Below are positions 1 to 54,835 of a stretch of 54,835 bases of DNA, one piece after another. The translations under genes were made by a program, and so were the position numbers. The notes below the pieces were generated by a model. That model saw nothing but the letters and a program-made list of their open reading frames with translations. It had not been told where the DNA came from and ran no database searches. The stretch's first letter is position 1. Every line of letters starts with the position of its first letter. This stretch comes from Gammaproteobacteria bacterium (GTDB taxonomy: Bacteria > Pseudomonadota > Gammaproteobacteria > Steroidobacterales > GCA-2729495). Location of the stretch: the NCBI GenBank assembly GCA_016874095.1, contig VGVH01000014.1, forward strand, positions 1 to 54,835, written 5' to 3'.

Positions 1-1728
1 AATCACCGCATGCCGGCTCGTCCGCGCCGTATACGGAATGACCTCGACGTGCTTCTCCGCCTCGTGGTTCGCTTTCAACCGCCGCCACCAGTCTGCCGTC
101 AGTATTTCCGCGTGGTGTTTCAGGAACTCCTCGCACAGCGGCTCGCGGATGCCGAGAAATTTGAGCCACTGGGCCGGAAAGACATCGGTCGGGCTCACGT
201 AGAACCAGGGCTCGGCGCGCATCTCTTCCTCGTCGTCGCGCGGCGCGGGCAGGTCGCGGAAACTGCACTCGGTAACGAGGCACAGCTCGTCGTAGTCGTA
301 GAAGATCACCCGGCCATGGCGCGAGACGCCGAAATTCTTGAGCAGCAGATCGCCGGGAAAGACGTTGCTCAGCGCGAGATCGCGGATCGCCTGCCCGTAG
401 TCGCGGATCGCCCGCCTGGCTGCCTGCTGCCCGGCCTCCTGCAGATAGATGTTGAGCGGCTTCATGCGGCGCTCGAGGTAGCAGTGCTCGACGATGAGGT
501 CATCGCCCTCGATCCGGCAGGTCAGCGCCGCCTCCGCAAGCAGCTCCTCCAGCAGCGCAGGCGCGAAACGGTCCTTCGGGAACCGCAGGCGGCGGAATTC
601 CTGCGCGTCCACGAGTCGCCCCACCCGATCGTGGCGGAACACGAACTGGTACTTCTCCATGACTTCTTCGCGGGTGGCGGTCTTCGGGTATGCAAAGCGG
701 TCGCGGATGATCTTGAAGACGATGTCCAGCGACTCAAGCGTGAAGACGATCATGACCATGCCGCGCTCGCCCTCGGCGTGCGTGAACAGATCGCTCGAAT
801 GCTGCAGGTGCCGGAACAGGGTCCGGTAGCGCTCGGTCTTGCCCTGTCGCGCGCGGCCAAGCACGGTGTAGAGCTCGTCGGTCGCCTTGCCGGGCATGAT
901 CGTGCGCAGGAAACGGATGGCCGCGCCGACGGTCGCCAGGTCGACATGGAAGTAGGAGCGCGAGAAACCGAACAACGGCCGCACCTCGTACTCGGACATC
1001 ATCACGGCGTCGACCGTGACTCCCTCCGCATCGTGGCGACAGGCGATGACGAGCGGCAGCGTCCACTCGCTGCCGCTCATACGGCCGACGAGGAACGCGC
1101 GCGTGCCGCGGTAGAAGACCGGCTCGAGCATCTCGATCTCGACGATCTGCCGGGCGAGCCCGCGGGCGGCGAGGAAGCCGTGTATCTCGGCGTCGATGCG
1201 GGCGGCTGCGGCGGCGATGTCGGCAAACAGCGAACTCCACGGCAGTCCGTCGAGAACATGGGCAAGGCAACCCGGCAGGTCGCCGCCGGGCGTGAAATTA
1301 CGCGTCGGAACCGTGCCCGCATCCAGCGTGGGCTCGAGGTCGAGCGCAATGAACTCGACCGCATCGTTTACGCCGACGGTGCCGAAGATCTTGCGCGTGA
1401 GCGAATTGAAGAAGGTCTTGTAGAACTCGCGATCCAGGCAGTCCTCGATCAGCTGCCCGTAGGCGAAACGCGTGTCGATCCACGCCGACTCATCGGCGAC
1501 GTGGCGCCCCATGCGGCTGACCAGGCTGGCGAGGCACTTCTCGACGCAGCGCTCGTACAGTTCGATGCGCTCGACGGCATCGCGGGCGCCGAGCTGCCAC
1601 TCCCGCTCCTGGAAGCGCCGCTGTGCGCGCAGCGTGATGACGCGGAAGGCGTCGTTGTAGTCCTCGAAGGCCGCGTGAATGGCGGCGGCGACCTCGCGTG
1701 ACAGGGAGACAGCCGGGTTCGCGTTCAT
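1..1728 (-). CDS. aceK: Isocitrate dehydrogenase kinase/phosphatase AceK (C-terminus cut by window edge)
   Basis: AceK reversibly phosphorylates isocitrate dehydrogenase in the cytosol and so sets carbon flow into the glyoxylate shunt. The reverse strand reads openly for 576 codons from ATG 1728-1726 to base 1 with no stop. The E. coli protein has 578 residues, so only the last few are missing. Kinase-domain signatures sit where they do in E. coli AceK: VFKIIRDRF near residue 336, NVFPGDLLLKNFG with Asp near 457, and VIFYDYDEL with Asp near 477. The C-terminal stretch FPAQWLKFLGIRE and VEVIPY also fits the family. The gene begins 25 bases after the aceA stop, so the two are almost certainly cotranscribed. 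A very long open frame on the opposite strand is only its shadow. Confidence 0.95.
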   Translation of the reverse strand, partial: MNANPAVSLSREVAAAIHAAFEDYNDAFRVITLRAQRRFQEREWQLGARDAVERIELYERCVEKCLASLVSRMGRHVADESAWIDTRFAYGQLIEDCLDREFYKTFFNSLTRKIFGTVGVNDAVEFIALDLEPTLDAGTVPTRNFTPGGDLPGCLAHVLDGLPWSSLFADIAAAAARIDAEIHGFLAARGLARQIVEIEMLEPVFYRGTRAFLVGRMSGSEWTLPLVIACRHDAEGVTVDAVMMSEYEVRPLFGFSRSYFHVDLATVGAAIRFLRTIMPGKATDELYTVLGRARQGKTERYRTLFRHLQHSSDLFTHAEGERGMVMIVFTLESLDIVFKIIRDRFAYPKTATREEVMEKYQFVFRHDRVGRLVDAQEFRRLRFPKDRFAPALLEELLAEAALTCRIEGDDLIVEHCYLERRMKPLNIYLQEAGQQAARRAIRDYGQAIRDLALSNVFPGDLLLKNFGVSRHGRVIFYDYDELCLVTECSFRDLPAPRDDEEEMRAEPWFYVSPTDVFPAQWLKFLGIREPLCEEFLKHHAEILTADWWRRLKANHEAEKHVEVIPYTARTSRHAVI

Positions 1729-1753
1729 CGTCGTTGCGAACCCGGCTACGCCT

Positions 1754-3052
1754 TCAGTGCCCGGAAGCGCTCTTGAACTGCTCGGTCTCGGTGCTGCCAG
1801 CCATCGCCGTCGTCGAGGTCTCGCCGCCGGAGATCACGGTCTGCACCGCGTCGAAGTAGCCGGTGCCGACGAACGACTGGTGCTTGGTGGCGCGGAAGCC
1901 GTGCGCCTCGTTGGCGAATTCGCGCTGCTGCATCTCGGAATAGGCCGACATGCCGCGCACGCGGTAGGCACGCGCCAACTCGAACATCGACAGGTTGAGT
2001 GCATGCCATCCGGCCAGCGTGATGAACTGGAAGCGGTAACCCATTGCGGCGAGCTTCTCGCGGAAATCGAGCAGCCGCTCCTCTGGCAGCTTGGCCTTCC
2101 AGTTGAACGAGGGCGAGCAGTTGTAGGCCAGGAGCTTGCCGGGGAACTTCGCGTGGATGCCCTTTGCGAACTTCTCCGCCTGCTCCAGGTCCGGCTTCGA
2201 GGTCTCGCACCAGAGCAGATCGGCGAACGGCGCATAGGACAGGCCGCGATCGATGGCCTGCTCGAGACCGGGGCGCACCTGGTGGAAGCCGTCGCTGGTG
2301 CGGGTTCCGGTCATGAACCGGTGGTCGCGCTGGTCATAGTCGCTCTGCAGGAGATCGGCCGCATCGGCGTCGGTGCGCGCGATCAGCACCGTCGGCACAC
2401 CCATGACGTCGGCGGCGAAACGCGCGGCGACCAGCTTGTTGACGGCGTCCTGCGTCGGCACCAGGACCTTGCCGCCGAGGTGGCCGCACTTCTTGGCCGA
2501 GGACAGCTGGTCCTCGAAGTGCACGCCGGCGGCGCCTGCCTTGATCATCGCCTTCATCAACTCGAAGGCATTTAGGTTGCCGCCGAAGCCGGCTTCGGCA
2601 TCGGCGATGATCGGCGCCATCCAGTCGATGCGATGGTCGCCGTTCATGTGGTGGATCTGGTCGGTGCGCAGGAACGCATTGTTGATCCGCTCGACCATCT
2701 TCGGCACGGAGTCGACGGCGTAGAGGCTCTGGTCGGGATACATCTCGCCGCCGGAGTTGCCGTCGCCCGCGACCTGCCAGCCGGAGCAGTAGATCGCCTT
2801 GAGTCCCGCCTGGACCTCCTCGATCGCCTGGTTGCCGGTCACGGCGCCGAGGCCGGCCACGACCGGTTCGGTGTGCAGCAGGCGCCAGAACTTTTCCGCG
2901 CCCTGGCGGGCGAGGCTGTGGTCGATGCGGACCGAACCGCGCAGCCGCACCACGTCGTCGGCGGAGTAGGCGCGCTTCACGCCTTTCCAGCGGGGGCTCT
3001 CGGCCCACTCGCGGCGCAGTTTCTCGGCATCGGCTTTCATCTGCTCGTTCAT
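1754..3052 (-). CDS. aceA: Isocitrate lyase AceA
   Basis: AceA cleaves isocitrate to glyoxylate and succinate, the first step of the glyoxylate shunt. The 432-residue protein has the usual bacterial length. The catalytic motif KKCGH lies at residues 187-191 (nucleophile Cys189), followed by [10 protein letters not shown]. The Mg-binding aspartates in FEDQL and the upstream DADAGFGG-like segment (here [10 protein letters not shown]) are present. I chose the ATG at 3052 because AAGGACC lies just upstream on the coding strand and the protein then starts [12 protein letters not shown]. An in-frame ATG at 3100 would add 16 atypical residues and run into the operator repeats. aceK follows directly. 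Malate synthase is not in the window. The divergent neighbour is a RamB/ScfR-like regulator. Confidence 0.97.
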
Positions 3053-3107
3053 GGTCCTTCCTCGCACTTGCGGGGCATCTGCGCGGATACTAGGATTCAA
3101 CTGAGCG

Positions 3108-3145
3108 AAATTTCACAATAAAAATTTCACAGTGTAAATTTCACA
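3108..3145. promoter_or_regulatory. Three direct repeats between aceA and the regulator (probable operator)
   Basis: The 10-mer AAATTTCACA occurs exactly three times, at 3108-3117, 3122-3131 and 3136-3145, with a 14-bp period. The second and third repeats also give an imperfect dyad around base 3132. The third repeat touches the AGGAGG ribosome site (3145-3150) of the downstream regulator. The array is the only strikingly AT-rich stretch in the 102-bp divergent intergenic region. I infer that it is the binding site of the regulator encoded at 3155, controlling both itself and aceA-aceK. No binding data exist here. Confidence 0.7.
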
Positions 3146-3154
3146 GGAGGCGCC

Positions 3155-4717
3155 ATGTCGGGACTGCTCCGCAAAAGCCACTTCCTGGGCGCCAAGATCC
3201 GCGGCTTGCGCAAGCGCAACGGCCTGACTTTGCAGGACATTTCCGCTCGCTGCATCCAGCTCGACGCGGACCTGGCGCCATCGGTCTCCTATCTCAGCAT
3301 GATCGAGACGGGGCAGCGGATCCCGTCCGCCGGCCTGCTCGACCTGCTCTCCCAAGTGTTCCAGAAACCGGCCCGCTGGTTCCTTGACGAAAATCCCGAA
3401 GTCGAGATCCCGGCCACCGACGCCCGCCGCGGGGCTCCGCGCCTGCCGCTGGAGCCCGGGTTCCTGTTCTCGCGGGAGCTGCTGGAAGCGGCCATTCCGG
3501 AGCTGCTCTCGCAGACCGGCACCAGCGGTCGGCAGTTCGCGCACCTGCTGATCCGCTCCTACCAGGAGATGTCGCGCAACGACTTTCCCGACATCGAGCG
3601 CTCGGCCGAGGAAGTCGGCGAACGGCGCTTCCCGCTGGCCGTGGACGACCTCCTGCGGCTTTGCCGGCGCCACGGTCTCGACATCCACTGGTTCGACCGC
3701 AAGCCGGTCCTGACCCGCGACAACGACCGCGAAGTCCGCAGCATGGTCCGCTCGTTCTTCGAGTCGCCGAACACCGTCTACGTCAATCGCCAGCTGCAGT
3801 CGGATCCGGCACGGCTCAAGTTCGACCTCGCATCGCACCTCGCCCACAAGATCCTACATGGCGGTGACGGCCTGAAATCGGCACACGCCACCGGCGGGGA
3901 AATGGGCGGCAGCCCGGACGACAGCCGCTCGAGCGGCGGCATGAACGCGCAGGATGTGCTGTTCGCCTGGCGCGATTTCGAGTGCAGCTTCTTCGCCGGC
4001 GCCCTGCTGGGACCGAAGCTCCCGTTCCGCCGCTTCCTCACCCGCGAGAGTCACCGGCTCGAGGCTGGACGCAAGCTCGAACTCACCCCCGCGGTGATCA
4101 TGCGCCGCATGACCGCCGTGTCTCCTTACCGTCACTGGCACTTCTTCGATGCCTATCCGCCCGGCTTCCTGCGGGCGGTGTATCGCGGCAACGGCATCCC
4201 GCTGCCCTGGGGCAATATGGCGATGGTCTCCGACCCCTGCCCGCGCTGGGCCGTGTTCCGCATGCTGCACCAGACGCGCGGCACGCAACCCGCCTCGCAG
4301 ATCTCGGTGCTCGAGGACGGCGAGCGGGCCCTGCTGTACTGCTGTCACTCGGTACGCACGCGCGACATGGCGGGCAATCCGCACGTGCTGTCGGTCGGAG
4401 TCGATCTGGTGCCGGCGCTCGAGTCGCAGGGCGACGACGCCGCCGGGATCGTCGCGTCCGTCGCGTCGGCCTGCCGCCGCAAGGGCGGTCACGCCGCCGT
4501 GCCGGTGTCGGCCGCGAAGTCGCTCACCGCGGTTGGCAAGGTGCTCAACATCGCCTGGATCGCCGACGCGCTGGAGGTCGAGGCCAGCGTCATCTGCCCG
4601 CGCAGCGGCGCCTGCCCGCGAACGCCACCCTGCGAAGCAATAAGGCCCGCGCCGCGCACCGCGGAAATCAGCGAAGTGCGCCAGGAAATCCTGGATCGGG
4701 AGTCATCGGGCAGCTGA
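3155..4717 (+). CDS. XRE-family short-chain fatty acyl regulator, RamB/ScfR-like
   Basis: This is a 520-residue cytosolic regulator. An N-terminal XRE helix-turn-helix (about residues 10-75, containing LGAKIRGLRKRNGLTLQDIS) is followed by a DUF955/ImmA-IrrE-like central region with the AHKIL segment near residues 228-232. That segment lacks a zinc-protease HExxH motif. A C-terminal DUF2083-type domain ends in a cysteine cluster (CPRSGACPRTPPC). Relatives such as RamB in actinobacteria control aceA and acetate or propionate genes in response to acyl compounds. Position opposite aceA-aceK supports that role. The start is fixed by AGGAGG four bases upstream. Codons 229-248 (3840-3897) are duplicated almost exactly at 5488-5545 inside the hydrolase gene. 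Confidence 0.88.
   Translation: MSGLLRKSHFLGAKIRGLRKRNGLTLQDISARCIQLDADLAPSVSYLSMIETGQRIPSAGLLDLLSQVFQKPARWFLDENPEVEIPATDARRGAPRLPLEPGFLFSRELLEAAIPELLSQTGTSGRQFAHLLIRSYQEMSRNDFPDIERSAEEVGERRFPLAVDDLLRLCRRHGLDIHWFDRKPVLTRDNDREVRSMVRSFFESPNTVYVNRQLQSDPARLKFDLASHLAHKILHGGDGLKSAHATGGEMGGSPDDSRSSGGMNAQDVLFAWRDFECSFFAGALLGPKLPFRRFLTRESHRLEAGRKLELTPAVIMRRMTAVSPYRHWHFFDAYPPGFLRAVYRGNGIPLPWGNMAMVSDPCPRWAVFRMLHQTRGTQPASQISVLEDGERALLYCCHSVRTRDMAGNPHVLSVGVDLVPALESQGDDAAGIVASVASACRRKGGHAAVPVSAAKSLTAVGKVLNIAWIADALEVEASVICPRSGACPRTPPCEAIRPAPRTAEISEVRQEILDRESSGS
3840..3897 (+). repeat. 58-bp segment duplicated at 5488-5545 (copy in regulator gene)
   Basis: This stretch encodes the AHKILHGGDGL and KSAHATGG portion of the regulator. 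It matches 5488-5545 at 57 of 58 positions; the difference is A versus G in the sixth codon of the shared segment. The sequence flows naturally into the regulator protein here, so I treat this as the source copy. Both copies are read in the same reading frame. Confidence 0.93.
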
Positions 4718-4763
4718 AGTGACCCGGCCCGGGCCTTGCGACCCGGCACCTGAGTCCTGAGTT

Positions 4764-5216
4764 CTAGGCGAGCTTGAGGACGGCGCGCCACTCGGCTGCC
4801 GTCACCGGCATCACCGACAGGCGATTGCCGCGCCGGAGTAGCTGCATGCCGGCGAGCGCTCGCTCGGCGCGCAGGCGCTCGAGCGGAACGACGTCGCGGA
4901 AGCGCCGCGAGAAGGCGACGTCTACCAGCAGCCAGCGCGGCGACTCGCGCGTGCTGGCCTCGTCGTAATAAGGCGAGCGGCGGTCGAACTGCGTCGGGTC
5001 GGGATAGGCCGCCCGCGCGACCTCCATGACACCGGCGACGCCCGGCACGTCGCAGCTCGAGTGATAGAGGAATGCCTGGTCGCCGACCTTCATGCCGTCG
5101 CGCATGAAGTTGCGGGCCTGGTAATTCCGCACGCCCTCCCAGGGCGAGCGCCCCTGCCGCTCGAGGTCGTCGATGCTGAAGACCTGCGGCTCGCTCTTCA
5201 TCAGCCAATACTGCAT
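4764..5216 (-). CDS. EVE-domain protein
   Basis: This is a 150-residue protein of the EVE (formerly DUF55, PUA-like) family. The N-terminal MQYWLMKSEP and FSIDDL and the W-E-G-V-R-NYQARNFMR segment are diagnostic. The family is thought to bind modified nucleobases in DNA or RNA, but the specific ligand here is unknown. It is convergent with the regulator gene, with about 46 bases between the stops. The first six codons (5199-5216) belong to a block repeated at 8801-8818, where a fragment of this 5' end precedes another gene. No strong Shine-Dalgarno sequence is visible. Confidence 0.9.
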   Translation of the reverse strand: MQYWLMKSEPQVFSIDDLERQGRSPWEGVRNYQARNFMRDGMKVGDQAFLYHSSCDVPGVAGVMEVARAAYPDPTQFDRRSPYYDEASTRESPRWLLVDVAFSRRFRDVVPLERLRAERALAGMQLLRRGNRLSVMPVTAAEWRAVLKLA

Positions 5217-5492
5217 GGCAGGCACGCTAGCGGCCGCAACGGCCGATGTCGAGGCGCATGCCCGGGCGTATATGATGGCCCCATGCTGCGCGCCCTGAAC
5301 GGACTGACCGTCGCCGACGTGCTGGCGCAGCTGCCCGGCTACACGGAGCAGGCGCGCGCCAAATACCGCCTGTTCACCGCGATCGACTACGTGTTCCCGG
5401 TTGCCGGCGGATTGTTCATCGCGGCCGTGGCCGGCGTCTGGCTGCCGTGGCTGATGCTGGCGAGCCTGTTCGACTGGTGCGAGAACGTCGCC
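5199..5492. repeat. Left copy of island-flanking duplication (two internal deletions)
   Basis: This block matches 8801-9287 with 6 substitutions and one 2-bp insertion over the shared bases. It lacks two segments that the right copy has. One is 144 bp, deleted between copies of a GAACGG(A/C)CTGA repeat. The other is 51 bp, deleted between copies of GCCGTGGCCG. Both deletions are multiples of three. The block covers the first codons of the EVE gene, the divergent promoter region and the degraded 5' half of the membrane-protein gene that is intact at 8883-9458. Confidence 0.93.
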
Positions 5493-7586
5493 CACAAGAT
5501 CCTGCATGGCGGTGACGGCCTGAAATCGGCACACGCCACCGGCGGCGGCAGCCGGTGCGCCCGGGCCTGGCTGCTGGCAGGCGTCCTGGCGTTGCTCCCG
5601 GGCCTGGCTGGCGCGACCAACCTGGTCGCCAATGGCAGCTTCGAGGCTGGCGTCGATGCCGGCCTGGCAATCGGCCGATGGTATGTCGACGGGCTGTCGG
5701 CGCTGGCGCTCGACGAGCGCGAGCCGGCCGATGGGCGCGTGAGCCTGCGCGCGCCGCTCAGCCGCTTTGGCTATTCGCCCCTCACCAGCACCGACGGCAT
5801 CGAGGTGCGCGCCAGCCGGCCACTGCGCCTGCGCGGCGGCCGCCAATACACGCTGAGCGCCGCGCTGCGCGCTGACACGGCCGTGAGCGGCCGCTTGTTG
5901 CTGCTCGCGCACGACGCAGCCGTGACCAAGCCGCCGCCGCCGCTGGCCGAACAGGTCTTCACGCCGTGGAAGATCTGGCGGCGCGTGGTCCTGCGCTACC
6001 GGCCCACCGCCGACGTGGACGTGTACTGGTCGATCGAGGTGCGTGGCACCCGGCCCGGCAGCATCGGCTTGGATGCGCTGCAGATCGAGGAGGGCGGCCC
6101 GACGGCCTACACGCCGGGTCCCGTGGCCGCGACCCTGAACGCTGCCGGCTTGGACCGGATCTTCGACAGCGGTGCGCCGCCGCGGCTGGTACTGCGTGCG
6201 CACAACGGCGCGGCGCTGCCGCTGCCCCTGGCTGGCTGGCGCCTGCGCCTGCAGGGCCTGGCCGGCAGTTCGGGCCAGCCGCTGGCGTTGCCGGCAACGC
6301 TCGGCGCGGACGGCTATCTCGAGCGCACGGTCGAATTGCCGCGCCTGCCCAACGGCTGGTGGCGCGCCGAGCTGCTCGACGGCACGGCGCTGCTGGCGAC
6401 GGCGGATTTTGCCATCCTGCCGCGACCGCGAGCGGTCGCCGTCGACGCCGGCGCGTTCGGCGCCTGCGCCACGCTGGCGGCGGAGCCGTTGCGGATCCTC
6501 AAGCGCGCCGGGTTCACGTGGCTGTGCCTGCTGACTTCCACCGGCGCCGTCATGTACTGGGACATGGTCGAGCCCGAGCGTGGCCGCTTCCGCTGGTACG
6601 ACAGCGAGCTTGGCGCCGCCCGCGCGGCCGGCTTCGGCCTGACGCTGCACCTGGAGCCCTGCCGAACGCCGCGCTGGGCCGAGCGATTCGATGTCGACCG
6701 GCGGCGGGCGCTGTGGAGCGAGTACGTCGGCGCCATGGTCCGCCACTACGCGCCGCTGGTGCAGTACTGGACCGTCGCCGATGAAGTCCAGAACGCGGGG
6801 AAGCCGAACTCGGCGCTGCGCAGCTGCTGGACCGACATGGCCGGCTACGCCCAATGGCATGCCGCCGGTGCCGCCGCGATCCGGGCGGCCGACCCGCAGG
6901 CCCGCATTATTCTCAATGCGCGCGATGAGGTGGTGCGCGACGTGCTGGCGCTGCTCGATCGCTCCAGCTACGACATCCTCGGCGACAACACCTGGCACGT
7001 GCCCCACGTACTGGAGCGATCCATGGGTTACGGCCGCCAGCGCGGCGTGACGGAGTTCTGGGCGCCGGGCATCGCGGTGCTGCCGAACGAGCGTGACGGC
7101 ACCGGCCTCGTGGCGGAGCGCCGCGCCAACCAGCGCATTGCCGCCGGGGTCGTCACCACGCTCGGACTGGGCGTGCGCCGGCTGTTCCAGTACACGGCCA
7201 CGCACGTCGGCAACACCAATGCCTTCTCCATCTTCGCGGCGGATTCCTCGTTGCGCCCGGCGGGCGTGCAGCTGGCGACGCTGGCGGCGCTGCTCGACGG
7301 GCTGCGCTCCGCGCGCAACCTGCCGGCGGCCGCGCCGCTGCGGCTGTGGCGCTTCGACCGGCTCGACGGCATGACGGTGTTTGCCATCGTCACGCCGGCC
7401 GGTGGCTATCGTCTCGGCGTCACTGGTCTGCCCGCCGGTCAGCCGGTCCTCGACGCCTACGCCAACCCGTTACCGGTGGGTCGCGACGGTCACTGGGAAA
7501 GCACCGAGGGCGTGAGCTTCCTGGTGGTGCCGAGCGCCGCGGCCGCGCGCCTGCAGGAAGCGCTGGCGACACTGCGCGCGATCTAG
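5283..7586 (+). CDS. Mosaic glycoside-hydrolase-like protein (fused N-terminus)
   Basis: The 767-residue frame has three sources. Residues 1-69 are a shortened copy of the membrane protein encoded at 8883. Residues 70-88 come from the 58-bp regulator segment. From residue 89 the protein begins with a signal-peptide-like stretch (RAWLLAGVLALLPGLAGA). It then has a CBM-like domain starting LVANGSFEAG and a TIM-barrel region related to GH39-type enzymes (GAVMYWDMVEPERGRFRWYD near 422). Likely acid/base Glu501 lies in WTVADEVQN and a possible nucleophile Glu591 in GVTEFWAPG. No in-frame ATG or GTG exists near the signal peptide, so the original start seems lost and translation would use the fused ATG at 5283. 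The substrate is unknown. The stop overlaps the convergent 7583 gene by four bases. Confidence 0.75.
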   Translation: MLRALNGLTVADVLAQLPGYTEQARAKYRLFTAIDYVFPVAGGLFIAAVAGVWLPWLMLASLFDWCENVAHKILHGGDGLKSAHATGGGSRCARAWLLAGVLALLPGLAGATNLVANGSFEAGVDAGLAIGRWYVDGLSALALDEREPADGRVSLRAPLSRFGYSPLTSTDGIEVRASRPLRLRGGRQYTLSAALRADTAVSGRLLLLAHDAAVTKPPPPLAEQVFTPWKIWRRVVLRYRPTADVDVYWSIEVRGTRPGSIGLDALQIEEGGPTAYTPGPVAATLNAAGLDRIFDSGAPPRLVLRAHNGAALPLPLAGWRLRLQGLAGSSGQPLALPATLGADGYLERTVELPRLPNGWWRAELLDGTALLATADFAILPRPRAVAVDAGAFGACATLAAEPLRILKRAGFTWLCLLTSTGAVMYWDMVEPERGRFRWYDSELGAARAAGFGLTLHLEPCRTPRWAERFDVDRRRALWSEYVGAMVRHYAPLVQYWTVADEVQNAGKPNSALRSCWTDMAGYAQWHAAGAAAIRAADPQARIILNARDEVVRDVLALLDRSSYDILGDNTWHVPHVLERSMGYGRQRGVTEFWAPGIAVLPNERDGTGLVAERRANQRIAAGVVTTLGLGVRRLFQYTATHVGNTNAFSIFAADSSLRPAGVQLATLAALLDGLRSARNLPAAAPLRLWRFDRLDGMTVFAIVTPAGGYRLGVTGLPAGQPVLDAYANPLPVGRDGHWESTEGVSFLVVPSAAAARLQEALATLRAI
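5488..5545 (+). repeat. 58-bp regulator-derived segment inside the mosaic gene
   Basis: This is a near-exact copy (57/58) of 3840-3897. It begins at the 5-base word TCGCC, shared with the end of the left flanking duplication (5488-5492), and ends at CCGGCGG. It therefore forms the bridge between the duplicated membrane-protein fragment and the hydrolase sequence. The short shared word at the junction looks like a template-switch or microhomology join. Confidence 0.92.
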
Positions 7587-8617
7587 CGCCCGGCCGCGGC
7601 CACGCGTGCCTGCATCTGCCCGACCAGCCGGTCGGCGCGCTGCCACAGGCTGGGCCCGAGCCGCGCCGCAAGTTCTGCCGGGATCCGCGGCGCCGCCAGC
7701 GGCAGCACTAGCCGCCGGCGCGCGACGACCTGGCCGAGCAGCCGGCGTTGCCAGCCGCGCAGTGGCAGCTGCCAGTCCCGGCGCAGGGCCTGGATCTCCT
7801 CCATCACCGCCCAGGCATCGCCGGGAAAATCGGCCGCAGCGAGGTCGAAGCTCCACTTCTTGTAGACCGCGGTACCGTCGCGCGCCTGCAGGTACCGCGC
7901 TGGCAACACCAGCATCCGGCTGAGCACGTCCTTGAGTTCGTACAGGTTGCCGGGCGGCCGGCCGGCGAACTGCCGGCGCAGCAAGCCGGCCAGGCCGGCG
8001 AAGGCGGCGCGGTATTCCGCGGCGGAGTCGCGCAACTGCAGGTCCAGCGTCACAGCGCCGGCCGGCACCATAACGCGCGCGTATTCGAACAGCTGGTGCG
8101 GAAAGTAGGCCTGGCAGTAGCAGCGCAGGTCCGACTCGGTGAGCACGAACCAGCCGTGGTGCTGCAGCGGGTCGTAAGCCTGCATGATGCGGCGGGTCGC
8201 GGTGAGCGCCGCGGCTGCCGCCGCGAGCCTTGCCGGATCCCGCACCGTCGCGTCGCGCAGGATGACCAGCGCATCGAAATCGCTGTAGGCAACTTCTTCT
8301 TCCTCGCTGCCCAGGCTGCCATGCACGTAAGCGCTGTGCAGGAGCCCGGTGAGCGGCGCCAGCGCTGCGGTCATGGCGCGGACCGCCGCATGTTGCGACT
8401 CGCAGGGGCGCACCACCACGCGCACACTGCCGACGGTGGCCACGGCCGGCGCTGCCGACCAGGCGGCAAAGCGCCGGGCGAGTGTGGCAGCCGCCCGCCG
8501 GCGCTGCAGCGCTGGCAGGGCCAGCGCGAGCAGCGTGCCGGGGCGTGACGCGGCACCGCCATTGACGAGTCGCGTCAGCTCGGCATGCAGCGTGTTCTGG
8601 ACTTGCGCGGCAGTCAT
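7583..8617 (-). CDS. Nucleotidyltransferase-like protein
   Basis: This is a 344-residue cytosolic protein. The segment AYVHGSLGSEEEEVAYSDFD followed by ALVIL (about residues 95-120) fits the nucleotidyltransferase-fold signature G-S-x(n)-D-x-D, here with SDFD. The rest is helical and rich in Arg, Ala and Leu, without another recognised domain. Such stand-alone proteins occur near polysaccharide genes, but the substrate cannot be read from the sequence. The gene is convergent with the hydrolase-like gene (4-base overlap) and ends the rightward part of the inserted block. The small membrane protein at 8621 is immediately upstream with three bases between them, suggesting a common transcript. 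Confidence 0.65.
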   Translation of the reverse strand: MTAAQVQNTLHAELTRLVNGGAASRPGTLLALALPALQRRRAAATLARRFAAWSAAPAVATVGSVRVVVRPCESQHAAVRAMTAALAPLTGLLHSAYVHGSLGSEEEEVAYSDFDALVILRDATVRDPARLAAAAAALTATRRIMQAYDPLQHHGWFVLTESDLRCYCQAYFPHQLFEYARVMVPAGAVTLDLQLRDSAAEYRAAFAGLAGLLRRQFAGRPPGNLYELKDVLSRMLVLPARYLQARDGTAVYKKWSFDLAAADFPGDAWAVMEEIQALRRDWQLPLRGWQRRLLGQVVARRRLVLPLAAPRIPAELAARLGPSLWQRADRLVGQMQARVAAAGR

Positions 8618-8620
8618 CGC

Positions 8621-8803
8621 CTAGCCATCGTAGATGAGGTAACTGTCAAGCATCCGCAACGAGATGTCGATCACGTCCGTAATCGAGGTCTTGTCACCGG
8701 CGGCGATGCGGATCACGGGCGGCACCACCACGATCAACAGGAACAGCTCGAATACCCCCGCGAATGGTGGCTTGTAACGGCCGCGCTGCAGCCGGAAAAA
8801 CAT
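8621..8803 (-). CDS. Small membrane protein at the right junction of the insertion (60 aa)
   Basis: This is a short open frame of 60 residues with one hydrophobic segment (FELFLLIVVVPPVI, about residues 18-31) and a polar C-terminus ending SYLIYDG. Its composition looks like real protein, but I recognise no family. Its ATG (8803-8801) sits exactly at the edge of the right flanking repeat. Its natural 5' end may therefore have been replaced, and it may be the tail of a longer protein. No Shine-Dalgarno sequence is visible. It precedes the nucleotidyltransferase-like gene by three bases. Confidence 0.45.
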   Translation of the reverse strand: MFFRLQRGRYKPPFAGVFELFLLIVVVPPVIRIAAGDKTSITDVIDISLRMLDSYLIYDG

Positions 8804-9287
8804 GAGCCAATACTGCATGGCAGGCACGCTAGCAGCGGCAACGGCCGATGTCGAGGCGCATGCCCGGGCGTATGATGGCCCCATGCTGCGCGCCCTGAAC
8901 GGCCTGATCGTCCGCATCTCCTCATCGCTGCCGCTGTTCCTCGCGACGGTCGCGGTGTTCGTGCTCACGCTGACGGCGCTAACGCGGATCAGCAACGACT
9001 TCCCGGCCATCGCTGGCGGTGCCCTGCCCTTCGACATGCAGAACGGCCTGACCGCCGCCGACGTGCTGGCGCAGCTGCCCGGCTACACGGAGCAGGCGCG
9101 CGCCAAATACCGCCTGTTCACCGCGATCGACTACGTGTTCCCGGTTGCCGGCGGATTGTTCATCGCGGCCGTGGCCGCGTTCTGCCTGCGCCGCCAGTTC
9201 GCCGCCGTCTACGAGCGTGCCGTGGCCGGCGCCTGGCTGCCGTGGCTGATGCTGGCGAGCCTGTTCGACTGGTGCGAGAACGTCGCC
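8801..9287. repeat. Right copy of island-flanking duplication (complete)
   Basis: This is the intact counterpart of 5199-5492. It carries an 18-bp remnant of the EVE gene 5' end (8801-8818), the intergenic region, and the 5' two thirds of the membrane-protein gene at 8883. Comparing the two copies shows where the original divergent gene pair was split, and gives a net insertion of 3602 bp. Confidence 0.92.
8871..8876 (+). promoter_or_regulatory. -10-like TATGAT six bases before the start codon
   Basis: TATGAT ends six bases before ATG 8883, a distance that would place transcription initiation at or near the start codon. No Shine-Dalgarno sequence is visible. The left duplicate carries the same element before 5283. 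No clear -35 box is seen. Confidence 0.4.
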
Positions 9288-9458
9288 GCCATCGTCGCGA
9301 TCAACGCCTGGCCGGACACGACCATGGCGATGGCGACGGCAATCGTCGTCGCCAAGAAGCTGAAGCTCGGGTTCCTGTTTGCGACGCAGGGCGCGGTCGC
9401 GCTGCTCGCGCTCGCGAGCCTCGGCCGCTGGGTCGCCGGACGGCTCAAGCAGGCTTGA
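8883..9458 (+). CDS. Polytopic inner-membrane protein of unknown function
   Basis: This is a 191-residue protein with four likely membrane segments: about residues 15-35 (LFLATVAVFVLTLTALT), 85-105 (VFPVAGGLFIAAVAAFCL), 117-140 (WLPWLMLASLFDW and the following residues) and 165-185 (FLFATQGAVALLALASL). I do not recognise a family with certainty. It is the intact version of the gene whose shortened copy forms the N-terminus of the 5283 mosaic gene. Before the insertion it was probably divergent from the EVE gene. It ends seven bases before the stop of the convergent propeller gene. Confidence 0.7.
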   Translation: MLRALNGLIVRISSSLPLFLATVAVFVLTLTALTRISNDFPAIAGGALPFDMQNGLTAADVLAQLPGYTEQARAKYRLFTAIDYVFPVAGGLFIAAVAAFCLRRQFAAVYERAVAGAWLPWLMLASLFDWCENVAAIVAINAWPDTTMAMATAIVVAKKLKLGFLFATQGAVALLALASLGRWVAGRLKQA

Positions 9459-9465
9459 CCGCGGG

Positions 9466-10404
9466 TCAGCCAGGGTATTCGGCTATACCGGCCAGGCTGC
9501 GCCTGGGCGCCGCGTAGCCCGTGTCGATGACGCCGGCGATTTCGCCGCGCTCGAGATCGTAGCGCGCGGCGATGCCCGTCCAGATGTTCGCCACCAGAAC
9601 GTAGCGCGGGTCGCGGGTGAGCATCACCTCAGCCCAGCCGTAGGTGCCCCCGAGCGGATATTCGCGGATCGTGTTTCCCTGCTCGTCGATCAGGTCCATG
9701 GTCTTGCTGCGCGTCGCGAGCAGGCGGCCGTCCGGCAGGTAGCGCAGCGCGATCACCCAGTTGCCGTCGCGGATGTCGTCTCCCGGATAGCGCACGAGAT
9801 CGGGCATCTGCCGCCCGTTGACGACGTCGAAACGCATGATGCGCTTGGAGGTTTCCGCCGTGTAGGTGATGAACTGGCCGCTGGGGTGCAGGGTGTGGTG
9901 CGTCACGCCCTTGAACCCCGTCGGCTCCGGGCAGTGGTCGACGTCCCACTCGCGCACCAGGTTCCAGTCGCGGTCGTACTTGTAGATGCGCCCGTGCCCC
10001 AGCCAGCCGGTGTCGGGCAGCCGCGGGAACTTGATGGTCGTCCGCGCCGCGATCCCGGGCGGCGGGTCCCTGGCCAGCATGTGCTCGCCCAGGTAGACAC
10101 TGCCATCGGCTGCGAAGCTCGCGCTGCGATAGACGCGCGGCTTGAACTTCGTCGACAGCGGCAGCTGCCGACCGGTGCGCGCATCGACGTGGATGACGCT
10201 GAGATCGTTGAAGGCCCACAGCACGCCGTTGCGGTCGAAGTTGAGGCCGCCGACCAGGTGGTGTCCGCCTTCGGTCCACAGCTCGCCTTTTTTCTTCAGA
10301 TCGGCGCCGTACTGCACGATCCGGCCGCGGCCGGCATGGTCGTCGGTCGGGTCGTTGAGCTCGGTGAGTCCGAGAAAGATGTCGCCAGGCTCAAAGGGCT
10401 GCAT
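9466..10404 (-). CDS. Beta-propeller (NHL/SMP-30-like) protein
   Basis: This is a 312-residue protein with repeated blade-like units of the type F-x-x-D-G-x-(V/L)-(Y/W)-x-(G/F), for example NFDRNGVLWAFND, SFAADGSVYLGE, LRYLPDGRLLATRS and LTRDPRYVLVANI. This indicates a propeller fold of the NHL/SMP-30/YVTN type. No signal peptide is visible, although the upstream partner is exported. Its ATG (10404) lies 14 bases inside the end of the CbiX-like gene, so translation is probably coupled. It is the last gene of the four-gene ABC operon starting at 13300. The enzymatic role is unknown. Confidence 0.6.
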   Translation of the reverse strand: MQPFEPGDIFLGLTELNDPTDDHAGRGRIVQYGADLKKKGELWTEGGHHLVGGLNFDRNGVLWAFNDLSVIHVDARTGRQLPLSTKFKPRVYRSASFAADGSVYLGEHMLARDPPPGIAARTTIKFPRLPDTGWLGHGRIYKYDRDWNLVREWDVDHCPEPTGFKGVTHHTLHPSGQFITYTAETSKRIMRFDVVNGRQMPDLVRYPGDDIRDGNWVIALRYLPDGRLLATRSKTMDLIDEQGNTIREYPLGGTYGWAEVMLTRDPRYVLVANIWTGIAARYDLERGEIAGVIDTGYAAPRRSLAGIAEYPG

Positions 10405-11467
10405 TGATCTCGGCCTCCACCCAGCGGATGAATTTCGGATTCTCGGTGAGCCCCTTGTCGGCGAAGGTGTACTTCAGCCCGCGCAGGTCCTGCCTGATGT
10501 GCTGCTGCACGCCGAAACTCGCCGCAGCCAGCGCGACCACGATGACCTGCCTGCCCTCTCCCTCGGCCTGCTTCACCCAGCGGCGCAGCGTGCGCACGTT
10601 GGATTCGCGGATCGCGGGGATCGCGTCGTCCTGCAGGTTGATGATGCGGACGTCGGCGAACTCGCGCTTCGCCTTCAACCGGTCCACATGCGCCTGGAGG
10701 ATTTTCAGGTCGGGCCCATTGTCCTTGTTGTCCTCCGGACCGTGGCCGACGATGATCAGCAGCTCATTCGCCGGCTTCCTGCTGGCGGACTTCGCATTGT
10801 CGTGGAGCATCTCGGTCACGATCGGGCTGTCGTCGAAATGGCCGGCCCAGTAGAACTTGACCCCCGGCGCCCGGATCTTCGGGACCGTCGTGTAACTGGG
10901 CTCCGGGTACATCCCGAAGATGTACTTCCAGTGCCGCGTCAGGGAGTTGTGTTCGGTGGTCGTACCTTCGTCGACGAGCACAATCTTCTTCACGCCGCGG
11001 GCGACGAGGTCGTCCACGGCAGCCTGGATGTGGCTCGACGCCATCATCGACATGCCGAAGGCGATGGCCGTAGGCCGCCTGGTGCCCAGCGGCTCGAAGG
11101 CCTTCTTCATCAGCTTGTCGCTTTTCTCACCCACGCCGTGCGACAGCAGCAGCACGCCCGTGTCGCCGCGCAGTTTGCGGTCGCTCACGTACCAGGCGTA
11201 GTCCGGCCCCATCGCGTTCATGTTCATCTCGAGCTCGCGATCGGTCAGCGCACGATAAAGGGCGATGCGCTTGCGCAGCTCCGCTACCACTTCCGGCGAC
11301 ATCTCATGGCGCTGGTTGTAGCTGGTGAGCCGCTTGCCCTCGGCGTCCATCGGCGGCACTGCGCCGTGGTCGTGTGCGGCGTGCTGCGAATGCTCGCCTG
11401 CTGCCTGGGCAGCGACGCTGATCATGCCCGCCAGGACCGCGGCGGCCAATCCGGATCTGCCTGTCAT
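10391..11467 (-). CDS. Exported CbiX/sirohydrochlorin-chelatase-like protein
   Basis: This 358-residue protein has an N-terminal signal peptide (AAAVLAGMISVAAQAAG) and then a His-rich stretch (EHSQHAAHDHG). Two CbiX-type halves follow: the first contains GVLLLSHGVGEKSD and VDDLVARGVKKIVLV, the second contains ELLIIVGHGPEDN and ends FIRWVEAEINAAL. CbiX proteins insert Co or Fe into sirohydrochlorin in the cytosol, so export and the His-rich leader are unusual. A metal or tetrapyrrole handling role is inference. The ATG at 11467 has AGAGGAC just upstream; an ATG 45 bases further out would spoil the signal peptide. The gene lies 22 bases after the ABC ATPase gene. Confidence 0.7.
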   Translation of the reverse strand: MTGRSGLAAAVLAGMISVAAQAAGEHSQHAAHDHGAVPPMDAEGKRLTSYNQRHEMSPEVVAELRKRIALYRALTDRELEMNMNAMGPDYAWYVSDRKLRGDTGVLLLSHGVGEKSDKLMKKAFEPLGTRRPTAIAFGMSMMASSHIQAAVDDLVARGVKKIVLVDEGTTTEHNSLTRHWKYIFGMYPEPSYTTVPKIRAPGVKFYWAGHFDDSPIVTEMLHDNAKSASRKPANELLIIVGHGPEDNKDNGPDLKILQAHVDRLKAKREFADVRIINLQDDAIPAIRESNVRTLRRWVKQAEGEGRQVIVVALAAASFGVQQHIRQDLRGLKYTFADKGLTENPKFIRWVEAEINAAL

Positions 11468-11489
11468 GTCCTCTGCTCCTCTGGTCTTC

Positions 11490-12161
11490 TCAGGCGGCAA
11501 GCCGCCCGTCACTCATGTGCACGACGCGATCGGCGACATCGAGCATCCCCGCGTCGTGCGTCACCATCAGTGTCGCCACCTTGTGCTCATGGCACTCCCG
11601 CAGCAGCAGCTCGACGATCTGCCTGCCGCGGCTGTGATCGAGCATCGATGTAGGCTCATCCACGAGCAACAGCGCCGGCGTCGACATGAGCGCACGCGCG
11701 ATGCCGACCCGCTGGCGCTCGCCACCGGACAGCTGCGAGGGTCGGCGGTCGTGGCGATGCTCCATGCCGACCTCGTGCAAGAGCCCCATCGCGCGCTCGC
11801 GATCGGCGGAACCGGGCCGACGGCCGCGCATGTGCACCATCAGCAGCAGCTGGTCGACCGCTGTGAGCGCTGGGATGAGATTCGACTGCTGGAAGACGAA
11901 GCCGACGCGCTCGCGGCGCACGTCCGTGAGACGCGCAGGCGAAAGCGCCGTGATCTCGGCGTCACCGATGCGAACGCTGCCGGAGGTCGGCGTGCGCAGC
12001 CCGCCGCAGACCGCGAGCAGGCTGGTCTTGCCCGAACCGGAGGGTCCGACCACCGCGAGCAGCTCTCCGGGGGCCACCGATATCGAGATTCCGTCGAGCG
12101 CGCGGACCTGCTGGTCGCCGTCGCCCAGCAGCAGCGTGAGGTCCTGCGCCGCGAGACTCAT
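11490..12161 (-). CDS. ABC transporter ATPase, LolD/MacB-type
   Basis: This is a 223-residue ATPase with Walker A GPSGSGKT (near residue 39), Q-loop FVFQQSNLIP, signature LSGGERQRVGIARAL, Walker B ALLLVDEP and H-loop VTHD. It belongs to the LolD/MacB/DevA group that powers FtsX-like permeases. The ATG (12161) overlaps the TGA of the permease gene in an ATGA quartet, which fixes the start and implies translational coupling. Together they form one transporter, with the CbiX-like and propeller genes downstream. Confidence 0.93.
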   Translation of the reverse strand: MSLAAQDLTLLLGDGDQQVRALDGISISVAPGELLAVVGPSGSGKTSLLAVCGGLRTPTSGSVRIGDAEITALSPARLTDVRRERVGFVFQQSNLIPALTAVDQLLLMVHMRGRRPGSADRERAMGLLHEVGMEHRHDRRPSQLSGGERQRVGIARALMSTPALLLVDEPTSMLDHSRGRQIVELLLRECHEHKVATLMVTHDAGMLDVADRVVHMSDGRLAA

Positions 12162-13300
12162 CGATCCCTCCCGAGCGCGATCATGGGATCGACGGCGGTG
12201 ATGCGGCGCACGGCGAGCGCGCCTCCTATCAGGCCCGCGACGAGCAGCGCGATGATCGCCGTGGCCACTGTGCCCGGCACGTACATGAAGGGTCGCCCCG
12301 TCTTCATGATGAACTGCCCGATCCACAGCCCGGCGCCCAGGCCGATGAGCGTGCCGGTGACGAGGATCAGCAGCGCCTGGCCCAGCGAGTCGCGCAGCAG
12401 GTAGCCGTTGGTGGCGCCGAGCGCCTTCACCAGGCCGATCTCCTGCGTGCGCTGGATGGTCCATATGGAAAAGAACGCGCCGATCACGACCGCTGCGATG
12501 AGGATCAGCGAGTACTGGATCATGCCGACCGAGCGCACTTCCTCCAGGTAGCCGGTCGATGCCCGGTAGGCACGATCGACCTTCTCGAGCGTCGAGGTGC
12601 CGAGCTCGTCGTCAATGGCTTTGATGGTGGCCTCGTCGACGGAGTCGTCGATCTGCAGCGCAATCACGCTGGCGAAGTCGTAGACGACGTCGGGGAACGC
12701 CTCCCCCGGCGGCATGCCACCGGGCGGGCCGTAGGTCGCCTCCTGCCACCGCGGCAGCATCGCGTACACGATCGGAATGTGGCCGATGTTCGCCTCCTCG
12801 GTGATGCCGATGACCTGGAACTCCGTGAGGACGCGATCGAGCGTGATGGTGTCGCCGATCTTCACGCCCTTGTCGGCGAGGATCTTCGAGACGATCACGC
12901 CGTTCGCGGGCTCGCCGAGCTGGGCACCCGCGGTCACCTTCGGCTCGGTGAAGCTGCCGGGCCGCACGCCCCACAGCGTCAACTCGAGCGGATCATCGTC
13001 GGCGCCGCGGGCATTGAATACGGTGTGGCCGAGCGGCTCCTGCGCTCTCCCGCGGCTCTTCCGGGCCCAACCCTCCCACATCGCGCGGTCGACCATCGTG
13101 CCGCGGTAAGTGGGCTCGTCGTCGTACTCGAAGGCGATATGCGTGACGGGAAGCTGCATGAGCCCGGAGATGTTGTTCTTGATGAGCCCCGCCGAGAGCC
13201 CGGACAGGAGCGTCGTCAGGAAGGCGATGAGCGCGACCACAAGGCCCATCAGGAAGAAACGGCCCCTGGCGAAGCCGAGATCGCGTATCGCGATAAACAT
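12158..13300 (-). CDS. FtsX/MacB-type ABC permease
   Basis: This is a 380-residue inner-membrane protein. One N-terminal membrane segment (FFLMGLVVALIAFLTTLLSG, about 15-35) is followed by a periplasmic domain of roughly 220 residues and three C-terminal membrane segments. The IQRTQEIGLVKALGA motif typical of FtsX/MacB permeases lies near residue 285. The start ATG 13300 gives MFIAIRDLGFARGRFF, normal for the family. It is the first gene of a four-gene operon. DevC-like permeases pair with an adaptor, but no adaptor gene is present here; the CbiX-like exported protein may be the partner (inference). Confidence 0.88.
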   Translation of the reverse strand: MFIAIRDLGFARGRFFLMGLVVALIAFLTTLLSGLSAGLIKNNISGLMQLPVTHIAFEYDDEPTYRGTMVDRAMWEGWARKSRGRAQEPLGHTVFNARGADDDPLELTLWGVRPGSFTEPKVTAGAQLGEPANGVIVSKILADKGVKIGDTITLDRVLTEFQVIGITEEANIGHIPIVYAMLPRWQEATYGPPGGMPPGEAFPDVVYDFASVIALQIDDSVDEATIKAIDDELGTSTLEKVDRAYRASTGYLEEVRSVGMIQYSLILIAAVVIGAFFSIWTIQRTQEIGLVKALGATNGYLLRDSLGQALLILVTGTLIGLGAGLWIGQFIMKTGRPFMYVPGTVATAIIALLVAGLIGGALAVRRITAVDPMIALGRDR

Positions 13301-13453
13301 GCGGTGGTTACTTTGCGTGCGGCGGCTGGTCGCTGCCTGGCGACTCTTCGCTGCCGGCCAGCGAACCCTGCCGCGTTGCCTGCAGGGTGTCAACTTCCCT
13401 TCCCGGCGGTTATCCTGCCCGTCCGAGCAGTTGTGCCCTGAACGGACAGCGCC

Positions 13454-14428
13454 ATGCAGTGGTTGAGGCGGGCCGGCAAAGCTCTGGCGTGGATCGGCGC
13501 AGTCGCTGCGATCGCGCTGCTCGTCGCGCTCTGGGCGTATCGCGACCTGCCGATCGCGGAGGCGGAAGCGAAGTACACCAACGAGTTCTCTCGCTTCATC
13601 CACATCGATGGCGCGCGCATCCACTACCGCGACGAGGGCAGCGGTCCGCCGATACTCCTGCTGCACGCCAATTTCAGCAACCTGCTCGGCTGGGATCCAT
13701 GGGTCGAGGTGCTGAAGAGCGAACACCGGATCGTGCGCTTCGATTTCACGGCGTTCGGACTCACCGGACCCGATCCCGGCGGCGACTACTCCAACGAGCG
13801 CACGCTCGCACTGCTCGAAAAATTCGTCGACGCCGTGCAGCTGAAGCGCTTTGCGATCGCTGGCACCTCATTCGGCGGCAGCATGGCGCTGCGCTACTCG
13901 GCGAGACACCCGGAGCGCATCGAAAGCCTGATTCTGCTGAACCCGGGTGCGCTGGAAGGACGTGCCATGGCACAGGCCGGCATGCGGCTGCCCGACGCGG
14001 CGAACATCCTCGAGTACATCACGCCGCGGGCGCTGACCAGCTACATGCTCCGTTCCCGCGCCGGCGACCCGCAGCGCATCAGCGAGGAGCACATCGACCG
14101 CTGGTACGACCTGTGGATGCGCGAGGGCAATCGCGCCGCGATACTCGCGCGGCTGCGCGCCTACTCGAGCGCGGATGTCGTCGACGTGATCGGACAGGTG
14201 CGCGTTCCCGTGCTGGTTCTATGGGGCGAGGCGAACACGCAGACGCCCATTGAACAGTCAGGCGAGCTGATGGCACTGCTCACCGCGGCGCCATCGAAGC
14301 GACTGATCACCTACCCGGGCGTCGGCCACCCGGCGCTGGAGGAAGCCGGCGCGTCGATCGCGAAGGACGTGGGCGCGTGGCTCGACGGCAGCCTGCCGCC
14401 GTCGATCACCGAACCGGACGGCGACTGA
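13454..14428 (+). CDS. Membrane-anchored alpha/beta hydrolase
   Basis: This 324-residue protein has an N-terminal membrane anchor (AWIGAVAAIALLVALWAY) and then an alpha/beta-hydrolase fold. The oxyanion region is HANFSN, the nucleophile elbow is GTSFGGS (Ser near 138), an acidic residue follows the VLVLWGE strand, and the catalytic His is in VGHPALEE. The reaction is unknown; esterase or lipase-like activity is the usual possibility. It is divergent from the ABC operon across 153 bp, in which I see no clear regulatory site. Confidence 0.85.
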   Translation: MQWLRRAGKALAWIGAVAAIALLVALWAYRDLPIAEAEAKYTNEFSRFIHIDGARIHYRDEGSGPPILLLHANFSNLLGWDPWVEVLKSEHRIVRFDFTAFGLTGPDPGGDYSNERTLALLEKFVDAVQLKRFAIAGTSFGGSMALRYSARHPERIESLILLNPGALEGRAMAQAGMRLPDAANILEYITPRALTSYMLRSRAGDPQRISEEHIDRWYDLWMREGNRAAILARLRAYSSADVVDVIGQVRVPVLVLWGEANTQTPIEQSGELMALLTAAPSKRLITYPGVGHPALEEAGASIAKDVGAWLDGSLPPSITEPDGD

Positions 14429-14431
14429 CGC

Positions 14432-14700
14432 ATGCGCCTGCTGTCGTTGGATGCCTTTCCGCCCCGCTGCTCGCCCTCTCGATGGCAGCAGCGGCTGAGG
14501 ACCTGCAGATTCGCGTCTACGAAGGGTTCGCCACGCTCGGCCCGGTATCGGGCAGCCATGATTCCGCCTACGCCGTCGATGTCGTCGCGCGCATGAAGCA
14601 GCGTCGCGACGGCAGCACCGTGATCAGCGCCTCGTCGATCGGCGGCTGGCCAGGTCCGCGTGCCCTGCTATTCTCTCCATCCCGTTTCCTCAATCCGGAG
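14432..14700 (+). pseudogene. Possible frameshifted remnant of a secreted protein
   Basis: This is a 280-bp gap between annotated genes. A frame beginning near 14452 reads protein-like sequence: a hydrophobic stretch, then AEDLQIRVYEGFATLGPV and DSAYAVDVVARMKQRRDGS. It has no start codon, and it runs without a stop into the next gene in another frame. An ATG at 14432 begins MRLLSL in a different frame, so one frameshift could join a start to it. I recognise no family. It could be a decayed gene or chance coding bias. TATTCT near 14668 may be a -10 element for the cytochrome gene. Confidence 0.3.
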
Positions 14701-14708
14701 CTGACTCC

Positions 14709-15149
14709 ATGCGTCGCTACCTTTACATCGCCTGCGCGGCAATCGTCACCGCATTTGCCGCCGAGGCCGCCACCCCGCCGGACGCGATCAAGTACCGCCA
14801 AGCGGCGATGAGCGCCTTGTCAGGCCACGCCGCGGCTTTTTCGCTGATTTTCTCGGGCAAGGTCGAGCACCAGAAGTACCTGCTCGCCCATGCCGAAGCG
14901 ATCGCCGCCATCAGCGAGCACGTCGTCGACATGTTTCCGGCGGGCAGCGACACCGGCAAGACCACGGCGCTGCCACTCATCTGGCAGGACGCAGAAGGCT
15001 TCCGCAAGGCGGCGGACACCACCCGCGTCGCAGCCGCGGGATTCCGCGATGCGGTGAAGAGCGGCGACAAGGCTGCAATCGGCAAGGCGATGAAGCCGCT
15101 CTTCGATGGCTGCAAGGGCTGCCACGACCGTTATCGCAAGGAGGACTGA
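14709..15149 (+). CDS. Cytochrome c' (class II c-type cytochrome)
   Basis: This is a 146-residue periplasmic haem protein. A signal peptide (about residues 1-20, cleaved after AAEA) is followed by a four-helix bundle with the haem motif CKGCH near the C-terminus, the hallmark of class II cytochromes c. Members bind NO or serve electron transfer; the exact role is not readable. The stop overlaps the next start by one base (TGATG), so it is cotranscribed with the dihaem cytochrome. GGAG lies upstream of the ATG. Confidence 0.92.
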   Translation: MRRYLYIACAAIVTAFAAEAATPPDAIKYRQAAMSALSGHAAAFSLIFSGKVEHQKYLLAHAEAIAAISEHVVDMFPAGSDTGKTTALPLIWQDAEGFRKAADTTRVAAAGFRDAVKSGDKAAIGKAMKPLFDGCKGCHDRYRKED

Positions 15150-16036
15150 TGCGCCGTCGCGCCGCAGGCGGCACAGCGGCGTTCGCGCTGGCGCTTGCGG
15201 CGATGGCACAGCCGTCGATCGCCGAGGATCTCGTCGAGCGCGGCCGTTACCTGACAGCTGCCGGCGGCTGCATCAGCTGCCACACGGCCGACGAGGATGG
15301 CGCAGCGCCATTTGCGGGTGGCCGCGCGCTCGCGAGTGATTTCGGGACTTTTTTCGGGCCGAATATCACGCCCGACCGGGATACCGGCATCGGCGCGTGG
15401 AGCGAAGCGGATTTCCTGCGCGCAGTGCTCGAAGGCCGCTCGCCGTCGGGTGCGGCGTACTTTCCTGCCTTTCCCTATCCCTCGTACGCGGGACTCACGG
15501 AGGACGACGCGCGGGCGATCTACGCCTATCTGCGTACCCTGCCCGCGGTGCGGCGTGAGAACCTTGAGCACAAACTGCCGTGGCATGTGTCGCGAGTCGG
15601 CGCACGAATCTGGCAGGCGCTCTATTTTTCTCCAACCGGGTTCCAGCGCGACCCGGCGCGCAGCGAGACATGGAACCGCGGCGCCTACCTCGTTCGCCAC
15701 CTGGGGCATTGCGGAGAGTGCCACACGCCGCGCAACCGGTTGGGCGCGCCAGAGGCCTCCAGGGAATTGAGCGGCAATCCGCAGGGGCCGGAGAATCGGC
15801 GCATCCCCAACATCACCCCGCACGACCCCGACGGCATCGGCGGCTGGAGTGCCGATGAAGTCGTGGCGTTCCTCGAGTACGGCATGCTGCCGGACGGGGA
15901 TTTCGCCGGCGCCGGGATGGGCGAGGTCATCGACGAGAACACCGGGAAGCTGACGGCAGCCGATCGCGAGGCCATCGCGGCCTACCTGCTCGCACTGCCC
16001 GCAGTGCCGGACATCAAGGGGTCGCCGGATGGCTGA
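15149..16036 (+). CDS. Dihaem cytochrome c
   Basis: This is a 295-residue protein with a signal peptide (cleaved around PSIAED) and two class I haem sites, CISCH (near residue 41) and CGECH (near 190). Each is followed by an N-I-T-P-type methionine/loop region (GPNITPD and PNITPHD). It resembles the cytochrome subunits of membrane-bound alcohol, gluconate or thiosulfate dehydrogenases. No dehydrogenase subunit is adjacent, so the donor is unknown. It overlaps the upstream cytochrome by one base and the downstream GST by eight, which indicates a three-gene operon. Confidence 0.9.
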   Translation: MRRRAAGGTAAFALALAAMAQPSIAEDLVERGRYLTAAGGCISCHTADEDGAAPFAGGRALASDFGTFFGPNITPDRDTGIGAWSEADFLRAVLEGRSPSGAAYFPAFPYPSYAGLTEDDARAIYAYLRTLPAVRRENLEHKLPWHVSRVGARIWQALYFSPTGFQRDPARSETWNRGAYLVRHLGHCGECHTPRNRLGAPEASRELSGNPQGPENRRIPNITPHDPDGIGGWSADEVVAFLEYGMLPDGDFAGAGMGEVIDENTGKLTAADREAIAAYLLALPAVPDIKGSPDG

Positions 16037-16742
16037 CGTCGAACTGTTCAGTTTCACCGCCTGCCCCTACGCCCAGCGCAGTCGCCTGGTGCTGCTCGAG
16101 AAGGCGATCGGCTTCGAGCTCGTCGAAATCGATCTCCACAACCGACCGGCCTGGTTCAGCGAGGTGTCGCCCTACGGCAAGGTGCCAGTGTTGCGCCACC
16201 AGGGTCGCGTGGTCTACGAGTCGGCGATCATCAATCAGTACGTCGATGAAGCCTTTCCGGACAGGCCGCTGATGCCGGCGGACCCGTTCGGTCGTGCACA
16301 GGCACGGATCTGGATGGATTACTGCGACACACGTTACCTGCCGGCCGCGCATCGCCTGATGGTCGATCGCGAGTCACCGGAAAAGCGCGCTACCGCCCTC
16401 GGCAAGCTGAACGAAGTGCTGCGCTTCATCGAGTTCGAGGGACTGCGCAAGCTGAGTGACGGTCCTTACTGGCTGGGTGTGCGCCCGAGCCTGGTCGACT
16501 TCCATTTCCTGCCGTTCTTCGAGCGATTTGCCGTGTACGTGGAGCTGGCCGGCGCGGCCTGGCTGCCCGAATGCACGCGACTGCGCAGCTGGTACGACAC
16601 CGTGGCCAGCCGTGACAGCTTCATCGCGACGCGACATACGCTGGACTTTCACCTGGATCAGCAACGTCGCCTGAACGCGCTGCGCGCGCAGCAGCAGCAG
16701 GCGACAATCTCGGCGGGCGTGCCGAGTCGGCCTGAGGGCTGA
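16029..16742 (+). CDS. Glutathione S-transferase, omega/thioredoxin-fold type
   Basis: This is a 237-residue cytosolic protein. The N-terminal thioredoxin fold has an active-site Cys at about residue 12 in TACPYAQRS, cis-proline in GKVPVL and the ES(A) glutathione-binding motif in YESAIINQYVDE. An all-helical C-terminal domain follows. A Cys active site points to omega-like GSTs or glutathionyl-reductases rather than Tyr/Ser GSTs. The start lies within the end of the cytochrome gene. The substrate is unknown. Confidence 0.88.
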   Translation: MADVELFSFTACPYAQRSRLVLLEKAIGFELVEIDLHNRPAWFSEVSPYGKVPVLRHQGRVVYESAIINQYVDEAFPDRPLMPADPFGRAQARIWMDYCDTRYLPAAHRLMVDRESPEKRATALGKLNEVLRFIEFEGLRKLSDGPYWLGVRPSLVDFHFLPFFERFAVYVELAGAAWLPECTRLRSWYDTVASRDSFIATRHTLDFHLDQQRRLNALRAQQQQATISAGVPSRPEG

Positions 16743-16757
16743 GGTTCGCTGTACCGC

Positions 16758-16763
16758 TATACT
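16758..16763 (+). promoter_or_regulatory. -10-like TATACT eight bases before rlmI
   Basis: TATACT differs from the consensus at one position and ends eight bases before ATG 16772 in a 29-bp intergenic gap. The spacing suggests a leaderless or very short-leader transcript. No Shine-Dalgarno sequence is visible. Confidence 0.4.
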
Positions 16764-16771
16764 GCGCGGCC

Positions 16772-17971
16772 ATGACGAAAGGCCGCGATCTACCACCGCT
16801 GCGACTGCTGCCCGGGGAGGAGCGGCGCATCGAGTCGGGGCACGCGTGGGTGTTCTCCAACGAGGTCGACACGACGAAGACGCCGCTGGGCGACTTCGCG
16901 CCGGGTTCCATGGCGAGCGTGGTGTCCTCGCGCGACCGTTTCCTCGGTTACGCGTACGTCAATCCGCAGGTGCTCATCTGCGCGCGGATCCTGGGTCGCA
17001 ACGCGGCCGAGCCGCCCGGCCGTGCCCTGCTCGAACAGCGGCTGCGGCGCGCGCTCGCATTGCGTGAACGGCTGTACGCACGGCCGTACTACCGGCTCGT
17101 CTACGGCGAGTCCGATGGCCTGCCCGGGCTCGTGCTCGACCGTTACGGCGACCTGGTGGTGGGGCAGTCGGGCACTGCGGGCATCGATGCCATGGCCGAC
17201 GACATCGTGGCGGCGGTGCGCGCCGTCATCGGCGCGAAGCAGTTCGTCTGGAAAAACGACAGTGGCGCGCGCGAGCTCGAGCAGCTGCCTGAGACGGTGA
17301 CGGCTGACAGCGGCGCTGTCCCGGACGAGACAGGAGTCGAGGAAAACGGACTTTCCTTTCGCGCGCCGCTCGCCGCCGGCCAGAAGACCGGTTGGTTCTA
17401 CGACCAGACCGGCAACCGCGCGATGCTGCGCCGTCACGTGAAGGGTGCGCGCGTGCTCGATGTCTGCAGCTACGTGGGCGGGTGGGGAATCAGCGCGGCC
17501 GAGAACGGCGCGCGCGACGTGCTGTGCGTCGACGCCTCGGCGACCGCGCTCGGCTACGTCGAACGCGCCGCAACCGCGCGCTCGCTGCCGGTGCGAACCC
17601 TGCGTGGCGACGCCTTCGACGCGCTCGAGGACCTCGCCGCAGCGGGCGAGCGCTACGACGTCGTGGTCCTCGATCCACCGGCGTTCATCAAGCGCCGCAA
17701 GCAGGCTGCGAAGGGCGAAGCTGCCTACCGCCGCCTCAATCAGCTCGGCCTGCAGCTCGTCGCCGACGACGGGCTGCTGGTATCCTGCTCCTGCTCCTAC
17801 CACCTCGAGCCGCAGTCCTTGCTCGACGCCCTGCAGAAGGCGGCGCGCAACACGGGCCGCTTCGTGCAGGTCATCGAGACCGGCGGCCAGGCGCCGGATC
17901 ACCCGGTGCATCCCGCGATTCCGGAGACGCGTTACCTCAAGGCGTTTTTCTGCCGGGTGACTCAGGAGTAA
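16772..17971 (+). CDS. rlmI: 23S rRNA (cytosine-1962-C5) methyltransferase RlmI
   Basis: RlmI methylates C1962 of 23S rRNA using SAM. The 399-residue protein has an N-terminal PUA-like domain (LRLLPGEERRIESGHAWVFS), an RlmI-type middle region (YGESDGLPGLVLDRYGD and GWFYDQTGNR) and a Rossmann domain. The SAM motif is VLDVCSYVGGWGI, VVLDPPAFIKRRK is the DPP loop, and the catalytic Cys lies in LVSCSCSYHL. Length matches E. coli RlmI (396). It stands alone behind its own -10-like element. Confidence 0.95.
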   Translation: MTKGRDLPPLRLLPGEERRIESGHAWVFSNEVDTTKTPLGDFAPGSMASVVSSRDRFLGYAYVNPQVLICARILGRNAAEPPGRALLEQRLRRALALRERLYARPYYRLVYGESDGLPGLVLDRYGDLVVGQSGTAGIDAMADDIVAAVRAVIGAKQFVWKNDSGARELEQLPETVTADSGAVPDETGVEENGLSFRAPLAAGQKTGWFYDQTGNRAMLRRHVKGARVLDVCSYVGGWGISAAENGARDVLCVDASATALGYVERAATARSLPVRTLRGDAFDALEDLAAAGERYDVVVLDPPAFIKRRKQAAKGEAAYRRLNQLGLQLVADDGLLVSCSCSYHLEPQSLLDALQKAARNTGRFVQVIETGGQAPDHPVHPAIPETRYLKAFFCRVTQE

Positions 17972-18033
17972 CGAGTCGAGTGGCGCCGAACGCAGGCATA
18001 CTGGCCGCGGGGATCCAGGCGGGAGTGGCAGTC

Positions 18034-19410
18034 ATGGGGATAGGCGGACCACGCAAGTCACTCGAGGACATCCGTCGTATCGCGGCGGCCCGGCACCTCG
18101 AGCGCACGCTCGGTCCGTGGCAACTCGCCGGCATCGGCATCGGCGCCATCATCGGCATGGGCATCTACACGCTGACCGGCGTGGGCGCCGGGAATGCCGG
18201 GCCGGCAGTGATCCTGTCGTTCGCAGTCGCTGGCCTGGTCTGCGCGGCGGCGTCGCTCGCTTATGCGGAGATGGCCTGCCTCATGCCGGTTGCAGGCTCG
18301 GCCTATACCTATTCCTATGTGGTGCTGGGCCAACTGATCGCCTGGGTAGTGGGCTGGAGCCTGTTCCTGGAGTACGCCCTCGCCTGCTCCGCCGTTGCCG
18401 TCGGCTGGTCGGCCTACTTCGCCGGCCTCATGCAGTCGATCGGCTGGACCATCGACCCGCAGTGGCTCAAGGGTCCGGGCAACGGCGGCACGTTCAATGT
18501 GCCTGCGGCCGCGGTGTCGATCGCCGTTGCCGTGCTCCTCACGCTCGGCACGAAGGAAAGCGCCCGCCTGAACACCGTGCTGGTCGGCGTGAAACTGGTC
18601 GCGCTCTGCACCTTCGTCGTGTTCGCGCTGCGCGGCTTCGATGCGGGCAACCTGGAGCCCTTCGCGCCCTTCGGCACCACCGGCGTCCTGACCGCGGCAG
18701 CACTGGTGTTCTTCGCCTTCTTCGGCTTCGATGCCGTTTCCACCGCCGCGGAGGAAGCGCGCGATCCGGGCCGGGACATGAAGTTCGGGATCGTGGGATC
18801 GATGCTGGTCTGCACGCTGCTCTACATGGTCGTGGCGCTCGCTGCGGTGGCGGCACTGCGCTGGGACCTCTTCGCCAGCAATGCCGAGCCGCTGGCCCAT
18901 GTCCTGCGCAGCACCGGCTATACGACGGTGGCCAACCTTGTGGCCACCGCTGCCATCTGCGCGACCCCCTCGGTGCTGATGAGCCTGATGTTCGGGCAGA
19001 CGCGGGTCTCGTTCGCGATGACCCGCGACGGCCTGCTGCCACGGCAGCTCTCGGCCGTGCACCCGCGGTTTCACACGCCGCACGTCATCACGCTGCTGAC
19101 CGGCGTCGGGGTGGCGGTGGTCGCGGGCGGATTCCGCCTCGACGAGATCGCGGCGCTGGCAAACGCCGGGACCCTTTGTGCTTTCGTCGCCGTGGCCGTG
19201 TCGATGCTGGTGCTGCGCCGGCGCGAGCCGGGGCTGCAGCGCGATTTCGCCTGCCCGGCGCCCTGGCTGGTCGGGCCGCTCGCCGTCATCGGCTGCACGG
19301 GCCTGTTCTTCTACCTCGGCCAGACCACCATCCTGTTCTTCCTCCTCTGGCACGCGATCGGCCTCGCGTGGTACTTCGCCGCCGGCCGACGCGGCAGCAC
19401 CGCCGCCTGA
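18034..19410 (+). CDS. APC-family amino acid permease (cationic amino acid type)
   Basis: This is a 458-residue inner-membrane transporter with about 12-13 membrane segments. The first helix carries the APC signature GIGIGAIIGMGIYTLTGVGAG. The FFAFFGFDAVSTAAEEARDP motif in the middle is typical of YfnA/CAT-like permeases for basic or small neutral amino acids. The ATG at 18034 is preceded by GGGAG nine bases upstream; GTG codons at 17980 and 18025 are less likely alternatives. It ends one base before the stop of the convergent permease gene at 19412. Confidence 0.9.
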   Translation: MGIGGPRKSLEDIRRIAAARHLERTLGPWQLAGIGIGAIIGMGIYTLTGVGAGNAGPAVILSFAVAGLVCAAASLAYAEMACLMPVAGSAYTYSYVVLGQLIAWVVGWSLFLEYALACSAVAVGWSAYFAGLMQSIGWTIDPQWLKGPGNGGTFNVPAAAVSIAVAVLLTLGTKESARLNTVLVGVKLVALCTFVVFALRGFDAGNLEPFAPFGTTGVLTAAALVFFAFFGFDAVSTAAEEARDPGRDMKFGIVGSMLVCTLLYMVVALAAVAALRWDLFASNAEPLAHVLRSTGYTTVANLVATAAICATPSVLMSLMFGQTRVSFAMTRDGLLPRQLSAVHPRFHTPHVITLLTGVGVAVVAGGFRLDEIAALANAGTLCAFVAVAVSMLVLRRREPGLQRDFACPAPWLVGPLAVIGCTGLFFYLGQTTILFFLLWHAIGLAWYFAAGRRGSTAA

Positions 19411-19411
19411 T

Positions 19412-20611
19412 CTACTCGGCGCGCAGCGCCTCGACCGGGTCCAGCTCCGCGGCACTGTGGGCCGGCAGCACGCCGGCCACGAGTCCGATCATCACCGCAA
19501 CCAGCTCGGCCGCTATCGCATAGGGCAGCGAGAGGCTGACCGGCAGCGCCGGCACCAGCGCCTGCAGCAGGGCGACGATCGACGCGCCGGCCAGCAATCC
19601 GCCGACACCCCCGAGCGCCGCCAGCATCATCGACTCGCCGAGGAAGATCCGGCGGACCTGCTCCCGGCCGGCACCGACCGCCCGCAGCAAGCCGATCTCC
19701 GCCGTGCGCTCGCGCACCGCGATGGTCATGATCGTGAAGATGCCGACGCCGCCGACCAGCAGCGAGATGCCCCCGAGGGCCGCCACCGCGAAAGTCACCA
19801 CGTCGAGCACGCTGCCCAGGACGTCGAGCATCTGCTCCTGCGTCGTGATGGTGAAGTCGAGCCCGCCGTGCCGGGCAAGCAGCAGGCGCTCGATGCTGGC
19901 CTTCACCTCGCTGGCAGACGCTGACTTGTCGTACAGCACATCGATCTCGAAGAGACCCTCGCGGTTGTACATCTCCAGTGCGCGCGCGGTGGGGATGTAG
20001 ACCGTGTCGTCCAGATCGAAGCCGAGGACCTGCCCCTTCGGCTCCATCACGCCGACGACCCGGTAGCGCTCGCCGCCGATGCGAACGGTCTCGCCCAGCG
20101 GATTGCGCTCGCCGTAGAGCTCGTGTCGCAGCTTGCTGCCCAGCACGGCGAGCGGGCGAGGCGCACGCGGATCGTCCGGCGGCAGAAAGTTGCCGAGCGC
20201 GACCCGGAAACTGAACGCCGTCGCCATGTCCGAGCCGCACCCGGTGACGGTCGTGTGGCGCTCGCGGCCGTTGGCCTCCACCGAGCCCGTGCCCTGCACG
20301 ACAGGCACCGTGTTCAACACGTACGGCAGGCGCTTCAACGCCTCCGAATCGTCCATCGTCAGCGGCCGCACGCTGTTGAACATGCCGGGCGAGGCACCAA
20401 ACGTCGTCGCTCGGCCCGAGTTGATCGCGATGATGTTGGTGCCGAATTGGGTGAACTGGTTGAGTACGTACTGGTGGAGCCCCTCTCCTATCGATGTCAG
20501 CAGCACGACGGCGGTAACACCGATGCCGATGCCGAGTGCGGTCAGGCTGCTGCGCAGCCGGTGGGCAGCTGCGGAACGGACCGTGAAGCGCAGGAGGTCG
20601 CGGGCTTCCAT
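19412..20611 (-). CDS. MacB-like ABC permease 2
   Basis: This is a 399-residue FtsX/MacB-type permease. It has an N-terminal membrane helix (LTALGIGIGVTAVVLLTSIG, about 20-40), a periplasmic domain, three C-terminal helices and the RERTAEIGLLRAVGA motif near residue 295. It is the last gene of the 23676-19412 operon and starts seven bases after the stop of permease 1. Two non-identical permeases in one operon suggest a heterodimeric exporter. The start MEARDLLRF fits the family. Confidence 0.9.
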   Translation of the reverse strand: MEARDLLRFTVRSAAAHRLRSSLTALGIGIGVTAVVLLTSIGEGLHQYVLNQFTQFGTNIIAINSGRATTFGASPGMFNSVRPLTMDDSEALKRLPYVLNTVPVVQGTGSVEANGRERHTTVTGCGSDMATAFSFRVALGNFLPPDDPRAPRPLAVLGSKLRHELYGERNPLGETVRIGGERYRVVGVMEPKGQVLGFDLDDTVYIPTARALEMYNREGLFEIDVLYDKSASASEVKASIERLLLARHGGLDFTITTQEQMLDVLGSVLDVVTFAVAALGGISLLVGGVGIFTIMTIAVRERTAEIGLLRAVGAGREQVRRIFLGESMMLAALGGVGGLLAGASIVALLQALVPALPVSLSLPYAIAAELVAVMIGLVAGVLPAHSAAELDPVEALRAE

Positions 20612-20618
20612 GTACGGC

Positions 20619-21823
20619 CTAACGACCCGCGAGCGCCGCGATCGGATCGAGTCGCGCTGCACGCCGGGCCGGGAGGATGCCGAAGACGATGCCGCAGCCA
20701 ATGGCGATGAGGACTGCGCCCAGCACGGCCCAGGCCGGCGGCGCGAAGTCGAGGCCGGGATACAGGCCGCGCAGCGCGCCGATCGCGGCGAAGCCCGCCA
20801 TCAGGCCGACTGCAGCGCCGAACAGGGCCAGGATCACGGCTTCGGTGAGGAACAGCCGCGTCACCTGCCTGCGGCTGGCGCCCAGCGCCTTGAGCAGGCC
20901 GATCTCCCTGGTGCGCTGGCTGACCGACACCAGCATCACGTTCATGATGAGCACGCCTGCAACCAAGAGGCTGACGGAGGCGATACCCGCGAGCGCGCCG
21001 GTGAGCGCGCCGAAGATGTCATCGAAAGTCGACAGCACCGAGTCCTGCGCGATCACCGTGATGTCGACCTGTCCGCGGTGTCGCTCCGCGACGATACGCT
21101 CGATATCAAGGCGGCCCGGCAGCACCGCTTCCCTGCCCCTGGCCTGGACCAGCACGCGAAAGAGCCCCGGAGCGTTCAGCAGCTGCTGGGCCGAGGCGAC
21201 CGGCATGATCACCAGTTCGTCGACGTTGACCATGATCGACATGCCCTGCGCCGCCAGCACGCCGACCACGCGGCAGCGACGTTCGCCGACGCGCAGCCAC
21301 TGACCGACCGGCACGACGCCACCCAGTATTTCGCGCCGGATCGTGTCGCCGATGACGCATTCGGGCGAGGCGAGGTCCCAGTCCTGGTCGCGGATGAACT
21401 CGCCCAGGCCGAGCTTCCAGTTGCGCACCTCGAGCAAAGACGCTGTTGCACCCATCACCGTGATCTCGCGCTCCATGCCGGCGAACGACACAGTCGCTGC
21501 CCCGATGACGAGCGGCGCGATCTTCGCCACGTGCGGGCTGCGCAGGATCGCGCGGGCATCCTCCAGCGTCAGGTCCCGCGGCGTCTCGCCCGCCATGAGC
21601 CCCGGACCCAACCCCGTGGTCTCGACGCGACCGGGCAGTACGATCAGCAGGTGCGTGCCAAGTGAGCGGAACTCGCCGGACACGAAGCGTCGCGCGCCTT
21701 CGCCGAGGGAGGTCAGCACCAGGACTGCCGCGACCCCGATGGCGGTGGCGAGCAGCATCATCCCCGTGCGCAGCGGATAGCGGACCAGCGCCGCGAACGC
21801 CACCCGCGTGGAATCGACGAACG

Positions 21824-21827
<4 letters not shown>
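20619..21827 (-). CDS. MacB-like ABC permease 1
   Basis: This is a 402-residue inner-membrane permease with the same architecture as its downstream partner: helix near 25-45 (GMMLLATAIGVAAVLVLTSL), MacB-PCD periplasmic domain, SQRTREIGLLKALGAS motif and three C-terminal helices ending ILPARRAARLDPIAAL. The ATG (21827) overlaps the ATPase stop in an ATGA quartet. It would work with the ATPase and HlyD-like adaptor in export of a lipid, peptide or drug; the cargo is unknown. Confidence 0.92.
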
Positions 21828-22512
<685 letters not shown>

Positions 22513-22516
<4 letters not shown>

Positions 22517-23676
22517 GGCCGCGCGGCGCTGAGCTCGCGCGCGGCGCGGGCGCCGTCGACGACACCCTCGCGATCGAGGGACAGCACCACCAGGTCTCCG
22601 GCCTGCAGGCCTTCCACAACTTCAGTGTGTTCCCAGTTCGCCACGCCAATGCGGACATCGCGGCGGCGCAGGACACCGGCGGCCTCGTCGAGGAGCAGCA
22701 CGCGACCGCCCTCGATCACCGCTTGCGTCGGGACGCGCAGCACGCCGGTGCGGGTATCGAGTATCACTTCCACGTCAGCGCTGTAGCCCGGCAGCAGGTT
22801 GCTGGCCTGCGGGTTCTCGATCTCCGCCTCGATCTCCACCGTGCGCGCCTGCTTCTCGGCGTCGAGCACGTAGGGTGCCACCCGGCGCACGAAGCCGGGA
22901 AATTGCTTGCCCGGAAACGCGTCGAGCGTGATGCGCGCACGCTGGCCGGCGCGGACAGCGGGTGCGTCGACTTCGTCGATGGGCGCGGAAATGTACAGGC
23001 AGCTGTTGTCGACGACGTCGACCGTCGGCGGCGTCGGCACGCCCACCGGTGAGGGCGTCACGAATTCACCCAGCTCGCCGTTGATTTCCGCGATGACGCC
23101 GTCGAATGGCGCTCGCAGTATCGTGCGCTCGAGGTTGGCGCGGGCGACGTCGACACGCGCATCGGCGACGCGGGCATTCTCGCGAGCCGCCGAGCAGGCA
23201 GCCGTGCGCGACTCAGCTTCGCCAGCGGCACGCTCGGCCTGCTCCTCGGAGATGAGCCGGTCGGCAAGCAGCCGGGCGGCGCGCTTCGCCTCGCGGACCG
23301 CTACGTCCGCAGTCGCGCAAGCCTCCCGCGTGCGGGCGTCCGCAGCGACGCGATCCCGGCCCTGCAACTCCACCTGGGCACGGACGTCGTCGTTCCAGAG
23401 CTCGAGCAGCACGTCGCCCTTTTTCACGGCATCGCCCTTGCGCACCGGCAGGCGGGCGATCTGGCCACCGAGCGGCGGCGCGAGTCGCGCCCGGTTGCAG
23501 GCGTCCACGGTGCCCGCGCGCGTGTTCGACACCGTGGCGGCGACGTCGCCGCTCTGCACGGACGCGACGGCCACACGGACGGCCTTAGGGCGCGTGGCCC
23601 AACCGATACCGGCCAGGACAACCGCCAGCGCGAAGACGGCGAGGACGATACGGCGGGTGGTGGCACGGGATGGCAC
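22513..23676 (-). CDS. Membrane fusion protein (HlyD/MacA-like adaptor)
   Basis: This 387-residue periplasmic adaptor is anchored by an N-terminal helix (IVLAVFALAVVLAGIGWA). A biotinyl-lipoyl half-motif (GQIARLPVRKGDAVKKGDVL), an alpha-hairpin rich in Ala, Arg and Glu (about 95-175), the second lipoyl half (ERTILRAPFDGVIAEI) and beta-barrel domains follow. It begins with GTG 23676. It is the first gene of the efflux operon. No outer-membrane channel gene is linked, so a TolC-type partner must be elsewhere. Confidence 0.92.
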
Positions 23677-23746
23677 GTGGTGATCTCCGATCGGCTGCGC
23701 ACGGGCAGTATACGGCGCGGGTTCGCGCTCGAGGCGCCGCGCGCCC

Positions 23747-23752
23747 TATGAT
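23747..23752 (+). promoter_or_regulatory. -10-like TATGAT six bases before the radical SAM gene
   Basis: TATGAT ends six bases before ATG 23759, the same element and spacing as before 8883. No ribosome site is visible between them. Confidence 0.4.
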
Positions 23753-23758
23753 GCCTCC

Positions 23759-24835
23759 ATGGGCAGTACGGAAAACCCGATACGGGGGCGTGGCAGCCCC
23801 AGCCGGATCGAAGGCCGATTCGCACGCACCACGCGCGAATCGGCAGCGGATACCGAGGCCTTGATCGAAGACGGGCAGCGGCGCGGTCCGGATACGCAGC
23901 TCATGGTGGAGAATGCGCGCAGCATCGTCTCGCGCAACCAGTCGCCGGACGTGCCGTTCGCCCAGTCGATCAACCCGTACCGCGGCTGCGAGCACGGCTG
24001 CATCTACTGCTACGCGCGTCCTTCGCACGCGTACATGGACCTGTCGCCCGGCATCGACTTCGAGACCCGGATCTTCTGGAAGCCGGATGCAGCCGACCTG
24101 TTGCGCGCTGAACTGGCGAAGCCGGGCTACACCTGCGACACGATGGCCCTGGGCTCGAATACCGACTGCTACCAGCCGGCCGAGCGCGAACTGCAGGTGA
24201 CGCGACGGATCCTCGAGGTTCTGGCCGAGTGCCGGCATCCCGTGGCGATCGTCACGAAGTCGGCGCTGGTCGAGCGCGACATCGACATCCTCGCACCGAT
24301 GGCGGCAGCGGGACTGGCACGCGTGATGATCTCGGTGACGACCCTGGACGACGAACTGAAGCGCCGGATGGAGCCGCGCACTGCGGGACCGTCACGGCGA
24401 CTGGAGACCATACGACGGCTCAGCGAGGCCGGCATACCGGTGGGCGTGCTGGCGGCACCGGTGATCCCGGCACTGAACGATCACGAGCTGGAATCGATAT
24501 TGTCAGCCGGTGCCCGCGCGGGCGCGAAGAGCGCCGGCTACATCCTGTTGCGCCTGCCCCATGAAGTGGCGCCCCTGTTCTCCGAATGGCTGGAGCAGCA
24601 CTACCCGCTGCGCCGTTCCCACGTGCTCAACCAGATCAGCCGGATGCGCAACGGCGCGCTCAGCGATCCACGCTTCGGCAGCCGCATGCGCGGCAGCGGC
24701 CCCCTGGCATCGCTGCTTCGCCAGCGATTCGAGCGCGCCTGCCGGGAGCACGGTCTCAACCGCGCGGAGACACCGCTGGTCAGGGACGGATTCCGGCCAC
24801 CGCGCGCAAGCGGGCCGCAGCTCGGGCTGTTCTGA
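23759..24835 (+). CDS. PA0069-type radical SAM protein
   Basis: This is a 358-residue protein with the radical SAM cluster motif C-x3-C-x2-C (CEHGCIYCYAR, near residues 78-88). It is related to the SplB-like/Rv2578c/PA0069 group, which has the conserved N-terminal NPYRGCEHGC context and the FETRIFWKPDAADLL segment. The [4Fe-4S] cluster would cleave SAM to start radical chemistry. The substrate of this widespread family is not established. The gene stands alone between the efflux operon (divergent) and the HD-GYP gene (convergent). Confidence 0.9.
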   Translation: MGSTENPIRGRGSPSRIEGRFARTTRESAADTEALIEDGQRRGPDTQLMVENARSIVSRNQSPDVPFAQSINPYRGCEHGCIYCYARPSHAYMDLSPGIDFETRIFWKPDAADLLRAELAKPGYTCDTMALGSNTDCYQPAERELQVTRRILEVLAECRHPVAIVTKSALVERDIDILAPMAAAGLARVMISVTTLDDELKRRMEPRTAGPSRRLETIRRLSEAGIPVGVLAAPVIPALNDHELESILSAGARAGAKSAGYILLRLPHEVAPLFSEWLEQHYPLRRSHVLNQISRMRNGALSDPRFGSRMRGSGPLASLLRQRFERACREHGLNRAETPLVRDGFRPPRASGPQLGLF

Positions 24836-24883
24836 CAGGGTTCGGGCTCAGGCCCGCACGTTGCCCCTTCTGAATGGCTGGGC

Positions 24884-26323
24884 TCAGCCGATGAAGTAGT
24901 TCTTGGGATCGAGCCCGAAGGCGCCGGCCTCGTGGCCGCGGACGATCCAGACGGCGTCAGCGTGGTTCTCGTCGCTTTCGCAGCGGCGCAGGTCGACCGT
25001 GCGGAAGTCATGCAGCGGCTGCTTTCCGGCGTCGAGCACGATCATCACCTTGGGCCGCAGGCGCCTGACGCGATTCTGCTCGATCACGATGCCAATCTCG
25101 CCGCTGTTCATCTCGACCACACTGCCGGTCGGGAACATGCCCATGGCCTGGACGAACTGCTCGACCATTTCCCTCTGGAACTTGCTGCCGGCGAGCGAAT
25201 TCAGCTCGCGGATGGCGTCGTAACTCGACTTGGCGCCTGCCCATGGCCGGTGGCTGATCATCGCGTCGTAGCAATCCACGAGACCGGCGATCCGGGCGTA
25301 GACGGGAATGTCGGCGCCCTTCAGCCCTTTCGGATAGCCGGAACCGTCAGTTCGTTCGTGGTGACCCTCGACCATCGCCAGCACGTCTGCGTTCACACCA
25401 GGCGTGAGTTTCACCATGTTGAGTCCGTGCTGGACATGCTTCTTGACCGCCTCGAATTCCGCCGGGCTCAGCCTGCCCTCGCGGCTCATCATCTCCTCGG
25501 GCAGTTTCGCCTTGCCGATGTCGAGGAGCATGCCGCCCATCGCAAGCGTATCGAGACCCTGGCGATCGAAACCCAGGTGGCGCCCCAGGATTACCGCCCA
25601 GACCGAGGACGCGATCGAGTGGTGATACGCGTACTCGTCGCGCTTGCGCAGGTACAGGAGCCAGGCCATGGCGTCCTGGTTGCGAAGAACGCTGTCGATG
25701 AGCGGCGCAACGGCCGTGCGGACCTTCTCGACATCGATGCCAACTCCGCTGCAAAGACTGCCGAGCACTTCCGTGATCGTGCCCATTGCGGATTCATACG
25801 CGCGCACGGCCTGTGGTGCCTCCTCAGCCGTCGACACGCGATTGCGGTAGGCGCGCTGCCCCAGCAGACCGGCCACTCGGCCGGTGGGATCGATCCGGAT
25901 GATCGCGCGCATGAGGCGCGCGGTCAGGCTGAGCTGTGCGCTGCGTTGCTGCGGCTGGCGCCGGATGACGATGTCCGGCGGCTTGGGCCGCAATGCCATC
26001 GCAACCTTTTCTGCCGGCAGTGACCCGCGCGCAGAGTCAATGTAGACGTGATGGCAGAACTTCCGGAGAAGTTTCAGCTCACTTTCTTCTCTTATCTCGA
26101 ATCCCTGGAACAGGAATGGTGTTTCCAGCCACGGCCGGTCGAGCTGGGCAATGTACATCCCCAGCTGGAGGTCAGCGGTTTCGATTTTCTGGCGGCTGTA
26201 TTGCAAGATCTTCCCCGAAAAACCGGCCGGATATACTGCGCCATAATCGGGCCAGGGCACCCGAGAGCCCGTGGCAGGGATCACATCCCGCCGGCCCGGT
26301 GCGACAACTGTGACCCAGGTCAA
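24884..26323 (-). CDS. DUF3391 plus HD-GYP domain protein with altered HD pair
   Basis: This is a cytosolic signalling protein of up to 479 residues. An N-terminal DUF3391 (LQLGMYIAQLDRPWLETPF) precedes an HD-GYP domain with the HHERTDGSGYP motif (about residues 321-331). HD-GYP proteins hydrolyse cyclic di-GMP. Here the usual H-D-I-G-K reads L-D-I-G-K (near 265), so the His of the metal-binding HD pair is replaced by Leu. Activity may be altered or lost. The ATG at 26323 gives about 39 residues ahead of the domain; a TTG at 26206 with GGGGAAG upstream would give a more typical N-terminus. Confidence 0.85.
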   Translation of the reverse strand: MTWVTVVAPGRRDVIPATGSRVPWPDYGAVYPAGFSGKILQYSRQKIETADLQLGMYIAQLDRPWLETPFLFQGFEIREESELKLLRKFCHHVYIDSARGSLPAEKVAMALRPKPPDIVIRRQPQQRSAQLSLTARLMRAIIRIDPTGRVAGLLGQRAYRNRVSTAEEAPQAVRAYESAMGTITEVLGSLCSGVGIDVEKVRTAVAPLIDSVLRNQDAMAWLLYLRKRDEYAYHHSIASSVWAVILGRHLGFDRQGLDTLAMGGMLLDIGKAKLPEEMMSREGRLSPAEFEAVKKHVQHGLNMVKLTPGVNADVLAMVEGHHERTDGSGYPKGLKGADIPVYARIAGLVDCYDAMISHRPWAGAKSSYDAIRELNSLAGSKFQREMVEQFVQAMGMFPTGSVVEMNSGEIGIVIEQNRVRRLRPKVMIVLDAGKQPLHDFRTVDLRRCESDENHADAVWIVRGHEAGAFGLDPKNYFIG

Positions 26324-26368
26324 ATTGGCCGCTTTGGTCAGTCAGCCCAGGCTGGTCCCGGTGCCGGG

Positions 26369-26397
26369 TTGACAGCTGTTACGGGCTGGCCGATAAA
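26369..26397 (+). promoter_or_regulatory. Sigma-70 promoter for the tandem SDR genes
   Basis: A perfect -35 TTGACA (26369-26374), a 17-bp spacer and a -10-like GATAAA (26392-26397) face the SDR gene pair. Initiation near 26404 would leave a leader of about 29 bases before ATG 26433. This is the best sigma-70-type match I noticed in the window. Confidence 0.65.
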
Positions 26398-26432
26398 CCC
26401 TGCCAACATTCGTGCGGAGCAGGTGCGTGGCA

Positions 26433-27434
26433 ATGAATCGAAGGCAATGGCTGCTGGGCGGAACGGCTGTCGCCGCCACCACGATCGCGGGCTGTGGCCC
26501 GGACGAGGCGCCGATCGTGCGGCCGGAGGGCGTGGCCGTGAGCCCGTTCGGCGCGGATTCGACCGCCGAGGAGGTCACTGCGGGACTGGACCTCAGCGGC
26601 AAGACCGCGCTGATCACCGGGGCAAACTCCGGCCTCGGTCTCGAGACCATGAGGGTGCTGGCGATGCGCGGCGCGACGGTCATCGCCGCTGCTCGGACCA
26701 TCGAGAAGGCCAGGGAAGCAGCAGCCTCCGTGCAGGGGCAGATCATCCCCGCCGCGATCGAACTCACCGACTTCGCCGGGATCGTCGCCGGCACCGATGC
26801 CGTGCGCGCGCTGGGCACGCCGATCGACATGCTGATACTCAACGCCGGCATCATGGCGCTGCCCGAACTCGAGCAGGTCAACGGACTCGAGAAGCAGTTC
26901 GTCACCAATCACCTCGGCCACTTCATCGTCGGCAACCGGCTGCTGCCGCTCGTGCAGGCGGCGCCGCAGGGCCGCGTCGTCGTACTGTCCTCGAGCGGTT
27001 ACCGATGGGCACCGCCGGGGGGCATCGAGTTCGACAACCTGTCGGGGGAACGCGACTACGACCCGAACAAGATGTACGGCCAATCGAAGCTGGCGAACCA
27101 CCTGTTCGTGCGCGAGCTGGCGAAGCGGCTTGCCGGCTCGACGACCACGGCCAATTCCGTCCACCCGGGTGTGATTCTCACCAACCTCGGCCGGCACTTC
27201 CCCGAATGGCAGGTCTTCATCGCGCGGCTGATCGGCTGGACGTTCATGAAATCGATCGAGGCGGGATCGGCCACGACCTGCTACGTCGCGACTGCGCCCG
27301 CGCTCGCCACCGTGAGCGGCCACTACTTCGCGGACTGCAACGCGGAGGTGCCGGGCGGAGAAATGAACAATGACGAACTGGCCGCGCGGCTCTGGCAGGT
27401 GTCGGAAGAACTGACTGCGCCCTATCTCGCCTGA
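26433..27434 (+). CDS. Tat-exported lipoprotein short-chain dehydrogenase 1
   Basis: This is a 333-residue SDR. The N-terminus MNRRQWLLGG carries a twin-arginine motif and TTIAGC a lipobox, so it should be exported folded with its cofactor and lipid-anchored. The SDR core has the nucleotide-binding TGANSGLG, the NAG motif (LILNAGIM), the Ser region VVVLSSSGY and the catalytic YGQSKLAN (YxxxK). It resembles retinol-dehydrogenase-like or protochlorophyllide-reductase-like SDRs. The ATG at 26433 is preferred over an upstream GTG because it begins the Tat signal. The next gene is a close paralogue five bases downstream. Confidence 0.87.
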   Translation: MNRRQWLLGGTAVAATTIAGCGPDEAPIVRPEGVAVSPFGADSTAEEVTAGLDLSGKTALITGANSGLGLETMRVLAMRGATVIAAARTIEKAREAAASVQGQIIPAAIELTDFAGIVAGTDAVRALGTPIDMLILNAGIMALPELEQVNGLEKQFVTNHLGHFIVGNRLLPLVQAAPQGRVVVLSSSGYRWAPPGGIEFDNLSGERDYDPNKMYGQSKLANHLFVRELAKRLAGSTTTANSVHPGVILTNLGRHFPEWQVFIARLIGWTFMKSIEAGSATTCYVATAPALATVSGHYFADCNAEVPGGEMNNDELAARLWQVSEELTAPYLA

Positions 27435-27439
27435 AATCC

Positions 27440-28468
27440 ATGACCAGCCGAAGCCCGGACAATCCGATCACTCGCCGCCAGTTGCTGCAGGGTGCTGCCG
27501 CACTGCCAGTCGCAACGACGGTAGCGGCCTGCGGTGGTGGCGAGGTGGAACGACCGCCCGGTGTCCCGCTGAGTCCCTACGGCGCCGACTCCACTGCGGA
27601 AGAGGTGACCGCGGGTCTGTCGCTCGCCGGGCGCACGGCGCTGGTGACCGGTGCCAACTCCGGCCTGGGTTTCGAAACGATGCGCGTGCTCGCCCTGCGC
27701 GGCGCGCGGGTGTTCGGTACTGCGCGCACGCTCGACAAAGCCCGCGAGGCCTGCGCCAGGGCGCAGGGGGAGACCACGCCGCTCGCCCTCGAACTCACGG
27801 ATTTCGACTCCGTCGTGGCCTGCGCAGGAGAGGTTGCAGGCAGCGGTGCAGCGCTCGACATGCTGATACTCAATGCCGGCGTGATGGAGCTGCCGGCACT
27901 CGAGCAGGTATACGGCCTCGAGAAGCACTTCGTGACCAATCACCTCGGCCACTTCCTGCTGACGATGCGGCTGCTGCCGCAGGTACAGGCCGCCGCGCAG
28001 GGCCGCGTCGTGGTGGTGAGCAGCGGCTCGTCGTACCGCGAAGCGCCCGAAGTGGGCATCGAGTTCGACAACCTGTCAGGCGAGCGCGGCTATGAGCCGA
28101 TCCGCGCTTACGGGCACTCGAAGCTGGCCAACGTGCTGTTTGCCCGGGCACTGTCGAAGCGTCTGGCCGGAACTGCTGCGACGGCCAACTCGCTGCAGCC
28201 GGGCGTCATCATGACGAACCTCGGCCGCCACCTGCCCTGGTACCAGATCGTGACGGCGAAACTGTTCGGCTGGGCGTTCATGAAGACCGTCGAGGCCGGT
28301 GCCGCAACGCAGGTCCATGTCGCGACGGATCCGGGGCTGTCAGCCACGAGCGGGCATTTCTTCCGTGACTGCAACGCGATCGTGCCGCCGGGTCATCTCG
28401 GCGACGATGCGATGGCGCAACGACTGTGGACGGTGTCGGAGGAACTCACCCAGCGCTGGCTCGCCTGA
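27440..28468 (+). CDS. Tat-exported lipoprotein short-chain dehydrogenase 2
   Basis: This 342-residue paralogue of the preceding gene is similar along its whole length. The Tat motif is ITRRQLLQGAA and the lipobox TVAAC. The SDR motifs are TGANSGLG, LILNAGVM, VVVSSGSSY and the catalytic YGHSKLAN. Exported, lipid-anchored NAD(P)-dependent dehydrogenases are rare because the periplasm lacks free NAD(P)H. The cofactor is presumably bound before Tat export. The pair arose by tandem duplication and is cotranscribed. The substrate is unknown. Confidence 0.87.
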   Translation: MTSRSPDNPITRRQLLQGAAALPVATTVAACGGGEVERPPGVPLSPYGADSTAEEVTAGLSLAGRTALVTGANSGLGFETMRVLALRGARVFGTARTLDKAREACARAQGETTPLALELTDFDSVVACAGEVAGSGAALDMLILNAGVMELPALEQVYGLEKHFVTNHLGHFLLTMRLLPQVQAAAQGRVVVVSSGSSYREAPEVGIEFDNLSGERGYEPIRAYGHSKLANVLFARALSKRLAGTAATANSLQPGVIMTNLGRHLPWYQIVTAKLFGWAFMKTVEAGAATQVHVATDPGLSATSGHFFRDCNAIVPPGHLGDDAMAQRLWTVSEELTQRWLA

Positions 28469-28475
28469 GCCGCGG

Positions 28476-29111
28476 TCAGCTGCCGCATTTCACGCCGGTG
28501 CCGCCGAGCCCGCAGTAGCCGCGGGGATTTTTCGCGAGGTACTGCTGGTGGTAGTCCTCGGCGTAGTAGAACTCCGGCGCCGGCAGGATTTCGGTCGTGA
28601 CAGCCGGGTAGCCTGCTGATGCCAGCGCTGCCGCATAACTCTTCTGCGAGATGAGCGCCACCGCTTGCTGGGCGTCGTCGGTGCAGTAGATCCCCGACCG
28701 GTACTGCGTGCCGACATCGTTGCCCTGTCGCATGCCCTGCGTCGGGTCGTGGGATTCCCAGAACACGCTGAGCAATCGCTCGAAGCTCGTGGCTGCCGGG
28801 TCGTAGACGACCAGCACGACTTCGTTGTGGCCGGTGAGCCCGGTGCAGACCTCTTCATACGTGGGATTCGGCGTAAAGCCACCGGCATAGCCGGCCGCGG
28901 TGCTGTAGACGCCAGCCTGCTGCCAGAACCGCCGCTCGGCGCCCCAGAAACAGCCGAGTCCGAACAGCGCGGTCTTCATTCCTGCCGGGAACGGCGGCTT
29001 GAGCGGGTTTCCGTTCACGAAGTGCGTTGCCGGCACGACCATCGACGTATCGCGGCCGCGCAGCGCTTCCTCACGGGCAGGCATCCTGGTTTTTCTCTCG
29101 CGCAGCAGCAT
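28476..29111 (-). CDS. msrA: Peptide methionine (S)-S-oxide reductase MsrA
   Basis: MsrA reduces the S-form of methionine sulfoxide in proteins. The 211-residue protein has the catalytic motif GCFWGAE, the conserved [19 protein letters not shown] region and a C-terminal resolving-cysteine region ([11 protein letters not shown]). Length matches E. coli MsrA (212). The ATG at 29111 is preceded by GGAGACC. It converges with the SDR pair seven bases apart and is divergent from the TPR gene. No msrB gene is in the window. Confidence 0.97.
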
Positions 29112-29146
29112 GCTGGGTCTCCTCCGGCAGCAGTGAAAGACGATGC

Positions 29147-29152
29147 TACAGT
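29147..29152 (+). promoter_or_regulatory. -10-like TACAGT eight bases before the TPR gene
   Basis: TACAGT ends eight bases before ATG 29161 in the 49-bp divergent gap with msrA. It is a weaker match than the other close -10 elements. Confidence 0.3.
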
Positions 29153-29160
29153 AGCCCGCC

Positions 29161-30558
29161 ATGTCAGTAACCAGCTCCAGAAATCGCGACGTCCTGGCAA
29201 GCCTCGCGTTGCTTGCATGCGTGGCTGCAATCGCCGGCGACGATCCGGCCCCCGCAGCAGATCTTGCGATGCGGCGGACAGCGGCACAGCAGACCTTCCT
29301 GCGACTGGCGGATGAAGGCCGGCTCGAGGAAGCCACGGCGATCGGTGAGCAGGTGCTGGCGATGACCACCGAGTTGTACGGTGCCGAAGGCGTCGAGCGC
29401 GTTCGGCCGCTGACCAATCTCGGCACGATCCAGCTGCGCAGGGGCAACGATGCTGCAGCGGAGCAGCACTTTCGCGAAGCGATCGACGTCGCCGAGCGGG
29501 CGGCGGGTATCGGCTCCGAACGCCTCGTCAAGCCGCTCATCGGTCTCGGCGACGCGCTGGCTCGCCGCCAGCAGTTCAGCGACGCGGCGCTCGCTTTCGA
29601 GCGGGCGCTCACGCTGAGTCATGCGGCCAACGGCTTCTATGACAGCGACCAGCTGCGCGTCCTCGACGGACTCTCCGAAGTGCAGCTGGGTCTCGACAAC
29701 CTCGAGCGCGCCAACGACTACCAGGAAGCGCAGCTCGGCATCGCCGAGCGTCATGCAGCCGAGGATCCCGACGGGCCCATCGAAGCACGCATGAAGCTCG
29801 GCCGCTGGTACAACCGGACGGGCCAGCCGCTGCTCGCGCGCAGCGCCTTCCAGTCGGCGCGCTCATCGATACGGCGCCTGAAAGGCAAGGACCACCCCGA
29901 CAGCGTCGATGCGCTGCTCGGCGAAGCCGAGAGCTACCGGCGCGAAGCCGCGCTGCCCGCGGCGTCGGTCACCCTGCGACGCGCGCTGACCATCCTCGAC
30001 GCGCAGGCGGTTCGCGATCACCTGAAGCGCGCTGAAGTGCTGCTGGCGAGCGGCGACCTGAACATCAGCGCCCAGTTCGCGTCGTCCGCGCAGAAAGCCT
30101 ACGAAGCTGCCTGGGTGGAGCTGTCCGGGGACAGCGCGCTGCAGGCGACGCGCGAGGAATGGTTCTCACGGCCGGTGCGGATCGCCGGGCCTAACCTGGC
30201 GCGGGTCGTCAACGAGGAAGGGGTACCGATCGAGCGGCGCTCGACCACGGCCAGCGGCACGCAGCCGGGCCAGGTTTCAGCCAGCTTCACGGTTACCGCC
30301 GCCGGCCGCGCAGCCGACATCGTCATTCTCGAATCCGACCCGCCCGGGTTGATGGACAAATCGATGCGCCGCCTGCTCGCGTTCTCGGTCTGGCGACCGC
30401 GGTTGGTCGACGGCAAGATCGTGGCTACGGAAAACCACCTGCTGCAGCACGAGTTTCGCTATCCGCGCCCGGCTCCTGCTCCGACCACGGATGAGGGCCC
30501 CGATGCGGGTGAAACCGGCGGACGCATCGCCAATCCGACGGAGGCCGGAGAGCCCTGA
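29161..30558 (+). CDS. Secreted TPR protein with TonB-like C-terminal domain
   Basis: This is a 465-residue protein with an N-terminal signal sequence ([15 protein letters not shown]). Tetratricopeptide repeats run from about 40 to 300 (for example [16 protein letters not shown] and [20 protein letters not shown]). A domain near 355-430 resembles the TonB C-terminal fold, with [20 protein letters not shown] and a [12 protein letters not shown] strand. Its role is unknown; periplasmic scaffolding is likely. Its last 100 bases overlap the end of the convergent TRAP-binding-protein gene. Confidence 0.75.
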
Positions 30559-31619
30559 GCGCCGGTCGCGCGACCGGCACGGTATTCGTCGCGCAAGGTG
30601 ATTACCCGCGCATGGATTTCGCGGGAACGCCCGCCGATCTCGCCGAGCAGTTTTCCGGAGACGTCCGCCGTTGCCTGCCTCCACGCCTCCAGCTCCTCCG
30701 GTGACAGGCGATGAACGACGATGCCGAGCTCCTCGGCATTTGCCAGGTCGCCTGCCGTCTGGGCGCGCACGACCGCACGCGACCGCTCGACCGGAGGAAA
30801 GGACTCCGTCAGGATGCGACGCTGGGATTCCGGCAGCGAATCCCACCATGCCCTCTGGCTGACGATGAGGGAAATACCGAGCACGTGATTCGTCAGCGTG
30901 AGATGCGGCGCCTGGCCGGCGATACCGGTGCGCGAGTACAGCGTCACCGAGTTCTCTCCGGCGTCGATGAGCCCCGTCTGCAGGGCCGGGACGATGTCGC
31001 CAAAGCCGAGCGGTATCACGTCGGCGCCAATCGCCTCCGCGAACAGGCGGGCGTTCAGGCTCGATGCGATGCGGAAGCGGCGGCCTTTCGCGTCATCCGG
31101 CAGGATCAGCGGTTCACGCGCATACACATCGTGGAAGCCGATCTCGTACCAGGTGACGAAGTGGATGCCGCGCGCCGCGAGCAGGCCACGATAAAGCCCG
31201 GTGAGGTAGCGGTCATAGACGTAATCCGCTTCGCCCTCGTCCGCGAACAGATACGGGGTATAGAGCAGCGTCAGCTCCGGAACGACGGTGGAAAGCACCT
31301 GGGCGGACAGGTTGGCGTACTGGATGCGACCCCGCCGCAATCCCGACAGCAGCTGTTCCTCGGAACCGAGCTGGCCGTAGATCAGCGGACGCATGTGGAT
31401 GGCACCGGCCGAGGCGGACTCGGCACCGACGCGAAATTCGAGCCACAGTGCCTCGCCGGGCGTGCCCGGCGTGGTGGTGCCGCCGAGCGTGACGATGGTG
31501 CCGGCGGGCCGCTCGCAGCCACCCAGCACGAGCAGCGCCGCCAACGCGGCCGCAACGGCCAGTGGCGGCCGCAGTCGACGGCGGCCTGTGGGTATCGGAA
31601 GCCTGCCGGCAGAACTCAT
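30459..31619 (-). CDS. TRAP-type solute-binding protein DctP family (lipoprotein)
   Basis: This is a 386-residue substrate-binding protein with a lipoprotein signal (LLVLGGC) and the DctP fold: GAESASAGAIHMRPLIYGQL, YLFADEGEADYVYDRY, FHDVYAREPL, GLIDAGENSVTLY and SLPESQRRIL. It should capture a carboxylate or similar solute. No DctQ or DctM membrane subunits are adjacent, which is unusual. The ATG 31619 follows GGGAG closely. The frame stays open for another 600 codons upstream, but that part is antisense to msrP and the DUF547 gene. The C-terminal 33 codons overlap the end of the TPR gene. Confidence 0.85.
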   Translation of the reverse strand: MSSAGRLPIPTGRRRLRPPLAVAAALAALLVLGGCERPAGTIVTLGGTTTPGTPGEALWLEFRVGAESASAGAIHMRPLIYGQLGSEEQLLSGLRRGRIQYANLSAQVLSTVVPELTLLYTPYLFADEGEADYVYDRYLTGLYRGLLAARGIHFVTWYEIGFHDVYAREPLILPDDAKGRRFRIASSLNARLFAEAIGADVIPLGFGDIVPALQTGLIDAGENSVTLYSRTGIAGQAPHLTLTNHVLGISLIVSQRAWWDSLPESQRRILTESFPPVERSRAVVRAQTAGDLANAEELGIVVHRLSPEELEAWRQATADVSGKLLGEIGGRSREIHARVITLRDEYRAGRATGAQGSPASVGLAMRPPVSPASGPSSVVGAGAGRG

Positions 31620-31703
31620 CGCTCCCGCTGCTGTCTCGATGGTTGGTGGATGACCCGCGGGCAAGGGTATGCTTCGCGGGCGCACTGAAGCAACGGAGCG
31701 ACG

Positions 31704-32468
31704 ATGCACGGATTCACGACACGATGCCGCCGCAGCCTCTGGCTGCTGGTCGCCGCACTCGCACTGCCGGCCCTCGCCACAGCGGCCGGCCCGCCCGACT
31801 ACACGCTCTTCGACGACGTGCTCACGCCCAACGTCAACAAGGGCTACGTCGACTACGACGGCATCGCAGCAAATCCGCGCTTCGGCAGGTTCCTCACCGC
31901 CCTGGCCGAGGCGCCACGGCCCGCGAACCGCGACGAGGAACTCGCGCTGCTGATCAATGCCTACAACGCCTTCGCGATCAGCGGCATCCTGCAGGGGTAC
32001 TCGCCGTCGAGCCGGCTGGGGCGCTGGCGGTTCTTCGAGCGTCTGGAGTTCACGCTGTCGGGCGAGCCGATCACGCTCGAGGATCTCGAGCACAAGCGCC
32101 TGCGCACCCTGGGCGAGCCGCGCATACATTTCGCGATCGTCTGCGCGTCGCTCTCCTGCCCGCGCCTGGCAAGCCGTGCATACCGGCCGGAGACGCTCGA
32201 CCGCGATCTCGATGCCGCTACCCGCGGTTTCGTCAATGACGTCACGCGCAACCACTACGACATCGCGCAGCGAACAGCTTTCCTGTCGTCGATCTTCGAC
32301 TGGTTCCGCGGCGACTTCGAGACGGGTGGGAGCACGTTGCCGTCGTTCCTGGCACGCTACGTGCAGGACCCGGCTGTACGTGCTGCCCTGCTCGAGGGCC
32401 GGCTCGCCATTCGCCATCTCGATTACGACTGGGGCCTGAACGGCCGATTCAGCGGCAACAACGACTGA
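31704..32468 (+). CDS. DUF547 exported protein
   Basis: This 254-residue protein has a signal peptide (LLVAALALPALATAA) and a DUF547 domain. The conserved features are the YVDYDGIAAN start, ALLINAYNAFAISGIL, the IHFAIVCASLSCPRL cysteine pair and FLSSIFDWFRGDF. The family is widespread, and its fold resembles transglutaminase/papain-like proteins. The function is unknown. It is 18 bases upstream of msrP and may share a transcript. A weak ribosome site (CGGAG) precedes the ATG. Confidence 0.87.
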   Translation: MHGFTTRCRRSLWLLVAALALPALATAAGPPDYTLFDDVLTPNVNKGYVDYDGIAANPRFGRFLTALAEAPRPANRDEELALLINAYNAFAISGILQGYSPSSRLGRWRFFERLEFTLSGEPITLEDLEHKRLRTLGEPRIHFAIVCASLSCPRLASRAYRPETLDRDLDAATRGFVNDVTRNHYDIAQRTAFLSSIFDWFRGDFETGGSTLPSFLARYVQDPAVRAALLEGRLAIRHLDYDWGLNGRFSGNND

Positions 32469-32486
32469 CGCGACAGGACAGACACC

Positions 32487-33449
32487 ATGCGGCAACGACA
32501 TCCCGACGGCATAACACCTTCCGAGATCACACCCGAGGCCGTATTCCACGCGCGTCGCGACGTCCTGCGCGCAGCAGGCTTCGTCGGTGCAGCGGCACTT
32601 CTGGCGAGCGCCCGCGCAGGCGCCGAGGATATCCCGACCCGTTACCGCCGACTGCCGGGATTGAAGAAAAGCCCGTATTCGGTCAAGGAAACACCGAATT
32701 CGTTCGAGGACATCACGAGCTACAACAATTTTTACGAATTCGGCCTGGACAAGACCGATCCCGCGGAGAACGCGGGCCGTTTCCGCCCGAAGCCCTGGAG
32801 CGTGTCGATAGAGGGCGAGGCCGAGGTGACCGGGCGTTTCACGCTCGAGGACATCCTGAAGCCCCACCCGCTGGAGGAGCGCATCTATCGCTTTCGCTGC
32901 GTCGAGGCCTGGTCGATGGTGATCCCCTGGGTCGGGTTTCCGCTCGGCGACCTGCTCAAGCGATTCAAGCCGACGTCGAAGGCGAAGTACGTTGCGTTCG
33001 AGACCATCGTGCGACCCGAGGAAATGCCGGGACAGAAAGGGCGCACACTGGATTGGCCCTACATCGAGGGCCTGACGCTGGCCGAGGCGATGAACCCGCT
33101 GTCCCTGATGGTGGTCGGCGTCTACGGGGTCGAACTGCCGAACCAGAACGGCGCCCCGCTGCGGCTGATCGTGCCGTGGAAGTACGGGTTCAAGAGCATC
33201 AAGTCGATCGTGCGGATCCGCTTTACCGACAAGCAGCCGCGCACCACCTGGTCCGAGGCGGCGCCCGATGAGTACGGCTTCTACGCCAACGTGAACCCCG
33301 AGGTCGACCACCCGCGCTGGAGCCAGGCGACCGAGCGGCGGATCGGTTCGGCGTTCCTCGCGCCCAAGCAGCGGACGCTGCCGTTCAACGGCTACGGTGC
33401 GCAGGTGGCGGCGCTGTACAAGGGACTCGACCTCACGCGGAACTACTGA
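32487..33449 (+). CDS. msrP: Protein-methionine-sulfoxide reductase catalytic subunit MsrP
   Basis: MsrP is a periplasmic molybdopterin enzyme that reduces methionine sulfoxide in envelope proteins. The 320-residue sequence has a Tat-type signal ([18 protein letters not shown]), a sulfite-oxidase fold and the Mo-ligand Cys near residue 138 in [31 protein letters not shown] and KSIVRIRF are strongly conserved in YedY/MsrP. AGGACA lies upstream of the ATG. The haem partner msrQ follows five bases later. Confidence 0.96.
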
Positions 33450-33454
33450 GCGCC

Positions 33455-34069
33455 ATGCCGTCACTGCGGCAGGTGCGGCTGATCGGCAAGCCGGTCGTGT
33501 TCACGGCGTCGCTGCTGCCGCTTGCGTGGCTGGTCGCCGGTGCCGCGGGCGTTGGCGGCGTCGATCTCGGCGTCAATCCGGTAGAGACGATCCAGGACAC
33601 AGCCGGCATCTGGGCGCTGCGGTTCCTGTTGCTGACCCTGTCGATGACGCCGCTGCGCCACGCCACCGGCCAGGCATGGCCGCTGCAGTTCCGGCGCATG
33701 CTCGGGTTGTTCGCGTTTACCTACGCCGCCGTCCATTTCGCGAATTACCTGGCGCTTGACCGCGCATTCGATTTCATGGAGATCATCCCCGACCTGACGA
33801 AACGTCCCTTCATCATGGTGGGCGCGGCGGCGCTGCTGATGCTGCTGCCGCTGGCGATTACCTCCACGGCGGGCTGGCGCAGACGGCTGGGGCCGCGCTG
33901 GATCGCGCTTCACCGGCTGGTCTATCCGCTCACGATACTCGTCTGCTGGCACTTCTGGTGGCAGGTGAAGAAGGATGTCACCGAGCCACTCGTCTACAGC
34001 CTGATCCTCGCGAGCCTGCTCGGCCTGCGCATGTGGCGGAGCCGGCGAAAAACGGGCATGTTGACCTGA
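33455..34069 (+). CDS. msrQ: MsrQ haem-binding membrane subunit
   Basis: This is a 204-residue inner-membrane b-type haem protein (YedZ family) that passes electrons from the quinone pool or flavin to MsrP. About six membrane helices are visible. Candidate haem-ligand histidines lie in YAAVHFANYL, WIALHRLVYPL and LVCWHFWW, and MTPLRHATG follows the second helix as in the family. Five bases separate it from msrP. Confidence 0.95.
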   Translation: MPSLRQVRLIGKPVVFTASLLPLAWLVAGAAGVGGVDLGVNPVETIQDTAGIWALRFLLLTLSMTPLRHATGQAWPLQFRRMLGLFAFTYAAVHFANYLALDRAFDFMEIIPDLTKRPFIMVGAAALLMLLPLAITSTAGWRRRLGPRWIALHRLVYPLTILVCWHFWWQVKKDVTEPLVYSLILASLLGLRMWRSRRKTGMLT

Positions 34070-34089
34070 TCTCCGACGGAGCATTGCCC

Positions 34090-34131
34090 ATGCGCAACCT
34101 GCTCTTCACCGTCGCGAAGGAAGATACTTGA
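34090..34131 (+). CDS. 13-codon leader reading frame overlapping the LLM start
   Basis: The frame is ATG at 34090, 13 codons (MRNLLFTVAKEDT) and TGA at 34129-34131. The stop overlaps the TTG start of the next gene (34128-34130) as TTGA, the arrangement seen in translational coupling. The ribosome site of the downstream gene (AAGGAAG) lies inside it. It may be a translated leader, or the original N-terminus may be shifted; nothing else supports expression. Confidence 0.35.
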   Translation: MRNLLFTVAKEDT

Positions 34132-35138
34132 AGCTGGATCTCATCCTCGAACCCGACCTCACGCCCGACGCGATCCGCGAGATCGCAGTCGCGGCCGAGG
34201 GCTACGGGTTCCGCACGCTGTGGGCATCGAACTATTCCTCGGCTCGCGACGCCTTCCTGTCGCTGGTTCCGGCGGCACAGGCGACGAAGCAGATCGGCAT
34301 CGGTGTGCTGGTGGTCAGCCCCTGGGAAATGCATCCGCTCAAGATCGCCAATTCCCTGCTGACGCTCAACGAGTACGCGAACGGCCGCGCCCAGCTCGTC
34401 CTGAGCGGCGGCGGCGAGTGGTGCGGCGTCATGGGCAGCGGGCATGAACGGCGCGTGCGCGCCGTGCGCGAGACCGTGGAAATGATCCGCGGCGCCATGT
34501 CCGGCAAACCCTTCACCTACAAGGGCGAGCTGTTCAAGTCCTGGGGCTACAACGCGTCCTGGTCGAAGGATCCGCCACCACGGGTCTACGTCGGTGCGAG
34601 CAAGCGACAGATGATGCGCATGGCAGTCGACACTGCCGATGCAGCCATGATGAGCGACGTCACCCTGCACTACGTGCGCGACATGCTCGCGATCGCCAGC
34701 GATCGGGCGCGGGAGACCGGTCGCGCTGCACGCTTCCCGGTGAGCAATTTCTGGGCCTGGCACGTCAAGGCCGACAACGAGGCGTCGTGGCACGAGGCGC
34801 GGCGGGAGCTGATCCTGCGCGGCTGGCTGGTGGACTACCACCTGAAGCCGTTCCTCACGGCAGAGGAATGCGCGCTCGTACAGAAGCACAAGCAGGCATT
34901 CCTGCACGCCTACAACGACCGCAGCGGCGAGATCCGCGGCGTGCCGCCAGAACTCGTCACCAAGCTCATCGACAACTTCAGCTGCACCGGCGATCTCTCG
35001 ACCATCGACCGGCAGATTGCGACGCTGCGGAAATTCGCGGACTCAGGCCTGGATGAGCTGGCCCTGCGCCTGCACGATGCGCCGCTGGACGCCGTGCACG
35101 TGATCGGTCGAAAGGTGCTGCCGAGACTGGGCGGCTGA
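34128..35138 (+). CDS. LLM-class flavin-dependent oxidoreductase
   Basis: This is a 336-residue luciferase-like TIM-barrel protein of the F420/FMN-dependent group. Typical pieces are MKLDLILEPDLTPDAIREIA at the start, QIGIGVLVVSPWEMHPLKIA, VYVGASKRQMMRMA and FADSGLDELALRLHDAP near the end. The reaction is not known. The start is TTG 34128, preceded by GAAGGAAG; no ATG or GTG fits the family N-terminus. It follows msrQ by 58 bases that hold only the leader frame. Confidence 0.85.
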   Translation: MKLDLILEPDLTPDAIREIAVAAEGYGFRTLWASNYSSARDAFLSLVPAAQATKQIGIGVLVVSPWEMHPLKIANSLLTLNEYANGRAQLVLSGGGEWCGVMGSGHERRVRAVRETVEMIRGAMSGKPFTYKGELFKSWGYNASWSKDPPPRVYVGASKRQMMRMAVDTADAAMMSDVTLHYVRDMLAIASDRARETGRAARFPVSNFWAWHVKADNEASWHEARRELILRGWLVDYHLKPFLTAEECALVQKHKQAFLHAYNDRSGEIRGVPPELVTKLIDNFSCTGDLSTIDRQIATLRKFADSGLDELALRLHDAPLDAVHVIGRKVLPRLGG

Positions 35139-35147
35139 ACGCCGCCC
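35129..35147. terminator. Hairpin between convergent LLM and amtB genes
   Basis: A perfect 7-bp stem, GGGCGGC (35129-35135) with GCCGCCC (35141-35147), has the loop TGAAC, which includes the LLM stop codon. No T-run follows on either strand, so it is at best a weak or factor-assisted terminator. Confidence 0.35.
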
Positions 35148-35153
35148 GCAACC

Positions 35154-36452
35154 TCAGAGGTTGTAACCGCGCTCCTCGTGCAGCGCGATGTCGAGGCCCT
35201 CGGTCTCTTCCTCGGGTGTCACCCGCAGCGGTGTGAGCGCGCCGACCACCTTCAGGATTGCCCAGGTCAGCGCGGCCGACCAGATCAGGGTCGCGATGAC
35301 GCCGACGACCTGTACACCGACCTGCTCGGCGATGCCACGTCCGTCCGGATGCCCGACGCCGCCGAGTACCGCGGCACCGAACACACCGGTGAGGATCGTG
35401 CCCAGGGCCCCGCCGACTCCGTGCACCGGGAACACGTCGAGCGAATCATCGATCTGCAGTCGGCGCTTCACGATCTGGGTCGCCCAGAAGCAGACGGTGC
35501 CGGCCAGCAAGCCGATCACCAGCGCACCGGACGGCCCGACGAATCCGGAGGCCGGCGTGATCGTGCCCAGCCCGGCGACCATGCCGGTCACCAAGCCGAG
35601 CACGCTGGGCTTGCCGAACTTGAGCCACTCCTGCGCCATCCATGCGATACAGCCCGCGGCCGCTGCAGTATGCGTGGCGAGCATCGCCATGCCGGCGGCG
35701 CCGTTGGCTGCCACGGCACTGCCCGCGTTGAAGCCGAACCACCCGACCCAGAGCATGCCGGCGCCGGCAACCGTCGTCGGCAGGTTGTGCGGCGGCATCG
35801 GCTGCTGCGGAAAACCGCGGCGGTTGCCCAGCACCAGGGCCGCGACCAGTGCCGCGACCCCCGCGTTGATGTGGACTACGGAACCACCCGCGAAGTCGAG
35901 GAACTTCATCCCGGCGAGCCAGCCGCCGCCCCAGACCCAGTGCGCCACCGGGACATAGACCAGCAACAGCCACAGCAGCGAGAACAGCAGCATCGCGCCG
36001 AAACGCATGCGTTCGGCGAACGCGCCGACGACCAGCGCGGGCGTGATGATCGCGAAGGTCATCTGGAACATGAGGAACACGGTCTCGGGCACGTTGGGAT
36101 AGGCCGCGTACACGGCGTCCGCCGTCATGCCCTTCAGGAACGCCTGCTCCAGGCCGCCGATGAAGGCCTGCGCGCCACCGCCGTCACCGAAGGCCAGGCT
36201 GTAGGCGCCGGCAACCCAGAGCACCGACACGGCCGCAGCGATCGCGAAGCACTGCATGAGGACCGAAAGGACGTTGCGGCTTCGCACCAGGCCCGCATAG
36301 AAGAGCGCGAGGCCCGGCAGGGTCATGAACAGGACCAGGGCCGTGGAGGTAAGCACCCAGGCGGTATCGCCGCGATCGATTTCGGCAAAGGCAGCCGAGG
36401 GCAGTAATGCCGCTATCAGCAGGGATATGGCTCGCGCCGGTCGTTGCAGCAT
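35154..36452 (-). CDS. amtB: Ammonium transporter AmtB
   Basis: This is a 432-residue inner-membrane channel for ammonium. A signal-like first segment (SLLIAALLPSAAFA) is followed by eleven helices. The twin-His pore residues are visible in GGSVVHINAGVAALVAA and VFPVHGVGGALGTILTG, and FQMTFAIITPALVVGAFAER is conserved. GGGGAGG lies about nine bases before ATG 36452. It is 23 bases downstream of glnK, the standard operon. GlnK binding would block the pore when nitrogen is plentiful. Confidence 0.96.
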   Translation of the reverse strand: MLQRPARAISLLIAALLPSAAFAEIDRGDTAWVLTSTALVLFMTLPGLALFYAGLVRSRNVLSVLMQCFAIAAAVSVLWVAGAYSLAFGDGGGAQAFIGGLEQAFLKGMTADAVYAAYPNVPETVFLMFQMTFAIITPALVVGAFAERMRFGAMLLFSLLWLLLVYVPVAHWVWGGGWLAGMKFLDFAGGSVVHINAGVAALVAALVLGNRRGFPQQPMPPHNLPTTVAGAGMLWVGWFGFNAGSAVAANGAAGMAMLATHTAAAAGCIAWMAQEWLKFGKPSVLGLVTGMVAGLGTITPASGFVGPSGALVIGLLAGTVCFWATQIVKRRLQIDDSLDVFPVHGVGGALGTILTGVFGAAVLGGVGHPDGRGIAEQVGVQVVGVIATLIWSAALTWAILKVVGALTPLRVTPEEETEGLDIALHEERGYNL

Positions 36453-36475
36453 GCTGGATGGCCTCCCCTTCGAGA

Positions 36476-36856
<381 letters not shown>

Positions 36857-36896
36857 CTAGCCTGTTCCTGTAGCGGCGAGTAATGGTGGCAGCCGG

Positions 36897-38315
36897 TCAC
36901 TGGGCGTAGACCCAGCGCAACAGGGCGTTCTGCGCCTCCTCACCCCAGCCGGTCGCGTTCTGGATCATGGTGACCGCGAACCGGCGGCCCGAAGCCGCCT
37001 GGACGTACCCGGACATTGCGCGCACTCCGTTCAGCGTGCCGCTCTTCAGGTGCATCTGCCGCGCAAAGCGCTCTCTGCGGAAGCGACGCTCGACCGTGCC
37101 GTCGACGCCGGCGATGGCCAGCGAGGCCTCGAACTCCGCGGCGAACGGGCTTTGCGCCGCCGCCAGCAGCACGCGCGTGAGGTTGCGGGCCGAAATGCGC
37201 GTCTCGCGCGACAGCCCGGCACCATTGCCGACGTTGAGTTCCGGCAATTCCAGCCCGGCCTTCGCCAGCTCGACCTGGACAGCCCGCTGCCCCTTGTCCA
37301 CGGTCGCCGGAGCGCCAAAACGCTCGGCCCCCAGGGTCAGCAGCAAATGACGCGCCATCACGTTGTTGCTGAACTTGTTGATCGAGGCGACGACGTCGCC
37401 GAGCGGCACGGACTCCAGCGACGCCAGTGCCGTGGCGTCTGGCGGCACGGCACGCCGTGCCATGCCGCCGCGAAGTATCCCGCCCGACTCCTGCCACAGG
37501 GCGCGGAACAAGCCGTAGGCGTAGTCGGGAGCCTTCATCAGGCTGCGGGTGACTTCGTAGTCGCGACATTGCCGGCTGAATCGCCCGGTGAAGGTCGCTT
37601 CGTCATGGCCGTTGACGGCAGCGACGGAGAAATTGATGCGGTTCGCCCTGGCGCCGCACTTGCCGTCGACGAGCTGGATCTGGTTCCGGATGGTGAGATT
37701 GGCGGGCAGCGGATCGGCCCGGATTTCGACACGTCGGCCCGCCGGATCGGGCCTGAAGCTGAATTTCACGGCCTGGAAATTGACCAGCAGCGCATCCGGT
37801 ATGACGTTGTAGGGGTTGTACGGCCGACCGTCGAAATCGCCCGGCCGTAGATCCCCTACTTCGTAATAGGTGTTGTCGATGACGACGTCGCCGCGGATTT
37901 CGCGGATCCCGCTTTGCTTCAGTTCCCGGATGAGCAGCCAGAAGCGCTCGATGACCAGGAACGGGTCGCCGAACCCCTTGAGATAGAGGTCGCCGTCGAG
38001 GACGCCCGCCCGGGGCGCGACCGTGGCGAAGGCATGCGTCCGCCAGGTGTAGGCGGGACCGAGCGCCTCGAGGCCCGCGAACGTGGTGACGAGCTTGATG
38101 GTGGACGCCGGATTGCGCGGGACGTCGGCGTTGTGGGCGAGCAGCGGCGCGGTCTTGCCGATTTCCTGCACGTAGGCGCTGAAGCCGCCGGCAGGCACCT
38201 TGCCCTTCGCCAGGGCAGCACTGACCGCCGGAGGAAGCCCCTGCGCCGCCTGCGCGGCAGCGGCGATGAAGCCAATGCAAAGACTCAACGCAGCCGGCAA
38301 TGCTCTGGCGTGCAT
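36897..38315 (-). CDS. dacB: D-alanyl-D-alanine carboxypeptidase/endopeptidase (PBP4)
   Basis: This is a 472-residue periplasmic class C low-molecular-weight penicillin-binding protein. After a signal peptide (LSLCIGFIAAAAQA) come the three active-site motifs: SxxK in NPASTIKLVTT, SxN in INKFSNNVMARHLL and KTG as MHLKSGTLNGVRAMSGY. It trims peptidoglycan cross-links and stem peptides. The ATG at 38315 begins the signal peptide; an upstream open extension lacks protein character. The divergent DUF3187 gene starts 31 bases away, so the promoters overlap. Confidence 0.95.
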   Translation of the reverse strand: MHARALPAALSLCIGFIAAAAQAAQGLPPAVSAALAKGKVPAGGFSAYVQEIGKTAPLLAHNADVPRNPASTIKLVTTFAGLEALGPAYTWRTHAFATVAPRAGVLDGDLYLKGFGDPFLVIERFWLLIRELKQSGIREIRGDVVIDNTYYEVGDLRPGDFDGRPYNPYNVIPDALLVNFQAVKFSFRPDPAGRRVEIRADPLPANLTIRNQIQLVDGKCGARANRINFSVAAVNGHDEATFTGRFSRQCRDYEVTRSLMKAPDYAYGLFRALWQESGGILRGGMARRAVPPDATALASLESVPLGDVVASINKFSNNVMARHLLLTLGAERFGAPATVDKGQRAVQVELAKAGLELPELNVGNGAGLSRETRISARNLTRVLLAAAQSPFAAEFEASLAIAGVDGTVERRFRRERFARQMHLKSGTLNGVRAMSGYVQAASGRRFAVTMIQNATGWGEEAQNALLRWVYAQ

Positions 38316-38346
38316 CCTTGACGGGGCCCGGGGTGTGACAACAACA

Positions 38347-39420
38347 ATGACCGGCGTGATTGTGCCGAATGCGGGCAGCGAGGGTCTAGTGCCGCGGAAC
38401 GGGAACTCCCGGGGCCGCAGGCCCGCGCCCGTCGTCCTGATGCTGTCGGCCGGCGTGATGCTTGCCGGCGTGGTGCTTGCCACCGCAGCTGGCGCCGCGC
38501 CGCGCTTCCACGTGATCAATCGCGGCCCACTCACCGGGCTCATCGGTGTCCCCGACGGATTCACGGCCACCGGCCCATCGACGATCGAACTCGCCTGGGA
38601 CATCGCAAGTCATTCCTACGCCGGCAGCGTGGCCGTGCCGGATGGGCCGGTCGAGTCGGCCGGGTTCGACGGCGAAACCCACGCCCTGACCCTGCGGGCA
38701 AGGCATGCCGTGCATTCGCGCCTGACGCTCACGCTCGAGGCGCCCTGGATCGCCCATGGCGGCGGATTTCTCGACCGCGGCATCGACCGCTGGCACGACT
38801 GGTTCGGACTGCGCGAGGGCGTGCGCCCCGATCAGCCGACGGACGCGCTGCGCCATGAGTACACCGGCAGCGGGGCAGAGCTGCTCATCGACGATGCGAC
38901 TTGCGGCCTTGGCGACCTGCGGACGGGGCTGGCCTGGCGGGCATTCGGCGACGACTCCGGCGCACTGCGCCTCGACCTGATCGTCGAGGCGAAACTGCCC
39001 AGCGGGGACGCGCAACGGCTGACCGGCAGTGGCGGAACGGATGTCGCTGCAGGCATCCGCCTGAGCGATGCTTCTGCCGCCAACCGTTTCGCCTGGTCGC
39101 TCGGCATGGGCGCGGTAGCGGTAGGTGACACCGATGAACCGTTGCCGCCCGCCGAGGATCGCATCGCCTGGTGGGACGCTGCCCTCACCTGGGAGGCAAC
39201 GCAGGCATTGGACCTCGTGCTGCAATGGCAGGGCCAGACAGCCGCCTGGGAGAGCCGGCTCGAGGCGCTGGGGGATGCCGGGCACCAGCTCGGCGGCGGC
39301 GTTTTCTGGCAGGTGGCGCCGAGCTGGCGGCTGCAGTTCGGGATCTTCGAGGACATCTCGCCGGACACGGCGCCCGATTTCTCCGCGCAGCTCGGCCTGC
39401 GCTGGGAACCCGACCGGTAG
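38347..39420 (+). CDS. DUF3187 outer-membrane-type protein
   Basis: This is a protein of up to 357 residues with an N-terminal hydrophobic signal (VVLMLSAGVMLAGVVLATAAGAA). Alternating strands in the DUF3187 pattern follow, including RGPLTGLIGVP, TLEAPWIAHGGGFLDRGID and the C-terminal LRWEPDR. It is probably a beta-barrel or periplasmic beta protein of unknown role. The start is uncertain. ATG 38347 has no ribosome site, while GTG 38389 has AGGG four bases upstream and gives a shorter, more normal signal peptide. Confidence 0.75.
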   Translation: MTGVIVPNAGSEGLVPRNGNSRGRRPAPVVLMLSAGVMLAGVVLATAAGAAPRFHVINRGPLTGLIGVPDGFTATGPSTIELAWDIASHSYAGSVAVPDGPVESAGFDGETHALTLRARHAVHSRLTLTLEAPWIAHGGGFLDRGIDRWHDWFGLREGVRPDQPTDALRHEYTGSGAELLIDDATCGLGDLRTGLAWRAFGDDSGALRLDLIVEAKLPSGDAQRLTGSGGTDVAAGIRLSDASAANRFAWSLGMGAVAVGDTDEPLPPAEDRIAWWDAALTWEATQALDLVLQWQGQTAAWESRLEALGDAGHQLGGGVFWQVAPSWRLQFGIFEDISPDTAPDFSAQLGLRWEPDR

Positions 39421-39425
39421 CCGGC

Positions 39426-41258
39426 CTACCGGCCGCGGCGTTTCGGTTTCTCGATGCCGAAGGAGCGCATGCGATCCGCCAGCGTCGTCGGCCGTATGCC
39501 CAGCAGTTCCGCTGCACCGCCCTTGCCGGACACACGCCAGCCTGTCGCTTCCAGGGCGGCAACGAGGTTGCGGCGTTGTGCGTCACGCATCGCTGCTTCG
39601 GTCACGACGACGGGCGTCACTGCGACCGGGTCTGCCGCCCGAGCCGGAGCCTGCAGGCCGTCCGCCGGTACGCCTGCCTCCGTCAGTGACAGATCGAGAC
39701 GCAGGGCCCCGCCGCGCGAGAGGATTACCGCGCGCTCGATGACGTTTTTCAGTTCGCGCACGTTGCCCGGCCAGTCGTAGCGCTTAAGCGCCTCGACCTG
39801 GGCTTCGCTGAACTGCAGCGGGGCCCGGCCGAACTGGCGGCAGACCTGGTCGAGGAAATGGCCGGCAAGCTGGATCACGTCGTTGCCCCGCTTGCGCAGC
39901 GGCGGCACCTGCACCGGGAAGACGCTAAGCCGGTAGTAGAGATCCTCGCGAAACTCACCGGCCTCCACCGCCTTCTCCAGGTCCTTGTTGGTCGCCGCGA
40001 TGACACGGACATCGACCTTGCGTGTCTTGTCGTCGCCGACGCGCTCGAACTCCTGTTCCTGGAGTACGCGCAGCAGTTTTCCCTGCAGGGCGAGCGGAAT
40101 TTCCCCCACTTCGTCGAGGAATATCGTCCCGCCATCCGCCAGCTCGAAGCGCCCCACCCGGTCGCGATGTGCGCCCGTGAACGCGCCGCGGACGTGGCCG
40201 AAGAACTCGCTTTCGAAAAGTTCCTGGGGAATCGCCGCGCAGTTGACCTTCACCAGCGGCCCGTCGGCCCGGCGGCTGCGGCCGTGGATGGCATGGGCAA
40301 CCAGTTCCTTGCCCGAACCCGTCTCGCCGATGATCAGCACGCTCGCCGGAGTCCCCGCCACGGCATCGATGCGCGCGAGCATCGCAGCCAGCGCCGGACT
40401 CTCGCCGACGATGCGGCCGTAGTTCATCGACAGGTTCACTTCCTCGCGCAGGTAGTCGCGCTCGCGCTCGAGTTCCTCCTTCAGCCGGGCGATTTCGCCA
40501 TAGGCTTCCCGCAACCGCGCTTCGGAGCGGTTGCGCTCGGTGACGTCCTTGCTGGCGACGAGCAGGCGAACCACCTCGCCCTGCGCGTCGCGCTCGGCGC
40601 GCGCAGACAACAACACGTCGATGACGTCGCCGGAGCGGGTCAGCATCTGGCGCGGGACGTTCTGCATACCGCCGAGGCTGATCAGCTCCTGCAGGCGCCC
40701 GCCCATGAGCGGCCGGCGTGATTCGTCGGTGACGAAATCGAGGATCGAGCGGCCGATGACCTCCTTGCGCTGGTAGCCGAGTTTTTCCAGCCAGTGGTTG
40801 CTGACGGCGATGATCCGGCCGTCCTTGTCGACGGTATGGAGCATCGTGGGCGTGGATTCGTAGAGGTCGATGTAACGGCGCTCGTAGCGCTCCCGATCGC
40901 TGGGCTCGCGGAACAGCGACACCGAGTAGAGGAAATTGGTCGTGCCGGGCTCGAACACGGGCACCGTGGTAGCCAGCAGATCAAGCGCCGCACCGTCGTG
41001 TGTCACGAAAGTGACCGCTACCCGATCGAGCCGTCCCGTGCGCCGCAGCTGTGGCACGTACTCCTGGCGGATCCGCTCGGCGCTCGCGGGGGTGGCGAGA
41101 TCCTCGGGCCGCTTGCCGCGCAGGTCGTCGCGGCTGTAGCCGGTCCGCCGATGCCACTCGTCGCTGATGTCGACGAACCGGCCTTCGCGGTCCATGACGG
41201 AGACCAGCAGCGGCAAGCTGTGCAGCAGGCCCACGCTGTCGGGTGTCGGTGTCGCCAT
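39426..41258 (-). CDS. PAS-PAS sigma-54-dependent activator
   Basis: This is a 610-residue bacterial enhancer-binding protein. Two PAS sensor domains (about 10-120 and 130-245) and a coiled-coil linker ([18 protein letters not shown]) precede the AAA+ domain. That domain has Walker A GETGSGKE (near 315), the sigma-54 contact loop GAFTGA (near 360) and Walker [11 protein letters not shown]-terminal Fis-type HTH ([18 protein letters not shown]) ends the protein. No receiver domain is present, so PAS domains must sense the signal directly or bind partners. It is divergent from a near-consensus sigma-54 promoter at 41370, its likely target, with TTTTTCGT-type repeats between them. Confidence 0.95.
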
Positions 41259-41273
41259 AACCGAAGAGTCTAC

Positions 41274-41331
41274 GATTTTTCGTGTTCTTTGACTCCGGTT
41301 TTTCGTAAATCACGGAATTCCGTAAAACCGG
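41274..41331. promoter_or_regulatory. Repeat/dyad cluster upstream of the sigma-54 promoter (probable UAS)
   Basis: TTTTTCGT occurs at 41276-41283 and 41299-41306. CCGGTTTTTCG (41295-41305) is inverted as CGTAAAACCGG (41321-41331) with one mismatch. Between them is a perfect 12-bp palindrome, ACGGAATTCCGT (41312-41323). The cluster lies about 40-95 bp upstream of the -24 element and next to the activator gene start. I infer enhancer sites for the 39426 activator. Confidence 0.6.
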
Positions 41332-41369
41332 TCATTCATTAACTGTTTGATTTTATATCAATTTTTGAC

Positions 41370-41385
41370 TGGCACGAATCCTGCT
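41370..41385 (+). promoter_or_regulatory. Sigma-54 (-24/-12) promoter
   Basis: TGGCACG (41370-41376), four bases, then CTGCT (41381-41385) matches the RpoN consensus with GG and GC separated by exactly 10 bases. Only the first base of the -12 element deviates. An AT-rich stretch (41341-41368) lies immediately upstream and could bind IHF. Transcription would start near 41396 and run toward the small frame at 41445. Confidence 0.8.
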
Positions 41386-41444
41386 ATACCTCAGCATGCC
41401 GGACCAATCGACTGCCCCGGCATGCGCGAAAGAAGGATGAGGAC

Positions 41445-41609
41445 ATGGTTATCGTGAAGGGAGCATTCAACGCACCCCGGGAACGCCTGCCGGCACTCGC
41501 TCTGGCAATGCTGGTCACGGTGCTGGTGTTTGCTGCCATCAATGCGGGGTTTACGCCCCACGCTGCAGACGTCAGCGGCCGGACCCAGCTGGAGGCCATC
41601 GAGGCCTGA
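41445..41609 (+). CDS. 54-residue single-span membrane peptide under sigma-54 control
   Basis: This is a short frame with a strong ribosome site (GAAGGATGAGGAC) directly before ATG 41445. The peptide has a basic N-terminus (VIVKGAFNAPRERL), one hydrophobic helix (about 17-33, LALAMLVTVLVFAAINA) and a polar, acidic tail ending QLEAIEA. I recognise no family. The only upstream promoter is the sigma-54 element, and the divergent gene is a sigma-54 activator, so it is probably the regulated product. A structured region and a T-run follow. Short length is the main reason for caution. Confidence 0.6.
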   Translation: MVIVKGAFNAPRERLPALALAMLVTVLVFAAINAGFTPHAADVSGRTQLEAIEA

Positions 41610-41671
41610 GAAAACCGACTTCGTGGGTCTGGTGCGGGCTGCATCCTCCCCCGCCCGCCAGCCCACGGATT

Positions 41672-41720
41672 CCGGCCGGAGACGGCCGGTCGCGCCGGCG
41701 GACATCCCCCCTGCCGGCGC
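41672..41720 (+). other. Two strong hairpins downstream of the small peptide gene
   Basis: CCGGCC (41672-41677) pairs with GGCCGG (41684-41689) across six bases. GCGCCGGC (41692-41699) pairs with GCCGGCGC (41713-41720) across 13 bases. Together with the following terminator they make a continuous series of stems in the 3' part of the sigma-54 transcript. This could be a 3'-UTR structure or a small RNA; no known RNA family is recognised. Confidence 0.5.
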
Positions 41721-41722
41721 CT

Positions 41723-41798
41723 GAGGGCTCGCATGGCGTCTCCTGTCGGGGACGCGAGTCGCCCAAAAGATTCAGCCGTGCGAGCCCTCGTTTTTTTT
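41723..41798 (+). terminator. Long-stem intrinsic terminator ending in T8
   Basis: A 15-bp stem, 41723-41737 with 41775-41789 (one G-U pair), has a 37-base loop that itself can fold. Eight T residues follow at 41791-41798. On the + strand this would terminate the small-peptide transcript. The descending arm and T-run lie inside the last codons of the convergent PGPGW gene. Confidence 0.65.
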
Positions 41799-42062
41799 CC
41801 CGTTGCCGGTCGTGACCTGACGGGTCCGGTTGATGAGCGCCGCCAGCTGCTCCTTGCTCATCTTTTCCTTGATGCGGTGGAGCCAGTACCGCGCCCAGGC
41901 GAACTCGATCGCGAGTATCGCCAGTCCACCGGCGATCATCAGGAGACCCGGCCCGGGCGTAAAAATCATCAGGACGCCGAGCAGCGCCGCCGTGCCACCG
42001 ATTACGGCGATGGTGATGCGACGCGCGATGCGATAACCGCGTTTGCCGAGTTCGGCTAACAG
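41772..42062 (-). CDS. PGPGW-family membrane protein (start uncertain)
   Basis: This is a small inner-membrane protein of about 96 residues with two hydrophobic helices around FTPGPGLLMIAGG, followed by LAILAIEFAWARYWLHRIKE and a polar tail. This is the PGPGW transmembrane family of unknown function. No ATG, GTG or TTG lies at a sensible place; a CTG at 42062 has GGGG upstream, and the frame stays open to an ATG at 42242 that overlaps the neighbouring gene. Its final codons are shared with the terminator of the small-peptide gene. Confidence 0.6.
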   Translation of the reverse strand: MLAELGKRGYRIARRITIAVIGGTAALLGVLMIFTPGPGLLMIAGGLAILAIEFAWARYWLHRIKEKMSKEQLAALINRTRQVTTGNGKKNEGSHG

Positions 42063-42143
42063 TTTGAAACCCCGTGGAGCGGACTGGCGACAGCGGCCCC
42101 TGCCGCGGATGGTAACACCTGCGGTCGATCGGGCTGCCGCTGC

Positions 42144-42149
42144 TAGAAT
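42144..42149 (+). promoter_or_regulatory. -10-like TAGAAT ahead of the 42160 gene
   Basis: TAGAAT ends ten bases before GTG 42160 and overlaps an alternative ATG at 42148. This favours the GTG as the start and a leaderless or very short-leader transcript. Confidence 0.4.
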
Positions 42150-42159
42150 GCCCGCCGCC

Positions 42160-42672
42160 GTGCGCAACCGACTGTATGCAATTGCCGCACTTGCCGGCTT
42201 CGTCGCCGCCACGCTGGCCGTGCCAGGAACTGCGGCCGGCACGACCGCTGTCGAGGGCTACGCCGAAGTGTCGGTGCGCCAGGCCGACGAGGCTGGCTCG
42301 CGCCTGACGGATCGCGTGCCCTTTCGCCTCGATATCGCGCTGCGCTGCCCTGCCGGCACCACCACCACCGAGCTGTTCGCTTCCATCGCCGACTCGGCGA
42401 GAGCGGAAGCACTGGCGTCGGGAACCTCAGGCGTCAGCTGGCTGATCGAGGTACCGCGTGCGCAGCTCGCCTGGCTCGATCCCTTGACGCGCACCTGCGC
42501 AGCCGCAGCGGCGCAACGCCAGCCGGACGAGCGGGATGCTGGCGGCGCGAACTGGTACCGCATGCGCTCCGGCACGCAGGCCTACGTCACGCTGACCTGC
42601 GCGGGCGATTCGGGAACGGCGGCGAGGCATGCCGACAGCACACCCCTGACGCTCTGGTTCAGTTGCCCTTGA
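42160..42672 (+). CDS. Secreted protein of unknown function
   Basis: This 170-residue protein has a clear signal peptide (RLYAIAALAGFVAATLAVPG, cleaved near TAAG). The mature part has four cysteines (ALRCPAG, RTCAAA, LTCAGD and the C-terminal FSCP), possibly forming two disulfides. I recognise no family. GTG 42160 is preferred over ATG 42148 because of the -10-like element and the normal signal-peptide N-region. The last 14 bases overlap the end of the convergent hydrolase gene. Confidence 0.6.
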   Translation: MRNRLYAIAALAGFVAATLAVPGTAAGTTAVEGYAEVSVRQADEAGSRLTDRVPFRLDIALRCPAGTTTTELFASIADSARAEALASGTSGVSWLIEVPRAQLAWLDPLTRTCAAAAAQRQPDERDAGGANWYRMRSGTQAYVTLTCAGDSGTAARHADSTPLTLWFSCP

Positions 42673-43516
42673 GGTGCTTGCCGAGGAAGGCGAGTGTGCG
42701 CCGCCAGCTGTCTTCCGCCGCCACCGGCTCGTAGCTAGTCCCCGACGGGTTCGCGAAGGCATGCTGGGCGCCCTCGTAGACGTGCACTTCGACGTCCTTG
42801 CCGAGCTTGCGCATGTTCGCCTCGAACGCCGCGACGGTGGGCAGCGGGATGACCGGATCCTTTGTGCCGAAGAAGCCGATGACGGGCATGGTCAGCGGCG
42901 CCAGGTCGGCCTCCGGCACGTTCACTGAGCCGTAGTAGATGACCGCTGCGTCGAGATCCTTCGGCAGGACCAACGCCGCGCGCAGCGACCAGCGGCCACC
43001 AAGGCACCAGCCGATGGATCCGATCCGTTCGGCACCGGTCGACTTCAGCAGGTAGGCGTAGGCCTGGCGCAGGTTCTCCTCGCCTGGAGCCGGATTGGCG
43101 GTCAGGCCCTGCGACAACGGCATGGCGCTTTTCACATCGCTGGCACTGCGGCCCTGGTAGAGATCGACCGCCAGCGCCACATAGCCCTCGGCCGCCAGGC
43201 GCTCGGCCTCGTCACGGACGTTGTCGTTCAGACCCCACCACTCGTGGATGACGATGAGCCCTGGCAGCCCGGGCCTGGCGTCCTTCGGCCGCGCGAGCCA
43301 GCCGGTCACGGGCTTGCCGTCCACTGTGGCGTACTCCACCGCCTCGGCGACTACCGGCTGGGTGGGGGGCGTCGTTGCGGCAGGCGTCGCCACCGGCGTG
43401 TCGTGCGCATGGCCGGCGGCCATGCGGGCATCGTCTTCCTGTGCAGGAGACGCTGGCACCACCCCGGCAGGAAGAACCGCGAGCAGGAAGAATGCTGCTG
43501 CCAGGTATGTTCGCAT
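42659..43516 (-). CDS. Exported dienelactone-hydrolase-family protein
   Basis: This 285-residue protein has a signal peptide (LAAAFFLLAVLPAGVVPA) and a dienelactone hydrolase fold. The nucleophile Cys is near 169 in GSIGWCLGGRW, the HEWWGLND segment carries the conserved Glu, and FFGTKDPVIP and AQHAFANP carry the acid and His. Dienelactone hydrolases are normally cytosolic; export suggests a different ester substrate. It starts five bases after the korB stop and is probably the last gene of that operon. Confidence 0.88.
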   Translation of the reverse strand: MRTYLAAAFFLLAVLPAGVVPASPAQEDDARMAAGHAHDTPVATPAATTPPTQPVVAEAVEYATVDGKPVTGWLARPKDARPGLPGLIVIHEWWGLNDNVRDEAERLAAEGYVALAVDLYQGRSASDVKSAMPLSQGLTANPAPGEENLRQAYAYLLKSTGAERIGSIGWCLGGRWSLRAALVLPKDLDAAVIYYGSVNVPEADLAPLTMPVIGFFGTKDPVIPLPTVAAFEANMRKLGKDVEVHVYEGAQHAFANPSGTSYEPVAAEDSWRRTLAFLGKHLKGN

Positions 43517-43521
43517 GGTTA

Positions 43522-44577
43522 TTACCTGAATCTGTTCTGAATGGCATCCAAAGCTTTCTGCCCCGGATTGAGCGTCTCGTACGGCACGCTCGCCAGCGGG
43601 CCCTCGGGCAGCGACTGCACCTGCTGCAGGTCGGGCTGGCTGTCGTCGATGTAGAGCAGGCCCATGACGACTTCGCCCTTTGCCTGGTGGCGCGAGAGGT
43701 AGTCGAACGCAGCCGTGCGGTCGCGGGGATCGTAGTCGGCGCCGATCTTGCGCAGTAGCACGCGGCTGCCGTCGTGCAGGGTCACGGCCTGAACGCTGCC
43801 CTCGGCCTGTTCGCTCACGATTTCATCGGCGTATGGCACGAAGTCGGCATAGGTCGCCGCGTGCGCATGCTTGCGCGTGAAGTCGTAGCTCTTGGTCGAG
43901 CCCTCGTGGTCGTTGAAAGTGACGCAGGGCGAGATCACGTCCACCAGCGCGAAGCCGCGGTGGCGGATGGCCGCCTTCAGGATCGGGACCAGGTGCTGCT
44001 TGTCGCCGGAGAAGCTGCGGGCGACGAAAGTGCACCCGATCGCCAGAGCAAGCTGGCAGGGATCGATCGGCGGCTGCTGGTTCACCTCGCCCTTCTTCGC
44101 CTTGGTGCCCACATCTGCCGAGGCCGAGAACTGTCCCTTCGTGAGCCCGTAGACGCCGTTGTTCTCGATCACGTACAGCATGTCGAGATTGCGGCGGATC
44201 GCGTGGCAGAACTGGCCGAGGCCGATCGACAGCGTATCGCCGTCACCCGAAACCCCGACATAGGTCAGCTCGCCGTTCGCCGCGTTGGCGCCCGTGGCGA
44301 CCGATGGCATCCGGCCGTGCACGGAATTGAACCCATGTGACTGCGACGCGAAATAGGCCGGCGTCTTCGACGAACAGCCGATGCCGGAAAGCTTCGCCAG
44401 CCGGTGGGGCGGAATTGACAGCTCGAAGACGGCCTGGATCAGTGCCGCGGTGATCGAATCGTGCCCGCAACCCGCGCAGAGCGTCGATATGCCGCCCTCG
44501 TAGTCGCGGACGGTCAGCCCGAGCTCGTTGCGGGCGATCCCCGGGTGGGCGACCTTCGGTTTCGGGATGAAGCTCAT
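43522..44577 (-). CDS. korB: 2-oxoacid:ferredoxin oxidoreductase beta subunit
   Basis: This is the 351-residue thiamine-diphosphate and iron-sulfur subunit of a 2-oxoacid:acceptor oxidoreductase, probably 2-oxoglutarate. Cluster cysteines lie in STLCAGCGH and SGIGCSSKTP. The TPP site is SGDGDTLSIGLGQ plus YVIENNGVYGLTKGQ. Its ATG overlaps the korA stop (ATGA). With korA it oxidatively decarboxylates the oxoacid with CoA, reducing ferredoxin or the associated flavoprotein. Confidence 0.93.
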   Translation of the reverse strand: MSFIPKPKVAHPGIARNELGLTVRDYEGGISTLCAGCGHDSITAALIQAVFELSIPPHRLAKLSGIGCSSKTPAYFASQSHGFNSVHGRMPSVATGANAANGELTYVGVSGDGDTLSIGLGQFCHAIRRNLDMLYVIENNGVYGLTKGQFSASADVGTKAKKGEVNQQPPIDPCQLALAIGCTFVARSFSGDKQHLVPILKAAIRHRGFALVDVISPCVTFNDHEGSTKSYDFTRKHAHAATYADFVPYADEIVSEQAEGSVQAVTLHDGSRVLLRKIGADYDPRDRTAAFDYLSRHQAKGEVVMGLLYIDDSQPDLQQVQSLPEGPLASVPYETLNPGQKALDAIQNRFR

Positions 44578-46385
44578 GCGGCCTTACCTTTGGCGAGATC
44601 CTGGCTGATGTTATCGACGATGCTGGCGGCGGCGATCGGCAGGCCGTCGTAGTAGAGAACCGGCACCAGCTTGGCCGGGTCGACCTGCGTTTCGAGGACG
44701 AGCAGGCCGCGCAACTGGGCGTCGCGATTCTGCTCGACGACGTACACGCGATCGTGTGCGTCAAGGAATTTCTGCACCTGCTCGCCGAACGGAAAGGCCT
44801 TTACCCGCAGGTAATTGACGTGCACGCCGGACTCGGCCAGACGGTCGCGGGCTTCGCGGACGGCCCCATCGCAGCTGCCGACGGAAATGATGCCCGTCTT
44901 GTTGCGTTCGCTTTGCTCGACGAGCGGGGCTGGCAGTATCTTCGTCGCGTTCTGCCATTTGCGCCGGAGTCGGTCGACGACCGCCTGGTACTCCTTCGCG
45001 TCCTCGGTGTAGGCGCCGTACATGTTGTGGCCGGAGCCGCGGGTGAAGAAGGCGCCCTTCGGGTGTACGCCCGGCAGTGTGCGGTAAGGGATGCCGTCGC
45101 CATCGAAGTCCAGGTACCGGTGGAATTTCTCGATCTTCGAGAGCTCGTCCGCGCCCATGATCTTGCCGCGATCTGGCGCGTAGGTCGCGTCCCACGCGAG
45201 GTCCCTGCACATCCAGTCGTTCATACCGATGTCGAGATCGGTGAGCACGATGACGGGCGTCTGCAGCTGGTCGGCGAGATCGAAGGCCTGCGCCGAGAGG
45301 TAGAACGCTTCTTCCGGATTTGCCGGGAAGAGCAGGATGTGCCGGGTGTCGCCGTGCGAGGCATAGGCGCAGGCCATGATGTCCGCCTGCTGGGTGCGCG
45401 TGGGCATGCCGGTCGATGGGCCGCAGCGCTGCACGTCGATCAGCACGGCCGGAATCTCGGCGAAGTAGCCGTAGCCGAGAAACTCGTTCATGAGGGAAAT
45501 GCCGGGACCGCTGGTGGGCGTGAACGCCCGCGCGCCGTTCCAGCTCGCGCCGAGCACCATGCCGATGGCCGAAAGCTCGTCCTCGGCCTGGATCACGGCC
45601 ACGTTCAGCTTGCCGGTCGCAGGATCGCGCCGCAGCTTCTCCGCATAACGGCGAAACGCATCCATCACCGATGTGGACGGGGTGATGGGGTACCAGGCCC
45701 CTACGGTCGCGCCCGCGAACACCGCGCCGAGTGCGGTAGTGGTGTTGCCATCGACCATGATGTGGCCCGCCGTCCTGTCCATCTTCCTTGAACGGAACGG
45801 CAGCGGGCAGCTCAGGCGCTCCTTCGCGTAATTGAACCCCAGGTCGAACGCCGCCTGGTTCGAATCGAGCAGGTGCGGCTTGCCGGCAAAGCTCTCCTGC
45901 AGGAGCTGCCGGACCACATCCATGTCCAGCTCGAGCAATGCTGCGAGCACACCGACATAGGCAATGTTCTTCATCAGCACGCGTTCGCGCACCTTGGTGA
46001 ATTTCTCGTTGCACATGCGCGCCAGCGGGACACCTAAGATCGTGATGTCGTCGCGGGCCAGCTGCTTCACGCGCGGCCAGGTCGAGTCGTAGATCAGGTA
46101 GCCGCCGGGCGCGACGTTGCTGAGATCCTTGCGATAGGTTTCCGCGTTCATAGCGACCATGACATCCACGCGGCCGGAGCGGCAGATGTAACCGTCCTTG
46201 CTGACGCGGATCTCGTACCAGGTCGGCAGGCCCTGGATGTTCGACGGGAAGTAGTTCTTGCCGGCAACCGGAATGCCCATGCGGAAGAAGGTCTTCATGA
46301 GCAGCGTATTGGCGCTGGCGGAACCGGTGCCATTCACGTTGGCCACCTTGATCGTGAAGTCGTTATCGCGGGGTTTCGTGCTCAT
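44574..46385 (-). CDS. korA: 2-oxoacid:ferredoxin oxidoreductase alpha subunit (gamma-alpha fusion)
   Basis: This 603-residue subunit fuses the gamma-type domain at the N-terminus (VANVNGTGSASANTLLMKTF, about 12-200) with the alpha domain. The alpha domain has WYPITPSTSVMDAF, VIQAEDELSAIGMVLGASW and TSGPGISLMNEF, then a C-terminal transketolase-like part. AAAAGGAC immediately precedes ATG 46385. An ATG 18 bases upstream is a weaker option. The 71-base gap to the flavoprotein gene holds no clear promoter, so a single operon is likely. Confidence 0.93.
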   Translation of the reverse strand: MSTKPRDNDFTIKVANVNGTGSASANTLLMKTFFRMGIPVAGKNYFPSNIQGLPTWYEIRVSKDGYICRSGRVDVMVAMNAETYRKDLSNVAPGGYLIYDSTWPRVKQLARDDITILGVPLARMCNEKFTKVRERVLMKNIAYVGVLAALLELDMDVVRQLLQESFAGKPHLLDSNQAAFDLGFNYAKERLSCPLPFRSRKMDRTAGHIMVDGNTTTALGAVFAGATVGAWYPITPSTSVMDAFRRYAEKLRRDPATGKLNVAVIQAEDELSAIGMVLGASWNGARAFTPTSGPGISLMNEFLGYGYFAEIPAVLIDVQRCGPSTGMPTRTQQADIMACAYASHGDTRHILLFPANPEEAFYLSAQAFDLADQLQTPVIVLTDLDIGMNDWMCRDLAWDATYAPDRGKIMGADELSKIEKFHRYLDFDGDGIPYRTLPGVHPKGAFFTRGSGHNMYGAYTEDAKEYQAVVDRLRRKWQNATKILPAPLVEQSERNKTGIISVGSCDGAVREARDRLAESGVHVNYLRVKAFPFGEQVQKFLDAHDRVYVVEQNRDAQLRGLLVLETQVDPAKLVPVLYYDGLPIAAASIVDNISQDLAKGKAA

Positions 46386-46456
46386 GTCCTTTTCCGGGGT
46401 CATTCCCGCGGCCGACCCGCCAGCCATGGCAGGCACCGACCGCTGTCGGTCGTCTG

Positions 46457-48307
46457 TCAGGTTCCGGTGCGCGCCTGCGCGCTCGGCGGCATGGTTTCGT
46501 CGCGGGCGTACGGCACCTCGAGCGTGAACTTCTGCATATCCCAGGCACCCGTCGGGCAGCGCTCGGCGCAGAGGCCGCAATGTACGCAAAGATCCTCGTC
46601 CTTGATCATCACGCGCTTCGTCTGCGGCAGTTCGGCGGATACATAGAGGTCCTGCGTCAGGTTCTGCGCCGGCGCTGACAGCCGCGTGCGCAGCTCATCC
46701 TCCGCACCATTCGCCGCAATCGTGAGGCACTGGGTTGGGCAGATATCGACGCAGGCGTCGCACTCGATGCAGAGTTTCTCGGTGAAGATCGTCTGGATAT
46801 CGCAGTTCAGGCAGCGCTCAACTTCCTTCGTGAACTGCTCCGGCGTAAAGCCGAGTTCGACTTCGATGTTGAGCTTCTTGAACCGTTCGCCGAGATCCAC
46901 ATGCGGCATCATGCGCCGCTCGGCCGGGTCGTAGTAATTGCTGTATGACCACTCGTGCATGCCCATCTTGGCGGTTGCGAGGTTCATCCCGTACGGCAGG
47001 CGGTCGGCGACGTCCTGGCCCTGGCAGTAACGATGGATGGATATCGCGGCCTGGTGACCATGCTCCACTGCCCAGATGATGTTCTTCGGGCCGAAGGCGG
47101 CGTCACCGCCGAAGAAAACGCCGGGCCGGGTGCCCTGGTAGGTCGTTGCGTCGACTACCGGCACATCCCACTTGTCGAACTCGATGCCGATGTCGCGCTC
47201 GATCCAGGGGAAGGCGTTTTCCTGGCCGATGGCGAGCACGACGTCGTCGGCGGGGAAGAATTCCTCACCGGTGACCTTCTCCGCCGTGATGCGGCCGCGG
47301 CCGTCGAACTCGTACTCCATCTTCTCGAAGATCATGCCGGTCAGCCTGCCGGCCTCGAGGACGAAGCTCTTCGGCGAATAATTGATGACGATCTCGACTG
47401 TTTCCTCCTCGGCGTCCTCCAGCTCCCAGGGCGAGGCCTTGAAGAAGTTGCGCGGCTTGCGCGCCATCACCTTCACGCTCTTCGCACCGAGGCGCATGGA
47501 CGTGCGGCAACAGTCCATGGCGGTATTGCCGACACCGATGATCAGCACCTTCTCGCCGATCTTGTCGATGTGGCCGAAGGCTACGGATTCGAGCCACTGG
47601 ATGCCGATGTGTATGCGCTCGGCCGCCTCCTCCCGCCCGGGAATCCGCAGATTCTTGCCCTTCGGCGCACCGGTACCGACGAAGACTGCGTCGTAATTCT
47701 CCGCGAGCAGCGCCTTCATGCTCTGCACGGGAGTGCCGAGTCGCAGATCGGCGCCCATGTCGACGATCATCGCGATCTCTTCATCGAGCACTTCCACGGG
47801 GAGCCGGAAGGACGGGATGTTGCTGCGCATGAGGCCACCCGGGACGCCGAGGGCCTCGTAGATCACGACTTCATAACCGAGCGGCAGCAGATCGTTCGCG
47901 ACCGCCAGCGAGGCGGGACCCGCGCCGATCAGAGCGACCCGCCGGCCGTTTTTCCTTGCCGGAGCCTTCGGCAGCAGCGCACTGACGTCGTCACGCAGGT
48001 CGGCTGCAACCCGCTTCAGGCGACAGATGGCCACCGGCTTGTCCTCGACACGACCACGGCGGCAGGCCGGTTCGCAGGGCCGGTCGCAGACGCGGCCCAG
48101 GATGCCCGGGAGGACGTTGGTCTGCCGGTTGAGCATGTAGGCGTCGGTGTACCGCCCCTGGGCAATCAGCCGGATGTAACCGGGCACGTCGGTATGCGCG
48201 GGGCACCCCCACTGGCAGTCAACGACCTTGTGGAAATACTGCGGATTGCGGATATCGGTCGGTTGCATGAGGCGTGCACTCGTCGGCCGGGGTGCTGTGG
48301 CCGGCAT
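46457..48307 (-). CDS. GltD-like FAD/NAD(P) oxidoreductase with ferredoxin domain
   Basis: This is a 616-residue iron-sulfur flavoprotein. The N-terminal cluster domain (DCQWGCPAH and GRVCDRPCEPACRRG) is as in the glutamate synthase small subunit. FAD and NAD(P) Rossmann sites follow: GAGPASLAVANDLLPLGYEV near 128 and IIGVGNTAMDCCR near 260. C-terminal ferredoxin motifs CIECDACVDICP and CVHCGLCAERCP each bind one 4Fe-4S. It probably passes electrons between the oxidoreductase and NAD(P). The start could also be ATG 48268 (MQPTDIRNPQYF); neither has a clear ribosome site. Confidence 0.88.
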   Translation of the reverse strand: MPATAPRPTSARLMQPTDIRNPQYFHKVVDCQWGCPAHTDVPGYIRLIAQGRYTDAYMLNRQTNVLPGILGRVCDRPCEPACRRGRVEDKPVAICRLKRVAADLRDDVSALLPKAPARKNGRRVALIGAGPASLAVANDLLPLGYEVVIYEALGVPGGLMRSNIPSFRLPVEVLDEEIAMIVDMGADLRLGTPVQSMKALLAENYDAVFVGTGAPKGKNLRIPGREEAAERIHIGIQWLESVAFGHIDKIGEKVLIIGVGNTAMDCCRTSMRLGAKSVKVMARKPRNFFKASPWELEDAEEETVEIVINYSPKSFVLEAGRLTGMIFEKMEYEFDGRGRITAEKVTGEEFFPADDVVLAIGQENAFPWIERDIGIEFDKWDVPVVDATTYQGTRPGVFFGGDAAFGPKNIIWAVEHGHQAAISIHRYCQGQDVADRLPYGMNLATAKMGMHEWSYSNYYDPAERRMMPHVDLGERFKKLNIEVELGFTPEQFTKEVERCLNCDIQTIFTEKLCIECDACVDICPTQCLTIAANGAEDELRTRLSAPAQNLTQDLYVSAELPQTKRVMIKDEDLCVHCGLCAERCPTGAWDMQKFTLEVPYARDETMPPSAQARTGT

Positions 48308-48447
48308 GGCGTGGGGCCGAAAAACAAGCGGATTTACAAGGGTTTCGCCGGATTATACAGATCGAAAACCCAAAGCGAATCATGGGTTGCGCTGGCTCGC
48401 CGCGAGGTGAAAAAATCGCCGCGCACTGCCAGCAGGGATAGAAGCCG

Positions 48448-49530
48448 ATGACCAGGAACCCAGCCGCCCCGGCCGACGCCCCGGCCCGCTACGCCGCACT
48501 CGCCCTGCAACTGGCAACCCACTGCGTCAACGAATGTCCGGACCGCACGACTGCACGCGCCCGCATGATGGATAACATCGGGCGGATCCGCCGCAACGTC
48601 GCCGGCAGCAGGGCATTCATCCGCCAGTACAACGGCATGGACGTGCGACTCGTCGTGCTGCCGGAGTACGTGCTCACCGGCTTCCCGATGCAGGAGTCTC
48701 CGGCCGAGTGGCGCGAAAAGGCAGCGCTGACCCTCGACGGACCGGAGTACGCCGCGCTGGGAGCCATCGCGAAGGAGTTCGACCTCTACCTGGCCGGCAA
48801 CGCCTACGAAGTGGACCCGCATTTCCCGGAGCTCTACTTCCAGTGCTGCTTCATCCTGTCACCGGCGGGCGAGGTCGTCCTCCGCTACCGGCGGCTGATC
48901 TCGCTGTCCGCGCCGACGCCTTACGACGTCTGGGACCGCTACCTGGAAATCCATGGCATCGAGAAGGTGTTTCCCGTGGCCGACACGCCGATCGGCCGGC
49001 TCGCTGCGATCGCGTCTGAGGAGATCCAGTACCCGGAAATCGCCCGCTGCCACGTCATGAGGGGTGCGGAAGTATTCGTGCACCCGACGAGCGAGGTGGG
49101 CAGCCCGCTCATGACGACGAAGGAAATCGCCCGCCGCGCCCGCGCCGCGGAGAACCTCGCCTACGTCGTGTCGGCCAATTCAGCCCGGCTCGACGGGATC
49201 GCGATTCCCGGCCACTCCTCGACCGGGATGTCGAAGATCATCGACTACAAGGGCGATGTCCTCGCCGAGGCAGCCGCCGGCGGCGAGTCGATGGTGGCCA
49301 CCGCGACGATCGATCTCGCCGCGCTGCGCGCCGCGCGGCGCAAGACCGGGCTCACCAACATGCTGGTGCGCCAGCCGTTCCAGGTCTACGCGAAAAGCTA
49401 CGCCGGCGCCGTCTTCCATCCGCAGAACCTGCTCCTGAAGGATGGCGTGGTCCGTGTGCCGGAGCGGGGCGAGCTGACGGCAAACCAGCTCGCCGATATC
49501 GAGCGACTGGCGAAGGAAGGCCGGATCTAG
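48448..49530 (+). CDS. Nitrilase-superfamily protein lacking the catalytic Cys
   Basis: This is a 360-residue protein with the carbon-nitrogen hydrolase fold. Glu73 of the triad is present (VLPEYVLTG). At the lysine position the sequence reads RYRRL (Arg149), and at the cysteine position it reads AIASEEIQYPEIARC, giving Ser190. Two of the three canonical residues are therefore replaced, while the fold signatures (GAEVFVHPTSE and RARAAENLAYVVSANSA) are intact. It may act with Ser or be non-catalytic. It converges with the polyamine ABC operon, seven bases from potI, which hints at amine or amide metabolism. AGGGATAG precedes the start. Confidence 0.82.
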   Translation: MTRNPAAPADAPARYAALALQLATHCVNECPDRTTARARMMDNIGRIRRNVAGSRAFIRQYNGMDVRLVVLPEYVLTGFPMQESPAEWREKAALTLDGPEYAALGAIAKEFDLYLAGNAYEVDPHFPELYFQCCFILSPAGEVVLRYRRLISLSAPTPYDVWDRYLEIHGIEKVFPVADTPIGRLAAIASEEIQYPEIARCHVMRGAEVFVHPTSEVGSPLMTTKEIARRARAAENLAYVVSANSARLDGIAIPGHSSTGMSKIIDYKGDVLAEAAAGGESMVATATIDLAALRAARRKTGLTNMLVRQPFQVYAKSYAGAVFHPQNLLLKDGVVRVPERGELTANQLADIERLAKEGRI

Positions 49531-49537
49531 CCTGCCG

Positions 49538-50389
49538 CTACTTGTTCTCGGCGATGGCGAGCTGGATCTCGCGGTCGCGCTTCCTTTCCTGGCGGCGCAT
49601 GATCCATGCCCCGACGAAAACGACGATCGCCACGGTCAGCACCAGCATCGTGGCGAGGGCATTGACGTCGGGACTCACGCCGCGGCGAACCTTGGAGAAT
49701 ATGTACACCGGCAGCGTCGATGCACCGGGGCCGGAAGTGAACTGCGAAATCACCACGTCGTCCCAAGACAGCGTGAATGCGAGCAGCCAGCCGGCAAGAA
49801 TCGCCGGAGCGATCAAGGGCATCGTCACCCGGATGAACACCGTCACCGGGCGGGCACCGAGGTCCATCGCTGCCTCCTCGAGTGAATCGTCGAAGCCCGC
49901 CAGCCGTGACTGCACGATGACGGTCACGTAGGCCATGGTGAACGTGATGTGCGCGAGGGTGATGGTCATCTGGCCCCTGCCCGCCGGCCAGCCGAACGCC
50001 TGTTCCACGGCGACGAACAGCAGGAGCATCGAGAGGCCCGTGATCACTTCCGGCATCACGAGTGGCGCTGTCGTCAGCCCGGAAAGGATTGCACGGCCAC
50101 GGAACGGCCCGAAACGCGCGAGAACCAGCCCCGCCAGCGTGCCGAGGATGACGGCGCCCGTTGCCGTCATGACCCCGACTTTGACCGACAGGAAGGCCGC
50201 GTCGAGCAACTGATCGTTTTCGAAGAGCTTGACGTACCACTTGAGTGTCGGCGAATTGGCTGCATCCCACACCGTCACCAGCCGGGAGTTGTTGAAGGAG
50301 AAGAACATCATCGACAGGATCGGCAGGTACAGGAAGGCGAACCCGAGCACGAGCGACAGCGGCTGGAACAGTCCCCGGCGCCGGCTCAC
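49538..50389 (-). CDS. potI: Polyamine ABC permease PotI/PotC-type
   Basis: This is a 283-residue inner-membrane permease with six helices. The EAA loop DSLEEAAMDLGARPVTVFIR is present near residue 160. It starts with GTG 50389, and GTGA overlaps the stop of the preceding permease gene. It is the last gene of the operon and forms the pore together with the PotH-like subunit. Confidence 0.92.
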   Translation of the reverse strand: MSRRRGLFQPLSLVLGFAFLYLPILSMMFFSFNNSRLVTVWDAANSPTLKWYVKLFENDQLLDAAFLSVKVGVMTATGAVILGTLAGLVLARFGPFRGRAILSGLTTAPLVMPEVITGLSMLLLFVAVEQAFGWPAGRGQMTITLAHITFTMAYVTVIVQSRLAGFDDSLEEAAMDLGARPVTVFIRVTMPLIAPAILAGWLLAFTLSWDDVVISQFTSGPGASTLPVYIFSKVRRGVSPDVNALATMLVLTVAIVVFVGAWIMRRQERKRDREIQLAIAENK

Positions 50390-51456
50390 TTCCGCTCCTC
50401 TTCGGCGCCGCGACTCTGGAAATACTGGAAGGCCATGATCGGCCCGACGAGGAGCACCAGCATCACCACCGCCACCGCGCTCGCAACAGGCCAGTCGCCG
50501 TTGTTGAAGAACTCATCGGAGAGAACGCGACCGATCATCAGCTGGTCCGTCGGCCCGAGCAGCGACGGAATGACGTACTCGCCGACGGCCGGAATGAAGA
50601 CCAGCAGGAATCCGGCAACGATGCCGCTCATGGACAGCGGCAGGGTGACCGTGAGGAAGGCCTTGACCGGTCGTGCGCCGAGATCTGCCGCGGCCTCCAG
50701 CAATGTCGGGTCGTGTTTTTCGAGATTGGTGTAGAGCGGAAGAATCATGAACGGCAGGTAGGAGTAAACGATGCCGATGTAAACAGCGAAGTCGGTGTTC
50801 ATCATCGTCAGCGGTTCGTCGATGATGCCCAACGCCAGCAGCACGTTGTTGATCACGCCATTGCTCTTCAGCAATCCCATCCAGGCGTAGACCCTCAGCA
50901 GAAAAGAGGTAAAGGACGGCAACATCACGAGCAGCAGGAGAACGTTCCGCCACGTCGGCGTGCAGCGGGCCATGGCATACGCCATCGGGTAGCCGATCAT
51001 CAGGCACCAGAACGCAGATACCGCGGCAACCCAGATGGAATACACGTAGGACTCGATGTAGAGCGTGTTCTTCAGCAGGAACTCGTACTTGTCCAGATCC
51101 GCGTAAACCTCGATGGACGAAAGGAACGCCATCACGCTGCTGAAGCTCCACTCCAGCACGACCGGGATGTCGTCCACCCAGCCGAACAATGGCTCGTACG
51201 GCGGCATGGCGATCAATCGTTCGGAGAACGAGATCTTGAGGACGATGAGGAAAGGAGCCGTGAAAAAGAGCAGCAGCCAGAGGTAAGGCACTGCGACGAC
51301 GAATCCCCGGCCACTCCAGTGCTTGATGACGTAGTCCGACCAGCTTGGCGGCGCGAGGCGGAACAACAGCAGCCACAGCGGGCCCATCCGGCCCGCGGCG
51401 AGTCTGGCCTTTGCCGGCGTCAGGATCGGCTTTGCCCGGCGGTCGACGCTCTTCAT
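50386..51456 (-). CDS. potH: Polyamine ABC permease PotH/PotB-type
   Basis: This is a 356-residue permease. After a polar N-terminus come membrane helices beginning VAVPYLWLLLFFTAPFLIVL, and the EAA loop LLEAAADLGARPVKAFLTV lies near 255. The ATG at 51456 overlaps the ATPase stop as ATGA, fixing the start; an in-frame upstream ATG would fall inside the ATPase gene. It pairs with the downstream PotI-like permease. Confidence 0.93.
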   Translation of the reverse strand: MKSVDRRAKPILTPAKARLAAGRMGPLWLLLFRLAPPSWSDYVIKHWSGRGFVVAVPYLWLLLFFTAPFLIVLKISFSERLIAMPPYEPLFGWVDDIPVVLEWSFSSVMAFLSSIEVYADLDKYEFLLKNTLYIESYVYSIWVAAVSAFWCLMIGYPMAYAMARCTPTWRNVLLLLVMLPSFTSFLLRVYAWMGLLKSNGVINNVLLALGIIDEPLTMMNTDFAVYIGIVYSYLPFMILPLYTNLEKHDPTLLEAAADLGARPVKAFLTVTLPLSMSGIVAGFLLVFIPAVGEYVIPSLLGPTDQLMIGRVLSDEFFNNGDWPVASAVAVVMLVLLVGPIMAFQYFQSRGAEEERK

Positions 51457-52583
51457 TGAGTGAGGATCACCGGGCTCGAAGGATCCCATGACAGCCATAC
51501 ACTGTCGTCCCAGGTGATGCGTGCCTGATTGCGCCGTTCAGCGTTGGGCTGACTGACCCGAACGATCCGCCCGCTCTGCAGCCTGACGAGGTAGACCGAC
51601 ATGTCGCCCAGGTAGGCGATCTCCTTGACGGTACCGCCGACGGTGTTGTCGGAACCCTGCGGCCGTTCGCGCGAAATCTCGATCTTCTCCGGCCGGATCG
51701 CGGCCCAGACGGTCGAGTCCGGCGCGGCGCTGATGCCATGGTCCACGTAGATCCGGCCCCCAAGGTCTGCGGACTCTATGCGCACGTAGTCCGGCTCGTC
51801 CTCGGTGAGGCGACCCTCGAACATGTTCACCGAGCCGATGAAATCGGCCACGAACCGCGTGGTCGGATATTCGTAGATCTCGGTCGGCGTGCCGACCTGC
51901 ACGATCTCGCCGCGGTTCATCACGCCGATGCGGGAGGCTAGCGTCATCGCCTCCTCCTGGTCGTGCGTCACGACCACGAAGGTGACGCCGAGCCGCTCCT
52001 GGATGCCGAGCAGCTCGAACTGCGTCTGCTCGCGCAGCTTCCTGTCGAGGGCGCCCAGCGGCTCGTCGAGCAGGAGCAGCTTCGGCCGCTTGACCAGCGA
52101 GCGTGCCAGCGCCACGCGCTGGCGCTGACCGCCCGACAGCTGGTGGGGCTGGCGCCTGGCGAACTGCCCCATCTTGACGAGCTCGAGGATCTCGCCGACA
52201 CGCTGGCTGATTTCCGCCTTCGGCAGGCCGTCCTGTTCCAGCCCGAAGGCGACGTTTTTCTCCACCGACATGTGCGGGAAGAGCGCGTAGGACTGGAACA
52301 TCATGTTGACGGGCCGGTCGTACGGCGGGCAGTCCTCCATGTCCTCGCCGTCGATGAAGATCTGCCCGCTGGTCGGGTTCTCGAATCCCGCGAGCATGCG
52401 CAGGAGCGTCGTCTTGCCGCAGCCCGAACCGCCGAGGAGGCAGAAGATCTCGCCCTGGTAGATCGTCAGCGATACGTTGTTGACCGCGGTGAAGTCACCG
52501 AATCGCTTGGTGACGTTCTGGATCCGAACGTATTCCTTGCCACGCTCGGGCTGTCTTGGATTCGCAGCCGGCTTCTCCGCCAT
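51453..52583 (-). CDS. potG: Polyamine ABC ATPase PotG/PotA-type
   Basis: This is a 376-residue ATPase with Walker A GGSGCGKT (near 53), signature LSGGQRQRVALARSL, Walker B LLLLDEPLGALD and H-loop VTHDQEEAM. A C-terminal TOBE domain (YVRIESADLGGRIYVDHGIS, then GTVKEIAYLGDMSVYLVRL) is typical of spermidine and putrescine importers. It is separated from the binding-protein gene by a hairpin, and overlaps the permease gene downstream. Confidence 0.95.
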   Translation of the reverse strand: MAEKPAANPRQPERGKEYVRIQNVTKRFGDFTAVNNVSLTIYQGEIFCLLGGSGCGKTTLLRMLAGFENPTSGQIFIDGEDMEDCPPYDRPVNMMFQSYALFPHMSVEKNVAFGLEQDGLPKAEISQRVGEILELVKMGQFARRQPHQLSGGQRQRVALARSLVKRPKLLLLDEPLGALDRKLREQTQFELLGIQERLGVTFVVVTHDQEEAMTLASRIGVMNRGEIVQVGTPTEIYEYPTTRFVADFIGSVNMFEGRLTEDEPDYVRIESADLGGRIYVDHGISAAPDSTVWAAIRPEKIEISRERPQGSDNTVGGTVKEIAYLGDMSVYLVRLQSGRIVRVSQPNAERRNQARITWDDSVWLSWDPSSPVILTQ

Positions 52584-52601
52584 GCGCCGCTCCCGAAAAG
52601 C

Positions 52602-52627
52602 AAAGGCCCGGTCGGTGCCGGGCCTTT
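52602..52627 (-). terminator. Intra-operon hairpin between potF and potG
   Basis: A perfect 10-bp inverted repeat, AAAGGCCCGG (52602-52611) with CCGGGCCTTT (52618-52627), has a six-base loop. On the coding strand it is followed by a broken T-tract (TTTGCTTTT). It lies between the binding-protein and ATPase genes and probably acts as an attenuator or 3'-end stabiliser, giving more binding protein than transporter. Confidence 0.65.
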
Positions 52628-52637
52628 GTGTGAGCCC

Positions 52638-53795
52638 TTATTTCCCCGTCTTGAACCGTGTCCAGGTGCGGGTCAGCTCGCGGGTGAAGTCGGGTGTTTC
52701 CGCGAGATCCGGCACCAGCTTGGCCTTCACCTCCGGCGTCGGGTAGATGCTCGCGTCGTTGCGCACGGTTTCGTCGACCATCGCGTAGGAAGCGGCATTC
52801 GAATTGGCGAAGTTCACGTAGCTCGAGTTCTTCGCCGCCACTTCCGGCCGCAGCAGGTAATCGATGAAAAGGTGGGCATTGAGCGGGTGCTTGGCGTCGT
52901 TCGGAACGGCGAGCATGTCGAAGAACATGACCGCACCTTCCTGCGGGATCTTGTAGGCGATGGTGTTGCCGTTGGCGGCTTCGGCCGCGCGGTCGCGCGC
53001 CTGCAGCACATCGCCCACCCAGCCCAGCGCCAGGCAGGTTTCACCGTTCGCCAGATCCTCGATGTACTTCGAGGAATGCACGTAGCGGATGTTGTCGCGG
53101 ACGGCCAATAGCACGTCCTCGGCGGCCTTGAGGTCGGCCGGGTCCTCGCTGTTCGCGTCCTTGCCGAGGTAGATCAGCACGGTGCCGAGGACCTCGGAGG
53201 GCGCGTCGAGAACCGAGACGCCGCAGTCCTTGAACTTCGACACCACCGCCGGATCGTAGAACATGCGCCAGCTGTCGAGCGGCGCGTCCGGCATGCGCTT
53301 GGCGATGGCATCGACGTTGTAGCCGACGCCGGACGTGCCCCAGAAATAATTCACCGAGTGCTTGTTCTCAGGGTCGTGGCGCGCAATGGCGGCGGTCAGC
53401 TCCGGATCCAAGTTCTTCAGGTTCGGCAACCTGGACTTGTCGAGTTCCTGGAACACGCCGGCCTTGATCTGGCGCTCGAGAAAGGAAGCCGACGGTACGA
53501 CGATGTCGTAGCCGGTGCTGCCAGCCAGCAGCTTGGTCTCCAGCATCTCGTTGGAATCGAATACGTCGTAGACGACCTTGATCCCGGTTTCCTTCTCGAA
53601 TTCGGGGATCACCGATTCCTCGATGTAGTCCGACCAGTTGTAGACGTTGAGTACCTTCTCGGCGTCAGTGGCCGGACCAGCTGCCGGTGCGGCGTCAGCC
53701 GGCTTTTCTGCGGGCTTGTCACCACCGCCGCAGGCGGTGAGCAGCAAGGCGCACAGTGCCGCGATCGAAATGGGCCGGAGTCTCTGGAGAGTCAT
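52638..53795 (-). CDS. potF: Polyamine-binding lipoprotein PotF/PotD-type
   Basis: This is a 385-residue periplasmic binding protein. The lipobox is LLTACGGG. The mature part has LNVYNWSDYIEESVIPEFEK, the hallmark of putrescine/spermidine-binding proteins, and ETKLLAGSTGYDIVVPSASF and YFWGTSGVGYNVDAIAKRMP as in PotF. GGGAGAAACATC precedes the ATG. It is the first gene of the operon. Two TATAAC -10-like elements lie about 80-100 bases upstream. Confidence 0.94.
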   Translation of the reverse strand: MTLQRLRPISIAALCALLLTACGGGDKPAEKPADAAPAAGPATDAEKVLNVYNWSDYIEESVIPEFEKETGIKVVYDVFDSNEMLETKLLAGSTGYDIVVPSASFLERQIKAGVFQELDKSRLPNLKNLDPELTAAIARHDPENKHSVNYFWGTSGVGYNVDAIAKRMPDAPLDSWRMFYDPAVVSKFKDCGVSVLDAPSEVLGTVLIYLGKDANSEDPADLKAAEDVLLAVRDNIRYVHSSKYIEDLANGETCLALGWVGDVLQARDRAAEAANGNTIAYKIPQEGAVMFFDMLAVPNDAKHPLNAHLFIDYLLRPEVAAKNSSYVNFANSNAASYAMVDETVRNDASIYPTPEVKAKLVPDLAETPDFTRELTRTWTRFKTGK

Positions 53796-53875
53796 GATGT
53801 TTCTCCCGGGGTTTCGCTGTTTTTGGTGCGGGCTCGCCGGCCGCAGGTCTTCTTCGTTGCTTCTCGACCGGGCGG

Positions 53876-53893
53876 GTTATATCGCCTGTTATA
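53876..53893 (-). promoter_or_regulatory. Two TATAAC -10-like elements upstream of potF
   Basis: On the reverse strand TATAAC occurs at 53893-53888 and again at 53881-53876. Either could serve as the -10 of the pot operon, leaving a leader of about 75-90 bases. No convincing -35 is seen. Confidence 0.4.
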
Positions 53894-53935
53894 GCCTAGT
53901 GACCCCGGGCCTGAGAAGCCCGGCCCTGAACAAAA

Positions 53936-53965
53936 ACGGCCCCGGTGCCGGGGCACCGGGGCCGT
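53936..53965 (-). terminator. Strong intrinsic terminator of the porin gene
   Basis: A perfect 14-bp inverted repeat, 53936-53949 with 53952-53965, is followed on the reverse strand by TTTTT. It ends the transcript of the 54017 gene. Further GC-rich partial dyads lie on either side (CCGGGC/GCCCGG near 53904-53922, and an imperfect CCCGCCG/CGGCGGG near 53975-54002). Confidence 0.85.
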
Positions 53966-54016
53966 GGACTCATCCCCCGCCGGACGCCGCAGGCGTCGGC
54001 GGGATGCCCTCTGGCT

Positions 54017-54763
54017 CTATTCCTCGCCGGACGACCAGGGCAGCGTGGTCGAGACCGAGAAGATCACGCGCTCGTCGTTGCGGAACGCGCCGGTGTCGAC
54101 CTCGAAGTCGCTGTCGGTATCGGTCGCCACGTACTTCAACTCGAAGTCGAAGTTGCCGAAGCTGCGGGTCAGCGCGATCGAGTAGTCGATGTAGTCGTCC
54201 AAAATGGCATCGTAGTAGTCGCCGAAGCTGTACCCGGCATGCAGCCCCAGGCCCAGCTCCCACAACGGCAGGTCGAAGGCGGCATTGGCCTCGAGGTAGC
54301 TCGCCGTCTCGTTGCTGTCGTAGAGGTCCGGGCTGTACCAGTACTTGACGTCCACCGGGCCATAGCCGCCGCTGGCGGCAATCTCCCAGTAGTCGGCCGA
54401 CTCGACGATATCGTCATCCGGGCCTGGATCCCCCAGGTCCTCGCGCGATCCGGGATACAGGTACCAGACGGCGCCCAGATCCCAGCGCAAGCCGTTCTCG
54501 TATTCCGTGGCCCAGCCGAAGATCAGGTCGACTTCCATGTTGCCGTCGGTGCTGTCACCGAAGTCGACGTTGCTGCCCCAGAGGCTGGCATAGAACAGGT
54601 CGCCGGCGTAGTCGAAGCTCGCCTGGATCGCCGGGTCGCCCTCGGTCTGAGAAATGCCGCGGAAGTCGTAGTCGGTGTAGACACCGACCGAAGCACTGAC
54701 TTCGGCCCTGACGGCCGCCGCAGCCAGCATCGCCGCGATGATGATCAGAAAACGCGCACGCAT
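54017..54763 (-). CDS. TorF-family putative porin
   Basis: This 248-residue outer-membrane protein has a signal peptide (FLIIIAAMLAAAAVRAE) and then amphipathic beta strands. The family signature VYTDYDFRGISQTEGDPAIQ begins the mature protein. Acidic loops and a C-terminal VIFSVSTTLPW strand follow. Members are predicted channels, often near nitrogen-regulation genes. AAGGGGGATCAC precedes the ATG. The remaining 72 bases to the window edge hold only its 5' region. Confidence 0.87.
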   Translation of the reverse strand: MRARFLIIIAAMLAAAAVRAEVSASVGVYTDYDFRGISQTEGDPAIQASFDYAGDLFYASLWGSNVDFGDSTDGNMEVDLIFGWATEYENGLRWDLGAVWYLYPGSREDLGDPGPDDDIVESADYWEIAASGGYGPVDVKYWYSPDLYDSNETASYLEANAAFDLPLWELGLGLHAGYSFGDYYDAILDDYIDYSIALTRSFGNFDFELKYVATDTDSDFEVDTGAFRNDERVIFSVSTTLPWSSGEE

Positions 54764-54835
54764 GTGATCCCCCCTTGAATGGTGGTCGAAGGCGCAACGC
54801 CCACGCCCGTGGCAGCGAGTCTAGTCCCGCCACAG

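Follow-up and report, generated by a model that had tools for sequence, protein, structure and literature searches.

The stretch of DNA analysed here (‘the window’: all 54,835 nucleotides of contig VGVH01000014.1, assembly GCA_016874095.1, from a gammaproteobacterium of the order Steroidobacterales) contains a compact regulatory unit headed by the gene of a 610-amino-acid transcriptional activator (39426-41258, minus strand) with the domain order PAS-PAS-AAA+-HTH. Pfam matches to PF00158 (E = 1e-72), to HTH_8 (PF02954; E = 2e-6; a Fis-type HTH) and, in two stretches, to PAS_9, together with a GAFTGA loop that can be read in the translation, identify the protein as a sigma-54 enhancer-binding protein; a receiver domain is absent among its reported domain matches. 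When it was compared with named enhancer-binding proteins (NorR, NifA, NtrC, PrpR, PEP_resp_reg and others) at their NCBIfam equivalog cut-offs, none was exceeded among the matches listed (25 of 31), NorR scoring 389 against a cut-off of 476. A sequence search of the PDB gave a single PAS match, 3bwl (E = 2e-6), a match that gives no indication of the signal. Frames resembling GlnK and an ammonium transporter can be recognised by inspection some 3 kb past the activator gene (35154-36854, minus strand).

Divergent from this gene lies a -24/-12 promoter element, TGGCACGAATCCTGC (41370-41384, plus strand; GG at 41371-72, N10, GC at 41383-84). A preliminary description of this DNA had reported a PAS-PAS activator facing away from such a promoter with exact GG-N10-GC spacing, and dyads at a suitable distance upstream, and both statements hold. 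The dyads, of the type ACG-N6-CGT, form a fixed array of three without strand assignment: ACGATTTTTCGT (exact; 41272-41283), CCGGTTTTTCGT (one outer mismatch; 41295-41306) and ACGGAATTCCGT (exact; 41312-41323), at about -98 to -99, -75 to -76 and -58 to -59 across the loci read. Between the array and the promoter, inspection of the sequence predicts an IHF-like site, AATCAAACAGTTA (41340-41352, minus strand), which fits WATCAANNNNTTR, a pattern that we take to be the IHF consensus. The leader is predicted to fold into a 5' hairpin (41394-41425, plus strand) at the putative transcript start (about 41396). Leaders fold at -9.6 to -19.3 kcal/mol in 10/10 members of the genus (raw energies, without a shuffle baseline), and the stem differs among members. 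The three-dyad array, the IHF consensus, the 5' hairpin and the C-rich loops described below were all absent from the preliminary description.

All 10 upstream regions in the genus carry the promoter at fixed spacing along with the dyad array, and rpoN was found in 10/10 genomes. Judged from these features, the element is a sigma-54-type promoter: a -24/-12 element, upstream activator-like sites and rpoN are all present, and we infer that transcription from it would depend on RpoN. A search for sigma-70-type promoters between 41100 and 42300 found none on either strand, a result that says little because only 0.2 would be expected by chance.

The predicted transcript begins with a frame for a 54-amino-acid peptide (41445-41609, plus strand) that has GAGGA just before its ATG and one hydrophobic stretch (by inspection), as the preliminary description had it when it proposed a 54-residue peptide with a strong ribosome site. 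The RNA 3' of the stop codon is highly structured, with a folding energy of -115.5 kcal/mol (z = -8.0 against 200 shuffles). Three stable stems followed by T8 had been described; the stable stems and the T8 are there, and folding and covariation together count four stems, all on the plus strand: stem I (41620-41669), whose loop, CUGCAUCCUCC, borders a C run; a short stem II (41672-41689); stem III (41692-41720), with the loop ACAUCCCCC(C); and stem IV, a branched terminator hairpin (41723-41789) followed by T8 (41791-41798). The C-rich loops thus sit in stems I and III. A simple terminator scan did not list the branched terminator (41723-41798). A convergent frame for a PGPGW membrane protein (41772-42242, minus strand) has its end within the terminator hairpin, which may therefore terminate transcription from both sides.

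The activator is a single-copy gene, with one ortholog each in 37 of 40 genomes of the family; the three genomes in which it was not matched are 70-78% complete. It was found in 101 of 196 sampled genomes of the order, in families f1, f2, f3, f5, f6 and f7, and a class-wide sample matched it (at E = 1e-40) in 3 of 369 genomes, all three from the same order. All 37 loci of the family were read, together with 40 of the 64 activator-bearing genomes of the order outside it. The strict pattern TGGCA-N7-TGC is present at 76/76 activator loci that reach the promoter (37/37 in the family and 39/40 in five other families, the fortieth locus stopping at a contig edge before the promoter), as compared with a background of 0.035 per kb elsewhere in the fetched loci. 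Three dyads occur at the set positions in 68/76 loci, an arrangement seen in 0 of 15,200 mononucleotide shuffles, and at least two dyads occur in 73/76. The 8 loci lacking the full array at these positions include both loci of family f5, where the array is shifted some 10 bp upstream and was counted as missing. In 60/76 loci the interval from the dyads to the promoter holds an IHF-like site with no more than one mismatch, against 6.8 expected from shuffles.

Within its own genome the activator looks dedicated to its own promoter, because the genome of 2.8 Mb has the strict dyad pattern ACGRWWWWYCGT at no more than 5 places, 2 of them in this promoter, and the three other sites have no strict TGGCA-N7-TGC within 900 bp, although other spacings are possible. 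At L178 a strict promoter match lies 0.93 kb from the dyad, and at L179 a looser GG-N10-GC match lies about 0.2 kb from the dyad there, in both cases upstream of the dyad on the strand of the match and, by inspection, in coding sequence. A genome search for further promoters of the activator, using a two-dyad pattern with one mismatch allowed, proved non-discriminating, since it returned fewer matches (116) than its reversed control (249).

The conservation of the RNA was followed with covariance models, which were built stepwise because MAFFT, applied to the complete RNA, placed stem I and two genus members (G008 and G009) wrongly. A first model (R1), built from four members of the genus, matches the RNA of the window (56.6 bits), the eight other members having sequence, and four genomes of other genera; in 4/4 of the latter the matched RNA lies downstream of the same type of promoter, with dyads and a divergent PAS-type activator. 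Among nine sequences (a set that omits G008 and G009 and the distant matches L059 and L060), 31 of 43 pairs have changed on both sides and 93.2% of cells pair. The covariation score of 0.468 compares with 0.158 after shuffling (0/500) and at most 0.117 when the structure is slid, although these figures are favoured by an alignment that was fitted to the structure. At E = 0.05 a second model (R2) has matches in 22 of the 40 family genomes, in 17 of them at the activator locus; four are matched only away from that locus, at a chance-like level, and one (G060) is not assignable. Seven places in six family genomes, with a best E of 6.9e-4, were off-locus matches of R2 and were excluded from the count.

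The feature of the RNA that travels furthest is a hairpin with a C-rich loop. A looser criterion for such hairpins accepted 146 of 253 C runs in control sequence; with a folding energy of -15 kcal/mol or better required in its place, they are found in 31/37 family loci (at least two in 21/37), in 8 of 9 genera of the family (g2 being the exception), and in 34/38 loci outside it (at least two in 10/38), two of the 40 non-family loci being too short for the test. The corresponding rates are 5.1 per kb in the family (60 in 11.8 kb) and 3.7 per kb elsewhere (46 in 12.3 kb), against 0.48 per kb (43 in 88.9 kb) in both strands of the activator coding sequence, a control that, as coding DNA, may under-represent hairpins. 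Six family loci have no strong C-loop hairpin, including both from g2 and one (G001) only because its sequence is short, and the same is true of 4/38 loci outside the family. By the energy criterion there are up to three such loops per transcript, typically AUCCUCCCCC, CAUCCCCCUCC or CUCUCCCCC, which resemble anti-Shine-Dalgarno sequences.

Further regularities appear within particular lineages. In 9 of 21 loci of family f7 (L140, L142-L144, L147 and L149-L152) the first C-loop hairpin is followed by a conserved second domain (alignment A12), made up of two hairpins, GGGCC and GCGGCA-CCCCC-UGCCGU, and a branched terminator in which most of the loci have GCCGGAGACCGUUCCGU; 5 of its 31 pairs have changed on both sides across the nine loci. 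In genus g8 the RNA (L088, L090, L091, L095, L099, L100 and L110) starts in 7/7 cases with a conserved and probably single-stranded CAUCAAG, followed after one or two bases by GCUUU in 6/7, possibly a second seed.

Taken together, these observations are best explained, in our view and with reasonable though far from complete confidence, by an activator-switched riboregulator that would pair its C-rich loops with G-rich ribosome sites, and to which the peptide is accessory. The folded C-loop RNA is probably the most constant product of the unit, and probably a gene silencer. The preliminary description had taken the peptide to be the only plausible product, with a 3' RNA, possibly regulatory, as an aside. 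It is the aside that has gained, since the RNA recurs as the core of the unit, its regulatory role being our reading of that structure.

The strongest rival is the peptide itself: as a small membrane protein it would modulate a partner in the membrane, and the 3' stems would do no more than stabilise or terminate its mRNA. Within the genus the case for it is good. The frame is present in 10/10 genomes (truncated by the contig end in G001), and six named contigs of the set come from metagenome bins of uncultured bacteria, carrying the labels Gammaproteobacteria, Pseudomonadota or Nevskiales. Many synonymous sites have changed among nine genomes, with a pooled pN/pS of 0.48 and pN below pS in 36/36 pairs. 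These substitution patterns make it very probable that in the genus the peptide is translated and under selection, and such purifying selection implies that it does something there. Beyond the genus, comparison of sequences gives a different result. Although 16 of 50 genomes have a peptide match at E of 1 or less, the best (E = 0.064) falls in a long frame, and the peptide is, by this measure, recognisable in its genus only; Pfam matched no family in it, DUF1127 included. An expectation of the preliminary description, that the frame be conserved in relatives, was thus borne out among the ten genus genomes and went no further, and where it had set peptide against stems, the RNA reaches beyond the genus (through R1, into four other genera) and the peptide does not.

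Nearly all loci read outside g8 have some small frame before the hairpins, and many of these frames begin with a hydrophobic or signal-peptide-like stretch, which speaks for a peptide as effector. When the longest ATG frame near the transcript start is taken, frames of other genera are mostly 85-135 amino acids long, as at 31/38 loci outside the family, the other 7/38 having only 24-51. Those larger frames that were read by eye start like a signal peptide and frequently end in RG, and short hydrophobic peptides resembling that of the window are few (G018, 37 amino acids; G091, 34; G110, 37). Five exported frames of relatives were compared with Pfam: two had no match, three had sub-cut-off matches to unrelated families, and none matched DUF1127. 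Among eleven exported frames (alignment A11), several mature parts start with a sequence like IVVTAxRP, reminiscent of the start of the plug of TonB-dependent receptors, and most end in RG. That the 54-residue peptide might be a shortened form of such an exported protein of about 100 amino acids is attractive by eye, and is not claimed here because hhalign gave a probability of 2.3% against the eleven-frame profile. The lack of demonstrable homology to these frames, which come from other genera and families, counts against the peptide as effector.

Also against that view is genus g8, in which 0/7 loci read have a plausible frame and the promoter leads straight to the RNA, promoter and C-loop hairpins occurring together in 7/7 loci. 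Four of the seven have no ATG frame of at least 35 amino acids near the start, and in the other three the only frames begin within the region of the hairpins (the search used ATG starts, alternative start codons being covered in G035). Moreover, an element that did no more than stabilise the mRNA would have no need of loops that stay C-rich while the stems around them change. The peptide is accordingly rejected as the core product, because it is not recognisable outside its genus and g8 lacks a plausible frame, and we consider its role as the unit's effector unlikely. What the preliminary description called a dedicated activator for one membrane peptide survives as a compact unit with an activator that looks dedicated, and loses the peptide as main product: outside the genus there are other frames or none, and the promoter, the enhancers and, at most loci, the C-loop hairpins stay.

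A second rival keeps the RNA as the product and makes it a decoy, whose C-rich loops would titrate either a protein that binds RNA or a regulatory RNA rich in G, without pairing to mRNAs. CrcZ and RsmY/Z titrate proteins in this way, and CrcZ provides a precedent for a titrating RNA under sigma-54 control; loops repeated up to three times in a transcript would suit such a function. Against this, the loops match anti-Shine-Dalgarno sequences, the sub-threshold Rfam matches on the RNA (given below) are to anti-Shine-Dalgarno RNAs, and we know of no C-rich-binding partner in these organisms. We rate a decoy as improbable, a shade more so than the peptide as effector. A type I toxin-antitoxin pair, with a hydrophobic toxin peptide and an RNA antidote, is suggested by a small hydrophobic peptide adjoining a structured RNA and is very improbable, in that RNA and frame share a strand behind one promoter, the hairpins of g8 occur without a frame, and an addiction module would not be expected to answer to a conserved activator.

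On the favoured reading, in which the C-rich loops act on mRNAs, the unit would work as follows. The cytoplasmic PAS-PAS activator would sense a signal and bind the three tandem dyads, IHF would bend the intervening DNA, and the activator would open its single sigma-54 promoter. The resulting transcript would carry a small and changeable frame for a membrane or exported peptide, followed by hairpins exposing anti-Shine-Dalgarno-like C-rich loops; the 3' RNA is probably freed by processing, and in g8 is apparently transcribed without a frame. It would then act in trans, its loops pairing with G-rich ribosome-binding sites and lowering translation of the target mRNAs, much as shown for sX13 and proposed for the ‘cuckoo’ RNAs, while the peptide would be an accessory, changeable passenger. 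A search for putative targets, using GGGGAGGATG in the RNA's own genome, was uninformative: it gave 6 matches against 2 for the control, none at a convincing gene start, and one of the six is the antisense of the RNA itself.

A broader proposal, which we put forward tentatively and would not yet back at even odds, is that these loci represent a class of sigma-54-gated riboregulators spanning six families of one order, with one dedicated activator and one RNA per genome. The anti-Shine-Dalgarno-like loops might affect a broad range of G-rich ribosome sites, or might imitate the tail of 16S rRNA, and the peptide frame in front might have been replaced, shortened or lost between genera, leaving the noncoding 3' part as the ancestral, selected product of an mRNA-like transcript. 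A sigma-54 circuit of one activator and one promoter, kept across six gammaproteobacterial families, offers a clean unit for study, and an mRNA-like locus whose 3' RNA recurs while its frame changes makes it possible to ask how dual-function RNAs acquire a peptide or shed it. If confirmed, the proposal would extend C-rich-loop silencing to lineages for which we found no dedicated small-RNA or sigma-54 literature. Searches that lay mostly outside subscription journals found no paper combining sigma-54, a small RNA and a C-rich loop, and looser terms gave none that by title concerned this unit among the matches listed; for Woeseia, which the order appears to include, none was found with sigma-54, and Woeseiaceae with small RNAs only in passing.

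Several known RNAs nevertheless resemble parts of the unit. Neither in the window nor in 16 loci that were scanned did any Rfam family reach its gathering cut-off. At the lenient limits also applied to the 16 loci, ar14 (RF02344; cut-off 58.8 bits) matched the RNA with 37.7 bits at L128, where the match also spans the end of the frame, and with 29.1 bits at L059; anti-hemB, which we take to belong to the C-rich anti-Shine-Dalgarno RNAs, matched with 20.6 of 49.5 bits, and a third match, Bip IRES, lay outside the RNA. The proposed control of the unit recalls Qrr, GlmY/GlmZ, CrcZ and NrsZ, sigma-54-driven sRNAs that are switched on by response-regulator enhancer-binding proteins, as there too an enhancer-binding protein turns on a regulatory RNA; to our knowledge, none of the sigma-54-driven sRNAs has a C-loop architecture with a small frame in front. 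The proposed release of an RNA from an mRNA also has a counterpart at glnA, which is under sigma-54 control. GlnZ is an Hfq-dependent sRNA with a conserved seed, released from the 3' UTR of the glnA mRNA that nitrogen limitation induces (PMC9731577); its host gene encodes an enzyme, whereas the loci here combine C-rich loops with a changeable small frame.

The RNA itself is closest to three systems to which it is likened, and in none of which it is placed, because a defining feature of each is missing here. The highly structured sX13 RNA of Xanthomonas carries C-rich sequence in three apical loops and was shown to repress, independently of Hfq, mRNAs that have G-rich motifs close to the start codon (PMC3771888). 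It shares with the present RNA a strong structure with C-rich loops, but is noncoding and located at polA (PMC3771888), whereas the RNA described here is flanked by the activator and the PGPGW protein, has a sigma-54 promoter and, in most genera, follows a small frame. The ar14/NfeR1 or ‘cuckoo’ RNAs of alphaproteobacteria have several anti-Shine-Dalgarno C-loop hairpins on variable stems, with C-rich-loop silencing of G-rich sites near start codons being proposed, and an RpoD-type promoter (PMC10746234). Several C-rich-loop hairpins with variable stems are present here as well, including in the window, but the promoter is of the sigma-54 type, the best score (37.7 against 58.8 bits) is below the gathering cut-off, and the nonamer CCUCCUCCC, found in each hairpin loop there, occurs within 720 nt downstream of the promoter in 1/76 loci. 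The CIN1 locus (PMC10253847) encodes the small protein CcaF1 and then the sRNAs CcsR1-4 on one transcript; it has a DUF1127 RNA-binding protein and an RpoH promoter, where the unit described here has an enhancer-binding protein and no DUF1127 match, but the order seen here, a small frame and then a C-loop RNA, resembles that arrangement.
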